A stretch of 64,000 bases of DNA, taken from contig NZ_LUHG01000087.1 in the NCBI RefSeq assembly GCF_001623405.1, forward strand, positions 1 through 64,000, read 5' to 3'. Shown piece by piece: positions 1-64,000 of the stretch; the first letter of the stretch is position 1, and each line of letters begins with the position of its first letter. Origin of the DNA: Hydrotalea flava (GTDB lineage Bacteria > Bacteroidota > Bacteroidia > Chitinophagales > Chitinophagaceae). The position numbers and the translations under genes are program-made. Below the pieces are notes generated by a model. It was not told the DNA's origin. It saw nothing but the letters and a program-made list of their open reading frames with translations, and searched no databases.

Positions 1-501
1 ACCATATACTTTTATAGTTCCTTTTAATTGGTTGGAGGCTATTAATTTTTGTATTTCTATTCCGGCAGCTACTGAGGCCGTGCCAAATAAATGATGCCCG
101 CAGCCATGCCCCGCTGCCTGTCCGGCAACCGGCTCTTTTTCAGGAACAGCCTGTTGAGATAAACCGGGTAAGGCATCAAATTCAGCCAATATACCAATCA
201 CCGGCTGACCGCTACCATAGGTAGCCACAAAAGCAGTGGGAATATCGGCCACTCCGTTTTCAACAGAAAAGCCTGCATTTTTAAGTTGTTCTTGCAGCAG
301 TGCTGAACTCTTTACTTCTTTATAGCCAACTTCTGCAAAGTTCCAAATTTGTAAGGCTACATTTTTGTAGGTGTTGTACTGGCTTTGCAAATCGGCCATG
401 GCAGTTTGTTTGAGTGCATTGGGTTTTTGCGGTGTTTGAGCAAATGGAGCAGACAGCCATAGCAGGCTGTTAGCAAGCAACAGAACAATAAATTTTCTCA
501 T
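1..501 (-). CDS. M20 family metallo-amidohydrolase, N-terminal part (cut by window edge)
   Basis: Reading down from the ATG at 501, the protein starts with a Sec signal peptide (basic MRKF, then a hydrophobic stretch ending APFAQ) and continues open to the window edge, 167 codons. It carries the M20/AbgB-type metal-site signature GHGCGHHLFG, preceded by a LAEFDALPG segment typical of amidohydrolases that cleave N-acyl or aminobenzoyl-glutamate amides using two metal ions. The signal peptide places it in the periplasm, which is common for Bacteroidota members of the family. The dimerisation domain and the rest of the catalytic domain lie outside the window, so the substrate cannot be inferred. 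Confidence 0.88.
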   Translation of the reverse strand, partial: MRKFIVLLLANSLLWLSAPFAQTPQKPNALKQTAMADLQSQYNTYKNVALQIWNFAEVGYKEVKSSALLQEQLKNAGFSVENGVADIPTAFVATYGSGQPVIGILAEFDALPGLSQQAVPEKEPVAGQAAGHGCGHHLFGTASVAAGIEIQKLIASNQLKGTIKVYG

Positions 502-555
502 AAGTAGTTGGTTTTGGTTGTAAAAAAATGGAAATGTGCTAATAAAAATATCGAT

Positions 556-1374
556 TTATACAAATAAATCGTTGAAAAGTGTGGCACCTGGTACCACAGC
601 ATATTTATCTAAATTAGTGATGCCTTCTGCTGCCAATACTGCTTCATCAATAAAGGTATTGCCTGTGCAGTCGTTTGATTTTTTTTGCAGGATGATAGCA
701 GCAGCATCGGCCAGGATTTGTGGCGTTCGGCTTTGGTTAGCCAACGCAACGCCGCCCAATAAATTACGTACCGCAGCCGTATCGATGGTGGTTCTTGGCC
801 ACAAAGCATTGGATGCAATACCCAGCTCTTTAAACTCATGTGCCCAAGCAATGGCCATCATACTCATATTGTATTTGGTAATTGTGTAGGCAATATGGGG
901 GGCCAACCATTTGGGTTGCATATTCAATGGTGGCGATAAGGTTAAGATATGCGGATTAGACGCTTTTGTTAAATAAGGAACACAGGCCTGTGTAACTAAA
1001 AAAGTGCCCCTTACATTAATGCTGTGCATTAAGTCGAAGCGCTTGGGTTCGGTGGAAAGTGTATCTGTTAATTGGATGGCAGAAGCATTATTGATCAGAA
1101 TATCAATACCACCAAATGCATCCACCGCTTTTTGTACAGCCACTTGAATTTGTTCTTCAAAACGAATATCGGTTTGCACCGGCATTGCCTTAGCTCCAAC
1201 AGCTTCCACTTCTTGTGCGGCAGAAAAAATGGTACCTCCTAATTTTGGATTTTCTTCCGTGCTTTTCGCGGCAATTACAATATTGGCGCCTTGTTTTGCC
1301 AGTTCTAACGCTATGGCCTTGCCGATGCCTCTGCTGGCACCGGTAATGAATACGGTTTTATTTTGAAATAGCAT
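556..1374 (-). CDS. SDR family NAD(P)-dependent oxidoreductase (HSDL2-like)
   Basis: A 272-residue classical short-chain dehydrogenase. The Rossmann motif TGASRGIG is at about residues 11-18, the NNAS motif at about 95, the catalytic Ser in TLSPP at about 145, and the Tyr/Lys pair in YTITK at about 162-166. Overall spacing and the C-terminal extension resemble the HSDL2-like group, whose substrates are poorly defined (fatty-acid or isoprenoid related). It lies 55 nt downstream of the M20 gene on the same strand and may be co-transcribed with it. It acts in the cytoplasm on an unknown alcohol or ketone. Confidence 0.88.
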   Translation of the reverse strand: MLFQNKTVFITGASRGIGKAIALELAKQGANIVIAAKSTEENPKLGGTIFSAAQEVEAVGAKAMPVQTDIRFEEQIQVAVQKAVDAFGGIDILINNASAIQLTDTLSTEPKRFDLMHSINVRGTFLVTQACVPYLTKASNPHILTLSPPLNMQPKWLAPHIAYTITKYNMSMMAIAWAHEFKELGIASNALWPRTTIDTAAVRNLLGGVALANQSRTPQILADAAAIILQKKSNDCTGNTFIDEAVLAAEGITNLDKYAVVPGATLFNDLFV

Positions 1375-1482
1375 ATCCTGTTCATTTAATCAAACAAGAT
1401 AGCATAATTGCAGGAAGAAAAAAGAAGGAAGACCAATAATTTTATCCCTGATGTTTCAAGAAGATTCAGGTATTACAGCCTA

Positions 1483-2058
1483 TTACCAGCCCAAAAATTG
1501 CCGGATGGCTGTTTCTGCTTGCAAACAGGCCTGCTCTAATTCTCTGTTTACAATTTCTATATTAAAATGGTGCTTAAAAGAAATTTCGTAACTGGCTTTA
1601 CTCATACGGGTAGCAATACTTTCCGGGGTTTCTGTTCCCCGGCTTTCTAATCTTTTTTTCAATTCATCCAAACTGGGCGCTTCAATAAAAATGGACAAGG
1701 TATTGTTGGGGTATTGCTGTTGTACATGAATGGCGCCTTTCACATCAATATCCAAAACCGGCACTTTACCTTCCTGCCAAATTCTTTCTATTTCAGCGTG
1801 CAGGGTGCCATAATATTTTCCTTCATATACCATTTCCCATTCAATAAATTCATTTGCTTTTATTTTTTCCTGAAAATCGTTGATAGAAATAAAATAATAA
1901 TCTTTTCCGTCCTGCTCATTGCTTCGAGGGGAACGGGTAGTAGCGGAAATAGAAAATGCTAACTTGGGATATTTTGCTAAAAGATATCGGGTAATAGAAG
2001 TTTTACCTGCACCTGATGGCGCCGTGATGATGATGATTTTTTTTTCCGTTGATTCCAT
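1483..2058 (-). CDS. gmk: Guanylate kinase
   Basis: This enzyme phosphorylates GMP to GDP with ATP. The P-loop APSGAGKTS is close to the N-terminus, followed by the GMP-binding segment TTRSPRSNEQDGKDYYF and the conserved EWEMVYEGKYYGT region; the length of 191 residues fits the family. The reading frame extends two codons further to a TTG at 2064, but the ATG at 2058 gives the normal start (MESTEKKIII). It is an essential nucleotide-metabolism gene and the last intact gene before the decayed patch at 2.1-3.7 kb. Confidence 0.95.
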   Translation of the reverse strand: MESTEKKIIIITAPSGAGKTSITRYLLAKYPKLAFSISATTRSPRSNEQDGKDYYFISINDFQEKIKANEFIEWEMVYEGKYYGTLHAEIERIWQEGKVPVLDIDVKGAIHVQQQYPNNTLSIFIEAPSLDELKKRLESRGTETPESIATRMSKASYEISFKHHFNIEIVNRELEQACLQAETAIRQFLGW

Positions 2059-2094
2059 TTGCAAATAAAAGAAGAAAAAATGGAGTGGCGTAAT

Positions 2095-2396
2095 TCAGAT
2101 TTGATGCATTTCGGTAGAAACCATAAGTTTCCATTTATCGGTTGATAAATACGATAGCTTACCAGCATTACATTAAAAAAACATATCGCGTCGGCCATTT
2201 CTGTTCAAATCAATAGTAACCCCGATTTATTGGCCTGAATGGAATAGTCCTGTAATGAGAAATACTGCATGGTGGGTGCAGCAGGAGAGGAGGGTGCAGG
2301 TGGCACGGGAGAAACGGGTTTTTTCTGACTTGCGGTGGGAAATACCATCAAAAATAACCCAACAAAAAGGCTTTTGTTGTTGTTTAAATTGCTCAT
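2095..2396 (-). pseudogene. Degraded secreted-protein gene, paralogue of the next one upstream
   Basis: The ATG at 2396 opens a signal-peptide-like start followed by a Pro-rich linker, but this frame stops at 2205. Switching between two frames restores a continuous match to the neighbouring gene: DYSIQANKSG, then VTIDLNRNGRRDMFF in the second frame, then NVMLVS back in the first, then STDKWKLMVSTE in the second, ending at a TGA at 2095-2097. The neighbour reads VYDLNMAGRIDIAFNVMLLS and NKWQFMAVTD at the matching places. This is a tandem duplicate with at least three frameshifts. Function unknown. Confidence 0.6.
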
Positions 2397-2420
2397 TTGA
2401 AAAATTTGAAGATTTGTAGA

Positions 2421-3022
2421 TTATATGCCGGCAACAACAGCAGTATCCGCTTGTTTGCTGATAGCAAAACGGTGTGAAATGATTTGTTCATTGGCATGGT
2501 CTTCCGTTAACTCTATCCAGCCATCATATTTTTTATTGTCTTTCATTATCTGAAAAGGCAAATACTTTTTATTGACATTCAACCAATTGCTTTCCCAATA
2601 ATCAGGAATGGCCATGCTAACAACTTTTTGTATCCATACAACATTGGAGGCGCCATACCATTGATATCCGGCAAAGCCCTCTCTTATAATAATGGTTGCT
2701 CTGTCAGCAACCGGCGTTGTTTCGTTTGTATCAACCAGTAATGCCGTATATATATCCGTAACAGCCATAAACTGCCACTTGTTTTGTTGTTGTATTGGAT
2801 CGCTTAACAACATTACGTTAAATGCAATGTCTATTCTTCCGGCCATATTCAAATCATATACCAATGCAGGCTGTTGAGCTTTCACCACAGCATTATTTAG
2901 GTTAACATAGTTCATTGGTGAATGGTAACGGCTTGCTGCAGGCAACAAATAGCATTGCTGTAATTGCGGCATACATTAATTTATGGAAAATAATTATTAT
3001 TTTTGTTGTATGCTTTGTTCAT
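2421..3022 (-). pseudogene. Lipoprotein gene of unknown function, frameshifted near its 5' end
   Basis: The long open part (2421-2972, ATG at 2972) lacks a signal. A lipoprotein signal with lipobox MLFVACSKP sits just upstream in another frame (about 2907-2976) and runs into the coding frame at SPMNYVNLNN. A one-base shift near 2910-2925 would join them. A further shift in the A-rich stretch near 3003 would join a basic start (MNKAYNK from the ATG at 3022) to the hydrophobic core. The mature part ends in EQIISHRFAIS, as in several Bacteroidota lipoproteins. Either the gene is decaying or the assembly has indels. The broken paralogue lies directly downstream. Confidence 0.55.
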
Positions 3023-3095
3023 TTCATTTTTAAAATGATACTGATTGCAAAGCTGCCACTTGAACGGACTATAAATGTTGGTATTTGCCATGATT

Positions 3096-3719
3096 TTAAA
3101 TTTTGTAGCCGTTCAATATTTTACTGAAATTGGTAGCATCCATGCCCAGATAAGAAGCCAGATATTTATGTGGAGCATAATTTAACAAATGTGCATTTCT
3201 CTCCATTAAGGCTTTAAACTTTTCTTCGTTACTATAGCATTGTAATTCTACTTGCCGAAATAAAGTATCATGTAAAGCCTTTGACTTTGTTAACAACTGC
3301 TGTATACATGGGTATTTTGCAATTAACTGCTGCACACGCTCATGATGTATGCGTAAAAAATGACTGGCAGTAATGGTTTCAAAAAAATAATAACCGGGAT
3401 TTTGAAATAAAAAAGCTATCGGCCATTCCGCTAAAAGAAAATGGGTAACTAACTACAGTGTACTTTCTTTACCAGACTCTGTTAAATAACATATTCTTTG
3501 TAAGCCTTCCGTAACAAAATACAGGTAACACTCCGTTTTGCCTGCAACCGTAAGCATGGTTTTGCACCTAACACTAATTGGCTGAAATGCCTCTGCGAAA
3601 GCATGCAAGGCCGATTCATGTAAATAATGAAGGAAGGCCTGTATATGAATAATAAATGTTGCATTGCAGGGTTCAACATAGCTATGAATGAAAAAAATTA
3701 TTGCAAGTGCAAAATTCAT
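3096..3719 (-). pseudogene. Crp/Fnr family transcription regulator broken by an in-frame TAG
   Basis: Two open pieces lie in the same frame, separated only by one TAG at 3453-3455. The first holds the cyclic-nucleotide-binding-like beta barrel (QPISVRCKTMLTVAGKTECY, then LYFVTEGLQR). The second holds the rest of the barrel, the dimer helix and the HTH (YKxLASYLGMDATNFSKIL type). Read through the TAG, the product is about 207 residues, normal for the family. The stop falls where homologues often carry an aromatic residue (TESGKESTL-stop-LVTHF), so TGG to TAG is a plausible lesion. The first about 26 residues are hydrophobic and atypical. Confidence 0.72.
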
Positions 3720-3979
3720 CAGCGTTAAACAATATGCAAATCACAACATTGTTGAACGGTAAAATTCAATATATCTGAAGTATTTGAATGTATTAAAAAC
3801 TAAATATATGAATTGTTTCCATTTTTATTAACATTTACTAATACTGTAGTGTGAAGGTTCTTATAAAAAAGTGTATCATTTCCGAACACTTTGTATATAT
3901 CATAAAAAACAGCGCAACAAATTGCTGCGCCGGTGTGGGGGATAAAAAGAACAATTTATATTCAGTTAGAAACGCATAA

Positions 3980-4951
3980 CTACCATTTTTCTAAACCCAA
4001 TAATTTTTTTCCCAATGCATTTAATTGTGCTGTTCCATAACGGGTTTGTTCCCATTTTCGCGGATCACCTGGAAAAGCATATCCCTCCGGAGCAATGCGA
4101 TTTTTCCAGGAATCAACACGCCAGTTTTTTAATGCTTCATTTTCTTCTTCGGCAGGCATCATGGAAATATATTGTGCGATGCGCACTTTATTTTTACTAT
4201 TATTGGGCCTGATGCCATGCGGTTGCAAGCTGTTAAAGATGAGCAAATCACCTGCCCCCATTTTTACCTTCACCAATTCAAATCCCGTTATATCCGGTTT
4301 AAAATGATCACGGTTGGCTGGTTGTGTGGTTTTCCAGGTATCATAAGTTCTAAATAATTCCGGAACACATTGAAAACCACCCATCTCTTCATCTGTTTGA
4401 TCGGCCAATGCCAGTACACCCTGCACATTTACCGGTTTTGTTTCCGGATCATAATCCCAATGAATAAAGCCTTTGTATTCAAAACCTGGCCTAATGGGGA
4501 AATTTAAATTCGCCCGATCAATGGTTACCCATAATTTTTCCGTTCCCCAAATATCTACAAATGCATCATATACACGCTGTGTCATACGGTTATTCCATAA
4601 ATGTTGGTGGTTATATACTTCCACCATACCGGTATTAATGAGTTCTTTCATTTGCATGTCGGCGCGGGGTGCCGAATACCAGGTTGCAGGGTTATTGGGA
4701 TCTTTTTCTTCAAACTCCCATAAAAACTGAGCTGTTGCTAAAGCCTGTTCTCGCGGTACGGCATTTTTAATAACAATATAACCATTGCTTATCCAAAACT
4801 GCCAGTCTTCCTCACTAAGTACGCGTAATGATTTACCATTGCTTCTGTCGTTCAGTTTATGTTGACTTGATTTTGTTACAGAAGGGTTCCCGGGAATATC
4901 TTTATGTGCGTTTGTGGGCACCATTACTGCTGCCATTGTTTTTTCCTGCAT
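3980..4951 (-). CDS. Phytanoyl-CoA dioxygenase (PhyH) family protein
   Basis: A 323-residue Fe(II)/2-oxoglutarate-dependent oxygenase of the PhyH group. The iron ligands are visible as HWD in GFIHWDYDP at about residue 162 and the distal His in LQPHGIRPNN at about 243, followed by an Arg (KVRIAQY) suited to bind 2-oxoglutarate. The N-terminal 40 residues are polar and may be partly non-coding; Met6 or Met10 are possible starts. The gene is divergent from the AraC-type regulator at 5151 across a 199-bp gap, which suggests the regulator controls it. The substrate is unknown; family members hydroxylate small molecules and lipids. Confidence 0.85.
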   Translation of the reverse strand: MQEKTMAAVMVPTNAHKDIPGNPSVTKSSQHKLNDRSNGKSLRVLSEEDWQFWISNGYIVIKNAVPREQALATAQFLWEFEEKDPNNPATWYSAPRADMQMKELINTGMVEVYNHQHLWNNRMTQRVYDAFVDIWGTEKLWVTIDRANLNFPIRPGFEYKGFIHWDYDPETKPVNVQGVLALADQTDEEMGGFQCVPELFRTYDTWKTTQPANRDHFKPDITGFELVKVKMGAGDLLIFNSLQPHGIRPNNSKNKVRIAQYISMMPAEEENEALKNWRVDSWKNRIAPEGYAFPGDPRKWEQTRYGTAQLNALGKKLLGLEKW

Positions 4952-5150
4952 ACGTAAAAAATTTTTACAATGAATGAATCATTTTTTAAGTGAATAAACG
5001 GTATAAAGTAGTAAACCCCTCAGCAACCGTTATTTTCATGCAATAAAAGTACAAGTGCAGAAGTAGGGTTACAAATAGCCCATTGGCCAATTTATATGCT
5101 ATATTGATATTTTTTTTGATAAATTACAGTTTGTTTACAAATACAGCACC

Positions 5151-5999
5151 ATGCGGGCTAAAAGAGAAAACTGCGAACCCGGCCCTGACAGTTCATTCCG
5201 GATTTTGCAGAATCCTAATTTAAATGATATTTTTTACTGGCATTTTCATCCGGAATATGAAATTGTATATGTAGAATCACCTAAGGGTTTAAGGCATATA
5301 GGTAATCATATTTCCAATTATGAAGGCAGTGACCTGGCATTGATTGGTCCCAATATACCACACCTCAATTTTGATTATGGTGTTAAAAACAAAGTAGAAA
5401 CCGTTGTTATTCAAATGCGGGAAGATTTTTTGGGGAATGGAATAATTTCTATTTCGGAATTTGGTGCTATTAGAACTCTGCTTGAGCTGGCAAAGGAAGG
5501 TCTGGTTTTTTATGGCGATACAAAATTGAAGGCAGGAACGCTTTTAAAAGAAATACGAACATTACCAAATTTTGAAAAATTAATCCGGTTATTGCAGGTA
5601 CTTCAACTTTTAGCAAATAGTGATGAAAAAGAAACGCTGAATGTAAAACCCGTATCTGTTTCAGTATTACAAAAAGAAAATGAACGCTTGCAGCAGGTTT
5701 ATCAATTTATTGAATTACACTATCAGCAATCGATTGACGTAAAGGATGTAGCCAGGCTGTGTAGTTTAACTACTGCAGCGTTTTGCAGATATTTTAAAAA
5801 AGCAACACATTTCACTTTTACTGAATTTCTTAACCAATACCGCATCAATCAGGCAAAAAAATTATTGCTGTATCATCAAAATATTACCAATGTTTGTTTT
5901 GAGTGTGGCTTTGGCAATATTTCACATTTCAATAAAACCTTCAAAGCAGTTACCGGAGTAACCCCTTCTGTTTTCAGAAAGCATTATTTAAACAGCTAA
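5151..5999 (+). CDS. AraC family transcriptional regulator with cupin sensor domain
   Basis: 282 residues. The N-terminal half is a cupin-like ligand domain (FYWHFHPEYEIVYVESPKG at about 27-46, and GPNIPHLNF). The C-terminal 100 residues hold the two AraC helix-turn-helix motifs (DVARLCSLTTAAFCRYFKK and CFECGFGNISHFNKTFKAV, followed by GVTPSVFRK). It is divergent from the PhyH-type oxygenase gene and shares its promoter region, so it probably regulates that gene. It ends 37 nt from the convergent molybdenum-cofactor cluster. Confidence 0.9.
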   Translation: MRAKRENCEPGPDSSFRILQNPNLNDIFYWHFHPEYEIVYVESPKGLRHIGNHISNYEGSDLALIGPNIPHLNFDYGVKNKVETVVIQMREDFLGNGIISISEFGAIRTLLELAKEGLVFYGDTKLKAGTLLKEIRTLPNFEKLIRLLQVLQLLANSDEKETLNVKPVSVSVLQKENERLQQVYQFIELHYQQSIDVKDVARLCSLTTAAFCRYFKKATHFTFTEFLNQYRINQAKKLLLYHQNITNVCFECGFGNISHFNKTFKAVTGVTPSVFRKHYLNS

Positions 6000-6035
6000 C
6001 ATTAAAGCAAGCACTACATTTAATAATGCTGCAAA

Positions 6036-6944
6036 TTAATGTGGCTGATTGTTTTTTATTTCCAAAGCATGCAATACTGCCGGAAACAAAGCTTCCATGT
6101 ATTCTGTTGCACCTCCGGTAGAGCCGGGTAGTGTTAATACCAAAGTGTTTTTAATAAAACCGGCAACACTTCTCGACAGCATGGCATAAGGCATTCGTTC
6201 CTGACCATAACGGCGGGCTTCTTCCATAATGCCCGGCAGTTCCATATCTAATAATGGACGAACAGCATCAGGTGTTATATCTCTTTCTGAAACACCGGTG
6301 CCTCCAACAAAAAACAATAATTGAATTTCATCAATGGCATACCGTTGTATTTGTTCCTGAATGTATGAATGCTCATCGGGAATAATACCATAATGCACCG
6401 TTTGTATATTGTAAGACTTTAGTATTTCTACCACTGCCAAACCGGCCTTATCTGTTGCTTTTTGCTGAAAGATACTGTCAGAGCAAACAATAACTACTGC
6501 TTGTAGGGTTGGGGTATCCAAATTTTTCCGATCAGATTTTCCACCTTTTTTTGAAAGCAGGCGTATGTTTTGAATTTCAATATGTGAATCAATTGGCTTA
6601 AGCATATCATACAAAGTTAATGCAGCAACAGAAGCGCCATGCATGGCTTCTACTTCAACACCGGTTTTATAAATGGTATGCACTTCAACAATGATTTCTA
6701 CCGATAATTCCCGGATAGTAAAACGAACATCGGCAAATTCAACTGGTAATGGATGGCAATCCGGAATTACCTCGCTGGTTTTTTTGATAGCAAATAATGC
6801 GGCTACTTTGGCGAATGAAAACACATCTCCCTTGGGCACTCTTTTTTCCTGAATGGCTACGATGGTTTCAGGAGCAGATGTTTTTACGTTTGCAACAGCA
6901 ATGGCTGTACGTAAGCTGTTTGATTTATGGGTGATGTTGACCAT
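6036..6944 (-). CDS. moaCB: Bifunctional MoaC-MogA/MoaB molybdenum cofactor protein
   Basis: A 302-residue fusion. Residues 1-150 are MoaC (cyclic pyranopterin monophosphate synthase): KKTSEVIPDCHPLP, GVEVEAMHGASVAALTLYDM with the catalytic Asp/Lys of YDMLK, and KKGGKSD. Residues 155-295 are the MogA/MoaB molybdopterin adenylyltransferase fold: IVCSDSI, FVGGTGVSERDITPDAV, LPGIMEEARRYG and LPGSTGGATE. It therefore supplies an early and a late step of cofactor synthesis. It is the last gene of the cluster, one base downstream of moaE. MoaCB fusions are known in other bacteria. Confidence 0.93.
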   Translation of the reverse strand: MVNITHKSNSLRTAIAVANVKTSAPETIVAIQEKRVPKGDVFSFAKVAALFAIKKTSEVIPDCHPLPVEFADVRFTIRELSVEIIVEVHTIYKTGVEVEAMHGASVAALTLYDMLKPIDSHIEIQNIRLLSKKGGKSDRKNLDTPTLQAVVIVCSDSIFQQKATDKAGLAVVEILKSYNIQTVHYGIIPDEHSYIQEQIQRYAIDEIQLLFFVGGTGVSERDITPDAVRPLLDMELPGIMEEARRYGQERMPYAMLSRSVAGFIKNTLVLTLPGSTGGATEYMEALFPAVLHALEIKNNQPH

Positions 6945-6945
6945 A

Positions 6946-7389
6946 TTAATGATTTTCTTTCCAAACAGTATTTTGATTATTCAAAATTTCTTTACCCCAA
7001 ATAGGTAATTGAAATTTAATGGCTTCAACCAATTCTTCACAGGCTGCAATAGATGCTTTACGATGTGTTGATGAAACAAATACAAATAAACTGATTTTGC
7101 CTGCCGGAACTACGCCTAAACTGTGATACACGTGCATACATGTAAGTTCGTATTTTTTAAATAACTCTTCTCTTATATCATGCATTTGCTGCAGAGCCAT
7201 TTCTTTGTAAGTGGTATATTCTATTGCCTGCACCCTTCCTCCTTCTTTTTCATCGGCCCGTACCTGACCTAAAAATATGCTGTGTGCGCCAATATTTTTT
7301 TGGGTGGCGTGTTGTGCAATGCTATTGGCAATTTTTTGCGGAGCAATGGCGCCTTCCACAAATATATTTTTAATACTTTTTGTTTTCAT
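6946..7389 (-). CDS. moaE: Molybdopterin synthase catalytic (large) subunit MoaE
   Basis: 147 residues. MoaE pairs with MoaD to insert two sulfurs into cyclic pyranopterin monophosphate, making molybdopterin. Diagnostic parts: IFLGQVRADEKEGGRV, IEYTTYKEMA, YHSLGVVPAGKISLFVFVSS and the active-site segment LPIWGKEIL. The first lysine of the usual PxWKKE is a Gly here, while the second Lys is kept. The gene lies between the MoeB-like enzyme (3 nt away) and moaCB (1 nt away), in a tightly packed operon. Confidence 0.94.
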   Translation of the reverse strand: MKTKSIKNIFVEGAIAPQKIANSIAQHATQKNIGAHSIFLGQVRADEKEGGRVQAIEYTTYKEMALQQMHDIREELFKKYELTCMHVYHSLGVVPAGKISLFVFVSSTHRKASIAACEELVEAIKFQLPIWGKEILNNQNTVWKENH

Positions 7390-7392
7390 ATA

Positions 7393-8478
7393 CTACTGAT
7401 TAAAATAGGCAGTTAATCCACCTTTTAAACTATATACTTTTTGTTGGGTGTGCTGTTGTAACTGTGCTGCTGCATACACGCTTCTAATTCCATGCTGACA
7501 AATTACACAAATATCTTTATGTAAGGGTAGTTCATAATTGGCGGAAGCGAGTTGAGACGCCGGCAACTGCAAGTCAGCAAAATGAATAGCGGGTTCTTCA
7601 TGATATTCACGAACATCAATTACAAAAAGTTGATTTTCTTTTTGCCTTTTTTTAAATTCAGGAATACTGATTTCAGGAATAGCTGTTTCAGTGGCACAAT
7701 GCAATGCATAATCCATGGCTTCAAAAGTAGAACGGTCAATTACAGTAAGCGCCTTATTTTTCAACAATTCAATTTCATAAACCACAGCATTCAAAACATG
7801 GTAGGTAAATAATCTGCCATCTAACAAACTGCCTAATTCTGTTATTAATTTAACAGCTTCTGTAGCCTGCATGGTACCAATCATTCCCGGCAACATACCC
7901 AGTACTCCGGCTTCTTCGCAGGATTTAATTTCATCTGCTGCCGGTGGCACAGGAAAAACATCCCGATACTGAATATTTTTCCCATTATTTTTTGTGTAAT
8001 TGAAAACCGTCAACTGCCCTTCATACACGGAAACAGCACCGTATATCAAAGGAATATTTAAAAGAGCACAGGCATCATTCAACATATATTTTGCAGAAAA
8101 ATTATCGGTAGCATCTATCACTATATCATACCCTGTCAGGATTTGTAGTGCATTGTGATTATTGATGTGAAAGGGGTATACCGTTATGTGTGTTTCAGGG
8201 TTCAATGCCTGCATTTTTGCTGCTGCAACGGTTACCTTTTTTTCACCCACTTCAGAAGTATTAAATAAAGTTTGACGATGCAGATTATGCAATTGTATGG
8301 TATCCCCATCTATGATACCTATTTCTCCAACACCTGCGCCCACCAGATATTGCAAGGCAGGACAACCCAATGCACCGATTCCCACAATCAAGATTTTTGC
8401 CTGATACAGCTTTTGTTGTGCTGCCAAGCCAAAACCAGGCAATATCATTTGCCTGCTATATCGTTTTTGTTCAAACAT
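7393..8478 (-). CDS. moeB: MoeB/ThiF-type adenylyltransferase with C-terminal rhodanese domain
   Basis: 361 residues. The E1-like domain (about 1-245) has the ATP site VGIGALGCPALQYLVGAGVG, IDGDTIQLHNLHRQ and the cysteine segment CEEAGVLGMLPGMIG. It adenylates the MoaD C-terminal Gly-Gly. The zinc Cys pair of E. coli MoeB (YRCLF) is replaced by YRDVF, as in other fused homologues. A rhodanese domain (about 270-361) carries the loop cysteine in ICQHGIRS and can carry the sulfur. The gene is 2 nt from moaD, which fixes its partner. A role in thiamine synthesis is less likely from the context. Confidence 0.9.
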   Translation of the reverse strand: MFEQKRYSRQMILPGFGLAAQQKLYQAKILIVGIGALGCPALQYLVGAGVGEIGIIDGDTIQLHNLHRQTLFNTSEVGEKKVTVAAAKMQALNPETHITVYPFHINNHNALQILTGYDIVIDATDNFSAKYMLNDACALLNIPLIYGAVSVYEGQLTVFNYTKNNGKNIQYRDVFPVPPAADEIKSCEEAGVLGMLPGMIGTMQATEAVKLITELGSLLDGRLFTYHVLNAVVYEIELLKNKALTVIDRSTFEAMDYALHCATETAIPEISIPEFKKRQKENQLFVIDVREYHEEPAIHFADLQLPASQLASANYELPLHKDICVICQHGIRSVYAAAQLQQHTQQKVYSLKGGLTAYFNQ

Positions 8479-8480
8479 AT

Positions 8481-8708
8481 TTATCCTCCTGAAAATGGTG
8501 GCATCAATGCTACCGTATCTCCCTGGTTTAAAATTGTATTTTCCTGCACCATTTTACCATTTACCGCTATAAAATATTTTGCTGTTTGCAATGGCTGGTA
8601 TTTTTTTTCCAGCAACTGTTTTAATGTTGCTGTATCAGCAACGCCCTCTATCAATTCTTTAGGCTGCCGGGTAATATCGATGAGATTGCCAAAAAATAGT
8701 ATTTCCAT
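8481..8708 (-). CDS. moaD: Molybdopterin synthase sulfur carrier subunit MoaD
   Basis: A 75-residue ubiquitin-like protein ending in PPFSGG; the terminal Gly-Gly is adenylated and thiocarboxylated before sulfur donation to molybdopterin precursor. Length, the segment IAVNGKMV and the C-terminus are typical of MoaD/ThiS. The position between moeB and a TauE-type permease, inside the molybdenum-cofactor operon with moaE nearby, identifies it as MoaD rather than ThiS. Confidence 0.92.
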   Translation of the reverse strand: MEILFFGNLIDITRQPKELIEGVADTATLKQLLEKKYQPLQTAKYFIAVNGKMVQENTILNQGDTVALMPPFSGG

Positions 8709-8723
8709 TTTTTAATCTATTGA

Positions 8724-9449
8724 TTATACAAATAACAGTTTGATGGAAGCCATGATTAAAACTACTGCCAGCATGTACTTCATACTTTTTTCATTGAGTT
8801 TTTTTGAGCCTGTATAGGCGCCCAGCCAGCCACCCAATAATACTATCATAACAATATAAATAATTTGAGTACTGAGTGGAAATCCTGTTTTAATTTGACC
8901 GATCATGCCCGATACAGAATTTAAAAATATAAAGATAGCACAGATGGCGGCTGTTTGTTTTTGTGTAGACCATCCCATCAGCAACAAAACCGGAGCCAAT
9001 AATATTCCTCCGCCCATACCAATCATTCCAGAAACCAACCCGATAATGGCACCTATTACAAACAATACATACCATTTGGGCGACGGATTTAAAGGCTTAT
9101 CAGAATTTTGATACAAAAGCCGAATAATAGAAATGAGTAATACTACCCCTAATAGCTTTTTATAAATTGAATCTGAAACTGGCATTATACTGCCAATAAA
9201 CGCAAGTGGAATAGAGGCCGCTATTAATGGCCATAACAATTTAGATTTGAAATGACCGGCTCGATAAAATGAAACAAAGGCAATGAACGATACCAATGTG
9301 TTGAGCAATAATGATGTGGGCTTCATTACAGCCGGACTAAAACTTAACAAGGCCATTACAGCCAAATAACCACTTGCACCACCATGCCCAATACTGGAAT
9401 AAAAAAACGCTACCAAAAAAAACAATAGGTACAACCAAATTTCATGCAT
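8724..9449 (-). CDS. TauE/SafE family membrane permease
   Basis: 241 residues with about seven to eight hydrophobic segments and the two-repeat pattern of TauE/SafE (YSSIGHGGASGYLAVMALL near the N-terminus and GLVSGMIGMGGGILLAPVLL in the second half). The family moves organosulfur compounds, sulfite or other small anions across the inner membrane. It sits between moaD and moeA in the cofactor operon, so a link to sulfur or oxyanion supply is possible, but this is inference. A paralogue of the same length lies at 35661-36386. Confidence 0.88.
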   Translation of the reverse strand: MHEIWLYLLFFLVAFFYSSIGHGGASGYLAVMALLSFSPAVMKPTSLLLNTLVSFIAFVSFYRAGHFKSKLLWPLIAASIPLAFIGSIMPVSDSIYKKLLGVVLLISIIRLLYQNSDKPLNPSPKWYVLFVIGAIIGLVSGMIGMGGGILLAPVLLLMGWSTQKQTAAICAIFIFLNSVSGMIGQIKTGFPLSTQIIYIVMIVLLGGWLGAYTGSKKLNEKSMKYMLAVVLIMASIKLLFV

Positions 9450-9461
9450 ACAATAATAGTT

Positions 9462-10637
9462 CTATATAAATAAATATATTTTTACTTCCTGCTGTGCGGC
9501 AATGAATGTCCACTCTTCATCCAGCTCTATCCAACAGTTCGCCTTTCCCAATGCACTTAACTGATAAGAAGCCTGTGCTGGCAAAACAGTTACTTCTCCT
9601 GATTCATAGTATCCTTTCAGGAATTGTGTAAGTGGAATGGTTTTTTTGAAGGGCGCTTTCAAACGAGCGGTTGCCGAACGAATAGTCTGTGTTCCACTCA
9701 TTTGTTCAATAGTAGGCAGTACATACTGATATAAACAGGAAAGCACTGCTGCCGGATTACCGGGTAAGCCAAAAACCAATCTGTTTTCGCGAGTACCAAA
9801 AAACAAGGGTTTCCCCGGCCTTTGTTTTACTTTATGAAAATGTGGTGTTATACCGGCTTTCTCGCAAGCAGCAGGTACAAAATCAAAATCGCCTACACTT
9901 ACCCCGCCGGTTAATATCAATACATCAAATTGTGTTACCAGTGCAGCAATTTTTGTAAACGTTTCGTTTAAGTTATCGTTTACATATTGCACAGTTATAT
10001 TTACAATACCCAATTGTTGCAAATGTGCCTGAATGGAGAAGGCATTAGAATCGTATACCTTCCCAAAGGTTAAGGGCATGCCGGGTTGTACCAACTCATT
10101 CCCCGTAATTAGGATAGCCACCGACGGTTTTTGAATAACCGGTACTTGGGTAATGCCTGCACTGGCCAACAAACCAATATGTGCCGGACGCAGAACAGTT
10201 CCTGCTTCAATTAAAACTGTATTTTTTTCTAAATCGGAGCCTTTTTCCCGAATGTGATCGCCCAACTGAACTATACGATCGGATTGTATTTGAATAGATT
10301 GGTTAATTAGATTTACATATTCTTTTTGTACAACGCAATCGGCACCATCCGGTATAGGGCCTCCGGTATAAACGCGAATGGCCATTCCGTTTTCTAACGT
10401 CAATTGTTGTGAAGTTCCGGCAGGTAATGCATCCTGAATGAGCAATGTTTTTTCTTTTTCAACATAATAAATAGCATAACCATCCATAGAGGATTGACGA
10501 AATGCAGGAAACTGAATCGGGCTTACGATGGTTTGCGCCAATGCATAGCCTAGTGCCTGAAGAATAGGACGCTCTATTGTTGACAATGTTTTAGAATGAC
10601 TGTTGATAATTTGTTTTGCTGTTGCTACTGAAATCAT
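9462..10637 (-). CDS. moeA: Molybdopterin molybdenumtransferase MoeA
   Basis: 391 residues. MoeA inserts molybdate into adenylated molybdopterin. Visible signatures: FRQSSMDGYAI near residue 50, AGITQVPV and ITGNELVQPG in the middle, LTGGVSVGDFDFV, the loop RPGKPLFFG and GLPGNPAAV. Domain order is that of the gephyrin E-domain fold. It acts after the MogA half of moaCB, which is encoded in the same operon, 12 nt downstream of moaA. Confidence 0.94.
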   Translation of the reverse strand: MISVATAKQIINSHSKTLSTIERPILQALGYALAQTIVSPIQFPAFRQSSMDGYAIYYVEKEKTLLIQDALPAGTSQQLTLENGMAIRVYTGGPIPDGADCVVQKEYVNLINQSIQIQSDRIVQLGDHIREKGSDLEKNTVLIEAGTVLRPAHIGLLASAGITQVPVIQKPSVAILITGNELVQPGMPLTFGKVYDSNAFSIQAHLQQLGIVNITVQYVNDNLNETFTKIAALVTQFDVLILTGGVSVGDFDFVPAACEKAGITPHFHKVKQRPGKPLFFGTRENRLVFGLPGNPAAVLSCLYQYVLPTIEQMSGTQTIRSATARLKAPFKKTIPLTQFLKGYYESGEVTVLPAQASYQLSALGKANCWIELDEEWTFIAAQQEVKIYLFI

Positions 10638-10648
10638 ATTGCTAGTTA

Positions 10649-11629
10649 TTAACCGCCAATGGCAATCATACTTCTGTTGTGTAATGTATTGGCATCAATT
10701 AAATTGAATTGCTTAGAAAATTGTCCGCCCAGCGCTTTGTGTTTGGATAAAAGATTCTGCTGTATAAGTGGTAACACATCCTGCTGATTGCGAAGTGGTG
10801 TTAATAAATCAGTTTCCTGTTCTGCAAACAAGCAGTTTTTCATTTTGCCATCTGCAGTTAAACGAATACGATTACATCCTTCACAGAATGGTGCACTCAT
10901 GGTGCTAATTACGGCAAAAGTACCGGCATAATTTTCAATACAGTATTGTTTACTGGTATCGTGTACATCATTTTGTATGGGGATGATGGTATGTTTTTTT
11001 TGAATGGTTTCCACCATTTGTGCCCAGGTAACCAATTTATCGCTTTTCCATTGATTTCCATCAAAAGGCATGAATTCTATAAATCGAACGTCAATGGGGG
11101 TATGTTGTGTCCATGCCACAAAATCCAATAGCTCATTGTCATTTACTCCTTTTACCACTACTGCATTTACTTTTACTTTAAAGTTGTGCTGTAACAATGC
11201 ATCAATATTTGCTTTTACCCGTTTAAATTCATCGCGGCGGGTAAGTTGTTGAAATTTTTCTTTTTGCAAAGTATCTAAACTAATATTTACAGATGAAATG
11301 CCAGCCCCTTTAAAACTTTCTATAAATTCATGTACCCGAACACCATTGGTAGTAATGGTTAATGTTACCGGCAGGCTGCTCAACAATTCAATAATTTTTG
11401 GAGCATCTTTTCGAACCAGCGGTTCGCCACCCGTTAATCTTATTTTGGTGATGCCTTCATTCACAAAAATTTTGGCCAGTTCTAAAATTTCATTCGGCTG
11501 CATTAATTTGGCCGATGGCATAAAAGTATAATCAGCTGCCGGCATACAATAAAAACAACGAAGGTTGCAATTATCGGTCAACGAAATACGTAAATAAGTA
11601 TGTTTGCGTTGATGGGTATCATTTAGCAT
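10649..11629 (-). CDS. moaA: GTP 3',8-cyclase MoaA
   Basis: A radical SAM enzyme starting molybdopterin synthesis from GTP. The N-terminal cluster motif reads DNCNLRCFYCMPA (CxxxCxxC), followed by KIRLTGGEPLVRKD. The C-terminal cluster cysteines lie in APFCEGCNRIRLTADGKMKNC. I chose the ATG at 11629 (MLNDTHQRKHTYLRISLTD), which gives the normal N-terminus and an 11-nt overlap with the end of the upstream gene; the frame stays open to 11686 and a GGAGG lies near an alternative ATG at 11662. The product is about 326 residues. Confidence 0.94.
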   Translation of the reverse strand: MLNDTHQRKHTYLRISLTDNCNLRCFYCMPAADYTFMPSAKLMQPNEILELAKIFVNEGITKIRLTGGEPLVRKDAPKIIELLSSLPVTLTITTNGVRVHEFIESFKGAGISSVNISLDTLQKEKFQQLTRRDEFKRVKANIDALLQHNFKVKVNAVVVKGVNDNELLDFVAWTQHTPIDVRFIEFMPFDGNQWKSDKLVTWAQMVETIQKKHTIIPIQNDVHDTSKQYCIENYAGTFAVISTMSAPFCEGCNRIRLTADGKMKNCLFAEQETDLLTPLRNQQDVLPLIQQNLLSKHKALGGQFSKQFNLIDANTLHNRSMIAIGG

Positions 11630-12230
11630 TATTTTCATTATTAAGGAGGCAAAATTTTTCATAATCCTCCGGTGTATCAATATCAATTCCCCCTAAAGGA
11701 AAAGCAATAGTAGCCAGATCTTTTCGGTATTGATGTATTATTTTTCTGGCACCCATATCTCCTTTCAATTCTAATAACTTTGCAAAATAATGTTCTGCAA
11801 ATAAAACGGGCGTTCCAAGAATGCCATCATATTCCGCTGCTACAATGCCTTTTTGTGTATGTTGTTGCAAGGTTAACATGTTTTGTAAAAGGATACTATT
11901 CAAAAAAGGCTGATCACTTACCAGCAAAAACAAATGTGTGGCGGGTAATGGTGTTAGCATAACGTGCTCAATCCCTTTTTGAATAGAAGTAGCCATCCCC
12001 TTTTGCCAGTTTTCATTGTACACAATATCCACATCCTTTTGCCAATTCATTTGTTCCAGAATAAGTTGGTGATAAAAACCGGTAACAATCAGCAAATGTT
12101 GCGGCTGTATTTGTTTCACCTCTTGAACCAAATGCAGTAACAGGTTGGTGGATTGATACGGCAGTAACATTTTTGCTCGTCCTATTCGGGTTGCTGCCCC
12201 TGCCGCCAGTATGATTACACCGGTACTCAT
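11619..12230 (-). CDS. Molybdenum cofactor nucleotidyltransferase (MocA/MobA-like)
   Basis: 203 residues. The nucleotide-binding signature LAAGAATRIGRAKMLLPY at about 8-25 and VSDQPFL at about 105 define the MobA/MocA fold. The next gene upstream is an XdhC-type factor and the cluster encodes a xanthine-oxidase-family enzyme. MocA makes the cytidine dinucleotide cofactor those enzymes often use, so MocA is more likely than the guanylyltransferase MobA. That assignment comes from context. It overlaps the xdhC-like gene by 4 nt and moaA by 11 nt, showing translational coupling. Confidence 0.85.
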   Translation of the reverse strand: MSTGVIILAAGAATRIGRAKMLLPYQSTNLLLHLVQEVKQIQPQHLLIVTGFYHQLILEQMNWQKDVDIVYNENWQKGMATSIQKGIEHVMLTPLPATHLFLLVSDQPFLNSILLQNMLTLQQHTQKGIVAAEYDGILGTPVLFAEHYFAKLLELKGDMGARKIIHQYRKDLATIAFPLGGIDIDTPEDYEKFCLLNNENNAK

Positions 12231-13330
12231 ATTGTGGCAGCATGAATGGGGAATGACTTCTCTCTTAAATGAATGGGTGATTGTTGATGCATCACCGACA
12301 TAATTTCTGCAGCAATGGAGAGTGCAATTTCTGCTGCAGTTTCTGCACCCAAATCCAGCCCCGTTGGTCCATAAATAGTTTGTAGCTGCTTTTCGTTGTA
12401 GTGAATACCCTGCAGTTCTAAATCATGTAACATTCTGTTTCTTTTTGTGACTGGCCCCAATAAACCAATATAAGATAATGGTGTGGATTGCAAGGTTGAG
12501 AGCACGGCCAAATCATAATTATAATTATGCGTCATTAAAGCAACGGCAGTTTTGGCATCTGTCTGTAATTTTCCTGCTACTTCTTCAGGTTTACTTATCA
12601 AGATTTGATTTGCCATAGGGAAGCGTTGATGGGTTGCATGTGTTTTTCTTCCATCAGCTATTACCACATCCCATCCCAGCGTTGCTGCTATCTGCGCCAA
12701 TGGCATCGCGTCATTGCCAGCACCCACAATTACCAATTGAATGGAGGGCTGTACCCATTGAATAAAAAATTGGTGTTTTTTTCCCTCCCAAGCAACCATC
12801 ACATGATCCGATTTTTCTGTTGCAATAACCGAGGCAATCGGTTCTGCTAACTGTTGTTGCAATGAAAGTGGCAGAAATTCAGCAGTAGTAGTACCGAAAT
12901 GCTGATCATTTTCCAGTGCATAACTGCATATCAGTTGCGCAGGTTTTCTGTTGGCCACGGCTTTGCGTAATAGCTGAATAGGGGCATGTTCATTGGTATC
13001 GTTGATGCGTAAGGGTTCAAACAATATTGAAACAATGCCATTGCAACCTAACTGAATGCCCAGTTTAGCATCATCTTCATCGGTAGTATCATACACCACT
13101 ATTTTCTTTTTATCCTGATGCATGGCCAACAATGCTTTTTTCAAAGCATCACCTTCCAAACATCCGCCGCTGATGGCACCGGTTAATTCGCCCGTTTCAT
13201 TCACCAACATCCTGGCACCGGGCCTTCTGTAAGAAGAACCATCCACATGCACCACAGTGGCCAGTGCTGTTTGTTGTTGCAAACGGCAGGCCGCATCATA
13301 CGCTGCAATAATATCTTTTATTTCTTTCAT
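12227..13330 (-). CDS. XdhC/CoxI family molybdoenzyme maturation factor
   Basis: 367 residues with the two XdhC domains: an N-terminal part with VHVDGSSYRRPGARMLV and ISGGCLEGDAL, and a C-terminal Rossmann domain with VIVGAGNDAMPLAQ followed by LGWDVVIADGR. XdhC proteins bind the cofactor and help load the sulfurated form into xanthine-dehydrogenase-family enzymes. The gene lies between the cytochrome c gene (17 nt) and the MocA-like gene (4-nt overlap), as expected for a dedicated chaperone of the oxidoreductase encoded upstream. Confidence 0.92.
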   Translation of the reverse strand: MKEIKDIIAAYDAACRLQQQTALATVVHVDGSSYRRPGARMLVNETGELTGAISGGCLEGDALKKALLAMHQDKKKIVVYDTTDEDDAKLGIQLGCNGIVSILFEPLRINDTNEHAPIQLLRKAVANRKPAQLICSYALENDQHFGTTTAEFLPLSLQQQLAEPIASVIATEKSDHVMVAWEGKKHQFFIQWVQPSIQLVIVGAGNDAMPLAQIAATLGWDVVIADGRKTHATHQRFPMANQILISKPEEVAGKLQTDAKTAVALMTHNYNYDLAVLSTLQSTPLSYIGLLGPVTKRNRMLHDLELQGIHYNEKQLQTIYGPTGLDLGAETAAEIALSIAAEIMSVMHQQSPIHLREKSFPIHAATI

Positions 13331-13347
13331 GCGGCAGTCTGTTCTGA

Positions 13348-13755
13348 TTATTCACGCAAATGATTCACCTGTTCCGGCGTTACCAATCCTTTTAAGCGAT
13401 TGCCCCAGGCATTTCTGGTGTAGTTTAAAATATCGGCAATTTGTTCGCTGGTTAAATAATCCTGTGCCGGCATAATATTGTTATACGATACACCATTCAC
13501 GGTAATTGCACTGGTTTGCCCTTTTAATACCACATTAATTAATTCAGCTATCGGCTTTTGCATAAAATCTGATTTGGCCAAAGGCGGAAAAACGCCCTCC
13601 TGTCCCTTGCCATTTTCCATGTGGCAATTTTGGCAATACATGCCGTATGCTTCCTTACCTCTTGCTATGCTTTCTTTCAATGCCTTGTCCTGTTGAAAAG
13701 AAACAGCCAAAACGCCAAGCGTTAATAATGCCATGCTACTGATTAGTTTTTTCAT
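13348..13755 (-). CDS. Periplasmic monohaem cytochrome c
   Basis: About 135 residues from the ATG at 13755 (MKKLISSMALL), which gives a clean Sec signal peptide; the frame is open to 13806 but the extra 17 residues are polar and unlike a signal. The haem site is CQNCH, and a Met in NNIMPAQDYL is the probable sixth ligand. It lies between the molybdenum subunit and the xdhC-like gene, so it is the likely electron acceptor of the molybdo-hydroxylase in the periplasm, as cytochrome-linked IorAB-type enzymes use. Confidence 0.9.
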   Translation of the reverse strand: MKKLISSMALLTLGVLAVSFQQDKALKESIARGKEAYGMYCQNCHMENGKGQEGVFPPLAKSDFMQKPIAELINVVLKGQTSAITVNGVSYNNIMPAQDYLTSEQIADILNYTRNAWGNRLKGLVTPEQVNHLRE

Positions 13756-13867
13756 GTGTACATTTTTATGTTTCCATTGGTAATTTGAAATAGCAGAATA
13801 ATTCATCCGGTTAATTTATAACCTTCCACGGAGCAATTTCATGCATAATTGATTTATACTTGAATGC

Positions 13868-16069
13868 TTAAACAATATGGTTGATATCAAAAGGCAATTT
13901 GCGAATTCTTATTCCGGTGGCTGCATAAATAGCATTACAGAGTGCCGGAGCAAAAGGTGGTAAACCCGGTTCGCCCACGCCTTTTATTTTAGGACCGCCA
14001 TTGGCCATAATGTGCACTTCAACCGGTGGCATTTCATTGATGCGTATCAATGGATTGTTGTTGAAATTACTTTGAACCGTTTGACCATTGTTGAAGGTTA
14101 TACCATTTTTAATAGCAGCACTCAAGGCCATTACAGCGGCTCCTTGCACTTGCCCTTCTACCGTATCGGGATTTACCACTGTTCCCAAATCAATTACAGC
14201 GTATGCTTTTTCTATTTGAATGCCATTGCCTTTTTTTGAAACCTCTACCACATAACCGGCCAATCCTGCAAAAAACTCCCATTGCGCCACACCCCTGCCC
14301 CAGCCAGCCGGTAATGGCGTATCCCATTTTGACACTTCTTTTAATTTTTGCATCAGGGTTTTGGTATCTGTGTTCTTGGTCAGCATACTCAACCGAAATG
14401 CCATCGGATCTTTTTTAGCAGCTACCGCCATTTCATCTAAAAAGCATTCATGTGCAAAAGCCAGCGTAGTACTGGTAACGGCACGCCAGGCAGCAGTAGG
14501 TACGGGTATATAGTGAAATACATACAAATTCTTCATGTTCGGAATCTCATACTTCTGTTCACTGATGCCTTCGGTCATTGTACCATTCGTCTTTGTTTTA
14601 TCATAATTTTTATTACCATCTAAAGTAGGGGCAATCACTTTGTGTTGAAAAGCTACCGGTTTGCCATCAGCAGTCAGTGCACCTTTAAAAGCAGAAAAAG
14701 TCATAGGTCGGAAGGGGCCCATTTTGGTATCATCCTCTCTTGTCCATAATGATTTAACGGGTTTGCCAATTTTTTTACTGAGCTCAATTGCTTCTTCTAC
14801 ATAGTCGGGATACAATCTTCTGCCGAAACCTCCTCCACTAAACAGCACATGGATGGTAATATTTTCTTCTGGAATATTGTATTTTTTGGTAAACTGTTCC
14901 ATTATTCTACCCGGCACCTGCGTAGATGCCCAAATTTCAATTTTATTGTCATCATACCAATTACATACACAGTTCATAGGTTCAATGGGGGAATGTGACA
15001 CCACCGGTGTTTCATAAAATGCTTCTAATTTAACTGGTGCTTCGGCAAATGCTTTATCAAAATCGCCGGATTGATGGTCAACGGCTCCTTCTTCTTTGGC
15101 CGATTGGCGTAAACTTTCTGCAAAATCTTTTGAATTGAACGATTCATTCCCATCATAATCCCATGTTACCTTCAAGGCTTTTCTTCCCTGAAGGGCAGCC
15201 CAGTAATTTTCAGCCAATACGGCCACACCCACAGAATGGTGGCCATTAATGTCGCGTTCACAGGTTTCAACCCCAATTACCCCTTTCACCTTTTTCGTGG
15301 CCGTATCATCATACTTCACCAATTTTCCACCAAATACAGGGCAACGTTCAATAGAAGCATACACCATGCCCGGCACTTTTGCATCAATACCAAACATGGC
15401 TTTGCCGGTTGACTTTAATGGAACATCGGGACGAGGATACCGTTTGCCCAGTATTTTAAAGTCTTTCGGCTCTTTTAACGTTGGACTTTTGGGTACATCT
15501 AATTTGGCTGCAGCTGCCGCTACATCACCATAACCCAAGGTTTTGCCGGATGGGCGATGGATAATTTTAGCATTATCGGCATAACATTCACTTACCGGAA
15601 CGCCCCATTGCTGGGCAGCAGCCATCAATAACATTTCTTTGGCGGCAGCTCCTATTTGGCGCATTTGTATATAACTGGTTCTTACCGATGCACTCCCTCC
15701 GGCAAACTGTCCGTTACCATATTTTTTTTGCCCACCGGTTTGTTGAATAGTTACGCCCTCTAATGGTACCTCTAATTCTTCCGCAATTAATGAAGGCACC
15801 GATTGATAAACACCCTGTCCAATTTCGGGACGGGGATTCATGAGGGTAATTTGCCCGGTTGGTTCAATGATGACAAATGGCGATAAATCGTAACCTGTTC
15901 CGGTTAGTTCTTGTAGTGTATGTTGCTTTTCTAAATAGGAGTTGGTAATTTTTTCAATTACCGATTCTCCATTTGCTTTTAAAGAAAGGCCAATCATAAG
16001 GCCGGTACCGGTAAATCCTGATAATTTCAGGAAATTACGGCGATTTATGGTTGATGTTGACTCTGACAT
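13868..16069 (-). CDS. Xanthine-oxidase-family molybdopterin-binding subunit (IorB-like), Tat-exported
   Basis: 733 residues. The N-terminus has a twin-arginine signal (NRRNFLKLSGF) and a hydrophobic stretch, so the folded enzyme is exported to the periplasm. The body has the two molybdenum-binding domains, with IGQGVYQSVPSLIAEEL, QFAGGSASVRTSY, SGGGFGRRLYPDYVEEA and, near the end, GVGEPGLPPFAPALCNAIY, whose Glu is the expected catalytic base. The arrangement matches isoquinoline 1-oxidoreductase beta-type subunits, which hydroxylate N-heterocycles or aldehydes. The true substrate is unknown. No FAD subunit is encoded nearby. Confidence 0.92.
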   Translation of the reverse strand: MSESTSTINRRNFLKLSGFTGTGLMIGLSLKANGESVIEKITNSYLEKQHTLQELTGTGYDLSPFVIIEPTGQITLMNPRPEIGQGVYQSVPSLIAEELEVPLEGVTIQQTGGQKKYGNGQFAGGSASVRTSYIQMRQIGAAAKEMLLMAAAQQWGVPVSECYADNAKIIHRPSGKTLGYGDVAAAAAKLDVPKSPTLKEPKDFKILGKRYPRPDVPLKSTGKAMFGIDAKVPGMVYASIERCPVFGGKLVKYDDTATKKVKGVIGVETCERDINGHHSVGVAVLAENYWAALQGRKALKVTWDYDGNESFNSKDFAESLRQSAKEEGAVDHQSGDFDKAFAEAPVKLEAFYETPVVSHSPIEPMNCVCNWYDDNKIEIWASTQVPGRIMEQFTKKYNIPEENITIHVLFSGGGFGRRLYPDYVEEAIELSKKIGKPVKSLWTREDDTKMGPFRPMTFSAFKGALTADGKPVAFQHKVIAPTLDGNKNYDKTKTNGTMTEGISEQKYEIPNMKNLYVFHYIPVPTAAWRAVTSTTLAFAHECFLDEMAVAAKKDPMAFRLSMLTKNTDTKTLMQKLKEVSKWDTPLPAGWGRGVAQWEFFAGLAGYVVEVSKKGNGIQIEKAYAVIDLGTVVNPDTVEGQVQGAAVMALSAAIKNGITFNNGQTVQSNFNNNPLIRINEMPPVEVHIMANGGPKIKGVGEPGLPPFAPALCNAIYAATGIRIRKLPFDINHIV

Positions 16070-16088
16070 ATTCTGATCATTTTATAGA

Positions 16089-16550
16089 TTAAGCATGCAT
16101 GATTTCTGAGGCACGATGGATGGCAGAACGGATGCGCTGATAGGTACCGCATCTGCAAAGATTTCCCTGCATGGCAGCATCAATATCGGCATCGGTAGGT
16201 TTGGGTTTATTTTTTAGCAATGCAGTAGCACTCATAATCTGGCCCGACTGGCAGTAGCCGCATTGTGGAACCTGCAATTCAATCCAGGCCTTTTGTACTG
16301 CCTGTCCAATTTGGTTTTCTTCCAACCCTTCAATAGTAGTAATATTTTTACCGGCTGCAGCGGCAACAGGAAAACTACAGGACCTAACGGGACTACCATT
16401 TACATGTACAGTACATGCGCCGCATTGCGCAATGCCGCAGCCAAATTTGGTGCCTGTTAAATCAACATAATCTCTAATGGCCCATAATAATGGCATGTCA
16501 GGTGCCGCATCAATTGTATAGGTTTTATTGTTTACGGTTAAAGTAATCAT
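16089..16550 (-). CDS. 2Fe-2S subunit of the molybdo-hydroxylase (IorA-like)
   Basis: 153 residues. The N-terminal plant-ferredoxin-type cluster is bound by the cysteines in [18 protein letters not shown] plus a distal Cys (VRSCSFP). The C-terminal all-helical cluster is bound by CGYCQSGQ and LCRCGTY. Together they pass electrons from the molybdenum site to an outside acceptor. There is no signal peptide, so it probably crosses the membrane bound to the Tat-exported large subunit, as in known homologues. It is the first gene of the long minus-strand cluster; transcription probably starts in the AT-rich gap upstream. Confidence 0.93.
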
Positions 16551-17363
16551 GATTTACTTTTTTTATAGATTGAAATATTTTTTACAGAACAATAGCATTG
16601 AAACGACTTCATAAAACATGGAATGCTATAATCTCCAAACAAAACGAACATACCGGCCATGTAATAATCAAAGTTTAAATTTAAGCAACAAAACAATAGC
16701 TCAAACAAAACATTTGTACTAGCGTTTGAATTTTAACAGAAAAAATTAGACGGAGATAAAATAGTATGCAATGCTTCGTGGGTGAAGACGAACCACTGTT
16801 ATTTGATGAAACGATTTTTTTTCATGAAAGGTTACAGCATTTGTTCAATTCTTCTTTTATAACCATTAGCCAAAAATAGGTTTCAACTATAACTATACAA
16901 TTTAGTTATTCAACACCCGTTTTCTTTACAATTGCTTTAGATACTTTATGGGTAAGACCATTTTGCTGCTGTTTCTTTACAAATTAAAGTTTTTATACCC
17001 TAAACCCGGTGACAAATTGAAACCCAATATTAAATATTATATTAAATTAGATGTTTAATTTTTTATTACAAAACCATATATTTTAGATATAAATTTACAA
17101 TTTTTAGTTTTAATTTTTGAATTTTACCTAAAAATAAACTAAAAATTTAAATATTTATTTTAATAATTTATTTTGGAAATCATATAATAATATTTATAAG
17201 TAATTGATTAACAAATATTTATAATTATTTTTTTACTTTGGACATCATAAATAGTTATAAATATTTGTTTGTTTATAATAAAAAATACTTACAATTTTAC
17301 TTAACAGAGGGAACAAGAGAGAAAATATTTTTAAGATTTTTCATATGGCAAGCAATCGTTAGA
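16551..17363. other. Long, very AT-rich intergenic region
   Basis: About 810 bp without a convincing gene. The part from about 17040 to 17320 is roughly 90% A+T (5-6 G/C per 60 bases in the lines I counted), made of runs such as AAATATTTATAATTATT. The half nearest 16550 should hold the promoter of the molybdo-hydroxylase cluster. I see no CRISPR-like repeat, tRNA or clear oriC signature. The plus strand ends in the terminator at 17364-17396. Confidence 0.6.
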
Positions 17364-17396
17364 GGCTATTCTGTTTCTACAGAATGGCCCTTTTTT
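17364..17396 (+). terminator. Rho-independent terminator, plus strand
   Basis: An 11-bp stem (17364-17374 with 17379-17389) with loop TTCT, followed by C and six Ts. One pair is U-G on the plus-strand RNA but would be a C-A mismatch on the minus strand, and the T run is only on the plus side. It therefore serves plus-strand transcripts, yet no plus-strand gene precedes it. Confidence 0.65.
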
Positions 17397-17946
17397 AATT
17401 TAATGTAAAGCCAATTTGTAAATTACCTCCAACTGAAACCGGCACATTATTACCAAAACGTGTTGGAATGGAAACCGAAAACCAATAATCTACATCTTTT
17501 GTCTTTAAATATACTTTATTAAATACAGGAGTAAACCCATATCTACCTTGAGTTTCAAAGGCTAAACGCGGAACAAAATTAAATCCATTTTTTCCTCTGA
17601 ATATTATTCCCGGATCAAATAGTAAATTATTGGTTCTACTAAAAGCTGTTCCACCGGTGGGATGATACCATTGCACCAATGGAGTAATTTCATAACTAAC
17701 CCCAAACTTTTTGCTATAGTAAACATTTAAACCAATTGGAAACCCTATTGTTGTAAATTTTTGAAACTCTGCAGTGGTTCCATCTTTCGAGAAGGTTACC
17801 CACGGAATAATAAAACTAAAATAGCCTTTTACCTCATGATTCGCAGTGGCGGGCTTTTCTATTGTTTGCCCATTTATGGATTCTAACATTATTAATAATA
17901 TGGCAAACACAACATAAAAACGGTAACTTTTCATTTTTCGGGTCAT
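17395..17946 (-). CDS. Secreted hypothetical protein, probable outer-membrane beta-barrel
   Basis: 183 residues starting MTRKMKSYRFYVVFAILL, a Sec signal ending near NGQTIEK. The mature part is rich in alternating aromatic/hydrophobic residues (YYSKKFGVSYEITPLVQWY, FNFVPRLAFETQGRYGF), ending PVSVGGNLQIGFTLN, as in small Bacteroidota outer-membrane barrels. The start overlaps the stop of the upstream acetyltransferase as ATGA, which supports the ATG at 17946 and coupled translation. No specific function can be assigned. Confidence 0.75.
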   Translation of the reverse strand: MTRKMKSYRFYVVFAILLIMLESINGQTIEKPATANHEVKGYFSFIIPWVTFSKDGTTAEFQKFTTIGFPIGLNVYYSKKFGVSYEITPLVQWYHPTGGTAFSRTNNLLFDPGIIFRGKNGFNFVPRLAFETQGRYGFTPVFNKVYLKTKDVDYWFSVSIPTRFGNNVPVSVGGNLQIGFTLN

Positions 17947-18473
17947 TTGTTGTTAGATGATATGCTGTACAGCACATGTTCACTTAAATAATGGTGCAAG
18001 GGTAGGTTGGGGTGCCGAAAAATTCCCTCTTTCTGCATACCTAATTTCAACATTACTTTTTCGGATGCGCTGTTATGAATAGAGGTAAACGCATAAACTT
18101 TTTTCAGTTGTAGTTTTGTAAATGCTTCCAGTAAACACAGCTTTGTTGCTTCTGTTGTATAACCCTTCCCCCAAAATTGTTTTCTTAGTCGCCAGCCTAT
18201 TTCTACGCAGGGAGTAAAATATGCCTTATAGGAAGGAACCATTAATCCGCTAAAACCAATGAATGTTCCAGATGCTTTTTCTTGCACTGCATATAGGCCA
18301 AAACCATTTTGCTGAAAATGAAGTTGTATTCGTTGATATAAGGCCTTAGTTTGTTCTGCATTTAAAATATCGGGAAAATATTGCATCACATCCCTGTCTT
18401 CATTCATTTCAATGAATGCTTCCATATCATTATTCTTCCAATTGCGCAGTAGCAGTCGTGGAGTTGTTAACAT
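17943..18473 (-). CDS. GNAT family N-acetyltransferase (RimJ/RimL-like)
   Basis: About 176 residues from the ATG at 18473 (MLTTPRLLLRNW), the standard start of this subgroup; the open frame reaches 18578 but the extra 35 residues are unrelated. The acetyl-CoA site is visible as EIGWRLRKQFWGKGYTTEA, followed by KVYAFTSIHNSASEKVMLKLGM. RimJ-like enzymes acetylate protein N-termini or small amines; the substrate cannot be told. It is translationally coupled to the barrel protein downstream. Confidence 0.88.
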   Translation of the reverse strand: MLTTPRLLLRNWKNNDMEAFIEMNEDRDVMQYFPDILNAEQTKALYQRIQLHFQQNGFGLYAVQEKASGTFIGFSGLMVPSYKAYFTPCVEIGWRLRKQFWGKGYTTEATKLCLLEAFTKLQLKKVYAFTSIHNSASEKVMLKLGMQKEGIFRHPNLPLHHYLSEHVLYSISSNNK

Positions 18474-18578
18474 GCCAGTTAAAAATAGAAAAATTAATTG
18501 GAAATAACCTTTAAACAACCTATTTAACCAAACCCTATGCGCTAAATGTATATATAGTATTAACCTTACAAACCGCAA

Positions 18579-18610
18579 TAAAAAAGGTCGTCTTGAACTG
18601 ACAACCTTTT
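18579..18610 (-). terminator. Terminator downstream of tRNA-Asn
   Basis: On the minus strand, AAAAGGTTGTC pairs with GACGACCTTTTTT across a 7-nt loop; one U-G wobble forms only on this strand. It directly follows the tRNA-Asn gene and ends in a T run. Confidence 0.7.
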
Positions 18611-18615
18611 CTTCG

Positions 18616-18689
18616 CTCCCGAAACTGGACTTGAACCAGTGACCCTCTGATTAACAGTCAGATGCTCTAACCAACTGAGCTATTCGGGA
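18616..18689 (-). tRNA. tRNA-Asn (anticodon GTT)
   Basis: A full 74-nt cloverleaf: acceptor TCCCGAA/TTCGGGA, D arm GCTC-AGTTGGTTA-GAGC, anticodon stem TCTGA/TCAGA with loop CTGTTAA (anticodon GTT), T arm ACTGG-TTCAAGT-CCAGT and discriminator G. The CCA end is not encoded. A terminator follows at 18579-18610. Confidence 0.97.
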
Positions 18690-18775
18690 ATACCTTCCGC
18701 ATTCGCGGAGCGCAAAAATAGGGAAAAATGTATTTCAGCAAAATATCCTTTTAAAAATTATTCGTTTATTGTCGG

Positions 18776-19111
18776 TTACATTCCTATCCACAACTCAATC
18801 CCATCTGTTTTTACAGGATAGGTTTTTAAATAATACCCTTCTCCACTTATATTCCGGCCGGTTTCCATATTAAACTTATAATGATGTAATGGACAAGCAA
18901 TGCAACCGGAGGCATCTATATAACCACTGGCAAGTATGCCGCCTGCATGCGGACACTTTTTGGCAAATGCAAAATGCCTTCCGTTCCATTGTGCCAGTGT
19001 AATATTTTTGCCCCGCACCTCCACCGGCTTCAATGCATTTTTGCCGGGTTCAAAAAATTGGAGTATGGGACCTGCTAATATCCATTGAGGTTCTTTTTCG
19101 TGCCCCCACAT
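18776..19111 (-). CDS. Rieske-type 2Fe-2S ferredoxin-like protein
   Basis: 111 residues. The Rieske cluster ligands appear as CPHAGG and CPLHHYKF, at the usual spacing, with the loop GYIDASGCIACP between them. The protein is soluble with no signal and resembles NirD/biphenyl-dioxygenase-ferredoxin-type small Rieske proteins that shuttle electrons to oxygenases. The gene starts 3 nt after hflX and is probably co-transcribed with it, although no functional link is evident. Confidence 0.9.
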   Translation of the reverse strand: MWGHEKEPQWILAGPILQFFEPGKNALKPVEVRGKNITLAQWNGRHFAFAKKCPHAGGILASGYIDASGCIACPLHHYKFNMETGRNISGEGYYLKTYPVKTDGIELWIGM

Positions 19112-19114
19112 CTG

Positions 19115-20302
19115 CTAAAAATGAATGGTTTTATAGGGATATCTTACCCGGTACATTTGCCTTACTTTATCTAATATTTCTGTCCTCAGTTGCTCCACAT
19201 TCCTTTTTTCTAATGCTGCAATAAATACACAGTTGCCCTCGGTAAGGTGTTGCCATTTATCATACAGTTCGCGTAAAATATCTTCCTTTACTTCCGGTGC
19301 CAGCCATTCATCAAAATATTTAGATTCATACAAATCCATTTTATTAAAAATGGTGAGCATGGGTTTATCAAATGCTTTTAAATCCTGCAGGGTTTTTTGA
19401 ACAGTACCCATTTGTTCTTCAAAACCAGGGTGCGATATATCGACCACATGCAATAAAATATCGGCTTCCCGTACTTCATCTAATGTACTTTTAAAACTTT
19501 CTACCAAATGGTGAGGCAGCTTTCTGATAAAGCCCACAGTATCGCTTAACAAAAAAGGGGTATTTTCAAATACTACTTTACGGGTAGTGGTATCTAATGT
19601 GGCAAATAATTTATTTTCTGCAAATACCTCACTTTTACTTAACAGGTTCATGATGGTACTTTTGCCCACATTGGTATAGCCCACCAGAGAAACCCGAATC
19701 AGTTCACCTCTTTCTTTGCGTTGGGTAAAGGCTTGTTTATCTATTTCCTGCAATCTTTTACGCAGTAAAGCAATTTTATCTTTTACTATACGACGGTCGG
19801 TTTCTATTTCTGTTTCACCGGGGCCGCGTGTACCAATACCACCGCCCTGACGTTCTAAATGCTTCCACATACCTTTTAAGCGAGGTAATAAATATTGGTA
19901 TTGTGCCAGCTCTACCTGAACTTTGGCCTGGGCTGTTCTGGCCCTTCGGGCAAAAATGTCTAAAATTAAATCACTTCTGTCAATGGTTCGAATGCCGAGT
20001 GCATCTTCCATATTCGAAATTTGTGAGCCGCTGAGTTCATCATCTACAATGGCTAAATTTACCCCTTTCGACTGTACATAGGCTTTAATTTCTTCTAATT
20101 TTCCTTTTCCTAAAAAAGTGCGACTATCGGGATGCGGCAAGCGCTGCACAAAACGTTTTAAGGTAATGGCACCGGCTGTTTCGGCCAAAAAGGCCAACTC
20201 ATCTAAATATTCTTCTATTTGCTCGGGGGTATCTTCTTTGGTTACTAATCCAATTAACACCACTTTTTCTTCTGTGGCTATTTTCTGGTTCTTATCTATC
20301 AA
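19115..20302 (-). CDS. hflX: Ribosome-associated GTPase HflX
   Basis: 395 residues. The N-terminal HflX domain contains SRTFLGKGKLEEI and the linker GGGIGTRGPGETEIETDRR; the G domain has SLVGYTNVGKST (G1), DTVGFIRKLPH (G3) and IFNKMD (G4). HflX splits stalled or stressed ribosomes. The frame has no ATG near its 5' end and an upstream TAA, so a TTG at 20302 (MIDKNQKIATEEK) is the likely start, an uncommon codon. The Rieske gene follows after 3 nt. Confidence 0.93.
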   Translation of the reverse strand: MIDKNQKIATEEKVVLIGLVTKEDTPEQIEEYLDELAFLAETAGAITLKRFVQRLPHPDSRTFLGKGKLEEIKAYVQSKGVNLAIVDDELSGSQISNMEDALGIRTIDRSDLILDIFARRARTAQAKVQVELAQYQYLLPRLKGMWKHLERQGGGIGTRGPGETEIETDRRIVKDKIALLRKRLQEIDKQAFTQRKERGELIRVSLVGYTNVGKSTIMNLLSKSEVFAENKLFATLDTTTRKVVFENTPFLLSDTVGFIRKLPHHLVESFKSTLDEVREADILLHVVDISHPGFEEQMGTVQKTLQDLKAFDKPMLTIFNKMDLYESKYFDEWLAPEVKEDILRELYDKWQHLTEGNCVFIAALEKRNVEQLRTEILDKVRQMYRVRYPYKTIHF

Positions 20303-20410
20303 CGATACTTTGTTTTAGACAAAGGTATTGCAAATACCCTGCTTTACAAGAAAAGCTCCATCGAGGCCCTGAACCGGGATGGGGCTGATGATTGAAATAT
20401 ATAGCTTGTT

Positions 20411-21217
20411 TTACAATCCGCTAATTGTAAGTCCAATAGATAGTGTATTCATAACAGGACCTGCATTTTGTTTTAGCACACCCAGTACGGAATAGTCTAC
20501 ATTGAGTGAGATGTTCCCATATCCCGCTCGGGCCGTTGCTGCGAGAAAGGTACCGTTAAAGAATTTTTTATTGCTTTCTTTCTGCACATATTGGGTACCA
20601 TACAAACTATTGTTGTTAATATCTAACAGATTTTTCCCTTTAAAGTATGCTTTTAATAAAGTGCCCACTTTTACACCGGCAGCAAATTTCCAGGAATGTT
20701 GCGGATCGCCAGGGTTGGAATAATAACGCAACTCAATAGGTGCCTGTAAATAAATGGTCGTTACTTTCGATTTTTTAAACCGGGTGGTACTATCGAATGG
20801 TAGGGTTGGTCCGGGTGCCCACACTTTTACGTACCGGTGGTCAAAGAAAATATTGCTGGTACCCACGCCTAAGCCATACGCCACACTGAAACGCGGATCG
20901 GTTTTAAAGGGCTTGTTCAGCATTACATAAAAATTAAAATGGCGGCTAAACCCTTTGGTACCAATGGTATCGGGATTGGGGCGGCCGGTCCATGTATCGC
21001 TTCCAAACTGAATTAAAAAATGGTCTGATGGAACTTTGGTGAGGTCTACTTTACTCCAGTCTTTTTTTACTTTCGGCAGCACCAGCTTTTTTTCTTTAGG
21101 TGCTTTGTGGTGTGCAGTAGAATCTGTTTTGTCTTTTTTATGAAACAAGGTAGATAATTGCGCATGAGCCACGGCCATGGTACATACACTAAGCAGTAGT
21201 AGGATCGATTTTTTCAT
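20411..21217 (-). CDS. Outer-membrane beta-barrel protein (PorT-like) with signal peptide
   Basis: 268 residues. A Sec signal (MKKSILLLLSVCTMAVAHAQ) precedes a Lys-rich linker (about 25-60) and a barrel-like domain of alternating hydrophobic strands (HFLIQFGSDTW, HFNFYVMLNK, FSVAYGLGVGTSNIFF, GTFLAATARAGYGNISL). This layout is typical of the PorT/OprF-like barrels of Bacteroidota. A structural or transport role in the outer membrane is likely; nothing more specific can be read. Confidence 0.8.
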   Translation of the reverse strand: MKKSILLLLSVCTMAVAHAQLSTLFHKKDKTDSTAHHKAPKEKKLVLPKVKKDWSKVDLTKVPSDHFLIQFGSDTWTGRPNPDTIGTKGFSRHFNFYVMLNKPFKTDPRFSVAYGLGVGTSNIFFDHRYVKVWAPGPTLPFDSTTRFKKSKVTTIYLQAPIELRYYSNPGDPQHSWKFAAGVKVGTLLKAYFKGKNLLDINNNSLYGTQYVQKESNKKFFNGTFLAATARAGYGNISLNVDYSVLGVLKQNAGPVMNTLSIGLTISGL

Positions 21218-21408
21218 TATGTATAAATGCAGGTGGTTTAACCTTTTTTTTAGAATGGAACAAAAATAACAGAATTGCAGCCACCAAAAGGGTTAAAAAT
21301 TAGCAAAAGCTTAGAAATAGTGAAAATTGTTGCATGAAAAGAAACCGGACAGAGCAGTTTCCATAAAATCTAATGATGAATAGAAGGTATTACTATTTTG
21401 AATCGTAT

Positions 21409-21438
21409 TTGGAAAATAGTGGGATTTGGTTATTTTTG
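21409..21438 (+). promoter_or_regulatory. Bacteroidota-type promoter of the CAT tRNA
   Basis: TTG at 21409-21411, 19 nt spacer, then TATTTTTG at 21431-21438, matching the TTG/TAnnTTTG consensus of the Bacteroidota primary sigma factor. The tRNA begins 22 nt further on. Confidence 0.65.
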
Positions 21439-21460
21439 CGCCTCTTGAGCCCAAAGCTCA

Positions 21461-21534
21461 GGGCCTATAGCTCAGCTGGTTAGAGCACCTGACTCATAAT
21501 CAGGGGGTCCCTGGTTCAAGCCCAGGTGGGCCCA
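21461..21534 (+). tRNA. tRNA with anticodon CAT, probably tRNA-Ile2 (lysidine type) rather than elongator Met
   Basis: A 74-nt cloverleaf: acceptor GGGCCTA/TGGGCCC, D arm GCTC-AGCTGGTTA-GAGC, anticodon stem CCTGA/TCAGG with loop CTCATAA, T arm CCTGG-TTCAAGC-CCAGG, discriminator A, no CCA. The stem pairs C4-G69 and C5-G68 are the positions read by TilS in E. coli tRNA-Ile2, while elongator tRNA-Met differs there. I therefore favour Ile2, with Met still possible. Confidence 0.93.
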
Positions 21535-21545
21535 CATTGAAAAGT

Positions 21546-21585
21546 AACCACTTATGTCTCCAATGATATAAGTGGTTTTTCTTTT
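21546..21585 (+). terminator. Rho-independent terminator after the CAT tRNA
   Basis: A perfect 10-bp inverted repeat AACCACTTAT / ATAAGTGGTT (21546-21555 and 21568-21577) followed by TTTCTTTT. Confidence 0.85.
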
Positions 21586-21738
21586 ACGCCAGGTGCAAGC
21601 CGGGTTTTGTTTTTTTGTTCAATACAATTGAGTTGAAAATTGTACATTTCCCAACAAAGGCTTTTTTGTGGAGCCTTTCGTTTACAACCTGCCCTTTTTG
21701 CCACTTTTCAACCATACTGTTTTTGGGGGAGCTTACAG

Positions 21739-22015
21739 TTAATGATTTTTTTTTAAAAGTTCATCTTTAAATTCTATCTCTAAGGCCTGCTTAGCTATAA
21801 TCCTTTTTAAACGCTCATTCTCCTGTTCTAATCCACGAACAGTAGGATCAACGGTTTTATACCGGGGCTTTAATCCATTCATGCCTTCGCCATTTATGAA
21901 AAAGCAATTGAGATAAATTGTACTTGCGTAGCCTTTCTTGCAACCCATTCATCTCTACTTCCTGGATGATTTGCAACTTCTGTGCTTCACTCCATTTTCT
22001 TTTGGTGGTACTCAT
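21739..22015 (-). pseudogene. IS3-family transposase orfA remnant, frameshifted; orfB absent
   Basis: The ATG at 22015 opens MSTTKRKWSEAQKLQIIQE, an IS3 OrfA helix-turn-helix start, which reads to LFHKWRR and then goes out of frame. The rest of OrfA continues in another frame (GLKPRYKTVDPTVRGLEQEN, ending in the leucine-zipper-like part KRIIAKQALEIEFKDELLKK). No orfB follows before the tRNA. Sequences resembling IS3 terminal repeats (TGTA....CCCCC.AAAA on the minus strand) lie at 22071-22092 and 21717-21737, both in the same orientation, so the element is incomplete. Confidence 0.78.
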
Positions 22016-22092
22016 ATTTTTTAAATTTAGTGACTTTTTAATCAGTCAATCTATTTCTATAAATATCTCCAGCCTTTTAGGGGGCTAATACA

Positions 22093-22874
22093 CAAATAGA
22101 ATACATTATAATTAATTTTAAATTTTACAATTCAGAATGCCCAGATTTCGAAATTGAAATGAATGACATTTCAATTGGAGTAGAAGTAACAAAATACTTT
22201 AGTGATTTTAAAAAGAATGGATCTGAGAAACAAAAGAATTTTTCAAATTGGATAAAAGAAGCTAAGTGTTTTCGAGAGATTCTAAAACAGAAAGATCAAA
22301 AATACCTAAATTGTTAAGGTACCTTTCATTTTATAAATCCTAAATGCAATTTCAAAAAGGAAATATTAAAAAATCAGAAACTTTTTGACGAACTTTTATC
22401 ATTAATTGATGAAACAATCAAAAATAAAAAGATAAACTGGCTATATAAAATTGAAAGAAATAAGTTTCCTACATTAGGAGAAAAATTTGAAAAATTTTTT
22501 TTGAGTTATACTGCAAATGACACTTTAGTATGGTGGAGTTCACAGCTTCAATCGGGTGAAGTTATATTTAGCGCTGAAGAACCTATAAAAAAAATAGTTG
22601 CTGAAAAAAATTTAAAAGCTAAGAAATATCGAAATGACTATAACCAAAAATGGCTATTGATTTATGCGGATGATTAAGTTTATCAGATATATTTGTAATC
22701 CCGGATTTAAATGTTACTAAAATAAAGAGACTTGGGAAGGAGATATATTTTGAACTTATTAGTGAACCGAATGGTAACTTTATAACATCTGATAATAAAT
22801 TTAATGTAGAAATCTATTCTGACTACTTTACTCATATTTTTATTTGGGACAAGTTTTTTGAAAATTTTTTATGA
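22093..22874 (+). pseudogene. Truncated and decayed gene, possible nuclease-like protein
   Basis: A single ancestral frame can be followed: it starts without a start codon right beside the IS-like end, reads CPDFEIEMNDISIGVEVTKY, hits a TAA at 22315-22317, continues in the same frame (FHFINPKCNFKKEIL, later TLVWWSSQLQSGEVIFSAEE, KWLLIYADD) to a stop at about 22675, and then one frameshift leads to SDIFVIPDLNVTKIKRLG and an end at 22874. The early PDF...GVEVT pattern recalls some PD-(D/E)xK-like proteins, but that is a weak hint. The base composition is more AT-rich than the neighbours. Probably a foreign gene cut by the IS insertion. Confidence 0.55.
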
Positions 22875-23048
22875 TATATCCCTATCATAAAAAAATTTTT
22901 GATGTTGCTGAAGGTAAAATTTGGGTAAACCATTTGCCATTAAAAACGACTTAAATAAGTGGTCTCTATGCTCTAAAAAAACCACCAACCATTTTTCAGT
23001 ACATTACCTAAAAAATGGATGCGGGTTTTACAACAATATTCAAAAGCA

Positions 23049-24785
23049 TTAACGGTTCATGCTGGCTAAAAACTCTTCATTGTTTTTGGTGCCGCGCATT
23101 CTTTTTAATAATTCCGTCATGGCTTCTTCGGTATTCATATCATTCAGGAATAGGCGAAGAATGTTCATCCGTTGCAAGGTTTCTTTATCCAACAGCAAAT
23201 CATCGCGGCGGGTGGAAGAACCCACCAAATCAATTGCCGGGTAAATACGACGGTTGGCTAATTTGCGATCTAATACCAATTCCATATTACCGGTTCCTTT
23301 AAATTCTTCAAAAATTACTTCATCCATTTTGCTGCCAGTATCAATTAAAGCGGTTGCCAGAATAGTGAGTGAACCACCATGTTCAATTTTACGGGCTGCA
23401 CCAAAAAATTGTTTGGGTTTTTGCATGGCATTGGCTTCCACACCACCACTCAATACTTTACCGCTGGAAGGTGCAACGGTATTGTGTGCCCTTGCCAAAC
23501 GGGTAATACTATCCAACAAAATCACTACATCATGGCCACATTCCACCAATCGTTTTGCTTTTTGAAGGGCAATGGTAGAAACTTTTACATGTTTTTCTGC
23601 AGGTTCATCAAATGTTGAGGCAATTACTTCTGCCCGCACACTGCGTTCCATATCGGTAACCTCTTCAGGCCTTTCATCAATTAAAACCACCATTAAATAG
23701 CATTCCGGATGGTTGGCGGCTATGGCATTGGCCACGGCCTTTAACAACATGGTTTTACCCACTTTAGGTTGTGCCACAATTAAACCACGCTGGCCTTTAC
23801 CAATGGGCGTAAATAAATCCATGATGCGGGTGCTGTAATCGTTGGCAGAAGTAAATAAGTTTAATTTTTCGAAAGGGAATAAAGGGGTAAGATAATCAAA
23901 AGGCACACGGTCTCTTACTTCGTCAGGACGCTTGCCGTTAATGGCATCTACTTTCAATAGTGCAAAATACTTCTCTCCTTCTTTAGGCGGACGAACGGAA
24001 CCGGAAACCGTATCGCCGGTTTTTAAACCAAATAATTTTATTTGAGAAGGAGAAACATACACATCATCGGGTGAGCTGAGGTAATTATAATCGCTGCTTC
24101 TCAAAAAGCCATAGCCGTCGGGCATCATTTCTAATACGCCTTCTCCACCAATTACACCATCAAACTCAATATTAAAGACCTGCTGACGCTGATGTGGTCG
24201 CTGATGTGGTACCGAAGGTTCGGTTTGCGGATTTTGATTTTCTTCCGAATTTTCTTTTGCTTCTTCACTGCTTTCTGTTCTGGCAGTATTGTCGTTGGTA
24301 TTTTTTGGAGCCGGGTGATGGTGTTCCCTTGCTGCTTTTTTCTCTCTTGCTGCTTTTTCTTCAGTAGCCTGCAACATTTGTTGTGCCAATAAAGCGGTCT
24401 TCTCGTCTAAGCTGCCGGGTTCCTGTACTTTTTCAACAAGTGCTTCTTCCGTTTTTTTGGATTTGCGATGACGCATAATGGGCCTGTTACTGCCTGCATT
24501 GTCTGTTTCTGTTTCTTCAGTTTCGGGTTCATCCTGCATTACAATGGCTTCTTCAGTAGTATTGCCGGTGGTGGCTTTTACAGTTGCAGCTTTTTTGGGT
24601 TTGCCGGTTGATTTTTTTGCAACCTTTTTATCTTGTTTTTCACTCGCTTCCACAGCCTGATTGTCCAGAATCTTATAAATCAAATCCTGTTTATCTAATT
24701 TTTTGGCGTTGGTAATTTTTAAATTTTCGGCAATGTCCAGTAGTTCTGGAACCAGCATGTCGTTCAGTTGTAGGATGTCGTACAT
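23049..24785 (-). CDS. rho: Transcription termination factor Rho
   Basis: 578 residues, longer than the roughly 420 of E. coli Rho. Residues 1-45 are the Rho N-terminal helical domain ([18 protein letters not shown]). Residues about 50-195 are a low-complexity, charged insertion rich in Lys, Glu, Ala and His. The RNA-binding cold-shock-like domain follows ([20 protein letters not shown]), then the RecA-like ATPase with Walker [27 protein letters not shown], the Walker [14 protein letters not shown] and the Q/R loops. It is a ring hexamer that ends untranslated transcripts. It is divergent from asnS. Confidence 0.96.
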
Positions 24786-25054
24786 AGAATGTGTTAAATA
24801 GAAAAATTTTCTTTAGCGTTCTCGATGTGTTTTCAATAATGCAATTGAGACTTGAAAATGATTGGTATTTGCGGAAAAGAGGTAAACTGATATGTCTGCG
24901 GGATTGGCGTTCGTGTCAAACCAGTTTGTTTCCGCTGCAATGTTACTGTAAAATGTTCAAAATAAAGAAATATTTCTTTGAAACAGGTATAAAAATAGTG
25001 AATTATCATGAAAAGCAGGCAGGATTTTGTTTGAAATTGCAGGTGTAAAGCCAT
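24786..25054. other. Intergenic region between divergent rho and asnS
   Basis: About 340 bp separate rho from the chosen asnS start. Apart from the asnS promoter at 25055-25083, I see no RNA gene and no credible ORF; a minus-strand frame at 24833-25123 reads as unstructured sequence. It may hold the rho promoter and leader. Confidence 0.5.
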
Positions 25055-25083
25055 TTGCATTGCCATGAATGGCTGTATCTTTG
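25055..25083 (+). promoter_or_regulatory. Promoter of asnS
   Basis: TTG at 25055-25057, 18-nt spacer, TATCTTTG at 25076-25083: the Bacteroidota consensus. It places transcription start near 25090, which excludes the upstream in-frame ATG at 25065 and supports the asnS start at 25128. Confidence 0.65.
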
Positions 25084-25127
25084 CAGCCCTGTATTTTTCC
25101 GAATACGGATCATTTAAAAGCAACCAA

Positions 25128-26576
25128 ATGTTGAATCAACGCATTAAAATTAAGGCCTTATTGCAACAAGCGCCAATTGGTACCGAAGTAACTGTAATGG
25201 GTTGGGTACGTACTTTTAGAAATAACCAGTTTATTGCCTTAAATGATGGCAGTACCAATAATAATCTTCAGGTTGTTGTAAATCTTGGCATGTTGCCCGA
25301 ACAAACTTTAAAACGCATTACTACCGGGGCATCTTTAAAAGTACAGGGTACTATTGCAGCCAGTGTTGGTAAGGGACAGTCTATCGAACTTCCGGCTTCC
25401 TCAATTGAGATATTGGGTGATAGCGATCCGGAAAAATACCCGCTTCAACCCAAAAAACACAGTCTGGAATTTTTGAGAGAAATTGCACACCTGCGTTTTA
25501 GAACCAATACTTTTGGTGCTGTTTTCAGAATCAGACATTCACTTGCTTTTGCTGTACACCGTTTTTTTAATGAAAGAGGGTTTCTTTATTTACATACGCC
25601 CATTATTACTGCCAGCGATGCGGAAGGAGCCGGCGAAATGTTTCGTGTTACCACCTTGCCTTTTGATGGAACGCCCAGAAATGAAGACGGTACGGTAAAT
25701 TTTAAAGAAGACTTTTTTGGAAAATCTACCAATTTAACAGTAAGTGGGCAATTAGAAGGCGAGCTGGGTGCCATGGCCTTTAGTGAAATATATACATTCG
25801 GTCCCACTTTTAGAGCCGAAAACTCAAATACCACCCGCCATTTGGCTGAGTTTTGGATGATTGAGCCGGAAATGGCTTTTTATGATTTAGAAGACAATAT
25901 GAACCTGGCCGAATCATTTATTCAATACCTGATTCGTTACGTAATGGAGCACAATAGTGATGATGTGCAGTTTTTAGACCAGCGCCTGGCAGAAGAAGAA
26001 AAACAAAAACCTGCCAATGAAAGAAGTGAACTGGGGTTATTGGATAAATTGAATTTTGTTGTGAATAACCAGTTTGAAAGAATTACCTATACAGAAGCCA
26101 TTCAAATATTATTAGACAGCCCTGCCTATAAGAAAAAGAAATTTAAATATGAAGTAAGCTGGGGGATAGATATGCAAAGCGAGCATGAACGGTATTTGGT
26201 AGAAAAACATTTTAAGAAACCGGTGATTGTTACTGGGTACCCCGCCGCCATTAAAGCTTTTTATATGCGGATGAATGATGGATGCGAACCGGGTAAGGAA
26301 ACCGTTGCCGCCATGGATATTTTAGCACCGGGTATTGGTGAAATTGTTGGCGGTTCACAAAGAGAGGAGCGTTTGGAAGTTTTGCAAAAAAGAATGGAAT
26401 CGATGCATATACCTATTGAAGAAATGAGCTGGTATTTAGATACCCGCCGCTTTGGAACGGTGCCACATGCCGGCTTTGGTTTGGGTTTTGAAAGAATGGT
26501 ACAATTTGTAACAGGAATGACGAATATTCGTGATGTAATTCCTTTTGCACGTACGCCCAAAAATTGCTCTTTTTAA
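25128..26576 (+). CDS. asnS: Asparagine--tRNA ligase
   Basis: A class IIb aminoacyl-tRNA synthetase of 482 residues from the ATG at 25128 ([13 protein letters not shown]). The N-terminal OB-fold anticodon domain includes [20 protein letters not shown]. Class II motif 2 is in [20 protein letters not shown] and motif 3 in [15 protein letters not shown]. The ATG at 25065 lies inside the promoter and would add 21 unrelated residues. The tRNA-Asn gene is about 6 kb away. Confidence 0.96.
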
Positions 26577-26647
26577 ATATAAATATGTTGCTTGCAGGTA
26601 GAATGTTTTGCTGCAAAAATAAAATTTAGAATAATTTTTAGGGAATC

Positions 26648-26680
26648 TTGTAATAAAATAATTGTACTTCCCTATATTTG
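26648..26680 (+). promoter_or_regulatory. Probable promoter of tRNA-Phe
   Basis: TATATTTG at 26673-26680 fits the TAnnTTTG -7 element 21 nt before the tRNA; the best TTG is at 26648-26650 with a 22-nt spacer, slightly long. Confidence 0.45.
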
Positions 26681-26701
26681 CTGCCCCGAAAGGGCAAGGA
26701 T

Positions 26702-26777
26702 GGTGCGGTAGCTCAGTCGGTAGAGCAAAGGACTGAAAATCCTTGTGTCGGCGGTTCGATCCCGCCCCACACCACCA
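26702..26777 (+). tRNA. tRNA-Phe (anticodon GAA)
   Basis: A 76-nt cloverleaf with encoded CCA: acceptor GGTGCGG/CCACACC, D arm GCTC-AGTCGGTA-GAGC, anticodon loop CTGAAAA (anticodon GAA) on stem AGGA/TCCT, T arm GGCGG-TTCGATC-CCGCC. The acceptor stem has one C-A mismatch at position 5-68 (26706 with 26769). Confidence 0.95.
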
Positions 26778-26812
26778 AAAAAGCTTCGAACGAACACTTC
26801 GAAGCTTTTTTT
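26778..26812 (+). terminator. Terminator after tRNA-Phe (symmetric)
   Basis: A perfect 13-bp inverted repeat AAAAAGCTTCGAA / TTCGAAGCTTTTT around a 7-nt loop, followed by Ts. The A/T tails on both sides allow termination in both directions, so it could also serve the minus-strand gene ending at 26872. Confidence 0.88.
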
Positions 26813-26871
26813 ATGTGTATTCAGATATCTTCATCGTGCAAATTTTCATAATGAAAATGCAAGAGGGATTT

Positions 26872-28677
26872 TTACATACAAAGTATTTTCATCGTAGCAA
26901 TAGCCTGTATCTCTTTTTGCGCTGTAAGCAATGCGGCTTTAAAATTTGTATCCGTGATAAGGCCGGCATTTGTCAAATTAAAATAATAATCAATGCCTTC
27001 ATACAAATTGTTGATATAGCTTGTAAAATATTTGGTTCTGTTTGTACTGTTTAACTGCTCATCTTCTTCCAATTGTTCCTTTAAATAAGCAATGTATAAA
27101 TGTAATTCTGCAATAAAAACATGCGGCCTGTTGTTATTGGCTAATATATTGGTTCTGCCATAAATATGGTCTACCATATTTTGCAGTGATACTATTTTTG
27201 AAAAATGAGCAATATTTGGCCCCGGGCAAATATTAATTGCTTCATAATTTTTAACAAAACTAATATTGTACACAGCGGCTGCTGCATTACTTAATCCCAC
27301 ACATAAACATTCTTTGTCTAACACCTCTTTTAACCGATGCTCATATTCATGATAAGGTAATTTCAGCGATTGCAATTGTGCAATTTTTAATTGCTGGTAT
27401 TTAATAGAAGCAGTACAAACAGGTTCTTCCGTAAACTCTGTATTAAATGCCAAATGTTTTTCAGTACAAGGGCTGCCGGGTTTTCCATTGCTGATTCTGT
27501 TATTTTTCTCAATTTCGGCAGTGGTACCCCGTAAGTAATGAAACCGAACGCCTAAAGGAGAATTTTTGCTTAAAACTACATCTTCTTTTTTGGCATCACA
27601 CAACAATTGCAAGGTTCGCTCATCAACAGTTGTGGCTTCCGGAACCAGTAAAAATGGTGTTCCCCATCCAATACTGTCCACCTTATAATATTGTTGTAAA
27701 AAACCAGCTTCAGCAGCAGTGCCAATACCACCCTGAACCGTAATTCTAATAGGCGGTGGCGTTGGATTAATTTGCTTTCCTTTTGCAACGTTGCTTTGAT
27801 AATATAAATCAAAAAGCGTATTTATTAACTCTGTTTTTTTTGTTTTAAAGGTTTCTAGAATTGGGCCCATTAAATAACCTTCTGTTGCAAATGCGTGTCC
27901 ACCGCAATTCAAGCCAGATTCTATTCTAAACTCGCTTACCCAAATTCCTTTTTTGGCTAAATATTTTCCCTGAATCAATGCAGAACGATAATCGCTTACT
28001 TTAATCGCTATTTTCTTTTTGAAATTCCCTTCCTCATCTGCTGCAAATTGTGGGCATTTTTCTAAATAGTTATACACTCGTGGATTCATTCCTGCAGAAA
28101 AAATAATGGTTGAATTGCTCAGGTCGCTATTGGCATAACCCCTCAATGCGGCAACCGCATCTGAACCATCTTCTAATAGTGCGCCACTTTTATCATAATT
28201 GTTTTTATCGGCCTTGGTCATGATGTTTACATCAATACTTCCGGCTGTAATTTGTTGACGCAATAGTAGTGCTGAGTTTGTTTTTTCATCCGTATCATCC
28301 GTCTGCATCAATAATTTGTACACTTGTTTCCATTTATTGTTATCGGGCAACAATTCAAAGTATTTTACAATATCTGATCCGGTTTCAAATGCTGCCTCTT
28401 TTACTTTTTCAATTTGCTGTTGTACAATTTTATTGACCAGATTTAAATAATCTGTAATTCTTTTGGCCCGATAATCTTGTTCTGTTGCAGGTATTGGGAA
28501 AAATTTTTCCTGAACGGAATGATAATAATACCGCCGCATCATTTCAATTAAATTATCTTCTACAATAGAAATAGCAGATGCAATACCAAATCTGGCTACT
28601 TTAATGGGCGAATCAATTGTATAGGCCAGGCCCATTACCGGAATATGAAAGGAGTGGGGAGCAGTATGTTGCATCAT
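26872..28677 (-). CDS. Large protein with NPD/PfaD-like flavin TIM-barrel features, function unknown
   Basis: 601 residues, no signal peptide. Several segments recall the FMN-dependent nitronate-monooxygenase/PfaD barrel: FHIPVMGLAYTIDSPIKVAR near the start, SGLNCGGHAFATEG (a GGH as at the NPD active site) at about 250, and RITVQGGIGTAAEAGF followed by DSIGWGTPFLLVPEAT at about 315-350, where the phosphate of FMN would bind. A roughly 130-residue helical insertion (about 50-170) and a 200-residue C-terminal helical part are extra. The reaction is unknown. A thioesterase gene lies upstream on the same strand. Confidence 0.6.
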   Translation of the reverse strand: MMQHTAPHSFHIPVMGLAYTIDSPIKVARFGIASAISIVEDNLIEMMRRYYYHSVQEKFFPIPATEQDYRAKRITDYLNLVNKIVQQQIEKVKEAAFETGSDIVKYFELLPDNNKWKQVYKLLMQTDDTDEKTNSALLLRQQITAGSIDVNIMTKADKNNYDKSGALLEDGSDAVAALRGYANSDLSNSTIIFSAGMNPRVYNYLEKCPQFAADEEGNFKKKIAIKVSDYRSALIQGKYLAKKGIWVSEFRIESGLNCGGHAFATEGYLMGPILETFKTKKTELINTLFDLYYQSNVAKGKQINPTPPPIRITVQGGIGTAAEAGFLQQYYKVDSIGWGTPFLLVPEATTVDERTLQLLCDAKKEDVVLSKNSPLGVRFHYLRGTTAEIEKNNRISNGKPGSPCTEKHLAFNTEFTEEPVCTASIKYQQLKIAQLQSLKLPYHEYEHRLKEVLDKECLCVGLSNAAAAVYNISFVKNYEAINICPGPNIAHFSKIVSLQNMVDHIYGRTNILANNNRPHVFIAELHLYIAYLKEQLEEDEQLNSTNRTKYFTSYINNLYEGIDYYFNLTNAGLITDTNFKAALLTAQKEIQAIATMKILCM

Positions 28678-28808
28678 GATTAATGAATTAAAAGAGTTTA
28701 AGTGTAGCGGTTTATTTTATTGTGTGGGGAAATTGGCCATATAATGCTTTCTCTTTTCTGCTGCATGATAGGCTTCTTTTTCTTTTTTTGTTTGAATCAA
28801 CAATTTGT

Positions 28809-29183
28809 TTACCGGCGTTTTTTTGCAATATGATCTAATGCTATAAAACAGAAATATGCTTCGCTAATTAAATAGGGCTGGCCTTCTAAAACTGAACGGG
28901 CATAGGCTTTTACAAATACTTCCATTGATGTGTTGAATGTTCGTGTAATGGTTGCATGAATGCTAATGATATTACCAACTTGCGGAGTGTTTTTAAAATC
29001 GGCTTTATAAACAGCAGCAGTAACACAAATGGTACCAGTATGTGTTTGCGCACAAATTGCACCCGCAATATCCATCCTTTCTAATAAGCGGCTGCCTTGC
29101 AATATTCCCATTGGATTGGTATCATTGGGACAAACAATTTCAGTTTTTGTTGTTGCAGATATTTTAGGAATTTTTGCTTTCAC
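28809..29183 (-). CDS. Hotdog-fold acyl-CoA thioesterase (YciA-like), C-terminus frameshifted
   Basis: 124 residues as read, GTG start at 29183. The hotdog signature CPNDTNPMGILQGSRLLERM with the catalytic Asp region, and VKAYARSVLEGQPYLISEAYF, place it among YciA/acyl-CoA hydrolase-type thioesterases. The frame ends at KKRR, but a one-base shift in a run of seven As at 28818-28824 restores a typical family C-terminus (TPVNKLLIQTKKEKEAYHAA) that ends at 28717. Either a recent frameshift, an assembly homopolymer error, or slippage during expression. It is divergent from the QueD-like gene. Confidence 0.8.
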   Translation of the reverse strand: MKAKIPKISATTKTEIVCPNDTNPMGILQGSRLLERMDIAGAICAQTHTGTICVTAAVYKADFKNTPQVGNIISIHATITRTFNTSMEVFVKAYARSVLEGQPYLISEAYFCFIALDHIAKKRR

Positions 29184-29314
29184 GGCTCAAAAAGAAAGTA
29201 TTTCTTTTTGAAATAAAATGATTACTGTCATGTTTTAAACAAAAGCATCAAAATAGTTTTGTTGCCCTGCTTTAATAAGCAATATTGAAAGCATCAATTA
29301 ACAAAACGGAAGTA

Positions 29315-29761
29315 ATGATACAGGTAACCAAGATTTTTAAATTTGAAATGGCACATGCCATTTATGGATATGATGGCCCTTGTAAAAATATACATGGACA
29401 TTCTTATGTACTGCATGTTTCTGTTACGCTTAGAAATGCTACAGATGAATATTTACTTGCTCCAGGATTTGTGATTGATTTTAAAATGTTAAAAAAAATT
29501 GTAAATGAAGCCATTGTTCAGCAATTAGATCATAGCGTGGTAGTATCTAAAGCATTTATACAGGCACATCCACAGTTAGCAGATTTAAGTAATGTTCGTA
29601 TTTGGGAAATGGAACCCTCGGCTGAAAATATAATATCGTATATTCAGAAACAATTACAATTATTATTGCCCGATGCCATTCAACTTCAAAAGCTGCAATT
29701 ATTTGAAACGGCCGATTCCTATGCGGAATGGATCAATACTAAAAGCCGGTTTCATGAATGA
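29315..29761 (+). CDS. 6-carboxy-tetrahydropterin synthase (QueD) family protein
   Basis: 148 residues from the ATG at 29315; the frame extends upstream to a TTG but the extra part does not fit the family. The zinc ligands are the His in FEMAHAIYGY and the two in IHGHSYVLHV; the catalytic Cys is in GPCKNIHGH. An Asp-His pair (QLDHSVVV), the PSAENI segment and the C-terminal ETADSYAEW are all present. QueD makes the pterin-type precursor of queuosine; other pterin roles are possible because no other queuosine genes lie nearby. Confidence 0.88.
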   Translation: MIQVTKIFKFEMAHAIYGYDGPCKNIHGHSYVLHVSVTLRNATDEYLLAPGFVIDFKMLKKIVNEAIVQQLDHSVVVSKAFIQAHPQLADLSNVRIWEMEPSAENIISYIQKQLQLLLPDAIQLQKLQLFETADSYAEWINTKSRFHE

Positions 29762-29799
29762 TGAAGCCTGCTTTCAACATAGTAATATTATTAAATTAT

Positions 29800-32028
29800 T
29801 TAATTCAATAAGTTATCTAAAAAATCTTTGGCCCAAAAATTAATATCATAATAGGCAACCTGTTCATATAAACGTTGTAAGCGCATTTGTGCATCACCCT
29901 CGCTCATCAGTAATGCCTGCACTAACCCTTCTTTTAATGAGCGGGCATCATATGGGTTGGTTAATACGGCATAAGGCAACTCAACTGCGGCGCCTGCAAA
30001 TTCAGATAATACCAGTACCCCTTTAGCATTGGGTAGTTGTCCTTGCACAGCCACATATTCTTTGGCAACCAAATTCAAACCATCGCGTAGAGGGGTAATC
30101 CAAGCAATATCGGCAGCTGCATAATACGATATGATTTCTTCGAAAGGAAAAGAACGGAAGAACAAGCGAATGGGTACCCATTGCATGTTGGCATACTTAC
30201 CATTAATTCTGCCAACAGCATGCTCCAGATCATGTTGTGTTTTTTCATAAATTTTCATGCCCTGTGCCGGTGGTGTACAAATATTTACCAATTCAACTTT
30301 GCCATGAAATTCAGGATAGTCGTGCAAAAACTGTTCAAATGCCATTACTTTTTCAAGTGGTCCTTTTACATAATCGAGCCTTTCTACACTAATAATCATT
30401 TTTTTATTGGTAAATAAGTTTTTGATTTCTTTTATTTTTTTTAGTACAGATGCCTGTTGCATTAAAGGTTTAATATATTGTACATTAATGCCCACCGGGT
30501 TAGCGCCTAATTTCACTTTTCGTTGTGTGGTATCAATCAGCGTCGTCATTTGTTGTACGCCCAGCGCAGTGCTATAAGTTAAATAGCGTGGTGCACAATT
30601 CATTTTTTCAACTTCAGTTACCGGAAACAGACTTTTGGCAACATCAACAAAATTTTCAACATAGCGTGGAATGTGAAAGCCAATGTAATCGCATTGCAAT
30701 AAACTGCCAATTATTTCGCCGCGCCAGGGAAGAATATTAAAAGTATCGGCTGAGGGAAATGCAGTGTGATGAAAGAATGCGATGGTAACATCGGGCCTTA
30801 GTTCGCGTAAGAAGCCCGGCACCAACCACAAATTATAATCATGAATCCACACAATAGCATTATGATCGGCTTGTTCTGCTGCTTTTTCAGCAAATAATTT
30901 ATTGATGTTTACATAATGATCCCAATGATGATGGTTGAATTTTGCTTTATCGATAAATGAAAAAATAGTTGGCCAAAATGCTTCTTTTGAAAACGATTTG
31001 TAAAATATTTCTATTTCTTTTTTGGTGAGGCCAATTCTTGCGGCCATTAAATTCGGATATTTTTCTTTGTCAATATATAAATTGCGCAGTGGTTCACTTT
31101 TTTTTGATACTTCTTCCCATGCTACCCAAACGCCAGACCGGCCATTGGCAAAAAAGCCCTGTAAAGTAGGTAAAATACCGTTTGGGCTTTTGGGTGCAAC
31201 GTGCTTTTTCTGTCCGTTAACTTCAATTGTTTCATAAGGGAATCGGTGATACAGCATTAACAATTGTGGAATATTGCTGCTTTCTTTATGAATAATGATT
31301 TCGTCTAACTCGGTGATGTATTGAGACAGGTTTTCAAATTGTTCAATGGCTTCTAAAATGCCACCGGCTCCTGCTGATTTGGCATGATATATTTTTTGTA
31401 AAGATGTTGTTGCTTTAACCAGTGCCTCTTCAGCATTGCCTACCACTACGCCTTTAAAGCCACATTGGTACATGGCTAAATCGTTCAATGTATCGCCGGC
31501 TACTAATACTTTTTCTGCATCTTCATTCAGGTGTTTGATTAGTTTGGTAAGGGTGCTCCCTTTATTTACGCCTTTGGGTAAAATGTCTAAATATTTTCCT
31601 GCTGAGTGAATAATGTCGCAGTCTAATTCTTGGGCAATGATAGCAAATTGGTTTATTTCTGTTTCGTTTTGGATGAAAAAAGAACAGCGCCTTTGTTGTG
31701 GAACTTCCTGATATAGTAAACCCTCTATATGCTTCAACTGGTCTAAAATTTTCAGTTCGCCTGGCCAGATTTGTTCAATTTCGTTTTGTATAGGTTCAAT
31801 AGGCTCTAACGTATATCCATTTACGATGGTAGCACCTACATCACAAATAATAAAATCGGGATTGGGTATAATAGGATCATTTAATAAAGGGATTACTGTT
31901 TCTAATCCTCGTCCAGTAACAAATACCAATTTAAAGTTGCTGTTTTTTCTAATAAGCCGGTAAAGCTTTTGTTTGTCAATACTTTTACCACCTAAAAATG
32001 TTCCATCTAAATCTGTTGCTAGTATCAT
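29800..32028 (-). CDS. HAD phosphatase-GT20 fusion, probable glucosylglycerol-phosphate synthase/phosphatase
   Basis: 742 residues. Residues 1-235 are a Cof/sucrose-phosphatase-like HAD domain (ATDLDGTF, VTGRG, VLVAGDTLNDLAMY). Residues 240-742 are a GT20 glycosyltransferase (WIHDYNLWLVPGFLRE, FFHHTAFPSADTFNILPW, ISVERLDYVKGPLEK, TPLRDGLNLVAKEYV). Trehalose enzymes usually have the phosphatase behind the synthase; an N-terminal HAD before GT20 is the order described for glucosylglycerol-phosphate synthases of heterotrophic bacteria. gpsA, which makes the acceptor glycerol 3-phosphate, lies 10-13 nt upstream. Trehalose synthesis remains the alternative. Confidence 0.8.
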   Translation of the reverse strand: MILATDLDGTFLGGKSIDKQKLYRLIRKNSNFKLVFVTGRGLETVIPLLNDPIIPNPDFIICDVGATIVNGYTLEPIEPIQNEIEQIWPGELKILDQLKHIEGLLYQEVPQQRRCSFFIQNETEINQFAIIAQELDCDIIHSAGKYLDILPKGVNKGSTLTKLIKHLNEDAEKVLVAGDTLNDLAMYQCGFKGVVVGNAEEALVKATTSLQKIYHAKSAGAGGILEAIEQFENLSQYITELDEIIIHKESSNIPQLLMLYHRFPYETIEVNGQKKHVAPKSPNGILPTLQGFFANGRSGVWVAWEEVSKKSEPLRNLYIDKEKYPNLMAARIGLTKKEIEIFYKSFSKEAFWPTIFSFIDKAKFNHHHWDHYVNINKLFAEKAAEQADHNAIVWIHDYNLWLVPGFLRELRPDVTIAFFHHTAFPSADTFNILPWRGEIIGSLLQCDYIGFHIPRYVENFVDVAKSLFPVTEVEKMNCAPRYLTYSTALGVQQMTTLIDTTQRKVKLGANPVGINVQYIKPLMQQASVLKKIKEIKNLFTNKKMIISVERLDYVKGPLEKVMAFEQFLHDYPEFHGKVELVNICTPPAQGMKIYEKTQHDLEHAVGRINGKYANMQWVPIRLFFRSFPFEEIISYYAAADIAWITPLRDGLNLVAKEYVAVQGQLPNAKGVLVLSEFAGAAVELPYAVLTNPYDARSLKEGLVQALLMSEGDAQMRLQRLYEQVAYYDINFWAKDFLDNLLN

Positions 32029-32041
32029 AATTCAATTCATT

Positions 32042-33031
32042 TTATTGCAATTGTTGTTCTAATAATTTTATTTCATGATAGGGGTTAGCGTGTAAATGCA
32101 ACATCCGATAAACGCTATTAATAACGGGTACGTGCAATTGTAATGGTTGGATAATGGGATGCAATTCTTTTGAAGCATAATAACCTTCTGCTACCATTTC
32201 CATAATCTGCAAGGCTTTTCTAACCTGAATGCCCCGACCTACCAATTTGCCGAGTGTTCTGTTTCTGCTAAAATCAGAATAGGCTGTCGTTAATAAATCC
32301 CCAAAATAAACAGAATCAAAATAGTCTCTTTCTTTAGGAGCGATGGTATTAACAATGTGTTGTACTTCACGCATGGCATTACTGGTTAATACTGCTCTGA
32401 AGTTATCGCCATATTGCAGGCTGTCTGCTATGCCATTGGCAATTGCAATAATGTTTTTTAAGATGGCTACATATTCTACTCCTTTTGGATCAGTGTTTGC
32501 AATAGTTTTAATATAAGGTAACTGTAAACAGTTTCGTAGTTTACTAACTTTTATTTCGTCATCACCTGCAACAGTAACGTAGGTGTATTTGTGTAATGCA
32601 ATTTCTTCTGCATGGCAGGGGCCACTTAATACCATGCAATTATTTTTTAATTGCAGGTTTTCATGAATATACATGCCCGGTATTTGCCCCGAGCCGGGTA
32701 CAAATCCCTTAATAGAAACAACCACCTGAACGGTTTGTAACCATTCAGGCTTTAATGATTGAACTGTAGTTTGAACATAAGCAGCGGGAACAGCAAAAAT
32801 TACCCAGTCAGCACCACTCATGGCATCTTTAGCCTGAGTAGTAGGATGAATAAAATGAAGGTCTAAATCAGCCTGACTGAGGTAACGCGGGTTTCTTCCA
32901 TTTGCAAGAATATAATCTGCCTGTTTTTTTGTACGAACAAGCCATGAAACAGAATTGCCGCTCTCAGCAAAAATTTTTACCAGTGCTGTTGCCCAACTGC
33001 CGCTTCCAATAACGGCAATTTTTTCCGGCAT
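32042..33031 (-). CDS. gpsA: NAD(P)H-dependent glycerol-3-phosphate dehydrogenase
   Basis: 329 residues from the ATG at 33031; a GTG one codon earlier is also in frame. The Rossmann motif VIGSGSWATAL starts the protein, followed by WVIFAVPAAYVQ, VVSIKGFVPGSGQ, LSGPCHAEEIA and the conserved KNIIAIANGIADSLQYGDN. It makes sn-glycerol 3-phosphate from dihydroxyacetone phosphate. It can serve phospholipid synthesis, but the tight link to the HAD-GT20 gene suggests dedicated supply of acceptor for glucosylglycerol synthesis. Confidence 0.94.
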   Translation of the reverse strand: MPEKIAVIGSGSWATALVKIFAESGNSVSWLVRTKKQADYILANGRNPRYLSQADLDLHFIHPTTQAKDAMSGADWVIFAVPAAYVQTTVQSLKPEWLQTVQVVVSIKGFVPGSGQIPGMYIHENLQLKNNCMVLSGPCHAEEIALHKYTYVTVAGDDEIKVSKLRNCLQLPYIKTIANTDPKGVEYVAILKNIIAIANGIADSLQYGDNFRAVLTSNAMREVQHIVNTIAPKERDYFDSVYFGDLLTTAYSDFSRNRTLGKLVGRGIQVRKALQIMEMVAEGYYASKELHPIIQPLQLHVPVINSVYRMLHLHANPYHEIKLLEQQLQ

Positions 33032-33182
33032 CACTCAATAAATTAATAAAATAATGTATAAGATATTTGTAAAGTTAGCTTTTTTGAGTTAAAATGCATA
33101 TTAGAATTACATTAGAGAACCGAATACTGACAGGCTGCAACCCTGTATTAGCTTGTTGTGCAGAAGGAGCAGATGTAATAAC

Positions 33183-34496
33183 TTAAACAAATACATTCAA
33201 TAGTAATACACCCGCTAATCCCAAAACAGATACAATACTTTCCATTAAAGACCATGATCTAAAAGTATCTTTCATGCTAACGTTAAAGTATTCTTTAAAC
33301 ATCCAGAAACCGGGATCATTTACATGCGAAAAGAAGAGGCTGCCTGCACCAATTGATAAAACCATTAAATTGGTATTTACACCCTGCGCAGTAAGATAGG
33401 GTAAAAGTATTCCGGCGGTTGTTAAACCCGCTACTGTAGAAGAGCCTACGCATACCCGAATTAGCGCAGCAATCAACCATCCCAATACCAATGGGGGAAT
33501 GGCAGTACCTTCTAAAATATGAGCAATTTGGTTACTGATACCACTTTGTGTTAATATTTCTTTCAATGAACCGGCCCCGCCAATAATTAACAAAATCATC
33601 ACCACATCTTTCACAGCTTCACCATAACGGTTCATGGTAACTGAAATAGTTTCCTGTTCAGGCCCTTTTAAAAAAAAAGTGGCTGCTGCTAATGCAATGA
33701 GCAATGCTATGGATGGATTGCCCATAAAGCCTGATACTTGATATAGAAAACTTTCGGTATTACCCAATGATTGAATGCCGGTAGCCAAACCAATGAATAG
33801 CACAGGAATTAATGGCACAAAAAAACTAATGAATACACCCGGCAGTTTTTCCGTTTCAATTAATTGAATTTGAAAAGCCGATAAGGGTGTTGAGGCAATA
33901 TTTTTTAACGAGGATGAAAACACAGGTCCAGCAATAATAACAGTAGGAATAGCAATGATGAGGCCATACAACAATGTAATACCCATATTGGCATGAAATA
34001 ATGCAACCAACGCAGAAGGGGATGGATGTGGTGGTAAAAAGCCGTGTGTTACCGATAGTGCTGCCAATAAAGGCAAGCCGGTTGCCACTGCCGGCAATTG
34101 ATAACGATAGGTTACTGAAAAAATTAAGGGTACCATCAACACAAAGCCTACACCGTAAAACAGTGGAATGCCCACTACAAAACCCGTAAGGGTTAAAGCC
34201 CATGCAATATATTTTTTACCAAAAGCATGCACCAATGATTGTGCTATTTGCTGTGCAGCACCACTGGCTGCTACCTGTTTACCCAACATGGCACCTAATG
34301 CAATGATAATAACGAGTGAGCCCAGCATATCGCCCATGCCCTTTTCTATAGATGTCATAATTGAAGCGGGTGGCAGGTGTAAAGCCAGCCCTGCAAATAT
34401 GCAAACCACAATAAAAGCCAAAAAGGCATTTACTTTAGCCCATGTAATCAGTAATATGAGCAATACAATGGCAATGAATACAATGACAAGCGACAT
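33183..34496 (-). CDS. GntP family gluconate/organic-acid permease
   Basis: 437 residues with about twelve hydrophobic segments and the GntP features SLVIIIALGAMLGKQVAASG, HGFLPPHPSPSALV and a C-terminal GSLFFSHVNDPGFWMFKEYF. GntP-family proteins import gluconate and related sugar acids with protons. It lies 24 nt downstream of the GT4 gene and 151 nt upstream of gpsA on the same strand. In this setting it might move glycerate or a glycosylated acid; this is inference. Confidence 0.9.
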   Translation of the reverse strand: MSLVIVFIAIVLLILLITWAKVNAFLAFIVVCIFAGLALHLPPASIMTSIEKGMGDMLGSLVIIIALGAMLGKQVAASGAAQQIAQSLVHAFGKKYIAWALTLTGFVVGIPLFYGVGFVLMVPLIFSVTYRYQLPAVATGLPLLAALSVTHGFLPPHPSPSALVALFHANMGITLLYGLIIAIPTVIIAGPVFSSSLKNIASTPLSAFQIQLIETEKLPGVFISFFVPLIPVLFIGLATGIQSLGNTESFLYQVSGFMGNPSIALLIALAAATFFLKGPEQETISVTMNRYGEAVKDVVMILLIIGGAGSLKEILTQSGISNQIAHILEGTAIPPLVLGWLIAALIRVCVGSSTVAGLTTAGILLPYLTAQGVNTNLMVLSIGAGSLFFSHVNDPGFWMFKEYFNVSMKDTFRSWSLMESIVSVLGLAGVLLLNVFV

Positions 34497-34519
34497 ATTG
34501 ATGAATTAGCAATGAATAA

Positions 34520-35503
34520 TTAATTCCATGGTAAAAATTTTTCTTTTTGAATGGTTAATAACCGTGGAGGTTGGCTGTTTAATTTTTCACCATTCATTAC
34601 CCTTGCATATTTTTCTAAGTAGGCTTCCGTCATTTTTTCTGCATTAAACATATCTCTGGCATATTCATGACAACGGATACGGCTATAACTTTCACTGTTT
34701 TCAATAGCTTTGGCTAATTCCACTGCACTACTACTTAAAAATCCAACATCCGGTTGGATAATTTCCGGTAAAGAACCATACGGTGTACCAAATACCGGGC
34801 AGCCAAAGTATAAGCTCTCTGTTAATGCAATGCCAAACGGCTCGTGCCAGCGAACGGGAAATACCAAACCTTTGGATTGGTTTAATAAACGATTTTTTCC
34901 CTCGCCACCTACCATTCCGTAAAAATGAATACGCGGACTGGTGGTGAAACGAAAACCCATTCTAAAATTTAATCGGTTGCCACCCAAAATCATTAATTCT
35001 TCTTTTTTGGTTAACAAAATGGAATGAATGGCCCCTTTTACATTCTTTACCCGCCATGCCGCATCGCCTAAAAAATGAAACTGTTTTCTTTGATTATTTA
35101 AATCAGGCTTTCCATAATCATCCCAATCCATACCATTGTAAACAAAAGAGTTGGAACCAAAACGTGCCGCATGGTTTTTTGAAACAAATACGGTATTGAT
35201 ATCCAGCAATGTTGCATCATTTACATTGCCTTGCATATTAAATATGTATGGTTTTGTTATTTCTTCTCTTGGCATTAGATTAAAGTGTACAACATCAGCA
35301 CTCTCAGGAATTTGTTTATTAATGGGCTTTTCAGGATTTAAAACAATAATATCTGCAAAAGATGAGGTAGAACCGGCCGGCACCAGAAAGGTTACTTTGT
35401 TCCCCTTGGCCGCTAAAGTTTTGCCGAGATACCAAATTGCTCTTTCTGTTCCGCCATATTTTAGAACAGGAATTTTAGTGTTGTGTACAATTACAATATG
35501 CAT
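34520..35503 (-). CDS. GT4-type glycosyltransferase
   Basis: 327 residues with a GT-B fold. The start has the short loop MHIVIVHNTKIPVLKYGGTE typical of family-4 enzymes, and the nucleotide-sugar site reads PVRWHEPFGIALTESLYFGC (E-x7-E) followed by TPYGSLPEII. There are no membrane segments, so it acts in the cytoplasm. Donor and acceptor are unknown. Given the GT81-HAD fusion and manC upstream, one idea is that it extends glucosylglycerate with mannose; sugar-polymer synthesis is the alternative. Confidence 0.85.
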   Translation of the reverse strand: MHIVIVHNTKIPVLKYGGTERAIWYLGKTLAAKGNKVTFLVPAGSTSSFADIIVLNPEKPINKQIPESADVVHFNLMPREEITKPYIFNMQGNVNDATLLDINTVFVSKNHAARFGSNSFVYNGMDWDDYGKPDLNNQRKQFHFLGDAAWRVKNVKGAIHSILLTKKEELMILGGNRLNFRMGFRFTTSPRIHFYGMVGGEGKNRLLNQSKGLVFPVRWHEPFGIALTESLYFGCPVFGTPYGSLPEIIQPDVGFLSSSAVELAKAIENSESYSRIRCHEYARDMFNAEKMTEAYLEKYARVMNGEKLNSQPPRLLTIQKEKFLPWN

Positions 35504-35660
35504 ATTGAGAAAGTTGAAAGATTTAAAAGTAATGATAAAAATATTGCCAGGTAAAAAAGGTGCTCAGAAAATAAAATAGATTTTGGCATCAAACAAAAAG
35601 TTCATTGTTTAAATGCATAAATACTATATGCCGGTTGTTGGAGAAAATTGAAACAAAAAT

Positions 35661-36386
35661 TTATTGAATCAGCTTATACAATGTAAAGATGCCGGTTAAT
35701 AAAATTAAAATAAGCACAATTTTTTTAAATTGTTTTTCTGAAACATGGTTTAAAATTTTCTTGCCAATATACGTGCCAATAATGCTAACTACTAACAGAA
35801 TTGGAATTAAATACAAATCATGATTATGAACAAAACCATTGTGCCAGTATACCAAACTTCTGGAAGCATCAATGCCCAAATCAATAATGGCAGAAGTAGC
35901 AATAAACACATCTGTTTGTAAATTAAAAGCACTGAGTACCAATGCCCTGATGGCTCCGCCGGTACCTACCAATCCGGCAACAAATCCTGAAACAGTGCCG
36001 CCTGAAATGGCATTCAGCTTTGTGGGTTGTATTTTTATATTTTTGAAATACAAAAAAAACACACTAATTATAATTAAAAAAATTGATAATGTAATTTCTA
36101 ATATTCGCGTAGCAATAAATTGAGTAATCCAGGCACCTACTATTACAAACAGAACCGCGGGAATACCCAAATAGATAATCAGCATGGTATTAATGCCTTT
36201 TCTAAAAAATGCTATTTTAGAAATATTGCTTGATACATGAAACAATGCTGTAATGCCTAAAACAGACTGAAAGTCTAAAAAATAGGAGGCAATAGGAACA
36301 AAGAATAAAGAAGAACCAAACCCGCCAACCGTTCCGGCTATTTCGGCCAACAGTGCTAAAAATATAAATAGATATAAGTTTCCCAA
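35661..36386 (-). CDS. TauE/SafE family membrane permease (second copy)
   Basis: 241 residues, seven to eight membrane segments, with GTVGGFGSSLFFVPIASYFL in the first repeat and SGFVAGLVGTGGAIRALVLS in the second. The frame contains no ATG near the start; TTG at 36386 is the best start. It belongs to the same family as the protein at 8724-9449 but is clearly diverged. The transported molecule is unknown, perhaps an organic anion or a sulfur compound. Confidence 0.85.
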   Translation of the reverse strand: MGNLYLFIFLALLAEIAGTVGGFGSSLFFVPIASYFLDFQSVLGITALFHVSSNISKIAFFRKGINTMLIIYLGIPAVLFVIVGAWITQFIATRILEITLSIFLIIISVFFLYFKNIKIQPTKLNAISGGTVSGFVAGLVGTGGAIRALVLSAFNLQTDVFIATSAIIDLGIDASRSLVYWHNGFVHNHDLYLIPILLVVSIIGTYIGKKILNHVSEKQFKKIVLILILLTGIFTLYKLIQ

Positions 36387-36466
36387 ATTTTGACGATTGC
36401 CAGATGAATTTTAAATGTAGTTATTTATTCAAAATTGTTGAAATGATTATCTTATTTCTCAACAAA

Positions 36467-37849
36467 TTATTTAGCAACTTTTAGTAATTCTTCAAATTTG
36501 GGTTCGTGAATAATGATGTCTGCATGATGACTCACTAATTCATCTTTTGAGCAAAAGGCAATACCCATTCCCGCCTCTTTAATCATACACATATCATTTA
36601 AGCTATTGCCAACAGCAATGGTGTTTTCTCTTTTAATTTGATGCTTGTCTAATATGGCCAACATTGCGTTTGTTTTGCAAACCGCATGCCTGCAAAGGCT
36701 GTTTTTTCTGCTATACCAGAAAGAAGGTATTTTTACTTCGCCGGTGCAAATGCTTTTCGAAAATTCTAATTCATTACCTAATGAAAAATGCATGCCTAAT
36801 TTATTTTTAAAATAATTGGTAATGCAATCATAGCTGTATGAAACAACCCCAATCAAATAGCCTCTGCGTTTAAGTTCGTCGATAACTTCTGCTGCATCTT
36901 CTACAATCGGAATATCATCATCAGCTATTTGAATAAGTTCGCCAAATGATTTTCCCTTCAATAAAGTAGTTATTCTTTTTGTAATTGCAACAGGGTCAGT
37001 TTCGGTTGTCCGAATATCCATTATTTCTTTTTTTAAAGCATATTTTTCCGCAAAAGCATCAATAAATCTGCCTTTTAACAGGATATTATCCATGTCGAAC
37101 AGAATCAGTTTTTTTGTTTCGGGCAAGTATTCTGTTAATGCAAATTCCATCTGAGAGCGAATTTCATTCATTACAGACAGCTCTTCTAAATTATAATGAG
37201 CATTTTTTGAACGGGCAGCTTTTAAAATAATGGTTTGTGCTACTTCTTTACTCATTTTGCCCAATGCATGCCAGGGTTTACTTTTATTTTCTATATAACC
37301 AATTTCAACTTCTTTCATGCGTACATGCATAAAGTGCATATCTATCAAAATGCCAATATCTACGCCATAATCATCTCTAAAATCAATTTGTTCAAATAAT
37401 GCTTTTTTGCCTGCAATCATACCGCTTAAAGGTTGGCTGAAGCGCATAAGTTCAGGGAAAAAAATGCTTAATAGTGGTTTGGCAACCAGTTCTGTTACTC
37501 TGCCGGCGTTTCTGTTGAAAGATGATTTTACAAAATCAACCTCATTTTGTAAAATAGGTTGTGCAAGTAATGGTATGGTAAAATGTGGGTAAGGATCAAT
37601 ATCGCCATCTAAAAACAAAACAATATCATTTGCGGCACATAAAACGCCATCTTTCATTGAAGCGCCTTTGCCTAATTTGGTGCTAGTAATAACTTTGGCA
37701 CCGGCTTGTTTGGCTAAGGTAACGGTATTGTCGGTTGATTTATCATCAACCACAATTACTTCTGTTACCAATGGGTCTGATTGTGCAAATTGCACCACTG
37801 CAACAATATGTTCGGCTTCGTTTAAAGTGGGTATAATTACGGTAACCAT
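36467..37849 (-). CDS. GT81 glucosyl-3-phosphoglycerate synthase-like enzyme fused to a HAD phosphatase
   Basis: 460 residues from the ATG at 37849; the frame runs 12 codons further to a TTG, which is less likely. Residues 1-225 form a GT-A domain: VIIPTLNE, VVDDKSTDN, DGDID at 81-85, and the GpgS-like stretch VDFVKSSFNRNAGRVTELVA, GYGVDIGxLID type, and NKSKPWHALGKMS. Residues 248-460 form a SerB-like HAD phosphatase (FDMDN at 251-255, GNSLNDM at 414-420). One protein could thus make glucosyl- or mannosyl-3-phosphoglycerate and dephosphorylate it to the compatible solute. The sugar donor is not fixed by sequence. Confidence 0.82.
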   Translation of the reverse strand: MVTVIIPTLNEAEHIVAVVQFAQSDPLVTEVIVVDDKSTDNTVTLAKQAGAKVITSTKLGKGASMKDGVLCAANDIVLFLDGDIDPYPHFTIPLLAQPILQNEVDFVKSSFNRNAGRVTELVAKPLLSIFFPELMRFSQPLSGMIAGKKALFEQIDFRDDYGVDIGILIDMHFMHVRMKEVEIGYIENKSKPWHALGKMSKEVAQTIILKAARSKNAHYNLEELSVMNEIRSQMEFALTEYLPETKKLILFDMDNILLKGRFIDAFAEKYALKKEIMDIRTTETDPVAITKRITTLLKGKSFGELIQIADDDIPIVEDAAEVIDELKRRGYLIGVVSYSYDCITNYFKNKLGMHFSLGNELEFSKSICTGEVKIPSFWYSRKNSLCRHAVCKTNAMLAILDKHQIKRENTIAVGNSLNDMCMIKEAGMGIAFCSKDELVSHHADIIIHEPKFEELLKVAK

Positions 37850-37983
37850 GTGTAAACGTTTACTGGTTGAAAAGAGTGTATCCAATTTCCAGACTAAACA
37901 AATGGTTGGAAAGATAATTATTAAAAATTACTGAATATAGTTAAATAATTAATAATTATATCCTGTGATTCAGTGGGTGCAAT

Positions 37984-38010
37984 AAAAAAACCTTCGGTTT
38001 GGGTCCGAAG
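37984..38010 (-). terminator. Terminator downstream of manC
   Basis: On the minus strand CTTCGG pairs with CCGAAG across a 7-nt loop, followed by G and seven Ts. It separates manC from the GT81-HAD gene, so the latter needs its own promoter. Confidence 0.8.
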
Positions 38011-38037
38011 ATGAGTACTTAAAATTTTTTGAAAATG

Positions 38038-39120
38038 TTACAGGTATTTATCGCCTTTGTTGCGTTTTATTTCGGCTACGTACTCTTTGATAGCCTGTTC
38101 TTTCTCTTTTTTGCAAATCAGTAAAACATCGGGGGTATCTACAATTATGCAATCATCAATACCTTGCACTACCACTAATTTTTCCCGCTCGGCACTAATC
38201 ATACATTTGGTGGCATCTATTACAATTACATTATCGCTAACAACGGCATTGCCCAAATAATCTTTATCTAAATTTTCGTAAGCACTGTTCCAGGTACCTA
38301 AATCACTCCACCCAAATGCAGCCGGTAAAACATATACATTATCGGCCTTTTCCATAATCGCAAAATCGATGGATATATTGGTACAAAGGGGATAAATGCG
38401 GTGAATGGCATTTTTTTCTTCGGGAGTATTTAAATTGGTTTTTTCTGCATCAAACAATTCAAACATTTCGGGCTGGTATTTTTCAAATGTGTGTAAAACA
38501 GTGGAGACTTTCCAAACAAAAATGCCGGCATTCCATAAAAAATCGCCACTGCTTAAGAAAGTTTTGGCTAATTCTAAATTTGGCTTTTCGGTAAAAGTTT
38601 TTACTTTATAAATGCCCGATTTTATTTCATGTGCATCGTGTTGAATGTAGCCATAACCGGTATTGGGATAAGTTGGTTTAATACCCAAGGTAAGCAATGC
38701 CTGATGTTCTGTAACAAATTTTAAAGCCTTTAAAGCAATTTTTTGAAAGGTGTCGCTGTCTAAAATCATGTGATCGCTTGGCGCTACAATTAATGCAGCA
38801 TCCGGATTTTCTTTTTGTAGTTTAAAGGCAATGTAGGCAATACAGGGTGCGGTATTTTTCCTGCTGGGCTCAGCAATAATATTGTCAACATTAATTTGTG
38901 GCAGTTGCGTACTTACAATGTGGGTGTACTCTTGCGAGGTAACAATAAAAATATTTTCAGCAGGAATAAAGGAAGCAAAGCGTTCATACGTCCACTGAAT
39001 TAAAGTTTTGCCGGTATTTAAAATATCTAAAAACTGTTTAGGGTAAGCAGTTCTGCTTTTGGGCCAGAAACGGCTGCCAATTCCGCCGGCCATAATGGCT
39101 ACATAATAATTTTTATTCAC
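38038..39120 (-). CDS. manC: Mannose-1-phosphate guanylyltransferase
   Basis: 360 residues, GTG start at 39120 (no nearby ATG). The pyrophosphorylase signature AGGIGSRFWPKSRTAYPKQF is at about 11-30, then APSDHMI and FTEKPNLELA, and WNAGIFVW. The C-terminal isomerase domain found in longer bifunctional ManC proteins is absent. It makes GDP-mannose from mannose 1-phosphate and GTP, used for polysaccharides or, in this context, possibly for mannosylated compatible solutes. It lies 18 nt downstream of the KpsF-type gene. Confidence 0.92.
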   Translation of the reverse strand: MNKNYYVAIMAGGIGSRFWPKSRTAYPKQFLDILNTGKTLIQWTYERFASFIPAENIFIVTSQEYTHIVSTQLPQINVDNIIAEPSRKNTAPCIAYIAFKLQKENPDAALIVAPSDHMILDSDTFQKIALKALKFVTEHQALLTLGIKPTYPNTGYGYIQHDAHEIKSGIYKVKTFTEKPNLELAKTFLSSGDFLWNAGIFVWKVSTVLHTFEKYQPEMFELFDAEKTNLNTPEEKNAIHRIYPLCTNISIDFAIMEKADNVYVLPAAFGWSDLGTWNSAYENLDKDYLGNAVVSDNVIVIDATKCMISAEREKLVVVQGIDDCIIVDTPDVLLICKKEKEQAIKEYVAEIKRNKGDKYL

Positions 39121-39138
39121 GTTAAATCATTTGCTTTT

Positions 39139-40101
39139 TTAAATAATACCTTCTCTCACTAAATCGTGCAGGTGAATAATGCCTAAATAGGTATTGTTTT
39201 CTGCAACAATGAGTTGGCTAATATCGTATTTTTTTAATACTTCCAATGCTTCTACTGCCAGCGTATCCGGAGCAATGGTTTTGGGTTGTGGGGTTAAAAT
39301 ATCTGCAGCATTAATGTTTTCGAGCGTACTGCTTTTATTCAACATTCTGCGCAAATCGCCATCCGTTATAATTCCAATAATGGTATTGTTTTTTTGTACT
39401 ACGGCAGTAGCACCCAGCCTTTTTTGTGTAATTTCTACAATTACTTCTTTTAAGCTTGCGTTGGGCAGTACTTTGGGCTGCGGGTTATGTACATACACAT
39501 CTGCCACTTTCAGGTACAATCGTTTACCCAAATTGCCGCCGGGATGGTATTTGGCAAAATCTTTCCCGTCAAAACCATATAAAGTCATCAGTGCAACAGC
39601 CAAAGCATCGCCCATTACCATTTGTGCAGTGGTACTGCTGGTGGGTGCCAGATTATTGGGACAAGCTTCTTTTTCAACACTGCATGGAACAATGAATTGC
39701 GCCTCTTTTGCCAAAAAACTATCTGTTGCACCTACTAATGCAATAATCGGGTTGCCGAAATTTTTTATGAAAGGTACCAGTACTTTAATTTCAGGGCTTT
39801 CACCACTCTTGCTTACAATCATTACCATATCATCTCGCTGTACCATGCCCAAATCGCCATGTATGGCATCGGCGGCATGCATAAAAAGAGCGGGTGTGCC
39901 GGTTGAGTTAAACGTGGCCACAATTTTTTGGGCTACAATGGCGCTTTTGCCAATGCCGGTAACTACAATCCGGCCTTTTGATTGGTAAATGGCCCGCACT
40001 GTGGCTTCAAATTGTTCATCTACAAAACCTGACAGCCGCTGAATAGCAGCGGCTTCAATTGCAATGGTTTCTTTGGCTTTTTGAATAATATGCTGGTTCA
40101 T
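39139..40101 (-). CDS. kdsD: KpsF/GutQ family arabinose-5-phosphate isomerase
   Basis: 320 residues from the ATG at 40101; three codons upstream is an in-frame TTG. An N-terminal SIS domain (RIVVTGIGKSAIVAQKIVAT, SKSGESPEIK, PTSSTTAQMVMGDALA) is followed by two CBS domains (KRLGATAVVQKNNTIIGIIT and ILTPQPKTIAPD..LEVLKKYDI). It converts ribulose 5-phosphate to arabinose 5-phosphate, the first step of Kdo synthesis for lipopolysaccharide. Its pairing with manC fits cell-envelope sugar metabolism. Confidence 0.92.
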   Translation of the reverse strand: MNQHIIQKAKETIAIEAAAIQRLSGFVDEQFEATVRAIYQSKGRIVVTGIGKSAIVAQKIVATFNSTGTPALFMHAADAIHGDLGMVQRDDMVMIVSKSGESPEIKVLVPFIKNFGNPIIALVGATDSFLAKEAQFIVPCSVEKEACPNNLAPTSSTTAQMVMGDALAVALMTLYGFDGKDFAKYHPGGNLGKRLYLKVADVYVHNPQPKVLPNASLKEVIVEITQKRLGATAVVQKNNTIIGIITDGDLRRMLNKSSTLENINAADILTPQPKTIAPDTLAVEALEVLKKYDISQLIVAENNTYLGIIHLHDLVREGII

Positions 40102-40291
40102 GCCTCGCAAAGGTAAACTTTAACAACAAACTCTTGCGTTTACAGTGTTGCTTTGTTAACTTCGCCCACCTTTTTAAAAACAGGCGCTTTTTTCTCACTG
40201 TAAAAAAATAAAATCTGCTTGATTCAGAAAAAAGTTGTACTTTAAGAATGCACTTTGCATAAAAAATTAAAAGGATAAATCTTTTCCATAC

Positions 40292-42592
40292 ATGGCAACA
40301 ACAAAGAAAAAAAATGAGGCTACTGCTACTGCCAAAAAACCAGCAAAATCCAAATCTTCATCATCTGCTAAAAGTAAAACGTATAAAAAATCTGTGCCTC
40401 TTGCCGATTTGCAAGCGGCGCTTCAAAACCATTTTGGGTTTTCGGAATTTAAAGGGAAGCAATTAGATGCCATACAAAGTATTTTAAGCGGACAGGATAC
40501 ATTTGTAATTATGCCTACCGGTGGCGGAAAAAGTTTATGTTACCAATTACCTGCACTAATGCAGGAAGGATGTGCCATTGTGGTATCGCCTTTAATTGCT
40601 TTGATGAAAAATCAGGTAGATCTGGTGCGCAGTTACAGCGAAAAAGATGATGTGGCGCATTTCTTAAATTCATCTCTCAATAAAGGACAAATAAAAGCAG
40701 TAAAAGAAGATTTGCTGGCCGGCAAAACCAAATTATTGTATGTAGCGCCTGAAACATTAACCAAACAGGAAAATCTCGATTTTTTTTCCGATTTAAAAAT
40801 CTCATTTTTTGCTGTAGATGAAGCCCACTGTATTTCAGAATGGGGGCATGATTTCAGGCCGGAATACAGGCGGTTAAGAGAAATGATGGATATCATTAAT
40901 CCTGATATTCCTGTTATTGCACTCACTGCAACTGCAACGCCTAAAGTACAAAGTGATATTGTAAAAAATTTATCATTACATGAACCCAACATATTCATAT
41001 CTTCTTTTAATAGGGCCAATTTGTATTATGAAGTAGTGCCAAAACTCAGCAAAGAACAAACCATTAAAAGCATTGTAAAATTTATTAGCGGCCACAAGGG
41101 TAAAAGCGGCATTATTTACACCCTTAACCGCAAAACAACAGAAGAACTGGCCGATCTGCTGGTGGCCAATAATATAAAAGCAGTGGCGTATCATGCCGGG
41201 TTAGACCAAAAATTAAGGGCCGAGCGGCAGGATAAATTTTTAAATGAAGATGTGCAGGTAATTGTTGCTACCATTGCATTTGGAATGGGTATTGATAAAC
41301 CCGATATCCGGTTTGTAATACATTATAATATTCCCAAATCAATTGAAAATTATTATCAGGAAACCGGACGTGCAGGACGCGATGGGATGGAAGGGTTATG
41401 CCTGCTTTATTATTCGCATAAAGATGTGTCTAAATTAGAACATTTAATGCGCGATAAGCCCCTGAGCGAAAGAGAAGTGGGCGCACAGCTTATTAATGAA
41501 ACCGTTGCTTATGTAGAAAGCAGTGTGTGTAGAAGAAAAATTTTATTGCATTATTTTGGTGAAGACTGGCCCGATGAAAATTGCCAGAATTGCGATAACT
41601 GCAAGCATCCGAAAGAAAAAATAGAAGCCAAAGAAAATGTTGTAAAGTTATTAAAAGTGGTGAAGGCTTTAGATGAGCGTTTTGTTACCGACTATGTTGT
41701 GAATGTGGTAATGGGTAAATTAACGCCGCAAATTGCTATGTTCCGCCACGAAAACCTAACAGAATTTGGTATTGGTAAAGAGCAGGATAGTCATTACTGG
41801 AATAGCCTTATTCGGCAAGCCTTGTTAGAAAATTTAATTAGAAAAGATATTGAAGAATATGGTTTGTTGAAACTGACCGAAAAGGGTTTGCAATTCTTAA
41901 AAAAACCGGTATCCTTCAAAATTGTGTTGAATCATTTATTTGAGGAAGGTACAGATGATGATGATGACAATGAAAATGCTTCACAAACAGGGGCTGCTGC
42001 TGATGATGTGTTGTTTGAAATATTGAAAGACCTGCGTCAGAAAGAGGCCAAAAAGAAAGGATTGCCACCCTTTGTTATATTCCTCGAAAACTCTTTGCAG
42101 GATATGGCCACATTGTATCCTACTACACTGGAGAAATTGGAGAAATGCCAGGGTGTTAGCAAAGGGAAAGCGTTGAAATACGGCAAACCCTTTGTTGAGC
42201 TGATTGCTAAATATGTAGAAGAAAACGATATTGTTAAGCCAGATGATTTTGTGATGAAGAGTGTGGCCAATAAAAACAATAATAAAATTTACATTATACA
42301 AAATGTTGATAAAAAAATTCCATTAGAAACCATTGCAAAAAATAAAAATCTGCAATTGCATGAGTTGTTAGAAGAAATGGAAACCATTGCAGCCAGTGGC
42401 ACCAAATTAAATTTAGACTATGCTATTGATGAATGGTTAGATGAATATGAGCAGGAAGAAATATTGGATTATTTTAAGGGCTGTGAAACAGCTTCATTGC
42501 AAGTAGCACAGCAGGAGTTGAGTGAAAATGGTTTTAGCTGGGAGCAACTCAAAATTATGCGCATTAAATTTTTGAATGTGTACGGTATGTAA
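40292..42592 (+). CDS. recQ: ATP-dependent DNA helicase RecQ
   Basis: 766 residues. A Lys/Ala/Ser-rich N-terminal tail of about 30 residues precedes the helicase core: [15 protein letters not shown], Walker [41 protein letters not shown], and [13 protein letters not shown] with [10 protein letters not shown]. The zinc-binding segment [14 protein letters not shown]...CQNCDNC and winged helix follow, then an HRDC domain at about 590-660 and a C-terminal extension. It unwinds recombination and repair intermediates. A terminator follows directly. Confidence 0.96.
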
Positions 42593-42619
42593 TTTTAAAA
42601 ACATACAAATATGGTGAAT

Positions 42620-42649
42620 GCAGCTGCTTTTAAATGCGGCTGCTTTTTT
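42620..42649 (+). terminator. Terminator downstream of recQ
   Basis: An 8-bp stem GCAGCTGC / GCGGCTGC (42620-42627 with 42636-42643, one U-G pair) around an 8-nt AT loop, followed by six Ts. Confidence 0.82.
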
Positions 42650-42982
42650 CTTTTTCACTTTACATTCTTCCATTCAAATAACAGATAACAGAGCTTCTGA
42701 TCTGCTGCTTGTTTTCGGCTTTGTTTTGAGTATTGTTACGCCTCATAACTTTAATAGATATTATCAATTTTGGTGTGTTATAAAAAATCATTCTTTTGGG
42801 TGAAAGCCTACGTGTAATCTTATTGAAGGCATAATTTTTTTGTATTCCATTAAACTTAACATTCTTTTTTCCATCTATCAGGCAACAAATTTTTTAAAAA
42901 GATTGTCTAATAGTTTGAAAGCAGTGCATCAACAAACAATTATTTATACTTTTTTTCAATTGGGGGTATGTATCAATAAGAT
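42650..42982. other. Intergenic region between recQ and the DUF3089 gene
   Basis: About 330 bp of AT-rich sequence between two terminators of convergent genes. A plus-strand frame at 42618-42803 overlaps the recQ terminator and reads as unstructured, so I do not call it. Nothing else is recognisable. Confidence 0.5.
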
Positions 42983-43004
42983 GGCCTTGTTTTTTAACAG
43001 GGCC
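42983..43004 (-). terminator. Hairpin between convergent genes
   Basis: A 9-bp stem GGCCTTGTT / AACAGGGCC with a short T loop lies directly against the stop codon of the DUF3089 gene. The T run (TTATTTTTG) is on the plus side, so it may end plus-strand read-through as well as the minus-strand gene. Confidence 0.6.
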
Positions 43005-44051
43005 TTATTTTTGTTCTGATAGAAATGCAGCTTTTCGCAACGCAACATTTCCCCGGATATTTACATAAAAGAAATTAAAATCGGCAATATGGTAGTTTTT
43101 AGTGTGCAATAAAAAGCTGCCAAAAAAGCGGGGTTGCTGCATCCATAAAATATTCTTTTCTACAATGGCATTTACCACATGCGGTATTACCTTATTGAAG
43201 TTTTTTAGAACAGCTCCTTCATTGACAAAACGAGTGGCATCAGGTTCGTCGGCCTTCCAGGTTAGCGGATTGGTAACAATGGCTTTAAACGGTTCTCTGT
43301 TTACATAAACAGGTGTATAGCCTTCTTTAAAGCTGCGCCAGCTGCATATACAACCTGTTTGTTGCGGTGTTGAACAGGCATTCAGTGCTTTAAATTGACA
43401 TTGGGCAACCGGCATTCCCACCACATAAGCTACTACCAATTGTTGTTGCAGGGGTTTATCATCAAAAAATTCTTTTAATAACTGAATGGCATGGGTAGAA
43501 CCCTGACTATGCGATACAATAATAATGGGCCTTCCATGATTCCAGTGTTGTAAATAATATTCAAAAGCTGCTTTTATATCGGTATAAGCTTCTTGAAAAG
43601 CTGCCATGGCGTGCAAGCTGTCTGCCCTGTTTTTGGGAAAGTATGCACTTAAATGAGCCTGCCTGTAACGGGGTGCAAAAATTCTACCCGCAGCGTTAAA
43701 AATGCTGGCCTGGTAAAGTATGGTGCTGTAATCTGTTTTAGCATTCAGTTTGGCATTGTTAATGAGGGCATTCCATCCAAAGCTTTTTTCTTTTTCGGTA
43801 TAGGTGGTTGGATGAATAAAAAACACATCAGCGGTTGAGTCGAGTTGATAATTTGCACTTAACGGCTTGGGCACACTATCGGCCGGATCTTTTTTGTAAG
43901 GATGGGCAGCCCAATCGTTTAAATTAGAATAATCAGGATTAGCATTGGAACTAAAATAAGCCTCACCGGAAGGATAATTTTTTGCCATTTTGTAATAAGG
44001 CCGGTTACATGCAAACAACAATGTAAGGAAACCGATTATCAGAAAACGCAT
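43005..44051 (-). CDS. DUF3089 alpha/beta-hydrolase lipoprotein
   Basis: 348 residues. A lipoprotein signal (MRFLIIGFLTLLFAC) is followed by the DUF3089 alpha/beta hydrolase fold: ADVFFIHPTTY, the nucleophile elbow IIVSHSQGSTHAIQLL with Ser at about 183, and YVVGMPV. Members are putative esterases of unknown substrate in Bacteroidota and Proteobacteria envelopes. The catalytic Asp and His are expected in the C-terminal third, with His in KVIPHVVN a candidate. The gene is convergent with recQ and divergent from the chromate transporter. Confidence 0.86.
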   Translation of the reverse strand: MRFLIIGFLTLLFACNRPYYKMAKNYPSGEAYFSSNANPDYSNLNDWAAHPYKKDPADSVPKPLSANYQLDSTADVFFIHPTTYTEKEKSFGWNALINNAKLNAKTDYSTILYQASIFNAAGRIFAPRYRQAHLSAYFPKNRADSLHAMAAFQEAYTDIKAAFEYYLQHWNHGRPIIIVSHSQGSTHAIQLLKEFFDDKPLQQQLVVAYVVGMPVAQCQFKALNACSTPQQTGCICSWRSFKEGYTPVYVNREPFKAIVTNPLTWKADEPDATRFVNEGAVLKNFNKVIPHVVNAIVEKNILWMQQPRFFGSFLLHTKNYHIADFNFFYVNIRGNVALRKAAFLSEQK

Positions 44052-44168
44052 GTTTTATTTTTGAAATAAAATTAAGCAATTAGTTTACGCCTAATGCTTT
44101 TGTGTTTTTTTATTAGTAGAAAAGATTTACTTATAAGTATCATTTGTGTAGTTAAAGAAATGCCTACA

Positions 44169-44200
44169 TTGCTTCTTCTTAATAACTGTGCGTAAATTTG
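44169..44200 (+). promoter_or_regulatory. Promoter of the chromate transporter gene
   Basis: TTG at 44169-44171, 21-nt spacer and TAAATTTG at 44193-44200 match the Bacteroidota promoter consensus; the ATG lies 41 nt downstream. Confidence 0.6.
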
Positions 44201-44240
44201 CTTAATTTATACCCTTAATTTAACACCCCTAACACAACAC

Positions 44241-45500
44241 ATGTTTTTATTACGGCATCTGTCTTTTTTAAGAACAGTATTTTTTTATAGTGTAACTGCA
44301 TTTGGTGGTCCGCAGGGTCATTATGCCATGATGCTGAAAACATTTGTTCAAAAGCGAAAAGATGTTACCGAACATGAATTATTAGATTTATTGAGTTTTT
44401 GTAACATGTTGCCTGGTGCCTCTTCTACACAAACCATTACTTTAATTGGGTACAAACGCGGTGGTATTCCATTGGCTATAATTACTTTGCTGGTTTGGAT
44501 TGCGCCCGCCAGTTTTTTAATGGGCGCCTTATCATTTCTGCTCAATTATCTGGATGGGATGGGTATTAATATTGCCTTGTTTAAATTTATACGCCCAATG
44601 GCAATTGGTTTTGTGGCTTTTTCTGCGGTTAAAATGTACCATGTTGCCATTCACAATACCATTACCCGGGTAATTATGGTAGTTGCTGCCATTGCAACAT
44701 ATGTAGCATTTAAAACACCCTGGATTTTTCCTTCATTAATTGTATTGGGTGGCATTGTAACCAATTTCAGCGATAGAAGAATTCCACAGAAAGGTGAGCC
44801 TCCCAAACAAACCAAATGGGGTAATTTGTTGATTTTTTTATTAATTTTTGCAATTGCCGGTTATTTGTCAGAATCGGCTACACGACAAAACTGGCAATAC
44901 AGAAAAGCCTTTAACCTGTTTGAAAATACTTACAGAAATGGCAGTCTGGTTTTTGGCGGAGGCGATGTGTTGATACCCATGATGTATGAGCAATATGTTA
45001 CCCGTCCCGAATCGAAACAAGTATTAGAAAAAAGAAGAGATGTTTTAAAAATGAATCGGGATGAATTTTTAACTGGCTCGGGTATTGTACGTGCCATTCC
45101 TGGCCCGGTATTTTCTATCGGTGCATTTGTGGGTGGTATGGTTTTAAAAAGTGAAAACGATCCCACATTGCAGGTAGTGGGTTGCGTTTTAGGCGCTATC
45201 GGCCTTTTTGTGCCCAGTGCATTGCTGGTACTTTTTTTCTTTCCGGTATGGCATAACCTAAAAAAATATGCGGTTATTTATCGTTCGTTAGAGGGTATTA
45301 ACGCTTCGGTAGTAGGTATTATAGCAGGTGCTACTTTTTACTTAATTAAAGATATTTTGTTTGTGGAATTATGGAACCTGCAAATGAATGGATTTTTAGA
45401 TATTGGTGTAGTTATTGCAACATTTCTTATTTTATATTACACCAAAATTCCGCCGCCTGTTATTGTGGTGATTTGTTTGTTATTGGGCTGGATGCTCTGA
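44241..45500 (+). CDS. chrA: Chromate transporter (CHR family), two-domain form
   Basis: 419 residues with about ten to twelve membrane segments in two homologous halves. The first half has [15 protein letters not shown] and [20 protein letters not shown], the second [16 protein letters not shown] and [18 protein letters not shown]. This is the long bidomain ChrA layout. Such proteins export chromate or act as sulfate-like anion transporters. The gene stands alone with its own promoter. Chromate resistance cannot be claimed from sequence only. Confidence 0.9.
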
Positions 45501-45668
45501 AAGCATAAAAATTCAACATTGATTTTTATCAAATAATCTCCTTTCTATCAGTCATTTTCATGCATGAAATTACAGACATCTTTTTATTTTGATAAATTGT
45601 GCAATACTTTGCGGATACGCATTATAAAACAATATTCATTTTAGTTATTTCCATCAAAACTTGCCTTC

Positions 45669-47588
45669 ATGAAAAAAATGCTTGTTTCTATCACATTATG
45701 GTGTTTTGCATCAATTGCCATTGCCCAACATCATGAAAGTACAAAAGGAATCAATATTATTCCTATTCCTGTTTCAGTGCAGGAAGGTATGGGCAGCTTT
45801 ACTTTATTGCCCACTGCTACCATTAGTTACACCCCCACTGCTGCCGTTAAAGAAATTGCCCAACAAATGCAACAAAAAATTGCCTGTGCTACCGGATTTT
45901 CTTTGGCAGAAAGCAAAGGCCTTTCAAATGCAACCATTCAATTACAAATATTGACTAAACGCGATACTGTTTTGGGTAATGAAGGGTATCGTTTACAGGT
46001 TACCCCTACCGCAGTAATCATCAAAGCAAACGAACCCGCCGGTTTATTTTATGGGGTACAATCTTTATGGCAGTTGTTGCCTGCTGCCATTGAAAGCAAA
46101 ACAATAGTGAATCACATAAACTGGAAAATTCCGGAGGTAAGTATTCTGGATTATCCGCGTTTTGTATGGAGAGGTTTAATGTTTGATGTAGCCCGGCATT
46201 TTTTTACCAAACAACAGGTAGAAGATTATATTGATGAAATGGCAAAGTACAAATTTAATATTTTGCACTTACACCTAACCGATGATGAGGGCTGGCGCAT
46301 TGAAATAAAAGGATTGCCCCGTTTAACCGAAGTAGGCGCATGGAATGTAAAAAAGGTAGGTTATTTTGGCACATTTACCCCTCCCAAACCTGATGATCCC
46401 AGAAATTACGGCGGTTTTTATACCCAGGATGATATTAAAGAGATGGTAGCATATGCGCAGAAAAAATTTGTAAATATTTTGCCTGAAATAGATGTACCCG
46501 GGCATAGCTTGTCGGCCATTGTTTCTTATCCCGATTTATCTTGCACGCCAGGTGCCGATACGTACCATGTTCGCTCAGGCGAGGAAATTATGGATTGGTC
46601 GCATGGAGCCCCTCCTATTGCACTGATTGATAATACACTTTGCCCTGCCAATTCCAAAGTATATACTTTTTTAGATACTGTATTTACACAGATAGCTAAG
46701 TTGTTTCCCTTTCCTTACATACACGTTGGTGGCGATGAGTGTCCTAAAAACTTTTGGGAAAAAAGCCCTGCCATTCATCAACTGATGCAGAAAGAAGGGT
46801 TAAAAACCATGGAAGAAGTGCAAAGCTATTTTGAAAAAAGAATTGAAAAAATTGTTGAATCGAAAGGAAAGAAATTGATGGGTTGGGATGAAATTTTGGA
46901 AGGTGGATTGGCACCCAATGCTGTAGTAATGAGCTGGCGTGGCATGAAGGGTGGCATTGAAGCCGCTAAAATGAAACATCAGGTAGTTATGAGCCCAACC
47001 ACTTTTGCATATTTGGATTATATGCAGGGCGATTCAATTATTGAGCCAAGAGTGTATGCTACTTTGCGTTTAAATAAAGCGTACTCATTTGAGCCTGTTC
47101 CCGATAGTGTAGACAGTAAATATATTTTAGGTGGTCAGGCCAATTTATGGACAGAGCAGGTGTACAATACCCGGCATTTGCAATACATGACCTGGCCCAG
47201 AGCTTTTGCAGTATCTGAAACAGTATGGTCGCCAAAAGCCAATAAAAACTGGCTCGATTTTGTAAACAGGGTAGAACACCAGTTTAAAAGATTGGATATT
47301 GAACAGGTAAAATATGCACCCAGTATGTATGATCCCATCTTCACTGCCACTAAAAATGCAGCAGGTGGTTTGCAAATTGAATTGGCAACCGAAGTGCCCA
47401 ACCTGCAAATACATTATAGTTTTGATAATTCATTCCCAGATCAGTTTTATCCGGTTTATTCCTCCCCATTAACGCCACCTGAAGATGCGGTGATGTTAAA
47501 AGTAATTACTTACCGTGGTAATAAAGTAATGGGAAGAATGATAGCCATGCCCATCAAAGAGTTAAAAAAACGGGCGGGTATTCAATAA
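45669..47588 (+). CDS. Beta-N-acetylhexosaminidase, GH20
   Basis: 639 residues with a Sec signal (MKKMLVSITLWCFASIAIAQ). An N-terminal GH20b domain (about 30-155) is followed by the catalytic barrel: DVARHFFTKQQVEDYID, HLHLTDDEGWRIEIKGLP, DVPGHSLS and the catalytic Asp-Glu pair in HVGGDECPKNFWEKS, then VMSWRGMKGG and WTEQVYNTRHLQYM. It removes terminal GlcNAc/GalNAc from chitin oligomers or glycans in the periplasm or outside. The C-terminal 100 residues form a beta-rich appendix (chitobiase-C-like). A strong terminator follows. Confidence 0.93.
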   Translation: MKKMLVSITLWCFASIAIAQHHESTKGINIIPIPVSVQEGMGSFTLLPTATISYTPTAAVKEIAQQMQQKIACATGFSLAESKGLSNATIQLQILTKRDTVLGNEGYRLQVTPTAVIIKANEPAGLFYGVQSLWQLLPAAIESKTIVNHINWKIPEVSILDYPRFVWRGLMFDVARHFFTKQQVEDYIDEMAKYKFNILHLHLTDDEGWRIEIKGLPRLTEVGAWNVKKVGYFGTFTPPKPDDPRNYGGFYTQDDIKEMVAYAQKKFVNILPEIDVPGHSLSAIVSYPDLSCTPGADTYHVRSGEEIMDWSHGAPPIALIDNTLCPANSKVYTFLDTVFTQIAKLFPFPYIHVGGDECPKNFWEKSPAIHQLMQKEGLKTMEEVQSYFEKRIEKIVESKGKKLMGWDEILEGGLAPNAVVMSWRGMKGGIEAAKMKHQVVMSPTTFAYLDYMQGDSIIEPRVYATLRLNKAYSFEPVPDSVDSKYILGGQANLWTEQVYNTRHLQYMTWPRAFAVSETVWSPKANKNWLDFVNRVEHQFKRLDIEQVKYAPSMYDPIFTATKNAAGGLQIELATEVPNLQIHYSFDNSFPDQFYPVYSSPLTPPEDAVMLKVITYRGNKVMGRMIAMPIKELKKRAGIQ

Positions 47589-47618
47589 AATTTCTGCAAC
47601 ACCAAACATTTCGTAAAC

Positions 47619-47660
47619 AAAAAGCGCCGTTTTCTTTTAAAAGTTAAACGGCGCTTTTTT
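47619..47660 (+). terminator. Terminator after the GH20 gene
   Basis: A 10-bp inverted repeat AGCGCCGTTT / AAACGGCGCT (47623-47632, 47646-47655) flanked by As and followed by TTTTT; probably bidirectional. Confidence 0.88.
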
Positions 47661-47680
47661 ATGAATACAGGGATAATAAG

Positions 47681-48020
47681 GAGAAAGGGTTAATAAAAGT
47701 TGCTGATAAGCGGGCAGAAAAAATGGGCTTGAGTGAGGACGAAATGGCTTTTTACAATACGTTGGAAGTAAATGATACAGCCGTTCAGGTTTTAGGTGAT
47801 GACCAACTCGGAATGATTGCCAGAGAGATTGCAGAGAAGGTAAAAGCCAATGCAACTATTTGATTGGACAATAAGGGAAAGTGCAAGGGCAAAGCTGAAA
47901 GTAGTGGTGAGAAGAACTTTAAAGAAATACGGCTATGCTTCGGATAAAGAGTAAAAAGCCATTGATATGGTAATACAACAGGCAGAGGTATTGGCCAATA
48001 CTTACACCTCCTCCCTGTAA
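47681..48020 (+). pseudogene. C-terminal remnant of type I restriction subunit HsdR
   Basis: Without a start codon, one frame reads VADKRAEKMGLSEDEMAFYN, then LGDDQLGMIAREIAEKV, to a TGA near 47863. The match continues in the next frame as FDWTIRESARAKLKVVVRRT and KKYGYASDKE, reaches a TAA at 47952-47954, and resumes in frame as AIDMVIQQAEVLA, ending at 48020. This is the conserved C-terminal domain of HsdR (R subunit of type I restriction systems). At least one frameshift and one nonsense codon make it a relic; no HsdM or HsdS gene is present. Confidence 0.78.
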
Positions 48021-48107
48021 CCTTTCTTCCCTTCATACGTTTCACTAATAACATTTGTTGAAAGTAATGTTTGTTTTATGTATTAACTTGTATAAAAATA
48101 ATATTAT

Positions 48108-48806
48108 ATGAAGCAAGTATGGATTGTATTGGGATTATTGTTAGTGGGCATATATGCCAAGGCGCAACCCAAAAATTTTATTGACCAGCCCTATCTGGAA
48201 GTAAACGGTACGGCCGATAGCTTAGTAACACCCAATGAAATTTTTATCCGGTTTACCATTAATGAAAAAGATACCAAAAACAAAGTATCGTTGGAAGATC
48301 AGGAAAAAGCCCTGTTCCAGGCTTTACAACAGTTGGGCATTGACGCAGCCAAAAATTTAACGGTGAATGATATGGCCAGCAATTTTCAATACTATTTTCT
48401 CCGCGGAAAAGATGTTGTAAAATCAAGGAATTATTTGTTGAAGGTAACCACTGTTATGGAAGCAGGTAATGTATTTGTAACATTGGAACAATTGGGTATT
48501 GCCAATGCAGGTATTGACCATGTAGATCATTCCGGATTGGAATCCATTCGCAATGCCATGCGCATCAAAGCAGTACAAAATGCACACCAAAGGGCTATTG
48601 CATTAACGGCACCATTGCACCAAAGCCCTGGCCCCGCTATTTATATTGGTGATGAAGAACGCTATGTGCAACCCTATGACAAGCAGGCACCCCGCCTGAT
48701 GCTGGCCAATGTAATGGAAAAAACTGCCGATTCGCAGCCCGAAATCAGCTTTGAAAAAATAAAAGTTTCGGCCAATATTATGGTGCGTTTTGTGCTGAAC
48801 AAATAA
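48108..48806 (+). CDS. SIMPL domain-containing periplasmic protein
   Basis: 232 residues. A signal peptide (IVLGLLLVGIYAKAQ) is followed by the SIMPL/DUF541 fold: YLEVNGTADSLVTPNEIFIRF at the start of the mature part, a middle region with SRNYLLKVTTVMEAGNVFV, LESIRNAMRIKAVQNAHQRA, and the final strand ISFEKIKVSANIMVRF. SIMPL proteins form ring-like assemblies in the envelope; BP26 is the best known. The biochemical role is unknown. Confidence 0.9.
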   Translation: MKQVWIVLGLLLVGIYAKAQPKNFIDQPYLEVNGTADSLVTPNEIFIRFTINEKDTKNKVSLEDQEKALFQALQQLGIDAAKNLTVNDMASNFQYYFLRGKDVVKSRNYLLKVTTVMEAGNVFVTLEQLGIANAGIDHVDHSGLESIRNAMRIKAVQNAHQRAIALTAPLHQSPGPAIYIGDEERYVQPYDKQAPRLMLANVMEKTADSQPEISFEKIKVSANIMVRFVLNK

Positions 48807-48871
48807 AGGTAAGGGGTAATCCGTTTACCGATTTTTATATAGAGGTTTTACCTATTCTACCTACTACATAA

Positions 48872-49147
48872 ATGTTTATGGCAAATATTTGGGTATATGA
48901 AGAAGGCAGGGAATGCCAAGCCCTTACCATAGGATTGGTGTGTAACGAGCGTGGCGGACTGGCCACCAGTTTAAACATAATAGCTATGCAGTTGCCGCAA
49001 TTGGCCGGGCCCACACTTTCTGGTGGTTATTCAGTTCAGGTAATCTTGGTTTACTCTTTTATGCCGGCGGGGGTTTGCCAGGCTATTTATTTGGTGTTGT
49101 ACAGCCGGTTTTTCAGGAAACAAAATAAGCCCGGAGCTAAGGAATGA
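48872..49147 (+). pseudogene. Remnant of an MFS transporter (C-terminal membrane segments)
   Basis: A 91-codon frame with RGGLATSLNIIAMQLPQLAG and GVCQAIYLVLYSRFFRK, matching the last two membrane helices and the basic tail of sugar-type MFS permeases of Bacteroidota. The other ten helices are absent and the start of the frame does not resemble the family. It lies close to the HsdR relic, so this stretch (47.68-49.15 kb) has lost several genes around an intact SIMPL gene. Confidence 0.55.
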
Positions 49148-49283
49148 GCCATGATTGTACATCGGCAGTATACATTTTTGTTAATACACTGTTAAATTAG
49201 AACATGGTTGTTTGGAGGATAAAAGACTTCAAATTTCCGCCAGATTGAGGAGATAGTTTTACGCTTCAACAAAATAAAACAGT

Positions 49284-49718
49284 ATGAAAACGTATGTAAT
49301 GTCAGTAGCATTTTTAGTGTTTACTGCAGTAAGTTGTTTGGCTCAGGATTTAAAAAAATCGGAAGTACCTCAGCAGGTACAAAATGCTTGTGCCCAAAAG
49401 TTTTCCGAATCAAGCCATGCAAAAATTGCATGGGAAAAAGAAAAAGGCAATTATGAAGCCAACTGGGGTGGTCGCTCTGGCGAAGACAACTCGGCGCTGT
49501 TTACTCCGGCCGGTGTGTTTATTGAAATTGTAAAAGCCATACCGGTAAGTCAGTTGCCCGCTGGCGTTACTCAGTACGTGCAGGCACATGAACATGGTGC
49601 AAAGATTAAAGAAGCCGGTTTGGTTACCGATGCTAAGGGTGTGGTAACTTATGAAGCAGAGATTCGGGGAAAAGATTTGATTTTTGACAAGTCAGGAAAG
49701 TTTATCAAGGCTGATTAG
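49284..49718 (+). CDS. PepSY-like domain secreted protein
   Basis: 144 residues with a Sec signal (MKTYVMSVAFLVFTAVSCLAQ). The mature part has the pattern of the Bacteroidota PepSY-like (beta-lactamase-inhibitor-like) family: KSEVPQQVQNACAQKF, then KIAWEKEKGNYEANW, FTPAGVFIEI, and a repeat KEAGLVTDAKGVVTYEAEI ending in FDKSGKFI. Such small periplasmic proteins have no defined activity. A terminator follows at 49752. Confidence 0.82.
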   Translation: MKTYVMSVAFLVFTAVSCLAQDLKKSEVPQQVQNACAQKFSESSHAKIAWEKEKGNYEANWGGRSGEDNSALFTPAGVFIEIVKAIPVSQLPAGVTQYVQAHEHGAKIKEAGLVTDAKGVVTYEAEIRGKDLIFDKSGKFIKAD

Positions 49719-49751
49719 CTCTGCCGTTTAAAAGTTGAAATCATCATTGAA

Positions 49752-49786
49752 CCGTCTGTACCTTTTTTTACAGGCGGTTTTGTTTG
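49752..49786 (+). terminator. Terminator after the PepSY-like gene
   Basis: An 8-bp stem CCGTCTGT / ACAGGCGG (one U-G pair) around a T-rich loop, followed by TTTTGTTTGG. Confidence 0.72.
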
Positions 49787-49856
49787 GCGGGATTGGTTAA
49801 TTTCGATATTGGTGAAACTTATAGTATTTTTTTCTATCATTAAATAATTGCCGTTT

Positions 49857-50240
49857 ATGTCCAAAAAATTAATCAGTTCCGGCTCGCTATATGAAGCACA
49901 AATGAGCTATTCCAGAGCCGTAGTGGCAGCACCTTTTATTTTTGTATCGGGCACCACTGGTTTTAATTATGCTACCATGACTATTGCCGATGATATTGTT
50001 GCCCAAACAGAACAAACTTTTTTGAATATTGAAAATGCCCTGCAACAGGCCGGTGCCTCATTGCAGGATGTAGTGCAGGTACGGTATATATTACCCGATG
50101 CCGCTTTGTTTACATTGTGCCAACCGGTATTGCAAAAATATTTTGGCAATGTAAAACCTGCTGCCACACTAATGCAAGCCGGTTTATTAGATCAGCGTAT
50201 GCTGATAGAAATTGAAGTGGTGGCGGCTATTCCTGTATAA
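49857..50240 (+). CDS. RidA (YjgF/UK114) family protein
   Basis: 127 residues from the ATG at 49857 (MSKKLISSGSLYEAQ); a TTG three codons upstream is in frame but unlikely. Family features: YSRAVVAAPFIFVSGTTG, QTEQTFLNIENALQQAGASL, VVQVRYILPD and the final block KPAATLMQAGLLDQRMLIEIEVVAA. The Arg of the usual imine-deaminase site (R105 region) is not present in standard form, because the last block has QAGLLDQRMLIEIE. It may be one of the Rid subgroups without established deaminase function. Confidence 0.9.
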   Translation: MSKKLISSGSLYEAQMSYSRAVVAAPFIFVSGTTGFNYATMTIADDIVAQTEQTFLNIENALQQAGASLQDVVQVRYILPDAALFTLCQPVLQKYFGNVKPAATLMQAGLLDQRMLIEIEVVAAIPV

Positions 50241-50333
50241 TTTGAAGCAATGACAGAAATAACCGTTTCAGCTTAATTTAAATAAAACCCTTTTAGAATT
50301 GTAGTAACTTACCCGCATATTTAAAACGATTGT

Positions 50334-51182
50334 ATGAAATTTGTTCAACTTTTTTTTGTTGCAATTGCCTTGTTATTAACGCATATTTTTATTGCGTGGA
50401 TGCCACATAACAGTGGATGGCATGTTTTATTTAATGGTAAAAATTTGGATGGATGGGATACTTATATTGCCCCGCCGATTAATTCGGATGGTAAACTTTT
50501 AAGCAGTGTGCCCGTTGGCCTGAACCATGACCCGCAACAGGTATTTTCAGTAGTGCCTATGGATGGCGAAAAGGTAATTCGTATATCAGGTCAACAATGG
50601 GGTGCTGTTATTACCCAAAAAGAATACAGCAATTTTCATTTGCAATTGAAATTTAAATGGGGGCATTTATTATGGGGGCAGAAACGTGGAAAGAAAATGG
50701 ATAGTGGTATTTTGTATTTTTCAGTAGGCGAAAATGGTGCGGATGCAGGTGCCTGGATGCGCTCTCAGGAGTTTCAGGTAGAACAGGGTAATTGTGGCGA
50801 TTACTGGGGAGTGGCCGGCGCTGCTGAAAGTATTCCTGTTACTAAAATGAATGACAGTGTGTATGTGTATAATCCGAAAGGGCAAATACTGACATTTAGT
50901 GCCAACAGTAAAAATGGCCGGCATTGTGTAAAGCGAAGTGATGCGGAAAATAAAACAGGCGAATGGAATACTCTCGATTTATATTGCCATGGCGATACAA
51001 GTGTGCATGTGGTGAACGGAAAGGTAATGATGGTTTTATACCATTCTGCACAAAACAACAATGGACAAATGCTTCCCCTTACAAAAGGCAAAATTCAAAT
51101 ACAATCTGAAGGCGCTGAAATATATTATAAAGATATTTGGATTAAATCGATTGCATCATTACCGGAACGACTGTTACAATAA
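50334..51182 (+). CDS. DUF1080 (3-keto-disaccharide hydrolase-like) secreted protein
   Basis: 282 residues. An N-terminal hydrophobic segment (FFVAIALLLTHIFIAW) acts as signal or anchor. The jelly-roll domain shows the DUF1080 pattern: WHVLFNGKNLDGWDTYI, EYSNFHLQLKFKWG, KKMDSGILYF, a substrate-loop region SQEFQVEQGNCGDYWG, EWNTLDLYCHGD, and KGKIQIQSEGAEIYYKDIWI at the end. Members cleave 3-keto-glycosides or bind carbohydrate in the periplasm. The substrate here is unknown. Confidence 0.87.
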   Translation: MKFVQLFFVAIALLLTHIFIAWMPHNSGWHVLFNGKNLDGWDTYIAPPINSDGKLLSSVPVGLNHDPQQVFSVVPMDGEKVIRISGQQWGAVITQKEYSNFHLQLKFKWGHLLWGQKRGKKMDSGILYFSVGENGADAGAWMRSQEFQVEQGNCGDYWGVAGAAESIPVTKMNDSVYVYNPKGQILTFSANSKNGRHCVKRSDAENKTGEWNTLDLYCHGDTSVHVVNGKVMMVLYHSAQNNNGQMLPLTKGKIQIQSEGAEIYYKDIWIKSIASLPERLLQ

Positions 51183-51385
51183 TCCCTTTTTCGGCATTTA
51201 AATTCTATGGTTTGAGTGTTTACAATACATAATATTTTTTACATTTTTTGTTATGGAAAAGTAATGTGTTATATTTTAATGCAGGAACTTCCTTTGTAAT
51301 ATAAATGAAATTTATATGTAATGTATTTAACGGTTTATTTCTGCCCGAATCTCCTTATTATAAGATAAGTAAATCTTTGTGCAAA

Positions 51386-54031
51386 ATGCATAAAATTATT
51401 CTTGGTATTTTACCTTCCATCTTGTTTTCCTCATGTCTGTTCGCACAGGCTGCTACACATCGTTTGCCTTTTGAAGATAGCACACTGCATCATCAGGCCA
51501 ATTATACAGTAATGCCGTATAACCGGTTAATTCAATCTGCAGGTAAAGTCATCACCTATGGCGATCCCAATTTAGAGAACCATACATTAGATTTGTGTGC
51601 ACTGCCCGAGAAGCAGCATGTTGTAATAGAAGATCGGTATGGCATAGCGGTGATGGATTTACGTAGCCATACAATAGTAGCACGTTTTAGCTTTACTGCT
51701 GAAAAAGAATGGCAACCTTTTGTAAGTACTTACTCAGGCATTACTGCCTATACGCTGAATGGTAAAACCATGATAAGCTGGGGAGCTGCATCGCCCGATA
51801 CGCATGCCTCTGTCATTATGTTGGCAGAATGGGATGGGAAGAACCTGCAAAATATTTCGGGTATTACTATACCCGCCATTGCACCTGCTGCCATGGCATT
51901 ACCCAATCAAATAGTAACGAATGAAGAGCAGGGTAACCTGTATTTTTATGTAGTATTAAATGGCAACAATCAATTATTAAAAATCAATGCCACCACGCGG
52001 CAAATTGTATGGGCTGCCAACACGGGTGTTGCACCTTATGGGGTATGTATTATAAACAATAAAGCCTATGTTACCAATTGGGCCGGCCCGTTGGTAACCG
52101 ATACTACCCGTGAAACCGCAAGTACACCCTGGGGTAGTGCCTACACCAATCCTGTTACCGGAGCAACGGCCAATGGCAGCTTGTCGGTTCTTAACCTGCA
52201 AGATGGTAGCCTGCAAAACGAAATATTATTAGGCCTGCATCCCAATGCCATTATTAAAAGTCCTGATAGTCAATGGCTGTACGTTGCCAATGCCAATAGC
52301 GATGCTATCAGCGTGGTAAATGTAGCAACTGAAAAAGTAGTGAATACCATTGCCACCGGATTATTCAAGCAGTACTTTGGCAGCAGTCCTATTGCATTGT
52401 GTACAGATGCATCAGGCAAAACCTTGTATGTAGCCAATGCCATGGATAATGCCATTGCTGTTATTCACTTAAATGCAAATGAGGGCAAATTTGTAAAAGC
52501 AAATATAGTTGGGTACATTCCCACGGAGGCTTATCCTTCCGGCATATTGTTGATGAATCATCAGTTATATGTTACCAATTTAGAAGCCAAAGGCGCAAAT
52601 GTTTTATCGCCCGCCAAATCACTTAAACAGTCCGATGGTTTCGTTCCACAGGCGTTTACCATTCACAAACAGTTGGCATCATTCAGTATTATTCCATTAC
52701 CCAATACAGTCCAACTCAATACTTATACCCAAAAAGTAAAGCAACTCAATTTAATAAACCGCACTATGCAAGCTTATGGTACTCCACGAAAAAATAGAAC
52801 ACCGGCACCCGTTCCGGAAAGAATGGGAGAGCCATCGGTTTTTAAACATGTGGTGTACATTATTAAAGAAAACAAAACCTACGATCAGGTAATGGGTGAT
52901 GTGGCTAAAGGCCGTGGCGATGAGCAGCTATGTATTTATGGAAAAGAGATAACCCCTAATCAGCATCAACTGGCGAATGATTTTTGTTTATTGGATAATT
53001 ATTATGCATCCGGCAAATCATCGGCAGAAGGGCATCAATGGACGGATGCAGGCATGGTATCTGATTATGTAGAACGCAATGTCAGAGCCTGGTTTAGAAG
53101 TTATCCGCACAGGCAGGATGATGCTTTGGTGTACAATAAAAATGGTTTTATCTGGAATGTGGCCTTAGATCACGGGAAAAAAGTACGGGTATATGGGGAA
53201 GCCTGCTTAAGCCATTATAATACCCAACTAAACTGGTTTGATATTTATGAACAATATAAAAAAGAAGGAAAGTTTACCGTTATCAATACCACCACCATTG
53301 GCAGGTTAAGGCCCATTATTGCCCCGGATTATCCGGATTGCGATAATATTAGTTTAACCGACCAAATACGGGCCGATGTATTTATAAAAGAATGGAAAGC
53401 ATTTGAAGCAGAACTCGGCGACCAACTGCCCGATTTAACGGTACTCTCTCTTCCGAATAATCATACCGCCGGTTTGCATAGTAATTATCCAACACCCAGA
53501 GCCATGGTAGCCGATAATGATTGGGCATTGGGCCGCATCATTGAAACCATTACCCATAGCCGTTTTTGGGATTCAACCGTTGTATTTGTAACAGAAGATG
53601 ATTCGCAATCGGGATGGGATCATATTTCCTCTTACAGAACTGTTTGCCAGGTGATTAGTCCGTATTCGGTTACCGGCAAAACCATTCATACACAATACAA
53701 TCAAACCGCTATGCTGCGCACGATTGAACAAATTTTAGGTTTACCACCCATGAATGTGATAGATGCTACCGCATTACCCATGTTTGATTGCTTTACACCA
53801 GTAAAAAAAGCCTATCAATATACTGTCATCCCCAATAAAATACCTTTAGATGAGCGAAATAAACCGGTTGCGCAATTAAAAGGGCCGGCTAAACACTATG
53901 CCCAATTATCAGAAAAAGTGTTTTATGATGTAGATGGGGGTGATGATGCCCTAATGAATAAAATTTTATGGTTTGATGCAAAGGGGTTGGCACCTTATCC
54001 TGCATCAAATACACCGAAGTTGCAACAATAA
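51386..54031 (+). CDS. YncE-like beta-propeller fused to phosphoesterase/alkaline phosphatase-like domain
   Basis: 881 residues from the ATG at 51386, which gives a signal peptide (MHKIILGILPSILFSSCLFAQ); the frame is open to an ATG at 51305, but that version has 27 polar residues before the signal. The first half is a seven-bladed propeller of the YncE type (WLYVANANSDAISVVNVATE, KTLYVANAMDNAIAVIHL). The second half is an AcpA-like phosphoesterase (HVVYIIKENKTYDQVMGD, NYYASGKSSAEGHQWTDAGM, VVFVTEDDSQSGWDHIS) with a metal-binding Asp/His set. It is periplasmic; the substrate is unknown. Confidence 0.87.
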   Translation: MHKIILGILPSILFSSCLFAQAATHRLPFEDSTLHHQANYTVMPYNRLIQSAGKVITYGDPNLENHTLDLCALPEKQHVVIEDRYGIAVMDLRSHTIVARFSFTAEKEWQPFVSTYSGITAYTLNGKTMISWGAASPDTHASVIMLAEWDGKNLQNISGITIPAIAPAAMALPNQIVTNEEQGNLYFYVVLNGNNQLLKINATTRQIVWAANTGVAPYGVCIINNKAYVTNWAGPLVTDTTRETASTPWGSAYTNPVTGATANGSLSVLNLQDGSLQNEILLGLHPNAIIKSPDSQWLYVANANSDAISVVNVATEKVVNTIATGLFKQYFGSSPIALCTDASGKTLYVANAMDNAIAVIHLNANEGKFVKANIVGYIPTEAYPSGILLMNHQLYVTNLEAKGANVLSPAKSLKQSDGFVPQAFTIHKQLASFSIIPLPNTVQLNTYTQKVKQLNLINRTMQAYGTPRKNRTPAPVPERMGEPSVFKHVVYIIKENKTYDQVMGDVAKGRGDEQLCIYGKEITPNQHQLANDFCLLDNYYASGKSSAEGHQWTDAGMVSDYVERNVRAWFRSYPHRQDDALVYNKNGFIWNVALDHGKKVRVYGEACLSHYNTQLNWFDIYEQYKKEGKFTVINTTTIGRLRPIIAPDYPDCDNISLTDQIRADVFIKEWKAFEAELGDQLPDLTVLSLPNNHTAGLHSNYPTPRAMVADNDWALGRIIETITHSRFWDSTVVFVTEDDSQSGWDHISSYRTVCQVISPYSVTGKTIHTQYNQTAMLRTIEQILGLPPMNVIDATALPMFDCFTPVKKAYQYTVIPNKIPLDERNKPVAQLKGPAKHYAQLSEKVFYDVDGGDDALMNKILWFDAKGLAPYPASNTPKLQQ

Positions 54032-54175
54032 GAGTATAGTGCATAAATGAAACAGGCAAATACTTTTCTGGATTTGTGATAACATAAGGGCATTGATTTT
54101 TATCAAGCTTCTTTCTTATCCATTGTCAATATACAGGCGTTCTTGTTTCAGTAATTTTGTGTATTCATTTTTCAT

Positions 54176-55009
54176 ATGACAACTTATACTACCTTTCAAC
54201 ACATGCTGCAAACCTTTCCGGAACAGGAATCCTTGATGCCGGTATTCTTTATAGGCCATGGTTCGCCCATGAATGGCATTGAAACCAATATATTCAGCCA
54301 AAATTGGGCTGATATGGCAAAGCATATTCCCTTACCTAAAGCCATCATCGTTATATCTGCCCACTGGCAAACAAAAGGAACTCAAATTACGGCAATGGAT
54401 TTTCCACCCACCATACACGATTTTGGTGGTTTTCCTGAAGCATTGTATCAGGTGCAATATCCAGCACCCGGTCAAACACAGTTGGCAGAAGTTACCAAAC
54501 ATCTTGTAAAAAGTACCGAAATTGGCTTAGACCATGAATGGGGTTTAGACCATGGGGCATGGACGGTGCTGCGGCACATGTATCCGCAGGCCAATATTCC
54601 CGTGCTACAGTTAAGTATTGATTACACTAAAGATGCCCGATATCATTTTGAATTAGCGAAAGAATTACAAGCATTACGCAAAAGAGGTGTATTAATGATA
54701 GGCAGCGGCAATATGGTACATAACCTGCGTATGGTAAACTGGCAAAAGTTGAATGAGCCGGGTTTTGCCTATGACTGGGCAACAGAAATAAATGAAACTT
54801 TTAAAACACTGATTTTACAAAACAATGCATCCGTATTAATTCATTATGAACAATTGGGAACAGCTGCGCGATTAGCCATACCTACACCCGAACATTATAT
54901 TCCGCTGATGTATACCATGGGTTTACGCAATGATAATGATGCCACCATGCTTTTCAATGACCAGGCTATTGGCGGCTCATTAACCATGACTTCCGTAAAA
55001 TTGGGGTAA
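54176..55009 (+). CDS. ygiD: LigB-type extradiol dioxygenase (4,5-DOPA dioxygenase family)
   Basis: 277 residues, no signal. The metal-site motif FIGHGSPMNGIE lies near residue 23-34, with further His residues in PTIHDFGGFPEALY and WGLDHGAWTVLRHMYP, and the segment LMIGSGNMVHNLRM. This is the YgiD/LigB extradiol pattern, iron- or zinc-dependent, cleaving catechol-like rings in DOPA-type substrates. The gene stands alone. Confidence 0.9.
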   Translation: MTTYTTFQHMLQTFPEQESLMPVFFIGHGSPMNGIETNIFSQNWADMAKHIPLPKAIIVISAHWQTKGTQITAMDFPPTIHDFGGFPEALYQVQYPAPGQTQLAEVTKHLVKSTEIGLDHEWGLDHGAWTVLRHMYPQANIPVLQLSIDYTKDARYHFELAKELQALRKRGVLMIGSGNMVHNLRMVNWQKLNEPGFAYDWATEINETFKTLILQNNASVLIHYEQLGTAARLAIPTPEHYIPLMYTMGLRNDNDATMLFNDQAIGGSLTMTSVKLG

Positions 55010-55040
55010 TATTTTCTTTTGCAATTGGAATAACATTGGT

Positions 55041-55130
55041 TTATTCGGAAGTCCAATCTTCCAATTCAATTTTCTCCAATCGTTCAAAGTCACTTCCAAT
55101 TAAGTTAATATTGATATCAGCAGGTTTCAT
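55041..55130 (-). other. Possible very short ORF (29 residues)
   Basis: An ATG at 55130 opens MKPADININLIGSDFERLEK and stops after IELEDWTSE at 55041. The codon use looks coding-like and the composition is acidic, but there is no recognisable family and no strong start signal. It may be the N-terminal remnant of a lost gene. The rest of the 55010-55408 gap shows nothing else. Confidence 0.2.
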
Positions 55131-55408
55131 AATTCTATGGATGTTTTACTTACAAATGTAACTAAAATGTACCTGTAAGTATATGTTTCCTGAATCCTCT
55201 TTATTGTGCTGCAATCTTGTTTTAAAATTGCCGATTTATTAAAAAAAGCATCCTTTTGTGTTCGATTACCTTTCAATGAACCTAGTTTAACAAACTGAGA
55301 AATTCACAAAAAAAATTTGAAAACACATGTTAAATGTTGTATATTTAATATTCAACGTCAAATCGGTATCTCATTATTTAAGTTTCATTGGTTTAGTAAT
55401 TTTACAAT

Positions 55409-56089
55409 ATGCATCAACCTATAAAAGTTATTATCACCGGAGCAACAGGTATGGTGGGTGAAGGTGTATTACACGAGTGTTTACAATCTGAGGCAGTTAC
55501 ATCAGTACTTATTATTAATAGGCGCCCAAGTGGTAGGGTGCATTCTAAATTAACCGAAATAGTGCATGAAAATTTTATGGATGTAACACCCTTAATGCAG
55601 GCAGTAAGCGGATATGATGCCTGCTTTTTCTGTTTAGGTGTTTCATCGATGGGTAAGAAAGAAACCCAATACTATAGACTTACCTATAATTTAACCATTG
55701 GCTTTGCCCGTTTACTCAGTGCTCAAAATCCGGGTATAACATTCTGCTATGTTTCCGGCGCAGGTACCGATAGCTCAGAAAAAGGCAGGTTGATGTGGGC
55801 CCGAGTAAAAGGCAAAACAGAAAATGCTTTGTTGCAAATGCCGTTTAAAGCCGTGTTTTTATTTCGCCCGGCTATTATTACACCAACAAAGGGATTAAAA
55901 AACACGTTAAAGCTGTACCATTATTTCGGCTGGTTAATACCCATATTTAGATGGCTCATGCCCAACAGTATTTGTTCGTTGAGTGCCATAGGCCGGGCCA
56001 TGATTCAGGTGGCAATAGCCGGCAATGAAAAAAAGGTATTAGAGGTAAGGGATATTAAACAATTAGCAGCATCATATCATAAAACTTAG
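55409..56089 (+). CDS. NAD(P)-binding protein, atypical SDR (epimerase/HTATIP2-like)
   Basis: 226 residues. The dinucleotide motif VIITGATGMVGEGVLHECL opens the protein, followed by CFFCLGVSSMGKKETQYYRL, CYVSGAGTDSSEKGRLMWAR with the modified active-site region KGKTENALL, and RPAIITPTKG. This fits atypical SDR proteins related to HTATIP2 and NmrA-like oxidoreductases. The substrate is unknown. It is convergent with purN. Confidence 0.86.
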   Translation: MHQPIKVIITGATGMVGEGVLHECLQSEAVTSVLIINRRPSGRVHSKLTEIVHENFMDVTPLMQAVSGYDACFFCLGVSSMGKKETQYYRLTYNLTIGFARLLSAQNPGITFCYVSGAGTDSSEKGRLMWARVKGKTENALLQMPFKAVFLFRPAIITPTKGLKNTLKLYHYFGWLIPIFRWLMPNSICSLSAIGRAMIQVAIAGNEKKVLEVRDIKQLAASYHKT

Positions 56090-56175
56090 TACCATTTATT
56101 CTACGTTGCCTTTCTTAATATTAGGCAAGCACAACTGAGAAGGAGAAGCAGATCAGTACAGTTCAATTTGAATCA

Positions 56176-56781
56176 TTAAGTTGATTTGGTTTTCAAATGT
56201 TGCAAAATGGTATCCTCAATCACTTTGGGGAAATGGGCATATTCTAAAGCATGTACTTTTTGTGCAATTTGTTCGGGAGTATCTGTAGGCGCCACTGAAC
56301 AGGTAGTCTGGAAAATGGGAGGACCATCATCATAATGTTCATTCACAAAATGAATGGTAATACCGGTTACCGATTCGCCTGCCTCGGCAATAGCTTGGTG
56401 TACTTTAATGCCATACATGCCTTTACCCCCATATTTGGGTAACAAGGCAGGGTGAATGTTGATGATGCGATGGGGAAAAGCTTCAATCAGCCGAAGCGGC
56501 ACTTTCCATAAAAAACCGGCTAAAATAATCCAGTGGATGCCATAGGCTTGTATTTCAGAAACATAGCCATCTGTTTTTTGGAATCTTTCTTTTTCAATCA
56601 ATAAAACAGGAATTTGGTGTTGACGGGCAATTTGAATAACACCGGCATTGGGATTATTGGTAACAATTAATTGTATGGTAATAAAAGGGTGCTGCTGAAA
56701 ATAGTGTATTAAATTAGCCGTATTGGAACCTGTACCTGAGGCAAAAATAGCCAGTTTCTGTTGAGGGTAAGATAGGGTCAT
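56176..56781 (-). CDS. purN: Phosphoribosylglycinamide formyltransferase
   Basis: 201 residues. It transfers the formyl group from 10-formyl-tetrahydrofolate to GAR in purine synthesis. Signs are FASGTGSNTANLI at the start, AGFLWKVPLRLIEAF, the folate and catalytic block IINIHPALLPKYGGKG with Asn-His, and TGITIHFVNEHYDDGPPIFQ with the catalytic Asp. Length and motif spacing are standard. Confidence 0.95.
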   Translation of the reverse strand: MTLSYPQQKLAIFASGTGSNTANLIHYFQQHPFITIQLIVTNNPNAGVIQIARQHQIPVLLIEKERFQKTDGYVSEIQAYGIHWIILAGFLWKVPLRLIEAFPHRIINIHPALLPKYGGKGMYGIKVHQAIAEAGESVTGITIHFVNEHYDDGPPIFQTTCSVAPTDTPEQIAQKVHALEYAHFPKVIEDTILQHLKTKST

Positions 56782-56993
56782 TATGGGTTGAAAGTTTTAA
56801 TGATGATTTGAATAGGGTAAAATAAGTTGTAGGGTATGGGGTATAAGATGGCAAAAATCTGATTAATTTTTTAAATAGAAGCAGCCTTGTTGGGTACACA
56901 AATTTGTTGATGAAAGGATGTATTAAAAAGAAATAAAAATGGAACAATTCTTTGAAAGCCGCGCCATTACTGACTAAAATTTTTTTTTAAACA

Positions 56994-57026
56994 TTGAGTT
57001 TTTGTCAGCCCCGTGTCATATTTTTG
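56994..57026 (+). promoter_or_regulatory. Probable promoter of the alternative complex III operon
   Basis: TATTTTTG at 57019-57026 fits the TAnnTTTG element about 50 nt before actA; the best TTG is at 56994-56996, with a 22-nt spacer. Confidence 0.45.
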
Positions 57027-57074
57027 CACTCGTTTAAGGATATTTTTCCACATTAGACCAATCAGATTGTGAAT

Positions 57075-58325
57075 ATGATACCTCATCGCATGATAATCCG
57101 AACTGTTGTCGCAGGAATTTTTGTTGTTTTTTTGTTTGCATTCGGCGGTAATTTAAAAGCCCAGGATGGAAAATCACTATTTAGCCAAAATTGCGCATCC
57201 TGCCATGCCATTGATAAAAAGTTAGTAGGTCCTGCACTGATGGGTGTAGAAGACAGGTGGCCTAATAAGAAACACTTATACGAGTGGATTCGGAACAATC
57301 AGGCCTTCTTAAAAACAGGTGATCCTTATGCCAACAAGTTGTATAATGAATACAACAAAACAGCCATGAACCTGTTTCCGCAATTAACAGATGCTGAAAT
57401 TGGGGCTATTTTAAAATATATATCTGATTATAAACCTGCTACCCCGCAAGCTGCAGGGGGTACAGCTACACAACCGGCTGCCGATAGCGATAATACCTTA
57501 TTATTTGGTATTTTAACCCTGATATTGGCTGTTATTGCCTTCACCTTAATGCAAGTAAACAGCAACCTCAAAAAATTAACCGACAATAAAGAAGGTATTG
57601 AATCGCCAGAGCCGGTCCCTTTCTGGAAAAACAGAACTTATATTGCTTTTGTAACCATCTTACTTTTTTTGGTAGGGGGTTATTTAACTACCAAGGGGGC
57701 TATTGGGTTAGGCCGTAACATTAATTATGAGCCCAAGCAACCTATTTTCTATTCACACAAAGTGCATGCAGGCATTAACCAGATTAACTGTTTGTATTGC
57801 CATAGTGGAGCATTAGACAGTAAATATTCTAATGTGCCTTCTGTAAATGTTTGTATGAACTGCCACATGGCCATTAATGAATACAAAGGGGAAAAATTAT
57901 ATACTGCCGATGGTGATGAAGTAAACGGTACCGAAGAAATTAAAAAATTATACGAATACGCCAACTTTACACCCGGCCAGCCTTGGGATGCCAGCAAAGC
58001 AAAACCCATTGAATGGACCAAGATACACATGTTGCCTGCCCACGTATATTTTAACCACTCACAACATACCCGTGTAGGTAAAGTACAATGTCAAATTTGT
58101 CATGGTGAAATCAATAAAATGGATGAAGTAAAACAGGTTTCTGAATTGAGCATGGGCTGGTGTATTAACTGTCACCGCACCACACAGGTTCAGTTTAAAG
58201 ACAATGGATTTTACAGCATTTATGAAAAATACCATCAGGATTTAAAAGATGGTAAATTAGATAGTACCAAGGGCGTAACTGTAGAAATGATTGGTGGTAC
58301 CGAATGTCAAAAATGTCACTATTAA
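57075..58325 (+). CDS. actA: Alternative complex III subunit A: cytochrome c fused to pentahaem cytochrome
   Basis: About 416 residues from the ATG at 57075; a GTG two codons earlier is in frame. After a signal peptide (ending NLKAQ), a monohaem domain carries CASCH at about 38. A membrane segment (LLFGILTLILAVIAFTLM) and a second one (AFVTILLFLVGGYLTT) follow. Then five more haem sites: CLYCH, CMNCH, CQICH, CINCH and CQKCH. ActA is the pentahaem subunit of the quinol:acceptor oxidoreductase that replaces the bc1 complex; here it has an additional fused monohaem module. Confidence 0.92.
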   Translation: MIPHRMIIRTVVAGIFVVFLFAFGGNLKAQDGKSLFSQNCASCHAIDKKLVGPALMGVEDRWPNKKHLYEWIRNNQAFLKTGDPYANKLYNEYNKTAMNLFPQLTDAEIGAILKYISDYKPATPQAAGGTATQPAADSDNTLLFGILTLILAVIAFTLMQVNSNLKKLTDNKEGIESPEPVPFWKNRTYIAFVTILLFLVGGYLTTKGAIGLGRNINYEPKQPIFYSHKVHAGINQINCLYCHSGALDSKYSNVPSVNVCMNCHMAINEYKGEKLYTADGDEVNGTEEIKKLYEYANFTPGQPWDASKAKPIEWTKIHMLPAHVYFNHSQHTRVGKVQCQICHGEINKMDEVKQVSELSMGWCINCHRTTQVQFKDNGFYSIYEKYHQDLKDGKLDSTKGVTVEMIGGTECQKCHY

Positions 58326-58445
58326 AATAAAGTTTCAAAAGTATTGTTGGCTGTATCGATACGAAAGTTTGATATAGTTAAACCGCATCAACGAAAAAAT
58401 GTAGAGTGCCTGTTTTAGGCAATTTTACACCTAACAAAACAAATT

Positions 58446-61400
58446 ATGGAGCAAAAAAAACACTGGCAAAGTTTTGGAGAGTTGAATAATTCTGAAGGTT
58501 ATCAGCAATCAGCAAAAGACGAGTTCCGGGAAAATTTACCCGTGTGGGAAGATGATAAAGGTTTGTTTGATGCCACCACTCCCCGTAGAGATTTCTTAAA
58601 ATATTTGGGTTTTAGTACTGCAGCAGCCATGGTAGCTGCCAGTTGTGAGGTGCCCGTTAAAAAAATTATTCCTTTTGCCAATAAACCGGAAGATGTAATA
58701 CCCGGAGTAGCCAACTATTATGCTACTACCTATTTACAGGATGGTGAAGCGGTAAGTGTGGTGGCAAAAGTTAGAGATGGTCGTCCTATTAAGTTGGAGG
58801 GCAATGAATTAAGCCCCATTACCAAAGGCGGAACTTCTGCCAGGGTACAATCATCTGTACTGGATTTGTATGATACTGCCCGTTTACGTTTCCCAACCAT
58901 TGATGGTAAAGAAACAACTTTCGAAAATATGGATGGTGCTATTGCCAATGCAATGGGTTCGTTGGGTGGTGCACCCGTGGTTATTTTAACCAGTTCGGTG
59001 GTGTCTCCTTCTTCAAAAGAAGTGATTAACCAATTCATTGCCAGACATCCGGGTTCTCGTCAGGTAACTTACGATGCTATTTCATATAGTGGTATGTTAC
59101 TGGCCAATGAAGCTACTTATGGCAAAAAAGCCATTCCTTCTTATCGTTTCGATAATGCCAAAGTAATTGTAAGTCTGGGTGCAGATTTTTTGGGTACCTG
59201 GTTAAGCCCCATTGAATTTGCTAAGCAATACTCAAAAAATAAAAAAATCAATGAAAAGGCACCGGCCATGAGCAAACATTTTCATTTTGAAAGTGTGGCT
59301 AGCTTAACCGGTTCTAATGCCGATGAGCGTTACCTGCATCGTCCATCTGAAACAGGTGCCGTTGCGGTAGCTTTACTCAATGCCATCAATGGTCAGGCCG
59401 TAAATTTGAGTGACGCTGCTTTAAAAGAAGGAATTAAAAACGCAGCAGCAGCGCTGATAGCCAATAAAGGCAATGCCCTTGTGGTAAGCGGCAGTAACGA
59501 TGTAAACGTACAAATAGTAGTAAACGCCATTAATGAGGCATTACAATCGGGAGGTAAAACCATCGATTGGTCCAGTACCTATAATACCTATCAGGGTGTT
59601 GATACCGATTTTGCCCGTTTGGTAGAAGATATGAATGCCGGAAGTGTAGGTGCTTTATTGATTATTGGCCCCAATCCTGCGTATACCTGGTTCGATAGCA
59701 GCCGCTTTGTGGCCGGCATGAAGAAAGTAAAATTTGCCGTTTCATTCAGTCCTAAAAATGATGAAACTACTCAATTGTGTAAATATGTAATTCCCAATCA
59801 CCACTTCTTAGAAAGCTGGGGCGATGCGGAACCCAAAACAGGTTATTATTCTTTATTACAACCTACTATTTATCCATTATTCAAAACCCGCCAATGGCAG
59901 GATAGCCTGTTAAAATGGAGTGGCGCCACTACCGATTATTTAGGCTTTTTGAAAACTTACTGGAGTGCTAAAGCCGGTGGTGAAAATGGATGGAATAAGG
60001 CCTTGCAGGATGGTGTACTGAATCCAGTTACAGAACCCGCCATGTTGGGTGCCGCATTTAACAGTGGTGCCGTAAGTGGTGCATTGGCAGCCATTGCTGC
60101 CAATAAAAAAGGCGGAAAAGTGGAAGTGGTACTTTATCAAAAAGTAAGCATGGGTGCCGGTCAAACCGCCTCTAATCCCTGGTTACAGGAAATGCCCGAT
60201 CCAATTACCCGTGCTACCTGGGATAATTATGTAATGATGTCTCCGGCCATGGCCAGAACATTGTTAAATATTGATTTGAATATTGCCCGTGAAGCCGATA
60301 ATTATGAAGTAACCCCCGAAAAACCGGTGGTAAAAGTAACGGCTAACGGAAAAAGCGTAACATTACCCGTTTTAATTATACCGGGAGTGCATCCTGATAC
60401 CATTGGTATTGCAGTAGGTTACGGCCGTACTAAAGAAATTGGTAAAGCTGCTGAAGGAATCGGACAAAATGTATTTCCATTTACCAACATGAGCGGCACT
60501 ACTTTAAGTTATGCTGTGATAGATGCTACGGTTGAAAAAACCGGTAATACTTATCCGGTAGCTTTAATGCAAACGCACAATGTGTATGATACCCCACAGG
60601 GCAAACGTACCGAAGTGATGAAAGAATTAACTTTAAGTGCATTTAAAAAAGATCCGGAAGAAATTATTAATGACCGCGAAAAAGAATTAGCTCCTTTCGG
60701 TGGATTAAAAGATTACGAAAAAGAAGGAACCATTTATCCTTATTTCGATAAACCTGGAATTCACTGGGGCATGAGTGTGGATTTAAATTCCTGTACCGGT
60801 TGTGGAGCCTGCGTAATTGCCTGCCATGCAGAAAACAATGTACCGGTGGTAGGCAAGCCGGAGGTATTGCGTTTTCATGATATGCACTGGTTAAGAATTG
60901 ACCGTTATTACAGTGGCAATCCCGATAATCCGAAAGTGGTATTCCAACCTTTAATGTGCCAGCAGTGCGATAATGCGCCTTGCGAAAATGTGTGCCCGGT
61001 AGGTGCTACCAACCATAGCAGTGAAGGATTGAACCAAATGGCTTATAACAGATGTATTGGAACCAGGTATTGCGCCAATAACTGTCCTTATAAAGTGCGC
61101 CGTTTTAACTGGGCCGATTATACAGGTTCAGACAGCTTCCCCGACAATCAGAAGGGTATTGTGAATGATGTGGTATTGATGATGAATGATGGTTTATCTC
61201 GCATGGTATTGAATCCGGATGTAACCGTTCGTGCCCGTGGTGTAATGGAAAAATGTACCTTCTGCGTACAAAGGTTACAGGATGGAAAATTAAAAGCCAA
61301 GAAAGAAAGCAGGCCTTTAATTACCGGCGAAGACAATAAATGGGATGTAAAAACTGCTTGTCAACAGGCTTGTCCTACTGATGCTATTGTATTTGGTAAT

Positions 61401-61556
61401 GTAAACGATTCACATAGTGCCATTACCATTACCCGTCAGGAGAATAAGTTACGACTCTTCAAATCATTAGAGCAATTGCACGTATTGCCGAACGTAAATT
61501 ATTTGGCGAAAGTGCGCAATGTTGAAGAAGAGGCTATTGAAAAAGCAGAAGGATAA
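58446..61556 (+). CDS. actB: Alternative complex III subunit B: molybdopterin-like plus iron-sulfur protein
   Basis: 1036 residues. A Tat-type signal (TPRRDFLKYLGFSTAAAM) starts the protein. The first 750 residues resemble a molybdopterin oxidoreductase lacking a clear cofactor site; the C-terminal part is a four-cluster ferredoxin of the HybA/DmsB type, with CTGCGACVIAC, CQQCDNAPCENVC, CIGTRYCANNCPY and CTFCVQ...CQQACPTDA. This is the fused ActB1-B2 form typical of Bacteroidota. It probably carries electrons from quinol to the haem subunits without molybdenum. Confidence 0.94.
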   Translation: MEQKKHWQSFGELNNSEGYQQSAKDEFRENLPVWEDDKGLFDATTPRRDFLKYLGFSTAAAMVAASCEVPVKKIIPFANKPEDVIPGVANYYATTYLQDGEAVSVVAKVRDGRPIKLEGNELSPITKGGTSARVQSSVLDLYDTARLRFPTIDGKETTFENMDGAIANAMGSLGGAPVVILTSSVVSPSSKEVINQFIARHPGSRQVTYDAISYSGMLLANEATYGKKAIPSYRFDNAKVIVSLGADFLGTWLSPIEFAKQYSKNKKINEKAPAMSKHFHFESVASLTGSNADERYLHRPSETGAVAVALLNAINGQAVNLSDAALKEGIKNAAAALIANKGNALVVSGSNDVNVQIVVNAINEALQSGGKTIDWSSTYNTYQGVDTDFARLVEDMNAGSVGALLIIGPNPAYTWFDSSRFVAGMKKVKFAVSFSPKNDETTQLCKYVIPNHHFLESWGDAEPKTGYYSLLQPTIYPLFKTRQWQDSLLKWSGATTDYLGFLKTYWSAKAGGENGWNKALQDGVLNPVTEPAMLGAAFNSGAVSGALAAIAANKKGGKVEVVLYQKVSMGAGQTASNPWLQEMPDPITRATWDNYVMMSPAMARTLLNIDLNIAREADNYEVTPEKPVVKVTANGKSVTLPVLIIPGVHPDTIGIAVGYGRTKEIGKAAEGIGQNVFPFTNMSGTTLSYAVIDATVEKTGNTYPVALMQTHNVYDTPQGKRTEVMKELTLSAFKKDPEEIINDREKELAPFGGLKDYEKEGTIYPYFDKPGIHWGMSVDLNSCTGCGACVIACHAENNVPVVGKPEVLRFHDMHWLRIDRYYSGNPDNPKVVFQPLMCQQCDNAPCENVCPVGATNHSSEGLNQMAYNRCIGTRYCANNCPYKVRRFNWADYTGSDSFPDNQKGIVNDVVLMMNDGLSRMVLNPDVTVRARGVMEKCTFCVQRLQDGKLKAKKESRPLITGEDNKWDVKTACQQACPTDAIVFGNVNDSHSAITITRQENKLRLFKSLEQLHVLPNVNYLAKVRNVEEEAIEKAEG

Positions 61557-61652
61557 GATGGATTGTTTCAGCAAATTGAAATAAGGTATACTTTGAAAAT
61601 GTAAACACAGTTCTCAGAAATTAATTTCTGGAACATTAAACAGTAAGAAGAA

Positions 61653-63092
61653 ATGCATTTAAAGTACGAATCACAATTAAGAGAGCCGTTGGTATATGGT
61701 AGGAAAACCTACCATGATGTTACGGAAGAAATTATTCGCCCCATTGAGGCAAAGCCGGGTAAGCTTTGGTATGTTGGATTTTATACTGCCGTGGCATTAC
61801 TGCTGTTTGGGGTATATAGCGTATACAGGGATGTTACATATGGTATTGGCCAATGGAACCTGAATAAAACCGTAGGTTGGGGTTGGGATATTACCAACTT
61901 CGTATGGTGGGTAGGTATTGGTCATGCCGGTACATTGATTTCTGCCATTCTATTACTGTTTCGTCAGGGCTGGCGTACAGGTGTAAACCGTGCTGCGGAA
62001 GCAATGACCATTTTTGCAGTAATGTGTGCCGGACAGTTCCCCATCTTCCACATGGGTCGTGTATGGTTGGCGTTCTTCATTATGCCTTATCCCAATACAA
62101 GAGGTCCGGTTTGGGTAAACTTCAACTCTCCTTTGTTGTGGGACGTATTTGCGATTTCTACTTATTTCACCGTATCTGTTTTATTCTGGTACAGTGGTTT
62201 AATACCTGATATGGCAACCGTACGCGACAGGGCTAAAACAAAATTGCGTAAATATTTATATGGCGTTGCTGCCTTTGGCTGGACAGGTTCTACCAAACAC
62301 TGGCAGAGAATCGAATCTTTATCATTGGTATTGGCCGGCTTGGCTACACCGCTGGTACTTTCAGTACACACCATTGTATCTATGGACTTTGCCACCTCTG
62401 TTATTCCAGGCTGGCATACCACCATCTTCCCGCCCTATTTTGTGGCTGGTGCGGTATTCTCGGGTTTTGCCATGACACAATCGCTGCTGCTGGTGGTAAG
62501 AAAAGTATATCATTTAGAAGACTATATTACAATTGGCCACATTGAAGCCATGAATAAAATTATTGTTCTAACCGGCTCTATTGTAGGGGTAGCATATTTA
62601 ACCGAATTGTTCATGGGTTGGTATAGCCAAAGCAAATATGAAGGGTATACTTTCTGGTACAGCAGAGCTAACTTATTTAGTCCTTATGGCTGGAGCTACT
62701 GGGGTATGATGACTTGCAACGTTATGGTGCCTCAAATATTCTGGTTACGTAAAGCAAGAAGAAATTTGTTTATCACCTTCTTTATTTCTGTTTTGGTAAA
62801 TGTGGGTATGTGGTTTGAGCGATTTGTAATTATTGTAACTTCCATTTATAGAGATTATTTGCCTTCTTCATGGTCTGTTTATTACAGTCCAACAATTTGG
62901 GAAATTGGCTTCTATTTGGGAACATTTGGCTTGTTCTTCACCTGCTTCTTCTTATTTAGTAAATATGCACCGGTAATTGCCGTTCATGAAATTAAATATG
63001 TTTTGAAGACCAGTGGAGAAAGCTATAAAAACACAATGGGTGCTATTGAAAGAGAGCCGGTGGAAGAATTTGCACATGAATATGCGCATTAA
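61653..63092 (+). CDS. actC: Alternative complex III subunit C (NrfD family quinol-binding membrane protein)
   Basis: 479 residues with about ten membrane segments of the NrfD/PsrC type: FVWWVGIGHAGTLISAILLL, FAVMCAGQFPIFHMGR, SIVSMDFATSVIPGWHTTIF and LTGSIVGVAYLTELFMGWY. NrfD proteins bind the quinol and start electron transfer to the iron-sulfur subunit. It follows actB after 96 nt, in the canonical act order. Confidence 0.94.
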   Translation: MHLKYESQLREPLVYGRKTYHDVTEEIIRPIEAKPGKLWYVGFYTAVALLLFGVYSVYRDVTYGIGQWNLNKTVGWGWDITNFVWWVGIGHAGTLISAILLLFRQGWRTGVNRAAEAMTIFAVMCAGQFPIFHMGRVWLAFFIMPYPNTRGPVWVNFNSPLLWDVFAISTYFTVSVLFWYSGLIPDMATVRDRAKTKLRKYLYGVAAFGWTGSTKHWQRIESLSLVLAGLATPLVLSVHTIVSMDFATSVIPGWHTTIFPPYFVAGAVFSGFAMTQSLLLVVRKVYHLEDYITIGHIEAMNKIIVLTGSIVGVAYLTELFMGWYSQSKYEGYTFWYSRANLFSPYGWSYWGMMTCNVMVPQIFWLRKARRNLFITFFISVLVNVGMWFERFVIIVTSIYRDYLPSSWSVYYSPTIWEIGFYLGTFGLFFTCFFLFSKYAPVIAVHEIKYVLKTSGESYKNTMGAIEREPVEEFAHEYAH

Positions 63093-63150
63093 TGAGGAAT
63101 GAACAGAAAGCAATTGTGTGAATAAATTATTGAAGACCTAAATTCATAAT

Positions 63151-63741
63151 ATGGCAAAAAAGAAATTTGTTGTAGGCTGTTTTGATAATGAGGAAGTGTT
63201 ATTCCCTGCTGTAAAAAAAGTACGTACAGCCGGTTATAAAATCAGAGATGTGTACACCCCTTTTCCGGTACATGGCTTAGACCATGCCTTGGGTTTAAGA
63301 GAAACCAGTTTGCATACTGCCGGTTTTATTTACGGAATTACCGGAACTGCCACAGCTTTGGGTGGTATTAGCTGGATATTAACATACGACTGGCCATTGA
63401 ATATTGGCGGAAAGCCCCATTTTGCGTTACCGGCATGGATACCCATTACTTTTGAGTTAACGGTATTATTTGCTGCAGTAGGTATGGTATATACTTTCTG
63501 TTATTTATGCCAGTTGGCTCCATTTGTAAAAAAACACCATTTCCATCCCCGGGCAACCGACGACTTATTTGTGATGGTAATTGAGTGCACAGATAAAACC
63601 AATATAGATGATTTAAAAGGATTCTTAACTAATAATGGCGCTGTTGAAACAGATGTACAGGTGGCTGAAGAAGGCTGGTGGTGGGGTCGTTATGATAAAG
63701 ACGACGAAAAAACATTAGAAAAAGAAATTGTTGCTGCTTAA
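63151..63741 (+). CDS. actD: Alternative complex III subunit D (DUF3341)
   Basis: 196 residues. DUF3341 start (FVVGCFDNEEVLFPAVKKV, DVYTPFPVHGLDHALGL) followed by two membrane helices (HTAGFIYGITGTATALGGIS and PITFELTVLFAAVGMVYTFC) and a soluble C-terminus with DLFVMVIECTDKTNIDDLKG. ActD is a membrane accessory subunit without cofactors. Position between actC and actE is canonical. Confidence 0.94.
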   Translation: MAKKKFVVGCFDNEEVLFPAVKKVRTAGYKIRDVYTPFPVHGLDHALGLRETSLHTAGFIYGITGTATALGGISWILTYDWPLNIGGKPHFALPAWIPITFELTVLFAAVGMVYTFCYLCQLAPFVKKHHFHPRATDDLFVMVIECTDKTNIDDLKGFLTNNGAVETDVQVAEEGWWWGRYDKDDEKTLEKEIVAA

Positions 63742-63762
63742 CTTAATTTGAATTGATTTACA

Positions 63763-64000
63763 ATGAAAAAACTATCTATTTTAATCGTTTTATTCTCTGC
63801 AACTGCTGTTTTATTCAGTTGCAGTGATATTAAGCGCAAACCCAACCGTATTTATATGCCTGATATGTTTTACAGCCGGGCTTATCAAACATATACTGAT
63901 CATAGTAATTTAACCAAAGAAGGGATTTTTTACAATGAAAAGCCCGTAGTTGGAACCATTGCCCGCGGCGAAGATATGCCTTTCCCTTTGGCCAAAGATG
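63763..64000 (+). CDS. actE: Alternative complex III subunit E, cytochrome c lipoprotein (cut by window edge)
   Basis: The first 79 residues from the ATG at 63763: a lipoprotein signal with lipobox LFSCSD, then KPNRIYMPDMFYSRAYQTY, which is the typical ActE N-terminus before the monohaem cytochrome c domain. The haem site and the C-terminus lie beyond the window. It starts 21 nt after actD. Confidence 0.88.
   Translation, partial: MKKLSILIVLFSATAVLFSCSDIKRKPNRIYMPDMFYSRAYQTYTDHSNLTKEGIFYNEKPVVGTIARGEDMPFPLAKD

Follow-up and report, generated by a model that had tools for sequence, protein, structure and literature searches.

One gene of Hydrotalea flava encodes, in a single polypeptide, a GT81 glycosyltransferase followed by a HAD-family phosphatase domain, and the same fusion recurs as a conserved family. 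The gene lies in the window, by which we mean the whole 64,000-nucleotide stretch of DNA analysed here. Judging from its sequence, the protein is probably a bifunctional glycosyl-3-phosphoglycerate synthase/phosphatase, and synthesis of glucosylglycerate or mannosylglycerate by one polypeptide is therefore likely.

A GT81 and a HAD domain in one chain

The gene and its domains are arranged as follows:

36467..37849, minus strand: GT81-HAD fusion gene, ATG start at 37849, 460 amino acids and a stop codon
37175..37849, minus strand: GT81 domain with GT-A fold, residues 1-225 (NF010496, E 3e-51; AlphaFold2 model against GpgS and MpgS)
37118..37174, minus strand: flexible linker, residues 226-244 (pLDDT <50)
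36470..37117, minus strand: HAD-IB phosphatase domain with C1-type cap, residues 245-460 (TIGR00338, E 4e-32; structural matches)

The presence of both domains in one chain, claimed in the sequence-only reading, is confirmed. The open reading frame (with an in-frame TTG at 37885, adding 12 residues, as alternative start) gives Pfam matches to Glycos_transf_2 at residues 3-153 (E 3e-21) and to a HAD-type Hydrolase at 247-427 (E 7e-11), and its sequence matches in the PDB include GpgS of Mycobacterium tuberculosis (6e-27), PSP of M. jannaschii (2e-22) and MpgS of R. xylanophilus (5e-21). The NCBIfam models for GpgS (NF010496, residues 2-225) and SerB (TIGR00338, residues 244-458) bear out the limits proposed earlier, about 225 N-terminal and 210 C-terminal residues; both scores are below the curated cut-offs, with 174 bits against 262 and 112 bits against 144, respectively. 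Other fusions score 162-192 bits with NF010496 and a stand-alone Bacteroidota GpgS (L205) scores 390, and no tested member of the fusion family passes the TIGR00338 cut-off. The GT55-type MPG synthase model (the MgsD type) was absent from the Pfam matches at 0.01 and from the best 25 of the 38 NCBIfam matches.

The AlphaFold2 model, built from a 40-row alignment (mean pLDDT 87.6, pTM 0.50, low confidence in linker 226-244), predicts two confidently folded domains with no fixed mutual orientation. The modelled GT81 domain superposes on GpgS (7pe4) with Z 29.4 and an rmsd of 1.4 A over 213 aligned residues, tied with the match to R. xylanophilus MpgS (3f1y, Z 29.2), and on the GT78 mannosylglycerate synthase with Z 22.5. 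The modelled HAD domain matches SerB of H. pylori (3m1y, Z 27.4) and M. jannaschii PSP (1l7o, Z 27.3). An assembly or frameshift artefact was ruled out, since we found 73 non-redundant fusions across many genomes and the window copy shares 84-87% identity with those of three other genomes of the genus.

The arrangement, unfamiliar in the reading from the sequence alone, is no single case: the family is conserved and spans two phyla or more. Of 398 genomes drawn evenly from the order, 62 have it, in 24 of 166 genera, nearly always as one full-length frame. Other families and classes of Bacteroidota also have it, as do 5 of the 392 genomes from the phylum to which a Gemmatales MAG (planctomycete) belongs. 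Among named organisms it occurs in Niastella vici, Terrimonas sp., Longitalea luteola, Chitinophaga sp. S165 and the Gemmatales MAG SKYG129. A SerB-type HAD tracks the GT81 gene, nearly every tested GT81-HAD genome giving a match.

The trees of both domains, which are quick trees with some long branches, join the fusions in a single group, distinct from stand-alone GpgS in the GT tree and from SerB in the HAD tree, and on this sequence evidence the fusions share a common ancestry. In two genomes the halves are adjacent separate genes, 8 bp apart (L146) or overlapping (L145). Because these pairs sit inside the fusion clade in both trees, the halves appear to have separated secondarily while remaining neighbours, which indicates that the putative synthase and phosphatase activities stay linked. 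No full-length match to the fusion was found among the plasmids searched. Contigs classed as viral in IMG/VR (L250-L256) carry GT81-like stretches with 31-37% identity over about 210 residues, with neither a fusion nor a HAD domain in the match.

Active sites of the two halves

The following motifs were located in the two domains:

37601..37609, minus strand: DxD metal motif D81-G82-D83, aligned to Asp134-Ser-Asp136 of M. tuberculosis GpgS
37493..37504, minus strand: GRVT acceptor motif, residues 116-119, corresponding to GpgS Val186/Thr187
37352..37369, minus strand: YGVDIG, residues 161-166, spanning the equivalents of GpgS Tyr229 and Glu232
37082..37096, minus strand: HAD motif I, D252-M-D254-N-I256, nucleophile D252 (family motif comparison)
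36677..36694, minus strand: C386-x-H388-x-x-C391, predicted zinc ligands, directly before motif III Lys392
36593..36607, minus strand: HAD motif IV, N415-S-L-N-D419 (family motif comparison)
36587..36589, minus strand: C421, fourth predicted zinc ligand, two residues past the motif IV Asp

In the M. tuberculosis GpgS complex, Glu54 contacts the ribose, Asp136 the metal, Lys114, Asp134 and Glu232 form a network, and Val186/Thr187 hold the carboxylate of 3-PGA (PMC2581804). The corresponding residues of the fusion (E11, D83 and K61-D81-D164) are conserved or nearly so; D81 is invariant, D83 is present in all members but one, and R117, V118 and T119 of the GRVT motif in nearly all family rows. 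Taken together, the equivalents of GpgS E54, K114, D134, D136, V186/T187, Y229, S210 and M269 are kept in nearly all members, with Glu232 replaced by Asp164 as in the GT78 MgS (Asp192). The donor side differs from GpgS, because the metal-loop His258 is replaced (Asn188), the diphosphate ligand Arg261 has become Lys or Gln at position 191 and the Arg101 loop of the base pocket is missing. Asn260 is also replaced, and Glu212 of the PLSGE motif is Met144. The PLSGE contacts have been linked to mannose exclusion and the Ser81/Arg101 region to base choice (PMC2581804). As both are altered, the donor cannot be read from the sequence: at the donor-specific positions, compared with those of GpgS and MgS, glucose and mannose both appear possible, and the earlier hedge between the two sugars stands.

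A mannose-1-phosphate guanylyltransferase gene lies upstream (38038..39120, minus strand; TIGR01479, E 5e-89, below cut-off), and we considered an operon with it as evidence for GDP-mannose. This was rejected, because a terminator-like hairpin with a T tract lies between the two genes (37990..38012, minus strand; called by pattern, in a region where the total number of such hairpins is at chance level) and because the two genes adjoin only in the window genus. The guanylyltransferase gene is thus weaker evidence for GDP-mannose and is probably on a separate transcript.

For the phosphatase half, 78 HAD domains were compared (73 fused and five split or solo), and 53 of them, including the window copy, keep all of Asp252, Asp254, Lys392 and Asp419. 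These intact members also keep Ser or Thr at 337, Ser in the window copy. The HAD motifs described from the sequence alone are thus present as far as the nucleophile, Asp254, Ser337, Lys392 and Asp419 are concerned, with departures at Thr256Ile and Asp415Asn: all 52 other intact members have Thr at 256, and 48 of the 53 have Asp at 415. The window copy deviates further by Tyr338 and a one-residue insertion, and the SGG motif of SerB, mostly SDS in the fusion family, reads SYS here. Asn at 415 is shared with three other members of otherwise canonical motifs (L007, L177 and L179). In MtSerB2 the equivalent mutant D341N still reaches about 15% of the normal kcat and 9% of the normal kcat/Km, while the nucleophile mutant D185N and S273A have no activity (PMC4270767). 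The residual activity of D341N suggests that the window phosphatase is probably weakened rather than dead. Within the genus dN/dS is about 0.04-0.06 for the GT half and 0.06-0.11 for the HAD half; the latter evolves about two times faster, yet both halves are under purifying selection.

The four Cys/His residues (C386, H388, C391 and C421) are absent as a signature from the SerB comparison rows. All four are present in 52 of the 53 intact members, in one of them (L038) with a one-residue shift, and none in the remaining one (L175). The 25 degenerate HADs carry all four in four cases and none or one in 21, so that two or three of the four occur in none of the 78 domains; the rows of this tally are related and not independent. 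Seven later sequences, three of which repeat earlier members, have all four, two of them with a one-residue shift. The signature probably forms a structural zinc or other metal site, the simplest reading of an all-or-none pattern for which other explanations are hard to find. A Cys/His zinc loop is found in a comparable place, shortly before the motif III Lys, in GmhB-type HADs (heptose bisphosphate phosphatase), which are without the SerB-type C1 cap and act on a different substrate.

Lost phosphatases and gene neighbourhoods

In several branches the phosphatase appears to be lost by motif. The nucleophile is Asn in all 14 sequences sampled from a group (g8) assigned to Chitinophaga by its clustering with the named L041, Glu in the second copies of another genus and Gly in one fusion; other degenerate members lack Asp254 or motif IV. 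Where a genome has two copies, one HAD can remain intact (G012 and G351), and in two genomes the Asn form is accompanied by an intact HAD of this family encoded on its own (L147 and L148). The dead domains remain in frame and often carry a C-terminal extension of about 50 residues (L013, L041, L160-L165 and other g8 loci), which suggests a retained non-catalytic role. As the Chitinophaga HAD is dead by motif and yet retained, dephosphorylation in the same chain would not be essential everywhere. One tentative reading, which we hold possible but not probable, is that a SerB-derived lineage of glycosyl-3-phosphoglycerate HADs gained the zinc site and, after fusion to GT81, repeatedly became a dead domain with another role, as in the Chitinophaga case, where it may for example sense or regulate the glycosyltransferase.

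Two further genes of the window are of interest beside the fusion:

29800..32028, minus strand: HAD-GT20 fusion of the GgpPS type (glucosylglycerol-phosphate phosphatase/synthase; TIGR02398, S6PP at the N-terminus)
32042..33034, minus strand: NAD(P)-dependent glycerol-3-phosphate dehydrogenase (gpsA), adjoining the HAD-GT20 fusion (Pfam/NCBIfam)

The HAD-GT20 fusion of reversed domain order, which the sequence-only reading had placed a few genes away, is real and passes its cut-off (657 against 569 bits), and the parallel that this reading drew with the GT81-HAD gene is supported. Together with gpsA it predicts a glucosylglycerol pathway at 29800-33034 in a member of Chitinophagales. The gpsA gene adjoins GgpPS also in the distant L033, where, as in the window genus, GgpPS, gpsA and a TauE gene are near the GT81-HAD fusion. 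Co-occurrence is patchy (GgpPS above cut-off in 7 of 40 genomes), and a strict functional link is therefore not claimed.

In many lineages a UspA gene lies within about 80 bp downstream of the fusion on the same strand, and in others CLC channels and DUF389 proteins abut it; a two-component system is also found nearby. Na+/H+ exchangers (L330 and L334), MscS (L330) and NhaD (L336) lie beside it elsewhere. By association, these neighbourhoods are suggestive of a role in osmolyte or ion stress. In the Gemmatales MAG phylum (G799, L331:3-9444) the fusion is the first gene of an apparent operon that also encodes an ABC sugar importer, an OtsA-like GT20, DUF5752, a TreT-like synthase and a trehalose phosphatase, possibly a multi-solute cassette. 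Among relatives of the window clade (L028:10753-11925, L156:6697-7869 and L187) the fusion is followed, after 4-6 bp, by the start of a conserved 390-aa protein that is hydrophobic at its N-terminus and matches nothing in Pfam.

Proposed function, alternatives and known systems

As a bifunctional enzyme, the fusion would work in two steps. First, the N-terminal GT81 domain would glycosylate D-3-phosphoglycerate at its 2-OH by a retaining mechanism, with an NDP-sugar as the hexose donor. The C-terminal HAD domain, joined to it by the flexible linker, would then cleave off the phosphate by way of an aspartyl-phosphate on Asp252, and glucosylglycerate or mannosylglycerate would be set free as a stress or osmolyte compound. 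The acceptor 3-PGA, the sequential action, the product and its physiological role are what we infer. Speaking against the bifunctional reading, both halves fall below the curated cut-offs, and Asn415 and Ile256 weaken the HAD motifs of the window copy.

The low GpgS score, the replaced His258, Asn260 and Arg261, the missing base pocket loop and a HAD cap pocket unlike those of the characterised relatives compared could instead indicate that the acceptor of GT81 is a different small acid or phospho-acid and that the HAD dephosphorylates that product, or acts on the donor side, so that the compound is not a glycosylglycerate. We regard this as unlikely, as the family conserves both the carboxylate-binding GRVT motif and the K-D-D/E network, and 3-PGA is the substrate of the nearest solved relatives. 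Still less probable, in our view, is that the window HAD is a weak or regulatory remnant, the GT making a phosphorylated glycoside that another phosphatase finishes. Asn415, Ile256, Tyr338 and the insertion, the low activity of MtSerB2 D341N and the outright loss of the nucleophile in relatives agree with such a remnant; the retention of the nucleophile, Asp254, Ser337, Lys392, Asp419 and all four Cys/His, a HAD dN/dS of about 0.1 or below, and the Asn at 415 in three otherwise canonical members speak against it.

The C-terminal half had also been called SerB-like, which holds for fold and family (TIGR00338, Z 27) and not for function. In SerB, Glu20 binds the amino group of phosphoserine (PMC6321591). 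The SerB comparison rows have Glu at this position; its equivalent is Arg261 in the window copy and Arg, Ser, Lys or Gly in all 53 intact members, never Glu, and the Met43-Phe49 segment of SerB is deleted. At 1e-10, no SerB-like HAD was found in 17 of 18 relatives without the fusion family, and SerC is present in all seven of those tested for it that have neither (G004, G008, G011, G013, G018, G019 and G022). Another enzyme must thus serve them as phosphoserine phosphatase, and serine synthesis here would be independent of the fusion HAD. From the loss of Glu20 and this phyletic pattern, phosphoserine phosphatase function was rejected. That the cell nevertheless relies on the HAD half to dephosphorylate phosphoserine, its joining to a GT81 enzyme of the same 3-PGA node being accidental, is very improbable, although this domain is the best SerB match in the genome and SerC is present.

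The bifunctional reading can be set beside several known systems. GpgS of GT81 (M. tuberculosis Rv1208, M. hassiacum) has the GT-A fold and most active-site residues in common with the fusion (Z 29; about 36% of the aligned residues identical). The mycobacterial enzyme is a separate protein with a separate phosphatase, GpgP, whereas here the synthase is fused to a HAD, Glu232 is replaced by Asp and His258 by Asn, and the loop that binds the base is shorter. R. xylanophilus MpgS (PDB 3f1y, 3o3p), also GT81 and of the same fold, was solved with GDP-mannose and, unlike the fusion, is without a phosphatase domain in the solved protein. The HAD-IB enzymes of SerB type (M. jannaschii PSP, MtSerB2) have the same fold, cap type and catalytic motifs as the fusion HAD, in which Glu20 is replaced, the SGG motif changed and CxHxxC...C added. 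In MgsD the synthase is of GT55 and the phosphatase an MPGP-type HAD. MgsD, from Dehalococcoides mccartyi, carries out both mannosylglycerate steps in one protein (PMC8490865) and is thus a working analogue, a synthase and phosphatase for a glycerate glycoside in one chain, with a synthase of another family than the GT81 paired here with HAD-IB. GgpPS likewise joins an osmolyte-glycoside synthase and phosphatase (PMC10873239), and one is encoded 4.4 kb from the window fusion, with an unrelated glycosyltransferase family, another acceptor and reversed domain order. The design principle of an osmolyte-glycoside synthase and phosphatase in one chain is thus already known from MgsD and GgpPS. In the searchable open-licence literature we found no description of the GT81 and HAD-IB architecture, nor of its zinc-like signature or pseudo-phosphatase branches.

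If the bifunctional reading is true, Chitinophagales would gain a previously unassigned route to glucosylglycerate or mannosylglycerate, and the one-chain osmolyte synthase/phosphatase would have arisen with another pairing of enzyme families besides those of MgsD and GgpPS. The fusion would also offer a one-gene tool for glycosylglycerate production, and its live, split and dead phosphatase domains would provide a natural series for studying the evolution of pseudo-enzymes.
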